A stretch of DNA of 20,147 nucleotides from Candidatus Bipolaricaulota bacterium. Its GTDB lineage: Bacteria; Bipolaricaulota; Bipolaricaulia; UBA7950; UBA9294. Position 1 is the first letter of the stretch. The number at the start of each line of letters is the position of its first letter. The notes under the pieces were generated by a model. It had not been told where the DNA came from and did not search any database. It saw only the letters and a program-made list of their open reading frames with translations. Position numbers and translations under genes: made by a program. Positions 1-20,147 of this stretch are shown piece after piece. The DNA lies in contig JAUWNS010000020.1 of the NCBI GenBank assembly GCA_030612485.1, forward strand, positions 1-20,147, in the 5' to 3' direction.

Positions 1-1968
1 CCGTTGGTCGATGAGATCAAACAGGGGCTTAAGGAAGAGCGTACTGCCCTCGAAGAAGAGATCCATCGCGCTCGCGGGGAGAACCGAAGGCTGCTTGAGC
101 AACAACGGGATGATCTCCCGAAGAAAGCGCGTGAGCGGGTGTTAGATCTGAAGGTTCTCGACCCGGCGATGGGGAGCGGCCACTTCCTGGTGAGCGCCTG
201 CGATTATCTTGCCCGCCGAATCGCCGAGCTTGAGGCGGAACTCACGGAAAAGGAGACAGAAGAAGCTGTTCAAGAACTAAAGAGAACGGTTGCCATTCGC
301 TGTCTGCATGGAGTCGATCTAAATCCACTCGCAACGGAACTTGCCAAGCTCTCGTTGTGGCTCCACACCGTGGCCAAAGGGAAACCTCTTTCGTTCCTCG
401 ATCACCACCTGCGTACAGGAAACTCGCTCATCGGAGCAACGGTGAAGGACCTCGCGCGGCCTCCCTCTGGTAAGGCATTCGAGATCGGTCTTTGGGAAAG
501 CAGTTTTACACGTGACTTACTGAGAGCGGTCCAACACCTGAACTTCATCAAGGAGGGGCCGAGCCTTTCACGAGCAGATATTACTGTCAAAAAGGAAGAG
601 TGGGAGTTGGTCAACGCCTGGATTGGCAAGTACAAGCAAGCGGCAAACGTCTGGCTCTCCCCTCACTTCGGCAACAAGTTGGCTGATGAAGATTACCCCC
701 GGGTAATCGAGGCCGCTGCTGCAAACGCGCTAGAAAAGGTGGCCGATAAGCCCTTCTTTATACAAGCGCAAGAGATCGCCACGGAGAAGCGCTTCTTCCA
801 CTGGCAGCTTGAGTTTCCTGATGTCTTCTTCGACCGGTTCGGCCGACCACTTCCTAACCCCGGCTTTGACGCGGTGATCGGGAATCCGCCGTACGGCTCG
901 ATTTCAGACAAGGTTACGAAAAACTGGTTACAACAGCAGTATCAGTCGTCAGGAACCACACTTGATACTTTTGCCATGTTTCTTGAACGTGCTATTCAAC
1001 TCGCTACCGTAAAAGGTATTATTGGGGAAATCGTGCCGAGCGGTTGGCTAACTGCTCGCGAACATTTACCGATCAGAACGGTTGTGTTATCCAGAACATG
1101 CCCGAAGAAAATTATTTATATGCCATACAATGTATTCCCCACGGCCTACATTGATACCATTATATGGGTAAGCGAAAAGAGGGAGATTGGTGCTCCATCT
1201 GAGCCTTTTGAAGTGCTAGTCAAGCGATTTGGGCATCACGAAAAAGCAGAATTGATGCTTCAACAGCTGAAAGACTACCAAGTAGTACAAGATCCCGAAT
1301 GGCTCTCAGATCCTCAGAGGCTTATTATCACTGACACAGGACCTGGGCAATGGCTTGGGGAATGGATTTCATCAGCACACTTCGTACCAGTTGGCAAGCT
1401 CCTTTCCCTAAGTAGAGGCATCACGCCTTTTGCAAAGCCAATATCTGGAGAGACACGCAACACAGTTCTAGGCTTCTTCGGTTCAGTAAACCGATATGCC
1501 CTAGAGCTAGGGGAATTCGCACCAGTGGTGTACGATTCATCTCTTGCGGAGTACAAACCGATTAAGTTCTTCACTGGGCCCCGTCTAATTATCAGGCGCA
1601 TCATCAGCCGCCAGCACCGAATTCATGCTGCTTTGGTAACAGAGAACTTCATAATCAACAAGTCTTATCTGCCTGCTATTGCTGCCACCCGTAAGTACTC
1701 TTTGAGTTATGTTTTGGCTAGTATCAACTCAAAACTGCTGTCCCTAGCCTTTTTTGCACGGTCCGAGATTGCTAAGCGTGATGACTTCCCACAATTAGAT
1801 ATGGCGACAGTTAGAGATCTCCCCATCCGCCGCATTGCCTTCACCACTCCCAAGGAGGAGCGGGAGCGGCTGGTGGAGGAGGGGAAGAGGCTGTATTCTG
1901 AGGCGTTGGGAAGCTTAAGGCTCGAAGGTGAAGTGCGAAGTTTAGACGATAAACTCAACCGGAGGTGA
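1..1968 (+). CDS. Type IIG (Eco57I-like) restriction-methyltransferase, left-truncated and lacking its C-terminal region
   Basis: The product is the adenine-N6 methyltransferase and target-recognition part of a type IIG enzyme, which in this family methylates and cuts DNA with one polypeptide. Counting from the TTG codon at 4, the SAM-binding motif DPAMGSG is at residues 53-59 and the catalytic NPPY is at 294-297. A variable target-recognition region covers about 440-600, ending in the family-typical DLPIRR segment. The frame is open to the left edge (CCG precedes TTG), so the true start and any nuclease domain lie outside the window. The ORF stops at 1968, just after the RLVEEGKRLYSEAL segment. 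Intact relatives continue here with a helical region ending in LYGLTEEEI, and that region is present separately at 2639-3259. Family assignment is firm; whether the two halves still work together is unknown. Confidence 0.88.
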   Translation, partial: PLVDEIKQGLKEERTALEEEIHRARGENRRLLEQQRDDLPKKARERVLDLKVLDPAMGSGHFLVSACDYLARRIAELEAELTEKETEEAVQELKRTVAIRCLHGVDLNPLATELAKLSLWLHTVAKGKPLSFLDHHLRTGNSLIGATVKDLARPPSGKAFEIGLWESSFTRDLLRAVQHLNFIKEGPSLSRADITVKKEEWELVNAWIGKYKQAANVWLSPHFGNKLADEDYPRVIEAAAANALEKVADKPFFIQAQEIATEKRFFHWQLEFPDVFFDRFGRPLPNPGFDAVIGNPPYGSISDKVTKNWLQQQYQSSGTTLDTFAMFLERAIQLATVKGIIGEIVPSGWLTAREHLPIRTVVLSRTCPKKIIYMPYNVFPTAYIDTIIWVSEKREIGAPSEPFEVLVKRFGHHEKAELMLQQLKDYQVVQDPEWLSDPQRLIITDTGPGQWLGEWISSAHFVPVGKLLSLSRGITPFAKPISGETRNTVLGFFGSVNRYALELGEFAPVVYDSSLAEYKPIKFFTGPRLIIRRIISRQHRIHAALVTENFIINKSYLPAIAATRKYSLSYVLASINSKLLSLAFFARSEIAKRDDFPQLDMATVRDLPIRRIAFTTPKEERERLVEEGKRLYSEALGSLRLEGEVRSLDDKLNRR

Positions 1969-1975
1969 TCGAGAG

Positions 1976-2209
1976 ATGGCTATTTCAACTGAGGAAAAAA
2001 AGCGAATCACCCAGATCCTTGAAACTCTATCGCCTGATAAGGTAAAGGAAGTGCTCGATTTCATCGGCTACCTCAAGATGAAGGAGTTCAATTCCGGTGT
2101 CGATATTGCATTGCTTGTCCTGCAGCAACGAAGCCTAGCCAGGATTTGGGAGGGGGAAGAGGAGGATCTTTATGAGTTACAGTCGCGGGGTATAGGAGGT
2201 GGAGAATGA
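1976..2209 (+). CDS. Small DUF2281-like antitoxin-type protein (77 aa)
   Basis: A short acidic helical protein. Its N-terminal half carries the LSPDKVKEVLDFIGYLK pattern of DUF2281-like antitoxin domains. Its C-terminal half (SLARIWEGEEEDLYEL) matches the tail seen in small antitoxins usually paired with MazF/PemK or other toxins. No such toxin follows here; hicB starts inside the stop codon (ATGA, 4-bp overlap). The ribosome site GGAGGTGA ends 7 bases before the ATG and overlaps the stop codon of the restriction-enzyme fragment upstream, so translation is probably coupled. It may be an orphan antitoxin or an extra component of the hicBA unit. The family call is by pattern recognition and is moderately sure. 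Confidence 0.65.
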   Translation: MAISTEEKKRITQILETLSPDKVKEVLDFIGYLKMKEFNSGVDIALLVLQQRSLARIWEGEEEDLYELQSRGIGGGE

Positions 2210-2418
2210 AGTATCGAACCATCATCGAGCAAGATGAAGACGGCGTTTACGTCGTTGAATGTCCAACTTTGCCAGGTTGCGTCTCACAGGGGAATACCCG
2301 CGCAGATGCTCTGGCGAATATTCGAGATGCAATCAGAGGCTACTTGGAAAGCTTGAAAAAACACGACGAACCGATCCCGCCATCAATCGAAGAAGAGGTC
2401 GTCGAGGTGAGTCTGTGA
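2206..2418 (+). CDS. hicB: HicB-family antitoxin (type II toxin-antitoxin)
   Basis: At 70 aa this is the short, partial-RNase-H-fold form of HicB. The typical core is visible: YRTIIEQDEDGVYVVECPTLPGC followed by a G-T/N-R-x-A-L-x-N-I-x-D-A-I helix. HicB antitoxins bind and silence HicA and often repress their own promoter. This one has no added HTH or Arc-type DNA-binding domain, so autoregulation would have to come from a partner, possibly the preceding small protein. The start codon overlaps the stop of the gene before it and the stop overlaps the start of hicA, giving a tightly coupled three-gene block. The order hicB-hicA is the reverse of the classical hicA-hicB but is common in bacteria. 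Confidence 0.88.
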   Translation: MKYRTIIEQDEDGVYVVECPTLPGCVSQGNTRADALANIRDAIRGYLESLKKHDEPIPPSIEEEVVEVSL

Positions 2419-2642
2419 TCAAGCTGCCGTCCATTTCGGGAAGAGAGGCTGTGAAAGCCTTCCAGAGGTTAGGTTATGAGATCGATCATCAGACCGGAAG
2501 TCACATCATCCTTAGGCATGTGAAGCCTCCTTACCGCAGGCTCACCGTGCCATCTCACAAAGAAGTGGCCAAAGGCACCTTGCGCGCGCTGATTCGCCAA
2601 GCAGGTCTGACTGTGAAGGAATTTCTGGAGCTCTTGAAATGA
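2415..2642 (+). CDS. hicA: HicA-family mRNA interferase toxin
   Basis: HicA toxins are small double-stranded-RNA-binding-fold proteins that cleave mRNA. The start chosen is the GTG at 2415, which overlaps the hicB stop (GTGA) and has GAGGTGA just upstream. The same frame is open further upstream but there it only overlaps hicB. The 75-residue product contains SGREAVKAFQRLGYEID, the catalytic-histidine motif G28-S29-H30 and a C-terminal IRQAGLTVKEFLELL helix, all typical of the family. Length is normal. Its own stop overlaps the ATG of the restriction-enzyme C-terminal fragment (ATGA), so the toxin gene is translationally linked to a restriction-modification component, which is unusual. Confidence 0.9.
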   Translation: MIKLPSISGREAVKAFQRLGYEIDHQTGSHIILRHVKPPYRRLTVPSHKEVAKGTLRALIRQAGLTVKEFLELLK

Positions 2643-3259
2643 AGAGAAAAAATAAGGTGAGCGATCAAGAAGCCTTCACCGAGATTCTCACATTCGTGGA
2701 TGAACGGCTGGAGAAGGGCCACCAGCCCGATCCTGAACTCGTGAGCGCGCACAATGCCGATCCCACGAACAAAAACTTCCAACTTGATTCCAACGCTCCT
2801 TGTGAACAGTCCGATGTCGTTCACGATCTCCTCGCGTTCCTCGCCGAGCAGATGATCGAACTGAACCGGCAAAAGCAAGAGAAGATGAGAGCCTTTCTTA
2901 AGTGGCTGAAGGCGGAATTGGAAGTGCAGGTGGATAAGAAGGGACTAACCGGAATTGAGGCGCTGACCGGGAAGACGAAACTCAAGAACTACCTCGGCGA
3001 CTATCAAAAAGGCGAGGAAGCTCTGCCCTTCGATGAGTTGTGGGAGATACTGCGCAAGAACAAACGCCACATTACAAAGAATCTTTCACCGGCCTTAATG
3101 CAGGCGGTAGAACAAGCCTACAATGAGAGTCTCTTTGCGCTTCTCCCCGTCAAAGAACGTCTTCGCCTTACCGACGGACTCATCGATCAGATCGTCTATC
3201 GCCTCTACGGCCTCACTGAGGAAGAGATTCAAACCGTCGAGAAGCAACCCATCAAATAG
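2639..3259 (+). CDS. Detached C-terminal region of a type IIG restriction-methyltransferase
   Basis: The 206-residue product is not a complete known protein. From about residue 58 onward it reads like the end of Eco57I-like type IIG enzymes: SDVVHDLLAFLAEQMIELN, then GKTKLKNYLGDYQKGEEALPF, then DQIVYRLYGLTEEEI. The other type IIG enzyme in this window (16855-19974) ends with the closely similar DQLVYELYGLTDEEIRIVE. The fragment begins where the upstream fragment ending at 1968 leaves off, with the toxin-antitoxin genes in between. It has an ATG overlapping the hicA stop and a weak GGAG upstream, so it could be translated and act in trans with the first half. Otherwise it is a decaying remnant. 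Identity is confident; functionality is open. Confidence 0.8.
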   Translation: MKRKNKVSDQEAFTEILTFVDERLEKGHQPDPELVSAHNADPTNKNFQLDSNAPCEQSDVVHDLLAFLAEQMIELNRQKQEKMRAFLKWLKAELEVQVDKKGLTGIEALTGKTKLKNYLGDYQKGEEALPFDELWEILRKNKRHITKNLSPALMQAVEQAYNESLFALLPVKERLRLTDGLIDQIVYRLYGLTEEEIQTVEKQPIK

Positions 3260-3268
3260 GGGGACGCA

Positions 3269-3688
3269 ATGAAGAACTTTCGTAAGGAACTGTGGTTCGA
3301 GATCCCAACTAGGCGCGCGTTCATCAATATCACGCGTGAGGTGGAGGGGGCTCTCGACGAGAGCGGGATCAGGGAGGGTCTGTGTCTGGTGAACGCGATG
3401 CACATCACCGCGAGCGTCTACATCAATGACGATGAGCAGGGGCTGCTCGCAGACTACGAGGATTGGCTAGAAGGACTCGCCCCGCACGAGCCGATCTCCC
3501 GCTATCGGCATAACGACACCGGCGAGGACAACGGGGATGCTCACCTGAAGCGCCAGGTGATGGGGCGCGAAGTGGTTATCGCGATCACCGAGGGGAAACT
3601 CGACTTCGGCCCGTGGGAGCAGATCTTCTACGGCGAGTTCGACGGCCGCCGCAAGAAACGCGTCCTCGTCAAGATCATCGGGGAATAG
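3269..3688 (+). CDS. yjbQ: YjbQ/UPF0047 family protein
   Basis: The 139-residue protein has the full signature of the YjbQ family, small trimeric enzymes linked to weak thiamine-phosphate-synthase activity in E. coli. Visible are [18 protein letters not shown] in the middle, then [20 protein letters not shown] and the C-terminal [22 protein letters not shown], with the conserved histidines in place. Length is normal. The ATG follows a GGGGGA ribosome site and lies 9 bp after the restriction-enzyme fragment, so it probably shares that transcript. This is a broadly conserved gene and has no evident functional tie to the restriction or toxin-antitoxin genes. The true physiological role of the family is uncertain. 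Confidence 0.9.
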
Positions 3689-3698
3689 CCCGATTCGC

Positions 3699-6600
3699 TC
3701 AAGGCCCGACCGAGAGCGGGACGAGTATTGCCTCTACTTCCTCCCCAGTGATCCAGACAAAATACGTCCCTGCCGTGAGCGTCGCTGTCTCGATCACGAG
3801 GTGGCATCCTTCGTCCGTGTAGTACCGGGAGGAGGCGAGGCCGGAGCTCACAGTGCCGCCACCACCGACTGCGACCGGTCCAAGTGCCGCTACCCGTACC
3901 CAGGGTGGATCCTCACGGTTTGTTTGCCCTAATGCTAGATCGGTTCGTTCCTTTGCTTGATACGGTACGGTCTGTGCGTCAGCAAAGAGGGTCAGATCTT
4001 CAAGATCGGGGGAGTTCGGTTTTCCCGCGGTGGCGGCCATCCGATGATCGTTGGCATCCAGACCGTAGACGATGACACCGGGATTGGTGTGCCAGTTGAA
4101 ATCGATATCCCCGAGCAGCGGATCGCTTCGCTCCATCGTCGCCCCTGTGCGCGCGTCTCCTGCCGGCCACCTTCCGACCTCGGACTGTTCACCGTTCGCC
4201 GTATCGATTAGGTTTCCCTTAGAGTCGAAGAGGAGGACCACCGCTCCCTCATCTGGGAGGTCAAGCGAGCGAGGTGCCTGTACGTCGTAGAGGAGATCGG
4301 CAACGAGATTGTTCACCGTCTCATCGTGTCGCCGCTCCAAGGTGTAATAGCCGCGACCATCCTCGCCCTCCTTCCCGGCGACCCACCATGACATATCGAA
4401 GACGCGCCACGAGAGATCATCCTCGTGCTGTTTGATGAAGACGATTTCCGCTCCCGTCTCGCGCGGGAGGGAGAGGTCGAGCGGTGATGGACTGATCGTT
4501 CCTATGAGCTCAATCCGTTGCCACAGACTCTCGTCGGGGACGACCTCCCCTTTGGGATACCAGCAGAGGGTCCACCCTGATAGGTCGACCGGGATGGAGC
4601 CGAGATTCCGCAACTCGATCCACTCGTCGGCCGGATCGGCTTTCGTTCCAGCCCAGGCGACCTCGTTGATGATCACCCTCCCGTCGAGATCCATGCTGGT
4701 CACTCCGCCCCTGCCAGCGATCCCGCTTAACGCGACGCTGACGGTCGTCTCAGTCACTGTCATTCCTCCCACTGGACCGCGACCTGTGACCGATGCTGCG
4801 TTGGTCAACGGGCCGGGAAGATAGGCTTCGGTGACGGTGTAGATCGCTGTCACGGTGAGCGATTCGCCTGGGGTGAGAACGCTTGTTGGCAGCGGGATCT
4901 CGCCGATGTGGTCGTCGGTCAACACAAGGTCGGTGAGCATGACATCGCCTGTGTTGGCAATGGTGTACGTGTAGGTGATCGTATCGCCGACCGCAGCCTC
5001 GGTCGTGCCGCTCGTCTTCAGCAAGGTGAGCGCGCCATCGGAGGAGAGATCGAAGAGGACAAGCGTATCGGAATCCGTCACCGTCTTTTCACTCGGATCG
5101 ATCGCCGTGACAACGACCGTGTTCATAAACGGCCCGGGAAGGTCCGCTTCTGTGATCGTCACGGAGAAACTTCCGGTCACGCGTTCCCATGGGGCGAGAG
5201 TGGTACGTGAAAGAGGGATCTCTCCCAACCGATCATCCACCAAAGAAAGATCGGTGAGAAGGGTCTCTCCGGTATTGGTTATGGTGTAGACATAGGTGAT
5301 CGTCTCCCCGACAGAGAGGGTATCGAGCGGTGAAATCGGGAAACCGCGTGAATCCTGCGCTTCTAGAACCACCTCGATCGAAGAGCGGGCTGAGCTTAAT
5401 TGTACGCTTGCTTCATCGCTGGCGGTCACCAAAGCCCCTGCTTCACTCATCCCCTGCACGGTGACGGTGTTGGTAAGCGGGCCCGGAAGATCGCTCTCCT
5501 GCACAACGGCCGAGGCTATTCCAGTCGCGCTCTCCCCAGAAGCGAGGGTGCTTTTGCTTAAGGTGATATCACCCAGTATGTTGTCGGTAGCACTCACGTC
5601 GGAAAGCGTTGCCTCACCGGTGTTCGTCACCGTGTAGGTATAGTGGATAACTTCCCCAAGTATTGCGCTTCCTCGATCGGCGATCTTTTCGACTGCGATC
5701 GCTCCTTCAGGGGTGGGAAGTGTCATCGGAGAGACGGTTAGCAGGACGGTATCGCTCGCGCTCCCCCCACAGTTATCGAGTACGGTCAGCCGAAACCGTA
5801 GTTCCGTCTGAGAGGAAACCTCGGGTGCGATGAAGGTTGCATGGTCGGTGCTCTCGCCGGAGAGCGAGACGTTTGGGCCAGCTGTCTGCTCCCAAAGGGT
5901 ACCAACTATTGCGCCATCACTGTCGCTCGCGCTCCCGATCAACGCCACCGAATCCCCTCCATGCACGCTCTGATCAGCCCCTGAATCGACATCCGGAAGA
6001 GCGTTCACGTTCTTTACATGCAGGGTGAGCGCATCGCTCGCCTGAGCGCCCCAGTCGTCCGTCACTGTGAGGCTGAGCGTGATATCCTCGCCCGAGCAGT
6101 TATCGGTTATAGGCGCGGTGTAGGTGGGGTGGAGCGTACCCGGGTCATCGAAGCTTCCGCCGCTGCCATGATCGCTCCAGAAGTAGGAAGCGATCCACCC
6201 ATCGGAGTCGCTCGCGGAGGCGTCGCTGAGCACTACGGAGCCCCCCTCGTTCACCGACCGGTCACTGCCAACATCGACCGTGGGAAAGGCGTTGACCCGC
6301 AACCAGAATGCGTCGCTAGCCTGACCGCCCTGCTGATCGGTCACGGTGAGGGTGATCTTGACGAGCTCGCCCGCCCCTGGTGCGGTGTAGGTTGGCTGCT
6401 CCGCCCCCTCATCATCAAAAAGACCGGTAGCACCGTCATCGTCCCATGAATAGGAGGCGATCCCATCCCCGCCATCACCGGCTGATGCGTCGGAAAAGGT
6501 GATCGCTCCCCCAAGGCCGACCATCTTGTCCGCGCCGGCATCAACCGAGGGGAGGACGTTTGTCGTGATGGTCATGCTTGCTAGTTGCGTCGTCCCATCG

Positions 6601-6995
6601 GTTACACGAGCCGTATCGGTCAGGGTTCCGGGAGCTGAGTACTCGACACTCGCCTGGATACCGACAGAGACGCTTTCACCGCTGTGAATCGTTCCCAGCG
6701 GGATTAGGCCGGTGGCAGGATAGGTGATCCACCCTCCTCCGTTCAACCTGTACTGTGCGTTCCACTGATCGAGCCCCGTGGGGAGAGAATTCTGGTAGGT
6801 GAGGGCCATCGAGGAAGGACCGGAGTTGGTGATTACAGACGTGTAGGTCAGGGTTCCGCCACGGCTTACCTCTCCCGGCGCGACGGAAAGAGTCAAGCCT
6901 ACGGTCCCTCCCCACGTTATTGCTGAAGTCACGGAAAAGAGAAGAAGAACACAAATAGATACCTGAAGACACAACTTCACGCGCGCACGAATCAT
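3699..6995 (-). CDS. Very large secreted DUF11 / PKD-like / lamin-tail surface protein
   Basis: A 1098-residue exported protein. A signal peptide is visible at residues 1-29 (basic start, then CLQVSICVLLLFSVTSA). A DUF11-like domain follows at about 31-146. Three PKD/REJ-like beta domains lie at about 148-235, 238-329 and 333-422, each beginning near a D-x-G-x-D or D-S-G-A-D motif. Three more DUF11-type repeats lie at about 432-533, 538-650 and 653-755, each with YTITNTG and LPGPLTN motifs. A lamin-tail domain begins near 771 (VIINEVAWAG...DEWIELRN). The last 100 residues match nothing I recognise. No C-terminal transmembrane or sorting signal is seen, so the anchoring mode is unclear. The ATG has AGGGGG 8 bases upstream. 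Likely an adhesin or cell-surface structural protein, by architecture only. Its stop lies 10 bp from the convergent yjbQ stop, leaving no room for a terminator between them. Confidence 0.85.
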   Translation of the reverse strand: MIRARVKLCLQVSICVLLLFSVTSAITWGGTVGLTLSVAPGEVSRGGTLTYTSVITNSGPSSMALTYQNSLPTGLDQWNAQYRLNGGGWITYPATGLIPLGTIHSGESVSVGIQASVEYSAPGTLTDTARVTDGTTQLASMTITTNVLPSVDAGADKMVGLGGAITFSDASAGDGGDGIASYSWDDDGATGLFDDEGAEQPTYTAPGAGELVKITLTVTDQQGGQASDAFWLRVNAFPTVDVGSDRSVNEGGSVVLSDASASDSDGWIASYFWSDHGSGGSFDDPGTLHPTYTAPITDNCSGEDITLSLTVTDDWGAQASDALTLHVKNVNALPDVDSGADQSVHGGDSVALIGSASDSDGAIVGTLWEQTAGPNVSLSGESTDHATFIAPEVSSQTELRFRLTVLDNCGGSASDTVLLTVSPMTLPTPEGAIAVEKIADRGSAILGEVIHYTYTVTNTGEATLSDVSATDNILGDITLSKSTLASGESATGIASAVVQESDLPGPLTNTVTVQGMSEAGALVTASDEASVQLSSARSSIEVVLEAQDSRGFPISPLDTLSVGETITYVYTITNTGETLLTDLSLVDDRLGEIPLSRTTLAPWERVTGSFSVTITEADLPGPFMNTVVVTAIDPSEKTVTDSDTLVLFDLSSDGALTLLKTSGTTEAAVGDTITYTYTIANTGDVMLTDLVLTDDHIGEIPLPTSVLTPGESLTVTAIYTVTEAYLPGPLTNAASVTGRGPVGGMTVTETTVSVALSGIAGRGGVTSMDLDGRVIINEVAWAGTKADPADEWIELRNLGSIPVDLSGWTLCWYPKGEVVPDESLWQRIELIGTISPSPLDLSLPRETGAEIVFIKQHEDDLSWRVFDMSWWVAGKEGEDGRGYYTLERRHDETVNNLVADLLYDVQAPRSLDLPDEGAVVLLFDSKGNLIDTANGEQSEVGRWPAGDARTGATMERSDPLLGDIDFNWHTNPGVIVYGLDANDHRMAATAGKPNSPDLEDLTLFADAQTVPYQAKERTDLALGQTNREDPPWVRVAALGPVAVGGGGTVSSGLASSRYYTDEGCHLVIETATLTAGTYFVWITGEEVEAILVPLSVGP

Positions 6996-7052
6996 ACCAT
7001 CCCCCTTCTATAAGAGGAAGTATCAGACAAAAGAGTGACTCTGGAGGTAATG

Positions 7053-7069
7053 CGTGTTACACTAACACG
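7053..7069. repeat. Short perfect inverted repeat between pgsA and the surface-protein gene
   Basis: CGTGTTA and TAACACG form 7-bp arms around CAC. It lies 42 bp after the pgsA stop and 58 bp before the surface-protein start, both on the - strand. No strong T-run follows, so it could be an operator for the surface-protein gene or a weak processing or termination hairpin. Confidence 0.4.
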
Positions 7070-7110
7070 GAGAGTTCGTTCCCCCGCGATTAGACAAAGG
7101 TATCGTTTAT

Positions 7111-7659
7111 CTAGCTGAACAGGTGTCGGGAACGGTAAAAGTACTCCCCCCCGGAGATGAGGGCAAGGGCGATGGCAAGGTAGAGAAACCCGTCCTTCGC
7201 CATCGCGCCACTGTTTCCCAATTGGAAGGTGCGGGTAGCAAGGACTGCAAGGATGAGCCCGATATGGGAGATCGTCTTGAGTTTTCCAAGAGGGCTCGCC
7301 GCGATTACCTTCCCCTCAGCGATCGCCATGATACGCAACCCCGTGACGAGGAACTCGCGTGCGATGATCACCATCACCGGACCAGCAGCCAGCTCCCCCA
7401 GCTGGACGAATGCAATCAGCGCTCCCGCCACGAGGAGTTTATCGGCGATCGGGTCGGCAAACGCGCCGAAGGTCGTCGTCTGATTGAGGCTGCGCGCCAG
7501 GTACCCGTCGACAGCGTCGGAGATGGCGGCAAGCGAGAAGATCACAATGGCAAGGATCGTTCCAATCGCGGTCTCTGAGAGGACCAGGTACATGAACAGA
7601 GGAACGCTCGCGATACGGGCGAGCGTGATCTGATTCGGAATATTCGATCGAATATTCAT
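7111..7659 (-). CDS. pgsA: CDP-diacylglycerol-glycerol-3-phosphate 3-phosphatidyltransferase
   Basis: An inner-membrane enzyme that joins CDP-diacylglycerol and glycerol-3-phosphate to give phosphatidylglycerophosphate, the committed step to phosphatidylglycerol. The CDP-alcohol phosphotransferase signature is complete: D-G-Y-L-A-R, eight residues, then G-A-F-A-D-P-I-A-D. Several hydrophobic segments surround it, including PLFMYLVLSETAIGTILAIVIF and a C-terminal LAIALALISG. I start at the ATG at 7659, giving 182 aa beginning MNIRSNIPNQITLARI, the usual start of the family. It has GAGGT upstream. The 33 residues before it in frame are not family-like and overlap the end of tpiA. The gene follows tpiA by 37 bp and is probably co-transcribed with it. 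Confidence 0.93.
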   Translation of the reverse strand: MNIRSNIPNQITLARIASVPLFMYLVLSETAIGTILAIVIFSLAAISDAVDGYLARSLNQTTTFGAFADPIADKLLVAGALIAFVQLGELAAGPVMVIIAREFLVTGLRIMAIAEGKVIAASPLGKLKTISHIGLILAVLATRTFQLGNSGAMAKDGFLYLAIALALISGGEYFYRSRHLFS

Positions 7660-7696
7660 CCTCTCCGACCTCTGGCACCCCGCTTCGATAATCTCA

Positions 7697-8452
7697 TTAG
7701 CCAGCCCGGGCGATGATCTGGGCGAATGACTCGGGAGAGAGGGACGCTCCGCCCACAAGTGCCCCGTCGATGTCGGGCTGAGCCATAAGGGCGGCAGTAT
7801 TCTCAGGCTTCACACTCCCCCCGTACAGGATGCGGACCTTCTCCGCAGTACGTTCATCGTAGGCCCTGGCAAGCCACTCGCGGATCATGTGGATCGTCTC
7901 CTGAGCCTCCTCTGGGGAAGCGGTCTCGCCAGTCCCGATCGCCCAGATCGGTTCGTAGGCGATCACGATGGAAGAGGCCGCGGCAGCGGAGACACCGGCA
8001 AGATCGGCGGCAAGTTGAGTGGTGATCTTTTCTTCCACTCGTCCCTGGCGGTGCTCTTCGAGTGTCTCCCCGACACAGAGGATTGGGAGAAACCCTGCAG
8101 CAATGGCTGCCTTAAGCTTGCGATTCAGGAGCTCATCATCCTCCCCAAATAAGGCGCGCCGCTCGGAGTGGCCGACGAGGACATAGCTACAGCCGCAGTC
8201 TTTAAGCATCGCTAATGAGATCTCCCCGGTGAACGCCCCTTTCGTCTCGAAGTGAAAATTCTGTCCACCTAGCGCGATCCCTATCTCACTGAGGAGCCGT
8301 CCGGCGAGTTCCAAGCTGGTGAACGGCGGAAAGAGAAAGACCTCCACCGCCTCGTTCTCCTTTGCCCCAACTACTAATGAGCAGACGAACTCCTCCGTCT
8401 CAGTCGGGGTCTTGTTCATCTTCCAGTTTCCCGCGATCAATCTGCGTCGCAT
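7697..8452 (-). CDS. tpiA: Triosephosphate isomerase
   Basis: Interconverts dihydroxyacetone phosphate and glyceraldehyde-3-phosphate in glycolysis and gluconeogenesis. All signatures are present: AGNWKMNKT (substrate Asn and Lys), VGHSERR with the electrophilic His, AYEPIWAIGTG with the catalytic Glu and lid loop, and LYGGSVKPEN for phosphate binding. The start is set at the ATG at 8452, giving 251 aa, the normal length. A GTG four codons upstream is in frame, but the ribosome site GAGGGGTGA is well spaced for the ATG and too close for the GTG. A promoter is readable just upstream. Glyceraldehyde-phosphate metabolism next to the phospholipid gene pgsA is a plausible but not obligatory pairing. 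Confidence 0.97.
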   Translation of the reverse strand: MRRRLIAGNWKMNKTPTETEEFVCSLVVGAKENEAVEVFLFPPFTSLELAGRLLSEIGIALGGQNFHFETKGAFTGEISLAMLKDCGCSYVLVGHSERRALFGEDDELLNRKLKAAIAAGFLPILCVGETLEEHRQGRVEEKITTQLAADLAGVSAAAASSIVIAYEPIWAIGTGETASPEEAQETIHMIREWLARAYDERTAEKVRILYGGSVKPENTAALMAQPDIDGALVGGASLSPESFAQIIARAG

Positions 8453-8476
8453 TATTCGTATCACCCCTCAACGGTC

Positions 8477-8505
8477 ATTATATCCCCCAAGCGCGAATCC
8501 GCTAA
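8477..8505 (-). promoter_or_regulatory. Sigma-70-type promoter of tpiA-pgsA
   Basis: On the - strand a perfect TATAAT (8482-8477) is preceded, 17 bp away, by TTAGCG (8505-8500), a weak 3-of-6 match to the -35 consensus. The predicted transcription start near 8470 would give a leader of about 18 nt to the ATG at 8452. Confidence 0.6.
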
Positions 8506-8601
8506 CCGAATCTCTCAGTCTTTTGATCATTCAAGCGCTAAATCTTTCGATTCGTGGAATCCGTGATTTGTTACATGCCGAAAGGCTAAACAAATGCTCG
8601 A

Positions 8602-8630
8602 TTGACATCCATGTGCCACCCTCATATGAT
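8602..8630 (+). promoter_or_regulatory. Strong sigma-70-type promoter of the slipin-mnmG operon
   Basis: A perfect TTGACA (8602-8607), a 17-bp spacer and TATGAT (8625-8630, 5 of 6). The start near 8637 leaves about 29 nt to the slipin ATG, with the ribosome site GGAGGAGGT in between. This is the clearest consensus promoter in the window. Confidence 0.85.
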
Positions 8631-8665
8631 CGGACTGCAATAAAGTAGAAGGAGGAGGTAAGAAA

Positions 8666-9412
8666 ATGTCAATAACCATTGGAGCAATCGTCGCTCTTGT
8701 CGTGCTGTTCTTTCTGAACGCGATCCGCATTGTCCGCGAGTACGAGCGGGGGGTCATCTTCCGCTTGGGGCGCCTCGTCGGCGCAAAGGGGCCGGGGCTC
8801 TTCCTCATCATCCCCATCGTTGACAAGATGGTGAAGATAACCCTGCGGCTGGTCACCCTTGACGTCCCCCCGCAGGAGGTGATCACCAAGGACAACGTAA
8901 CAGCGACCGTTAACGCTGTCCTCTTCTTCCGCGTGGTCGATCCTTCCGCAGCTGTGGTCAATGTACAGAACTACATCGAGGCAACGCGTCAGATCGCGAT
9001 GACAACGCTGCGAAGCATCCTCGGTGGCGTGGAACTCGACCAGCTCCTGAGCGAACGGGAGAACATCAACCTCAAGCTGCAGGCGATCATCGACGAGCAG
9101 ACCGATCCGTGGGGAATCAAGGTGAAGACGGTCGAGATCAAGGACGTGAAGATTCCCGGTGATATGCAGCGGGCGATCGCGCGGCAGGCCGAGGCCGAGC
9201 GGGAGCGTCGGGCCAAGATCATCAACGCCGAGGGAGAACTCCAAGCAGCGAGCAAGCTCTCCGAGGCAGCAGCGATCATCGCGGAGAACCCGGCAGCGCT
9301 CCAGCTTCGTTACCTTCAGAGCCTCGTCGATATCTCTGCGGAGAACGCCTCGACGATCGTCTTCCCGATCCCGATCGACATGTTCAAGTTCTTCCAGAAT
9401 AAGGACTCGTAG
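8666..9412 (+). CDS. SPFH-domain membrane protein, slipin/stomatin-like
   Basis: A 248-residue membrane-associated scaffold protein. One N-terminal hydrophobic segment (residues 1-20) is followed by the SPFH domain: [55 protein letters not shown] coiled-coil stretch follows, rich in [17 protein letters not shown], and the end is [13 protein letters not shown]. Length and motifs fit slipin-2 proteins, which form oligomers in the inner membrane and often pair with an NfeD protease-like partner. No NfeD gene is adjacent here; mnmG follows after 11 bp. A strong ribosome site and promoter precede it. Prohibitin/HflK-type paralogues are less likely because of the length and motif pattern. Confidence 0.92.
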
Positions 9413-9423
9413 CGAGAGACTCG

Positions 9424-11268
9424 ATGAAGACCTACGATGTGGTGGTGGTCGGCGCCGGGCACGCCGGATGTGAGGCGGCGCTGGCCGCGGCCCGGCTTGG
9501 TGTTGCTACGGCACTGGTGACGATCAACCTCTCCGAGATCGGGAAGATGCCGTGCAACCCGGCGATCGGCGGACCAGGAAAATCGCAGCTCGTGCGCGAG
9601 ATCGACGCTCTCGGCGGGGAGATGGGCTGCATCACCGACTCCTCCATGTTGAACATCCGCCTCCTCAATACGAGCAAAGGGAAGGCCATGCAGGTCCGCC
9701 GCGCCCAAGCGGACCGAACGCGATACAAGCTCCTATGGAAGACGCTCCTCGAGAAAACCGATGGCCTCGACCTGATCGAGGGGATGGTCGGGGAGATCCA
9801 CACCGCAGGCGGGCGCGTCACTGGTGTCGAACTGCGCGAGGGATTGGCTCTGAAAGCAAAGGCAGTGATCCTCGCCACGGGGACCTTTCTGAACGGTCGA
9901 GTTCTCATCGGGACGCTAGTTTATCCGGCCGGTCGGAGCGGGGAACCACCATCCCTTGGTCTGGCGACGGCACTTCGCACCATGGGCCTTACCATGGGCC
10001 GGCTGAAGACCGGGACTCCCCCACGGGTCAACCGCCGTTCGATCGACTTTAGCGGGCTTGAGAGACAGGATACCCATCCCTCTCCTCTCTCGTTCTCCTT
10101 CTGGCGCGAACCGTTCGCTCTTGCAAACGACTACCCGGTCTACGTCACCCACACCAACGAGGAGACCCATCGCATCATCCGTGACAACCTCTCTCTCACC
10201 CCGAACTACAACGGCCTCATCCAAAGTGAGGGGCCGCGTAACTGTCCGTCGCTTGAGGCGAAGATCGTCAAGTTCCCACAGCGCAGCAGCCACAAGGTCT
10301 TTCTCGAACCGGAGGGACGGGAGACGGCCGAGACGTACCTGCAGGGGATCTACACCGCTTTCACCCCCGATATTCAAGAAGAGATCGTCCGCTCGATCGT
10401 GGGACTCGAACACGCTCAGATCGAGCGCTACGGGTACGACATCGAGTACGATTACGTCGATCCGACACAGCTTACCCCCGCGCTTGAGGTCGATGGCATC
10501 ACTGGCCTCTTCCTCGCTGGCCAGGTGAACGGGACGACCGGTTACGAAGAGGCGGCGGGACAAGGGATCCTCGCCGGAATCAATGCTGCTCGCCGCGTCA
10601 AAGGGGAAGTCCCGCTCGTCCTCTCACGCGGGGAGGCGTTCATCGGGGTGATGATCGATGATCTAGTGACCAAGGGGGTGACCGAACCCTACCGCATGCT
10701 CCCCTCCCGCGCCGAGTACCGGATCACCCTGCGTGAGGGGAACGCCGATCTGCGCCTCTCAAAGATCGGCTACCAGATCGGCCTCCTCCCCGACGAGCGC
10801 TACGAGAAGGCGCTCGCTCGTGCTCAGGCTATCGGGCGACTACTCGATGAGTTGAAAAGCCGTCGCATTGGCCCACAGGACCCATTAAACCATGTCCTCA
10901 TCTCTCGAGGGACCACCCCGCTCACGGAGAATGGAGCGAGCCTGTACGACCTCCTCCGCCGGCCATCGGTCCGCCTATCCGACCTCTTTCCCCTCGACGG
11001 AATCCCAGAGGACGTAAGAAGCGAGGCGGAGATCGAGACGAAGTACGCCGGGTACCTTGCACAACAGGAACGGGAGATCGCACGGCTGAAGCGTTTGGAG
11101 AGGCTCATCATCCCTATAGAGTTGGACTACAACCTGCTTTCAAACCTCTCCATAGAAGGACGCGACCGCCTCACGCGGGTGCGGCCGAGCACGTTCGGAC
11201 AGGCATCGCGCATCCCTGGTATCTCCCACGCCGATCTGTCGATGCTCGCCATCACCCTGCGCCGCTGA
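9424..11268 (+). CDS. mnmG: tRNA uridine-5-carboxymethylaminomethyl modification enzyme MnmG (GidA)
   Basis: A FAD enzyme that works with MnmE and methylene-tetrahydrofolate to modify U34 in the anticodon of several tRNAs. The FAD-binding VVGAGHAGCEAA is at residues 8-19. The MPCNPAIGGPGKSQL block contains the first conserved Cys (about 44). The second conserved Cys is in PRNCPSLEAKIVKFP. The late FAD motif NGTTGYEEAAGQG and a helical C-terminal domain for tRNA/MnmE binding are present. Length is 614, close to the usual 620-630, and complete. The ribosome site is weak (GAGAG), which fits coupling to the slipin gene 11 bp upstream. mnmE is not in the window. Confidence 0.97.
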   Translation: MKTYDVVVVGAGHAGCEAALAAARLGVATALVTINLSEIGKMPCNPAIGGPGKSQLVREIDALGGEMGCITDSSMLNIRLLNTSKGKAMQVRRAQADRTRYKLLWKTLLEKTDGLDLIEGMVGEIHTAGGRVTGVELREGLALKAKAVILATGTFLNGRVLIGTLVYPAGRSGEPPSLGLATALRTMGLTMGRLKTGTPPRVNRRSIDFSGLERQDTHPSPLSFSFWREPFALANDYPVYVTHTNEETHRIIRDNLSLTPNYNGLIQSEGPRNCPSLEAKIVKFPQRSSHKVFLEPEGRETAETYLQGIYTAFTPDIQEEIVRSIVGLEHAQIERYGYDIEYDYVDPTQLTPALEVDGITGLFLAGQVNGTTGYEEAAGQGILAGINAARRVKGEVPLVLSRGEAFIGVMIDDLVTKGVTEPYRMLPSRAEYRITLREGNADLRLSKIGYQIGLLPDERYEKALARAQAIGRLLDELKSRRIGPQDPLNHVLISRGTTPLTENGASLYDLLRRPSVRLSDLFPLDGIPEDVRSEAEIETKYAGYLAQQEREIARLKRLERLIIPIELDYNLLSNLSIEGRDRLTRVRPSTFGQASRIPGISHADLSMLAITLRR

Positions 11269-11311
11269 GGAATTGAGAGATCGGAAGATTGGGGGGGTTC
11301 AACTTGAGATT

Positions 11312-11332
11312 CCCTGTGGTCTTGCCACAGGG
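11312..11332 (+). terminator. Possible terminator hairpin after mnmG
   Basis: CCCTGTGG and CCACAGGG form 8 perfect pairs around TCTTG, 43 bp past the mnmG stop. It is followed by TTTCCTTAT, a poor T-run, so termination is likely but not strong. Confidence 0.55.
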
Positions 11333-11342
11333 TTTCCTTATC

Positions 11343-11375
11343 CCCTCTCCTTGATAGGAGAGGGTCGGGGTGAGG
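11343..11375 (+). repeat. Dispersed palindromic repeat, intergenic copy
   Basis: CCCTCTCC and GGAGAGGG pair around TTGATA and are followed by TCGGGGTGAGG. The same stem, with a GGGTGAGG-type flank on the same side, occurs twice inside the restriction gene at 16855-19974 (18250-18283 and 18606-18640). This copy lies outside any gene and shows the element is a mobile or dispersed repeat, not a protein motif. Confidence 0.75.
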
Positions 11376-11394
11376 TGAAATAATGAAATGCCGG

Positions 11395-11414
11395 TTTTGA
11401 CCTTCAGGTCAAAA
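11395..11414. repeat. Perfect 8-bp-arm hairpin
   Basis: TTTTGACC and GGTCAAAA pair perfectly around TTCA. It stands 20 bp after the GC-rich palindrome at 11343. It has no clear terminator character because no gene ends next to it. Confidence 0.55.
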
Positions 11415-11480
11415 TGAAATTGGCGGAATACCCCATAGTCTTGCTACGCGGATAGTCAATTTCAAGGGATTTCTTTATTC

Positions 11481-11504
11481 ACTCAATCACTCAATCACTC
11501 AATC
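11481..11504 (+). repeat. Tandem repeat, three perfect 8-bp units
   Basis: The unit ACTCAATC occurs three times without interruption. This is a micro-tandem repeat, with no spacers and no CRISPR character. Confidence 0.9.
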
Positions 11505-11514
11505 AACCTTTAGT

Positions 11515-11538
11515 GACTTCTAATTTCGGCTTGCACGG
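11515..11538 (+). repeat. 24-bp dispersed repeat, left copy
   Basis: Shares 22 of 24 bases, same orientation, with 20122-20145. The common core begins GACTTCTAATTTCGG and ends GCACGG. The two copies enclose the whole right-hand accessory region (about 8.6 kb). Confidence 0.7.
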
Positions 11539-11545
11539 ACGGATG

Positions 11546-11635
11546 CCGGTTGCGAAGCAAGACCGGAGGTCAGAAAGAATTCACCACGAAGAGCACGAAA
11601 GGGATTTGGTTTTCAGATGTAGCATTCGCAACCGG
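11546..11635. repeat. Inverted repeat with 11-bp perfect arms
   Basis: CCGGTTGCGAA (11546-11556) is the exact reverse complement of TTCGCAACCGG (11625-11635). One arm of the next inverted repeat (11580-11591) lies between them, so the two repeats are interleaved. Confidence 0.65.
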
Positions 11636-11807
11636 TCGAGTGCAAAAGCGGAAAAAGATAGTCGTGAGTCGGGAGTCTAAATGAAGTCCATAGTCCAAAG
11701 CTCAACGTGGCAGACAAGCTGCTCACGCTACAAAAGAACAGGCTTTTGGGTAGCGTCGGGAGCTTGCCTCCGACGTTGCGCTTGTCCTTTGAACCCTTCG
11801 TGGTGAA
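11580..11807. repeat. Inverted repeat with 12-bp perfect arms
   Basis: TTCACCACGAAG (11580-11591) and CTTCGTGGTGAA (11796-11807) are exact reverse complements, 204 bp apart. They enclose a gene-free segment containing further hairpins. This could be the ends of a small non-autonomous element or two copies of a dispersed repeat in opposite orientation. Confidence 0.55.
11725..11775. repeat. Two overlapping hairpins that cannot form together
   Basis: The first pairs ACGCTAC plus AAAAG (11725-11736) with CTTTT plus GTAGCGT (11743-11756). The second pairs CGTCGG (11754-11759) with CCGACG (11770-11775), extended by an AG/CT pair. They share bases 11754-11756, so only one can form fully at a time. 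No coding partner is evident. Confidence 0.45.
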
Positions 11808-12086
11808 ACAAATCTGTGCCTTCTCAAGATGCTCAAGGACTGACACAACAAGCCCTTGGAGTGCACGCCATAGGCCGCCCGCTCAAGAGCAGTATTCGGA
11901 TGCAGAAAAACATCAGTCAGTAGGCGAACCCGCAACCCTGCGACCACAACCCAGTGCGCTAACCGATTCCCCCAAGGCACTCGGATTCATCTGCAATTAG
12001 CCGCCTCTCGTAGCCAGAAACACCAAAAGTAAAGATCTCTCTCCGGTGCCCCGAGGATATCGCTGTACCTTGTGTACGACGGAGTG

Positions 12087-12114
12087 CTTCTTCACACGCA
12101 AGAAGTGATATAAT
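12087..12114 (+). promoter_or_regulatory. Extended -10 promoter with adjacent inverted repeat
   Basis: TGA followed by TATAAT (12106-12114) is an extended -10 element. No good -35 is seen. The site is preceded by CTTCTT, 7 bases, AAGAAG (12087-12105), a possible operator. The predicted start near 12121 would fall in the ribosome site of the small gene at 12131, so the exact start is uncertain. Confidence 0.45.
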
Positions 12115-12130
12115 CTACGGAGGTGGTTCG

Positions 12131-12274
12131 ATGTCTACTAAATCGCGCATTTACAAGTTTCTTCGTCTTTGGAACGATGCGTCAGCGGTGAAGAGAGGGA
12201 AGGTCGGCAAGCGCATAGGACGACGAGCAGCGGGGAAGACGACTGGGCGGCTATTGAGGAAGCTGTTCAAGTAG
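12131..12274 (+). CDS. Small, very basic conserved-looking protein (47 aa)
   Basis: Begins MSTKSRIYKFLRLWNDASAV and ends with the basic segment GRLLRKLFK. About a third of the residues are Lys or Arg, and R/K-G-K/R patterns repeat through the second half (KRGKVGKRIGRRAAGK). A very good ribosome site, GGAGGT, lies 6 bases before the ATG, and a TATAAT-type promoter is close upstream. The composition and the well-formed start make it a real gene in my view. I recognise a resemblance to small hypothetical proteins with the same RAAGKxTGRLLRKLF ending, but no function is known. The charge suggests nucleic-acid or ribosome binding, which is only an inference. Confidence 0.7.
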   Translation: MSTKSRIYKFLRLWNDASAVKRGKVGKRIGRRAAGKTTGRLLRKLFK

Positions 12275-12283
12275 ATGGATTGA

Positions 12284-12430
12284 GTCGTTTGGGCCTCGTC
12301 CCCGAACGAGCGGATTTACCGCGCCGTTCGCGTTCAGAATTATAGGCTCAGAGAGGTGACTGACTTCGTGGGGCTGAGCTGCTCTACCATCAGCATCACC
12401 GCGAAACGTACCGCTGAGGGGAAAAATACC
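12284..12430 (+). pseudogene. Remnant of a REP-associated tyrosine (RAYT, IS200-like) transposase C-terminus
   Basis: The frame that includes 12305-12307 reads NERIYRAVRVQNYRLREV, then TDFVGLSCSTISITAKR. This is the C-terminal helix-turn-helix tail of RAYT-type Y1 transposases, usually of the form N-x-x-I-Y-x-A-V...Y-x-L-x-E-I-A-x-x-L-G-x-x-x-S-T-V-S-R. A stop (TGA at 12281) lies just upstream in frame and no catalytic HUH domain precedes it, so only the last 40-50 residues remain. This fits the presence of REP-like palindromes at 14695 and 15776. Resemblance is by eye; the exact right boundary is uncertain. Confidence 0.65.
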
Positions 12431-12486
12431 AAGAATAAAGATGTGACTCCAGCGCCCATGTCAGCTGCGCCGCTGATATCTCAGAT

Positions 12487-12521
12487 TGTGCGGGACAAGA
12501 CCGGAAGGTCCGCCCCGCACA
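12487..12521 (-). terminator. Long hairpin just after the DUF2188 gene
   Basis: TGTGCGGG (12487-12494) pairs with CCCGCACA (12514-12521), and an inner GACC-GGAA-GGTC stem-loop sits at 12499-12510. It begins 6 bp past the DUF2188 stop on the - strand. No T-run follows, so it is either a factor-dependent terminator or an mRNA-stabilising 3' hairpin. Confidence 0.5.
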
Positions 12522-12527
12522 GAAGTG

Positions 12528-12755
12528 TTAGCCTCGCGGCGGGAATGGATCGCCTCCGTAGGTCCGTTCAGACTGGAAGAGACCGTCCTTGCCGTGAATG
12601 ATCACTTGAGAGGGTTTGGATCTGTGAGCCTGTGAGATCGCCGATCTAACAGCGGCGTCTTTCGTCCGATGGACGGATGATGCCTTACTCCCTCCCTGCT
12701 TCTTCACTTGCCAACCATCAGGATGCTTGGTTACGTGAAGTCGTTTTCGAGCCAT
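12528..12755 (-). CDS. DUF2188-family protein
   Basis: A 75-residue basic protein. The sequence HVTKHPDGWQVKKQGGSKASSVHRTKDAAVRSA, followed by VIIHGKDGLFQSERTYGGDP, matches the DUF2188 pattern: a small beta-beta-alpha-type unit with W-x-V-K and a terminal H-x-x-D-G-x-I-x-x-x-x-T-Y-G-x-D-P. The start is the ATG at 12755, with GGAGGTGA 5 bases upstream; an in-frame GTG at 12764 lies inside that ribosome site. It follows the PIN gene by 45 bp on the same strand and probably belongs to that operon as a third gene. The family has no established function. Confidence 0.8.
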   Translation of the reverse strand: MARKRLHVTKHPDGWQVKKQGGSKASSVHRTKDAAVRSAISQAHRSKPSQVIIHGKDGLFQSERTYGGDPFPPRG

Positions 12756-12800
12756 GGTTCTCACCTCCTTTTGCGTAGGATGTCACTCTTGGCCCGCAAC

Positions 12801-13304
12801 TCAATCAATGTGATTTCGCCAAGCTTCGAGCCTCTTTGAACATTCGCTCTCCGGAAGCCAACTGCCGTTGGCCATGATCGCCTCCAGTGCGTTGATGGCC
12901 CGCTCGAATGAGAGCAGCCTTTGCTCGATGAGGCAATCAAGAACCCAAAGAATACCATGCACTTTCAAGCCCATCTGATGAGCATGCCACCTAAGCTTGT
13001 CGTCGCCTGTCAGCAGAACCGCACTCTTCTCAGATGCCAAGAGCAAAGCAGCAACGTCTTTGTGTGTAAGCCCTGTGTAGGAAGCAGCTGTCAGCTGAAG
13101 ACGCAGGACCTCGTCACCAGTAAGGTGATGTATTTGGAGTCCGAGTGCTTCGAGCTCCGACGCACTGACGTCCTGTGCCTCCCCGCAAACCAGATCTGGG
13201 GAGTATGCGGCCCCCAGCATGTGCAGAGTTTCTCGTAAGATGCCGCCATGGCAGATATCGATGATGACGGTAGCATCTAAGACACAAATCTGGTCGTTCT
13301 CCAA
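12801..13304 (-). CDS. PIN-domain protein, likely RNase toxin partner of the ImmA/IrrE regulator
   Basis: A 167-residue protein with the acidic residues of a PIN nuclease in order: D10 (VLDATVIIDI), E42, D83 (THKDVAALLLA) and D101 in LLTGDDKLR. PIN proteins cleave RNA using bound metal ions and are common toxins. The start is a TTG at 13304 preceded by GAGGGGG. The gene lies 18 bp after the XRE-ImmA/IrrE gene. Pairing of an HTH-Zn-peptidase regulator with a PIN or PIN-like (for example DUF4411) protein is a known toxin-antitoxin layout. The substrate is unknown. The last 40 residues (LSFERAINALEAIMANGSWLPE) are an added helical tail. Confidence 0.8.
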   Translation of the reverse strand: MENDQICVLDATVIIDICHGGILRETLHMLGAAYSPDLVCGEAQDVSASELEALGLQIHHLTGDEVLRLQLTAASYTGLTHKDVAALLLASEKSAVLLTGDDKLRWHAHQMGLKVHGILWVLDCLIEQRLLSFERAINALEAIMANGSWLPESECSKRLEAWRNHID

Positions 13305-13322
13305 TCTATCCCCCTCAACTCG

Positions 13323-14321
13323 TCAGCTGGCTACATCGCTCAACTCCATGGCCTTGGTTCTCGAAACGAGACCCTCGGCAATCGCACGTTGCACTAATCT
13401 GGCCATTCTCGAAGTGGATTCCTGCTCCAACAAGCAGAACTCCTCTCGATGCAATCCCTTCATACGCAGAAAGCGATTGAAAGAAGAGAAATACGTGTTC
13501 GTAATAATGCCTAGGTCTTTTGCTCGATACGCCCACGCACTGATGCTCATACCATACTTCCGCTTGAGCGAACATAGTTCGCGCACGTCAAGGCGGCTCC
13601 GCCGCACGCCCAACTCCGCAACTGCTGCCTCAGCTGGAACCAGCAAGGCTCCGGCAAAGCGATTGGCCACTTTCTCGGCATTGAGACCCTCTTGATGCTT
13701 TACCATCAAGTGACCTAGCTCGTGAGCCACGGAGAACCGCTGTCGGTCTCCCACGAGATCTCTTCGTACCACGACTACAGGAGCGCCACCATCTATCTGA
13801 ACGAACAACGCATCAAAGGCTGCATGAGCATCCACTACCGCCACTTTGATGCCGTTAGACTCAAGTACCTCCATAAGATTTTCGATTGGTCCTTTTCCAA
13901 GCCCCCACTCGTGGCGCAGCTCGGAAGAGACTTTCTCTACATCGTCAATTGATGAAACCACACGCTTGGAGCAGGTCGGCATCTTAAATGCTGTCTCCAT
14001 ACTCAACAGGCTTTCAAGTTCCACGTACCGCTCTATGTGTGCCTGAGCCTTCGCAAGAACTGAAGCTTGGTCCTTCATACGCAGAGACTTCTTACAGCGG
14101 TACAGCGGTACCGTCAGGCTCACGCTCGTTGAGCTCAGAAGAAACTCGGTGCTTACACCGAGAGTATCTGCAATCGCCAGAAGCACCGATGAACTGGGCA
14201 TCATCACGTCACGCTCATACTTCGATATCGCCATCGCACTGAGGTTACACATTGCCGCCATTTCCCTTTGGCTGAGACCAGCGGCTTTCCTCCCTAGACG
14301 AATTCTGCTTCCTACGTTCAT
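13323..14321 (-). CDS. XRE-type HTH regulator fused to ImmA/IrrE (DUF955) metallopeptidase domain
   Basis: A 332-residue fusion. Residues 6-62 form an XRE helix-turn-helix (RLGRKAAGLSQREMAAMC, then AISKYERD). Residues about 140-250 form the ImmA/IrrE Zn-peptidase, with H200-E201-L-G-H204 and the downstream EKVANRFAGALLVPA segment. A C-terminal helical region follows. Such proteins act as repressor-antitoxins that may be inactivated, or that inactivate a partner, by proteolysis. The ATG has GGAGGGGGG upstream. The promoter overlaps an 11-bp inverted repeat, which strongly suggests autorepression. It heads an operon with the PIN and DUF2188 genes. Confidence 0.9.
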   Translation of the reverse strand: MNVGSRIRLGRKAAGLSQREMAAMCNLSAMAISKYERDVMMPSSSVLLAIADTLGVSTEFLLSSTSVSLTVPLYRCKKSLRMKDQASVLAKAQAHIERYVELESLLSMETAFKMPTCSKRVVSSIDDVEKVSSELRHEWGLGKGPIENLMEVLESNGIKVAVVDAHAAFDALFVQIDGGAPVVVVRRDLVGDRQRFSVAHELGHLMVKHQEGLNAEKVANRFAGALLVPAEAAVAELGVRRSRLDVRELCSLKRKYGMSISAWAYRAKDLGIITNTYFSSFNRFLRMKGLHREEFCLLEQESTSRMARLVQRAIAEGLVSRTKAMELSDVAS

Positions 14322-14336
14322 GGTTCCCCCCTCCTT

Positions 14337-14379
14337 GATGGTTTACATTATACACTTTTCTTAAGTTTTGTAAACCATC
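14337..14379 (-). promoter_or_regulatory. Promoter and inverted-repeat operator of the XRE-ImmA/PIN operon
   Basis: On the - strand TTTACA (14374-14369, 5 of 6), a 16-bp spacer and TATAAT (14352-14347) form a strong promoter. Perfect 11-bp arms GATGGTTTACA (14337-14347) and TGTAAACCATC (14369-14379) overlap the -35 on one side and the end of the -10 to the transcription start on the other. A dimeric XRE protein bound to both arms would block RNA polymerase. This is the best operator in the window. Confidence 0.85.
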
Positions 14380-14694
14380 TCATTCGTAGTCCGCGTTTGG
14401 AAAACAAACTGCACCGAGGTATTGGAAGCGGGTGACGCACCCTAACGTTTGTCAGCAATATGACGAAGCCCAGAAGAGCACTATGATGCCAACACTAACC
14501 TTGAGAGGCTGGATCTCCACGATCAACATGTAGATAGCACAAGGCTGGCGATTCCGCCCGGTTCACTCTTTTGGAGAGCATGAAAGACAGATGCTGAAAT
14601 GCTTAAAGGGGATTGATCCCCCTAGCATGCCCCTCAGAAATCCTGCTTGGAATTGAGCTACTAGCTAGCCAACAGCAAGCAGTTCAGTGGAAAG
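14380..14694. other. Intergenic region with no gene
   Basis: No protein-like frame is seen on either strand. It contains the hairpin at 14599-14628 and a short GTTTG-GAAAA-CAAAC stem at 14395-14409. It separates the TIR-protease pair from the XRE-ImmA operon and may hold distal regulatory sites, but none are recognisable. Confidence 0.6.
14599..14628 (-). terminator. Possible terminator for the TIR/protease transcripts
   Basis: GGGGAT and ATCCCC form 6 perfect pairs around a 2-base loop, inside outer arms ATGCT and AGCAT. Read on the - strand the stem is followed by TTTAAGCATTT. It lies about 140 bp past the protease stop. Confidence 0.5.
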
Positions 14695-14756
14695 GGGGAC
14701 ACAAACCTTATTTCAGGCTGCTCCTTGCGGAATTATGGTATGTGTCCCCGGAATTT
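14695..14756. repeat. REP-like palindromic element, intact copy
   Basis: GGGGACACA (14695-14703) and TGTGTCCCC (14741-14749) are perfect 9-bp inverted arms, followed by GGAATTT. The TGTGTCCCCGGAATT end is typical of the REP elements served by RAYT transposases, of which a remnant lies at 12284. It directly follows the protease stop in the gene's orientation. A second, decayed copy is at 15776-15838. Confidence 0.7.
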
Positions 14757-15706
14757 GTTGGACCGCATGCTACTCGTAGAACGAGTCGACGACGTCCCGA
14801 ATGGCATCGGCCGAGTACACCACACCAAGCCCCATTCTCTGAGTGCTACCGAGCGCCGCGTCCGAGATGGGGATCGACGCAGAGACAATCCCGAGGACGT
14901 ACGGAATCTTTTTGGCCCCGCTGACGACCGTCTTACCCCGTGGCCCGATGGTTGTCGGCTGCGGTTTGAGCACAACCACGCTGCCGCTTGACCCGGGGAA
15001 AACGTTTGCGTCAATGAGGAAACCGTCAATGCGGTCGGGGAGGCCGAAGCGAGCCCTAAGTGTGTCATTGAACGCGTAGCCTTCGAGGGGCACGGTAGCG
15101 ATCACGCCAGTCCGAAGAATCGGGGACGGATTCCGAGCATCGAATATAGCGTCCGGGTAGCCCAGGAGGAAGACCTCATCGCCCACCGTGATGTTCTCGT
15201 TCTTCAACCGGTCGGGGGTTGAGAATATGTCCAACGGGAGCCACGCGCCCTGGATTCCTTCGTTGACAACGGCGTCCGTCACGTTCACGGCAGCTACGTC
15301 GAAACCCACGTTCGGATGGAGACGCACATTGGGCAGGTACGTGCCTCTATCGCCAATGACTGGGATTTCGACGAAGCGCACCGATGATTCCTCGCCAGTC
15401 CCGACCGTGACGCGAATACGAATCGACTGCGCCACGCCCTCCGGAGGAAGGACGTGCTTATTGGTGACAAGTAGGACGTGGCCTTGATCGCCATCTGTGG
15501 GCCGAAATACGAAGAAGCCCGTACCGCACTTCGTCTCGCTTGGCCCGGCCTCAAACGTTACTAACACAGTGCTGCGCAGGAACGCCTCATCCAAGATTTG
15601 ACCTCCCCAATACTCCAAACTACTGTAGCTCAGCCGGACGTCACGGACGTGGCCAGACGTCTGACACTCGAGTTGCGTCTCCTCCGACTTCATTGCGGTC
15701 CAACAA
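14755..15706. repeat. Perfect 13-bp inverted repeat enclosing the protease gene
   Basis: TTGTTGGACCGCA (14755-14767) and TGCGGTCCAACAA (15694-15706) are exact reverse complements. They lie 2 bp outside the stop codon and directly upstream of the ATG. The outer ends GTTGGAC/GTCCAAC also match the core-site rule of integron cassettes, but no integrase or complete attC structure is present. Confidence 0.75.
14770..15693 (-). CDS. Cytoplasmic trypsin-like serine protease
   Basis: A 307-residue S1-fold protease with no signal peptide. From the ATG at 15693, the catalytic triad reads H80 in VTNKHVLP, D132 in VGFDVAAV and S236 in FPGSSGSVVV. CGTGFFVF marks the first strand of the fold, and VLGIVSASI with GLGVVYSADAI lies at the end. 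I choose this ATG because its leader aligns with that of the TIR gene. A TTG at 15741 would extend the protein by 16 residues encoded within that shared leader. No DNA- or nucleotide-binding domain is fused to it. Proteases of this kind serve as effectors in several bacterial conflict systems, and the neighbouring TIR gene suggests the same here. Its target is unknown. Confidence 0.85.
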   Translation of the reverse strand: MKSEETQLECQTSGHVRDVRLSYSSLEYWGGQILDEAFLRSTVLVTFEAGPSETKCGTGFFVFRPTDGDQGHVLLVTNKHVLPPEGVAQSIRIRVTVGTGEESSVRFVEIPVIGDRGTYLPNVRLHPNVGFDVAAVNVTDAVVNEGIQGAWLPLDIFSTPDRLKNENITVGDEVFLLGYPDAIFDARNPSPILRTGVIATVPLEGYAFNDTLRARFGLPDRIDGFLIDANVFPGSSGSVVVLKPQPTTIGPRGKTVVSGAKKIPYVLGIVSASIPISDAALGSTQRMGLGVVYSADAIRDVVDSFYE

Positions 15707-15770
15707 TGATTATTGTGCAACTCCGCAACATAGTACGCCAAAGAGCGGCGGGGGCCAACTCCCTTCCCGT
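15702..15770 (-). promoter_or_regulatory. Promoter/leader of the protease gene, homologous to that of the TIR gene
   Basis: By hand alignment about 51 of 66 positions match the region 16739-16804 upstream of the TIR gene. The best match is at the gene-proximal end (AACAATGATT) and the distal end (CAACTC and TTCCCGT). On the - strand TACTAT could serve as -10, 17 bp from TTGGCC, where the TIR copy has TTGACA. This promoter is therefore probably the weaker of the two. Confidence 0.6.
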
Positions 15771-15775
15771 GAATT

Positions 15776-15838
15776 CGAGTGACATAGATTCTATTCCAGG
15801 CTGCTCTTTGAGAACTATGGTATGCGTTCCCGGAATTC
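15776..15838. repeat. REP-like palindromic element, decayed copy
   Basis: Aligned to 14695-14756 it shares CAGGCTGCTC, TATGGTATG and CCCGGAATT, with substitutions between. The arm facing the protease promoter has lost its complementarity. It lies just after the TIR stop, as the intact copy lies just after the protease stop. Confidence 0.65.
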
Positions 15839-15857
15839 CTGCCGAACCCTTAGAATT

Positions 15858-16727
15858 CTAACCGTTTGCTGTGTTCGGGTCAAAGTCTCCCACGTCAATC
15901 CCTGCTTCATCAAACAGTCTGAGATCCGCGAGACATCGCGCTGAGAACCAGTGTTCTGGTGCCCACTTGTGCAGACGCATGTAGTTAGCCCCCATAGCGA
16001 CCAGCAGAACATCCTCGAACGTGGTGATCTGCCCCTGACGCCGTCCAGAATGCAGGGCTTCGCAGATCGCCTTCGGGTCAATACCATTAATGCACTTTCG
16101 CAATTGCGCAACAGATGAGAACCCCATGTGCTCTAGGTGTCCAGCCAGATAGGAGTATGAGAAAGGAGTCATGCGCCCATCGGTTCCATAGGTCTCATCT
16201 AGGAAGGCCTTAAGTTCAAACTGGTCGAGCTCTCCGGTCCTCCGGGAAGAGGATGCAGTCATCTGGTCATCCTGTGAGAGAACCACCTCTCTCCGGCCTT
16301 CACGCCGCAATTTGTCAATCAGTAAACGAGCTGTCGAAACGGCATCATACGGTGGCCAAGTGAGATACCCTGTGGTGGGTAGCATCCCTGGTATCTCTGT
16401 ACCATCCAGGCGAATTGGCAGTAGGTACTCTCCTTGTTCTTGAAACGCCCGAGCCTGAGCTGCCTTCCGTTCGTGGCTAGCCCACAGTTTCTTGGCGTAG
16501 TGTTTCGACAAGAACGCAACGCAGAAACACGCACGGTTCTGGTAAATATCGACTAGGTAAGTGTAAAGGTCGCGACCCCAAAGCCTGGGACGCTCGAACT
16601 CGTCGTAGAACACACTCACACCACGGCGGACAAGCTCGTCGGCCAATGACCTCGCATGCCGCCGGTCTTCACCAGCGAAGGAGATTGCCACATCATAGAA
16701 TATGTTCTTCCGACTATCAGATGTCAT
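15858..16727 (-). CDS. TIR-domain protein with an unrecognised C-terminal domain
   Basis: A 289-residue protein. Residues about 9-145 form a TIR domain: YDVAISFAGEDRRHARSLADEL, VSVFYDEFERPRLWG, FCVAFLSKHYAKKLWASHERKA. E86 in the WxxxE segment is at the position of the catalytic glutamate of NAD-cleaving TIRs. In bacteria such TIRs deplete NAD+ or make cyclic ADP-ribose signals in anti-phage defence. Residues about 165-289 (ELDQFELKAFLDETYGTDGRM...) form a second, probably helical domain that I do not recognise and that could be the sensor or a partner-binding module. The ATG at 16727 has AGGA 9 bases upstream. The neighbours are a type IIG enzyme upstream and the protease downstream. Confidence 0.85.
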   Translation of the reverse strand: MTSDSRKNIFYDVAISFAGEDRRHARSLADELVRRGVSVFYDEFERPRLWGRDLYTYLVDIYQNRACFCVAFLSKHYAKKLWASHERKAAQARAFQEQGEYLLPIRLDGTEIPGMLPTTGYLTWPPYDAVSTARLLIDKLRREGRREVVLSQDDQMTASSSRRTGELDQFELKAFLDETYGTDGRMTPFSYSYLAGHLEHMGFSSVAQLRKCINGIDPKAICEALHSGRRQGQITTFEDVLLVAMGANYMRLHKWAPEHWFSARCLADLRLFDEAGIDVGDFDPNTANG

Positions 16728-16738
16728 GATGGAGTCCT

Positions 16739-16804
16739 AACAATGATTCTTTTGCAGCTCTGCAGAATATACCGGAGAGCAGCGGATGTCAACTCTATTC
16801 CCGT
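16739..16804 (-). promoter_or_regulatory. Promoter/leader of the TIR gene
   Basis: On the - strand a perfect TTGACA (16792-16787) is followed after 17 bp by TATTCT, or after 15 bp by TATATT. The start would be near 16757, giving a leader of about 30 nt. Sequence homologous to this region precedes the protease gene (15702-15770). Confidence 0.65.
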
Positions 16805-16854
16805 CCTCTGTTGGGATATCCGATGGCAAGATGTAGGCCTCTGGGATCCGACAC

Positions 16855-19800
16855 TCACTTCGTGCCTTCCTCGACGATGCGGATTTCTTCGTCGGTCAGG
16901 CCGTAGAGTTCGTAGACGAGTTGGTCGATCTGCTTGTCGGTGGCGTCGATCTGGCGCTGGATGAGCGATTTCTCGTGATTGGTCTTGGCGGCTTGAAGAT
17001 TCTTGTGCAGTTTGAGCATCGTCTCTACCAGTTCGACCATCCGGTCGTGACGGGTTTTGTCGGTGGGGTCGGAGAAGTCAATCGTGCAGATGGGGAGTCG
17101 CTCGATGAACTGTGTGAAGTAACGGAAGAACCCGCCCCGCATGGTCGTGCTGATGCGCTTCAGGTAGAAGTCGAGAAGTAAACTGTTCAGCAGGGCGAGA
17201 ACGTACTTCGGCGATTCCTGCACATCCGGGCGCAAGGTAATGCCGTAACCACTCGTGAAAGCATAGTCGCCGCCTTCGTCTAGGGCGAATGACGCACGAT
17301 TAGCAATATCCGGTACGAGAATCTTAGTCGAGGACATAACTTCTACGTTTTTGGGATACACATACCCATACCAATATGGACCTTTCATCCTGCCTCGCTC
17401 ACGCTCTTCTAAGTAAGATTTATTCTCTTGCAGATAGGTATGGGTATTGGGAAATCGCTGCTCGAATTCCTTCTCTGGGATAAGCGTGGTTCGTCCATCT
17501 CTGACTCGGTAAGGTATGATAATAATCTGGCCTGACGGCAAGATCTGGTAGGGCTTGATCTCACGTCCTTTCAAGAATAGCGTTGTTGCATCTCTTTCCA
17601 GAACTACAATACGGTCTAGTTTTTTCGAGTATGCCTGTATCAATTTCCCGGCATCTGTCACCAAATCCAACACATAGACTTCGTTGGCGCTGGTTCTAAT
17701 ACCCTGAGCTACTCGTGTTGCTACATCTCCCAACTTGACCGGCATATCACTCAACTGCTCAAACAGCGCCGCCCCCGGCCCCACAACAAAGTTCCACTCC
17801 TTCTCCGTGGCCTTATCAGTTCTGATCTCGCCTTCAATGGCCTCGCCGTTTGTCCGCCAGGCATTCAGATCATGTGCCTTGACGTAGCGGAAGCGCTTGT
17901 TGCCTGTCTTGTTCAGGAAGAGCAGACAGGTGTAGGTAGAAGCTCCGGCAAAGACCTGCTGGTCACCGAAGTGGACGACTTCGCTCAGGTGGCTTCCGCT
18001 GGCAATCAACTCACGCAGTGCTTGACCGTACTTTGCTTGGAAGAACTTGTGAGGCATGATGAACCCCATCCTGCCGAGATCATTCAGCAGTTGCAGAACC
18101 CGCTCCACAAAGACAACATAGATATCGTAGTTGCCTTTGCTGGCTGCGGTGTAGCGTTTCTTGTAGAACTCGACCTCGATCGGCGCCCACTCTTTCATCG
18201 CTTGGATGCGAATGTATGGCGGATTCCCGATCACGGCGTCGAAACCATTCCCCTCACCCTGCCCTCTCCCAGCAGGAGAGGGTGCGAATATCTCCGGGAA
18301 CTCGGCATCCCAATCGAAGGCGTTGATGCGATAGCGTTCTTCATCATCGAGAAGGCTTAGCTGTTGGCCTTCATAGAAGTCGGGCCCAATGAGAGAGTTG
18401 CCACACTTGATGTTGTCGCCCAAATCAGGGAGCGCGCGCTCATGGAAGAGCTTGAAGGTTTTCCCCAGCGTCTCTGCGTTCTCCCCTTCGAGGACCTTGA
18501 GAAGCAGCGATAGCTTGGTCACTTCCACCGCCTGCGTGTCGATGTCCACGCCGTAGATGTTGTTGAGCAGGATGCGCTTCTTTTCAGCGGTAGTCAGTCG
18601 CCACACCCCCTCACCCTGCCCTCTCCCATGGGGAGAGGGAGAAATGGTGCGGTAGATCTTGGGTGATCGTCCTTTCGCGTGCTTCTCAGGATCGTGTTCC
18701 TGGTACCACTCCTGGTGCCAGTCGAGGAGATATTGATACGCACCGAGGAGGAACGACCCTGAGCCGCAAGCAGGATCGAGCACCCTGATCTTCGCCACTT
18801 TGGTTGGGGTGTTCCCTTCAAGGAGCTTCCCCACGGTGTTCTTGACGATGTAGTCCACGATGTAGGTGGGGGTGTAATAGACGCCACCGGCTTTCTTCAC
18901 CTCTGGCTTGTCCTCCACCTTGGCGCGATGGCCAGGTGTCAAGCGGATCACCTTGCCGAGGAACTGCTCGTAGATGTGGCCGAGGATGTCTGCGGGGAGG
19001 ACGGAGAACTCAAATGGACTTTCCGGGTAGTAGAGGCCTTTGAAGATCTCCTTCAGCACTTTGTCGTCGATGGTGAGATTGAGCGTAAGGTCGTCGGGCG
19101 GATCGGGGCGAGTCTTCTCCGCAGCAAAGTGGAACAGGCCGGAATTGTAGCGCTCATCGGCACGGCGGAAGATCTGACAGAGGCGCTCGTAAGCCTGCGT
19201 CCCGTTTTGCAAACCTCTAAGTTGGCCGTAGGTCTCGATTCCCCGATCCTCGCAGATGCGCAGGAAGATGATCCGATCGACCGTCCGCTGCACGGCGTAG
19301 TTGAGCTCGCGCGTGGAGAGGCTCGGGTTGCGCAGGGCGATGTTCCTCGCGAAGAGATCGCGCCAGTTCTCGATCTCCTTTAAGAAGGCGTCGTCCACCT
19401 CGGCTGTCCCGCGCTTCTTCTTGGCCGACTCTGCGTACCTATCGAACGACCCCTTAGGGATCGCGCCCTGCGAGAAGATCGACGCGATCTCGTCCCAACG
19501 GGCTTCGTATTCCGTGTAGGTGATGTAGAGGACACGTGCAACCGACGACTTGTCTGCCTGATTCGGCTTCACTCGGCAGTCGTAGACGGCGAACTCTTCA
19601 AAGTCGGTGAGGATGGAGAGTGGCAGTTTAGCCGACCAGGCATAACGGCGGAGTTGATAGGCCGGATCGGGATCGTTCTTGATATTCACACCGGGGCGCT
19701 TCGCCGCGACGAAGAACTTGCGCACACCGCCGATGCGGAAGGCGTAGTCCGGCGCCTTGGTCGCCCCGCCGATCTTGATCGCGTCCTCGTGCACAACGTC

Positions 19801-19974
19801 CTTGTACGCCTCGGCGTAGCCTGCTTCGTTGTACATATCCCAGCCGAGGGCCTTGAAGAATGGGTTAATCAGTTCGAGGCGCACCTGCGCTTCGTTGTAC
19901 TCACTGGAGAGGTAGGCTTCCCGATTGCGATTGAACCGTTTGACAAGCTCGCTGACTTCCTGCGGTGTCGGCAT
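16855..19974 (-). CDS. Type IIG (Eco57I-like) restriction-methyltransferase with altered nuclease motif and two in-frame palindrome inserts
   Basis: A full-length 1039-residue enzyme. The N-terminal nuclease-type domain carries PDYAFRIGG (75-83) and FFVAAKRPG (87-95). Relatives have E at position 90 (FFVEAKKP); here it is Ala (codon GCG at 19707-19705), so DNA cutting is probably lost. The methyltransferase has YYTPTYIVDYIV (366-377), DPACGSG (400-406), GVDIDTQAVEVTKLSL and NPPY (584-587). Target recognition covers about 745-960, and the end is LYGLTDEEIRIVEEG. Two near-identical short segments, PSPHGRGQGEG (446-456) and PSPAGRGQGEG (565-575), interrupt the family sequence; each is encoded by a palindromic repeat. 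The ATG is preceded by AGAGGAG. It is likely a methyltransferase-only or otherwise modified enzyme. It may be transcribed from its own promoter. Confidence 0.92.
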   Translation of the reverse strand: MPTPQEVSELVKRFNRNREAYLSSEYNEAQVRLELINPFFKALGWDMYNEAGYAEAYKDVVHEDAIKIGGATKAPDYAFRIGGVRKFFVAAKRPGVNIKNDPDPAYQLRRYAWSAKLPLSILTDFEEFAVYDCRVKPNQADKSSVARVLYITYTEYEARWDEIASIFSQGAIPKGSFDRYAESAKKKRGTAEVDDAFLKEIENWRDLFARNIALRNPSLSTRELNYAVQRTVDRIIFLRICEDRGIETYGQLRGLQNGTQAYERLCQIFRRADERYNSGLFHFAAEKTRPDPPDDLTLNLTIDDKVLKEIFKGLYYPESPFEFSVLPADILGHIYEQFLGKVIRLTPGHRAKVEDKPEVKKAGGVYYTPTYIVDYIVKNTVGKLLEGNTPTKVAKIRVLDPACGSGSFLLGAYQYLLDWHQEWYQEHDPEKHAKGRSPKIYRTISPSPHGRGQGEGVWRLTTAEKKRILLNNIYGVDIDTQAVEVTKLSLLLKVLEGENAETLGKTFKLFHERALPDLGDNIKCGNSLIGPDFYEGQQLSLLDDEERYRINAFDWDAEFPEIFAPSPAGRGQGEGNGFDAVIGNPPYIRIQAMKEWAPIEVEFYKKRYTAASKGNYDIYVVFVERVLQLLNDLGRMGFIMPHKFFQAKYGQALRELIASGSHLSEVVHFGDQQVFAGASTYTCLLFLNKTGNKRFRYVKAHDLNAWRTNGEAIEGEIRTDKATEKEWNFVVGPGAALFEQLSDMPVKLGDVATRVAQGIRTSANEVYVLDLVTDAGKLIQAYSKKLDRIVVLERDATTLFLKGREIKPYQILPSGQIIIIPYRVRDGRTTLIPEKEFEQRFPNTHTYLQENKSYLEERERGRMKGPYWYGYVYPKNVEVMSSTKILVPDIANRASFALDEGGDYAFTSGYGITLRPDVQESPKYVLALLNSLLLDFYLKRISTTMRGGFFRYFTQFIERLPICTIDFSDPTDKTRHDRMVELVETMLKLHKNLQAAKTNHEKSLIQRQIDATDKQIDQLVYELYGLTDEEIRIVEEGTK
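18250..18283 (-). repeat. In-frame palindromic insert 2 within the type IIG gene
   Basis: CCCTCTCC (18262-18269) and GGAGAGGG (18275-18282) pair around CAGCA, with CCCCTCACCCTG on one side. On the coding strand it adds residues of the form APSPAGRGQGEG just before the NPPY region, where relatives pass from EFPEI directly to GGFDAVIGNPPY. The frame is kept. Confidence 0.8.
18606..18640 (-). repeat. In-frame palindromic insert 1 within the type IIG gene
   Basis: CCCTCTCCC (18619-18627) and GGGAGAGGG (18631-18639) form 9-bp perfect arms around ATG, with the same CCCTCACCCTG flank. On the coding strand it adds SPSPHGRGQGEG between KIYRTI and WRLTTAEKKRILLNNIYG. Same reading frame and orientation as the other insert. 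Confidence 0.8.
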
Positions 19975-20003
19975 TCGTTATTCTCCTCTTCAAGTTCTAC
20001 ACC

Positions 20004-20032
20004 ATCATAGCTAATACCTTATACGGGCGCAA
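20004..20032 (-). promoter_or_regulatory. Candidate promoter of the type IIG gene
   Basis: TATGAT (20009-20004, 5 of 6) lies 17 bp from TTGCGC (20032-20027, 3 of 6). The predicted leader is about 25 nt and contains the ribosome site AGAGGAG. Confidence 0.45.
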
Positions 20033-20121
20033 AACGCTACTTGCCTTTTATTAGCGGTTCCTTGTCGTTTCGCTTGCCTCTACCTGGCGGTAGACAGGTG
20101 CTGCAGGCAGGAATGGGTAGC

Positions 20122-20145
20122 GACTTCTAATTTCGGTTCGCACGG
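20122..20145 (+). repeat. 24-bp dispersed repeat, right copy
   Basis: Matches 11515-11538 at 22 of 24 positions in the same orientation. The window ends two bases later, so the full extent cannot be seen. Just before it (about 20078-20118) is a GC-rich stretch with CTACC/GGTAG and ACCTG/CAGGT inverted motifs. Confidence 0.65.
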
Positions 20146-20147
20146 GA

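Follow-up and report, generated by a model that had tools for sequence, protein, structure and literature searches.

The TIR gene and the trypsin-like protease gene of a Candidatus Bipolaricaulota bacterium lie in tandem between homologous flanks, and the reading to which we give about an even chance is that they are two independent single-gene defence units, the flanks of which share one duplication and the protease ORF of which was swapped in without an export signal. The shared flanks look like the outcome of a past duplication and gene swap and are no proof that the TIR protein and the protease work together.

Setting of the tandem genes

The window, i.e., the whole 20,147-nt stretch of DNA analyzed, carries housekeeping genes assigned by Pfam to a UPF0047/YjbQ-like protein, CDP-alcohol phosphatidyltransferase, triosephosphate isomerase (TpiA), an SPFH protein, and MnmG. 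These are followed from ~12.8 to 20 kb by a defence-like stretch, the main genes of which are all encoded on the minus strand. No Rfam match was obtained in the window. TpiA puts the host in or near Bipolaricaulota: among the best 120 TpiA matches, at 60 to 62% identity, are two proteins from Bipolaricaulota and one from Acetothermia, of the same phylum, and identities in this set rise to 91%. Marker checks of 30 genomes and 23 loci showed no close relative of the host among the top candidates. The features of the defence-like stretch are as follows.

16855-19974, minus strand: type IIG restriction enzyme-methyltransferase gene (PADLOC REase_MTase_IIG, 6e-266), adjoining the TIR gene and giving it a defence-island context
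16739-16804, minus strand: U1, upstream block of the TIR gene, alignable to U2, with a sigma70-like promoter TTGACA-17-TATTCT at 16792-16764
15858-16727, minus strand: TIR gene, 289 aa (Pfam TIR_2, 2.8e-15)
15776-15838, minus strand: D1, element 3' of the TIR gene, which has 77.0% identity to D2 but no longer forms a palindrome
15702-15770, minus strand: U2, block before the protease gene, with 78.8% identity to U1
15694-15706, minus strand: perfect 13-bp inverted repeat (TTGTTGGACCGCA), the copy at the start side, directly adjoining the ATG
14770-15693, minus strand: trypsin-like protease gene, PADLOC PDC-S45 (3.9e-31) and Trypsin_2 (2.5e-09)
14755-14767, minus strand: the other copy of this repeat (TGCGGTCCAACAA), at the stop side, located 2 bp past the stop codon and sharing 2 bp with the start of D2
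14695-14756, minus strand: D2, element 3' of the protease gene, a palindrome with the ends GGGGACACATACC and GGTTTGTGTCCCC, as in RAYT-type REP/MITE elements
13323-14321, minus strand: HTH and ImmA/IrrE-type gene (profile matches), downstream of the protease gene
12801-13304, minus strand: presumably PIN-like gene (DUF3368 and PDC-S70 matches, both weak), downstream of the protease gene

Homologous flanks of the two genes

The sequence-only reading had aligned the regions before the two start codons at about 77% of paired positions, which was borne out: 52 of 66 paired columns of U1 and U2 were identical, with 3 gap columns, and the strict local score of 53 was reached by none of 1905 random window pairs (maximum 46). 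Longer upstream flanks scored 95, compared to a mean of 37.4 (SD 6.9, maximum 65) for 300 dinucleotide shuffles, and the downstream elements scored 70 (300 shuffles, mean 26.8, SD 5.0, maximum 44). D1 and D2 were identical at 47 of 61 paired positions with 1 gap column, and the divergence of the flanks was alike, with 14/66 (21%) upstream and 14/61 (23%) downstream. The coding regions between them, described earlier as unrelated, indeed showed no similarity (TIR protein against protease, BLASTP E 2.5). The protease leader was also considered as a remnant of the TIR gene, and this was rejected, as no homology to the TIR gene was detected (score of 16, below the null 95th percentile of 21).

A BLAST scan was too insensitive and missed the U pair itself. 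In the gapped whole-window scan of both strands used instead, each block matched its partner alone, with scores of 51 to 57, and a third copy of U or D was absent. The next-best places for U1, U2, D1, and D2 scored 20 to 27 against shuffled-query maxima of 25 to 27, with that of D2 near 13501 on the plus strand, at 27, slightly over the D2 shuffle maximum of 25. U was not found before seven other window genes (scores of 11 to 18, null 95th percentiles of 18 to 19), and the scores before three protease homologues in other genomes ranged from 12 to 19. In 95 genomes from a phylum other than that of the host and in viral contigs, searched with no known positive as control, U had no match.

Shared promoters had also been proposed, and this held for the TIR copy, in which the sigma70-like site matches the consensus at 10/12 positions, but not for the protease copy, in which no promoter-like site reached at least 9/12; the best candidate of U2, TTGGCC-17-TACTAT (15758-15730), was counted by hand at 8/12. 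The two promoter hexamers keep 8/12 bases between U1 and U2, and the remaining block keeps 44/54. Since the hexamers are conserved no better than the rest of the block, the pattern speaks more for a common ancestral sequence than for selection of a shared promoter. A further consensus-like promoter site (10/12) is located where the TIR gene ends (15883-15855).

Of the REP-like elements placed after each stop codon by the sequence-only reading, the one at 14695-14756 is a palindrome, with 20-nt arms that are 85% complementary and a folding z of -2.6, and the one at 15776-15838 is homologous to it but has lost the palindrome. Neither D1 nor D2 is terminator-like. The pattern of the two ends of D2 was matched in 1 of 281 genomes, G557, at six places, and D2-type ends are located there on both sides of a Y1_Tnp (RAYT-type) gene (L052 1156 and 1963). 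Y1_Tnp was found in all four genomes scanned, so that its mere presence is uninformative and its flanking by D2-type ends is the telling feature. At five of the six places, the G557 palindromes are located between ORFs of at least 110 aa or across the last 16 bases of one ORF. Based on the ends shared with these six places and with the pair flanking the RAYT-type gene, D2 is probably a dispersed element of the RAYT-type REP/MITE class; the palindrome with shared ends that marks this class is present in D2 and missing in D1. Searches with D, run with no known positive as control, gave no match in viral contigs, in 95 genomes, or in plasmids, and an 18-base D pattern gave none in 148 genomes. 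The 15-base head of D had 12 matches in viral contigs, in none of which a palindrome was seen by eye.

The class of D2 speaks for an explanation that we nevertheless regard as unlikely, namely, that U and D are ordinary dispersed repeats of the host genome that flank these two adjacent genes together by coincidence. U occurs just twice in 20 kb, each time directly before the TIR or the protease gene, the two units agree in how U and D are ordered and spaced, and U and D have diverged nearly equally, all of which argues against coincidence; U also had no match in the 95 genomes and viral contigs, but none of these is of the host phylum. The sequence-only reading had itself named a common dispersed repeat as a possible source of the upstream similarity; the missing third copy of U in the window tells against it.

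The two proteins and their relatives

In the TIR protein, the TIR_2 domain found by Pfam spans residues 13 to 118, and E86 was invariant in 10 aligned sequences. The C-terminal part of ~125 residues is conserved among close relatives and had no family match in Pfam or PADLOC. Matches to the ThsB profile (1.4e-08) and the PDC-S66 profile (6.2e-14, profile positions 142 to 240 of 282) were confined to the TIR part, as were the matches of the TIR profile to TIR-domain chains among solved structures, and the structure prediction was of low quality (mean pLDDT 43). Among the best 120 of 1428 matches, relatives formed eight clusters at 88 to 100% identity over the full length, with one at 71%; the other matches in this set covered 39 to 73% of the protein, mainly the TIR domain.

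The protease matches PDC-S45 over most of its length (residues 37 to 275, profile positions 18 to 238 of 293) and is thereby assigned to this family, which was also matched by five of five scanned relatives. Residues H81, D133, and S236, numbered with the query starting one codon before the ATG and taken by us to be the positions of the catalytic triad, were invariant in 16 sequences. Solved structures gave no match to the protease profile at E 0.01. Among the matches listed, the protease relatives included one cluster at 99%, followed by the next at 80%. Plasmid-borne relatives of the protease (5 records) and of the TIR protein (11 records) all had less than 60% identity, and viral relatives of either protein were not found.

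The start of the protease gene is ambiguous between the ATG at 15693 and a TTG at 15594 preceded by GGGGAGG, and comparison with the protein record of the 99% relative P0001 showed that the latter starts at the residue matching the TTG. Of the best 120 of 339 matches, 86 relatives had an N-terminus extended by 18 or more residues ahead of the mature part, 85 of them with a hydrophobic core, five had 5 to 17 residues, and 29 started at or after the mature part. The signal-peptide-like N-termini of most of the relatives in this set suggest export. No signal-peptide-like N-terminus was present in the window protease (hydrophobicity of 0.05 on the scale used for the relatives), which would place it in the cytosol. 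The missing signal peptide may partly reflect gene calling, as 34 of the 120 relatives start too late to tell.

Neighbourhoods of the protease were compared at five loci in other genomes, three with 38 to 76% identity (pattern-based scan of one genome per species) and two with 38 to 40% identity drawn from 395 genomes of one phylum, of which three matched, including the genome of locus L002 itself. Among 95 genomes of the phylum of locus L001, the protease was matched in the genome of L001 alone. A TIR domain, detected in the window as a positive control, was found in none of the five within the sequence available at each, which was limited by contig ends (6.7 kb in all at L001, and one-side flanks of ~1 kb at L002 and ~0.6 kb at L058). 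Adjacency of homologues in other genomes, to which the sequence-only reading had looked for support, was thus not encountered in the sequence at hand. The L001 protease adjoins an XhoI-type restriction gene and a methyltransferase gene, and inspection of ORFs at L002 and L003 indicated no clear defence role of the neighbours, two of which at L002 had no family match.

These comparisons bear on the proposal that both genes stand on one frame and form a true two-gene system under one control, in which the protease is gated by a TIR signal or by loss of NAD+, or itself activates the TIR protein. The two units lie in tandem on one strand with homologous flanks, and it is reasonable that these flanks have one origin and that the genes may be co-expressed; joint action is not supported, with no TIR domain in five of five other protease loci within the sequence available at each. 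We consider such a two-gene system quite unlikely. It draws on the adjacency of the genes on the same strand behind homologous upstream blocks, on the matches of both proteins to PADLOC candidate defence families (the TIR protein by its TIR part alone), and on the missing signal peptide, with which the window protease would be cytosolic. In addition to the five loci, it is opposed by the lack of a promoter-like site at 9/12 or better in U2 and by the number of close relatives among the matches listed: eight TIR clusters and one protease cluster above 80% are unlike an obligate pair, for which similar numbers would be expected, an argument weakened by fragmentary assemblies. Moreover, a family of which most listed members are apparently exported would be ill-suited to gating by a cytosolic TIR signal.

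Precedents for such coupling are available. Passages of one paper describe type IV Thoeris, which couples TIR to a caspase-like protease (PMC12847820), and passages of another describe trypsin-like proteases that activate partner nucleases, as in the nuclease-protease pairs of Hachiman and AVAST (PMC12799240). The window resembles type IV Thoeris, as far as those passages go, in a TIR gene beside a protease gene, but its protease belongs to Trypsin_2 with no caspase family match, and the adjacency was not found at the five other protease loci. With the Hachiman and AVAST pairs, as outlined in the passages, it has in common a trypsin-like protease in a defence locus; it differs in that no MBL-type nuclease was found by Pfam among 14 window ORFs and in that the protease shows no fusion to a defence core gene. 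A further likeness is to the PADLOC candidate PDC-S45, a trypsin-like single gene, most of which is matched by the window protease, the differences being its N-terminus without a signal-peptide-like segment and its place behind a copy of the upstream block of the TIR gene. The sequence-only reading knew of no named two-gene system with exactly this pair and layout, and no two-gene system of TIR and a trypsin-like protease was found in the titles and abstract openings returned by a search of the open-access literature.

The 13-bp inverted repeat and the origin of the tandem

The 13-bp inverted repeat around the protease ORF is a new observation, absent from the sequence-only reading, and was noticed post hoc. 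Inverted repeats at ORF edges measured 13 bp for the protease and 4 to 8 bp for 12 other ORFs (8 bp for the TIR gene), and a repeat of 13 bp was matched by 1 of 3000 random flank pairs, possibly at the same place. Perfect inverted 13-mers as such are fairly common in the window, with 15 start positions; what is unusual about this one is its placement at the ORF edges.

If functional in itself, the repeat could make the protease ORF invertible, or the 3' end of the mRNA could pair with its own ribosome-binding region, either serving as a switch. The perfect copies abutting the ATG and lying 2 bp past the stop codon, and a computed pairing of the RNA flanks at -23.3 kcal/mol over 13 bp, are what such a switch would call for. 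We rate it as extremely improbable, given the further perfect inverted 13-mers in the window, the TIR unit having no such repeat (8 bp at best), and a scan of 14 window ORFs in which no recombinase family appeared.

The edges of the protease gene also bring integrons to mind. The core boxes of integron attC sites read RYYYAAC after the stop codon and GTTRRRY before the start codon of each gene, and the protease gene has GTCCAAC directly after its stop and GTTGGAC directly before its ATG. With D1 and U2 together as an attC-like site, the TIR and protease genes would then be two cassettes, a possibility that we judge quite improbable. The coding strand between 14300 and 17000 holds one other full core-box match, GTTGGAC inside the protease gene, the genes are tandem single-gene units in one direction, and D is partly complementary to reversed U for the pairs D2-U2 (1/1000 shuffles) and D1-U2 (15/1000). 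Against cassettes, the complementarity of D1-U1 and D2-U1 was not significant (256/1000 and 122/1000), the folded D1+U2 strand was unexceptional (z -1.36), and the box after the TIR stop codon is GTTCGGC, which does not fit RYYYAAC, with GTTAGGA in U1 one base off. In addition, D2 has no downstream U partner, which leaves the last site incomplete, and no integrase family was found by Pfam in the 14 window ORFs scanned. In another phylum, 82 of 213 genomes matched a search for the integron integrase (E 1e-60); few usable array sites were obtained there, six of them aligned poorly, and the comparison with attC sites is at the level of motif inspection.

Duplication followed by a gene swap, the preferred reading, is based on several of these results taken together: the flanks match much better than by chance and have diverged to a similar degree, U and D each occur just twice in the window, the promoter hexamers are conserved no better than their surroundings, and U was not found before seven other window genes. 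It further draws on the 13-bp repeat at the ORF edges, the signal peptide seen in 85 of the 120 listed relatives and absent here, the absence of TIR from five of five other protease loci within the sequence available, and the ends that D2 has in common with the G557 palindromes. A unit of upstream block, ORF, and palindromic element would have been duplicated in the defence island, presumably in one event, and the ORF of one copy would later have been replaced, so that this copy now carries the PDC-S45 protease. The swap would have left the protease flanked on its start and stop sides by the 13-bp inverted repeats and lacking a signal peptide, and the relocated protein would now be cytosolic, judging from the missing hydrophobic N-terminus. 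By analogy with its families, the TIR protein would cleave NAD+ or make an ADP-ribose-type signal upon phage infection via its own C-terminal part, and the protease would act as a separate effector. The two genes may be expressed together; action of one protein on the other is not supported.

Several points run against duplication and swap. In the protease leader, no remnant of TIR coding sequence was found, although a second TIR copy, once replaced, might have left one. D1 and D2 may be separate insertions of a single element, and U may be dispersed beyond the window. Upstream of the L003 protease, both U blocks score 19, marginally above shuffles (95th percentiles of 18 and 17), and the 13-bp repeat has the standing of a post hoc finding.

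A bolder extension, which we hold to be very improbable, would turn the flanks into an exchange frame with a fixed upstream block and a 3' palindrome, in which whole ORFs are swapped from start to stop via short inverted repeats at their edges and with no classical integron, so that an exported protease would become a cytosolic effector under the control region of the TIR gene. If such a frame exists, it would let a genome bring unrelated defence effectors under common control, and more units could be sought with its sequence. If the tandem arose by plain duplication, it would be a clear case in which a shared promoter region could mislead the reader into proposing that two genes work as a pair, and also one in which a copy from a mostly exported protease family has no export signal.

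Possible borders and the left end of the window

The island borders may be marked by a 28-nt direct repeat, the copies of which (11511-11538 and 20118-20145) are 89% identical, lie one on each side of the defence-like stretch and have a start-to-start spacing of 8607 nt. At the left end of the window, 1-3259, the features present possibly represent an interrupted gene:

1-1968, second Eco57I-type methyltransferase gene, open at the window edge
2259-2642, HicA-toxin ORF (Pfam 6.7e-18), after the methyltransferase gene
2639-3259, ORF, likewise after the methyltransferase gene

The last ORF and the other type IIG gene have ends that are 72% complementary in DNA.

TIR protein C-terminal part and HTH-ImmA promoter region

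15858-16235, minus strand, TIR protein, C-terminal part (residues 165-289, approximately)
14347-14374, TTTACA-16-TATAAT, promoter-like site for the HTH-ImmA gene

Close relatives of the TIR protein conserve its C-terminal part, and comparison with Pfam, PADLOC and NCBIfam gave no family matches for it. By inspection, the HTH-ImmA promoter-like site is enclosed by an apparent palindrome, GATGGTTTACA ... TGTAAACCATC, a possible operator for self-regulation.

Related elements in other genomes

Palindromes with the ends GGGGACACGTACC, shared with the element 3' of the protease gene, were observed at six places in another genome, G557, where the same ends flank a Y1_Tnp gene; the palindromes and this gene (loci L046-L050 and L052) are a clean RAYT/MITE pair. 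At locus L001 (764-3418) of a Methylomirabilota MAG, an XhoI-type restriction gene and a methyltransferase gene come directly after the PDC-S45 protease gene, so that here too a protease of this family has restriction genes as neighbours.
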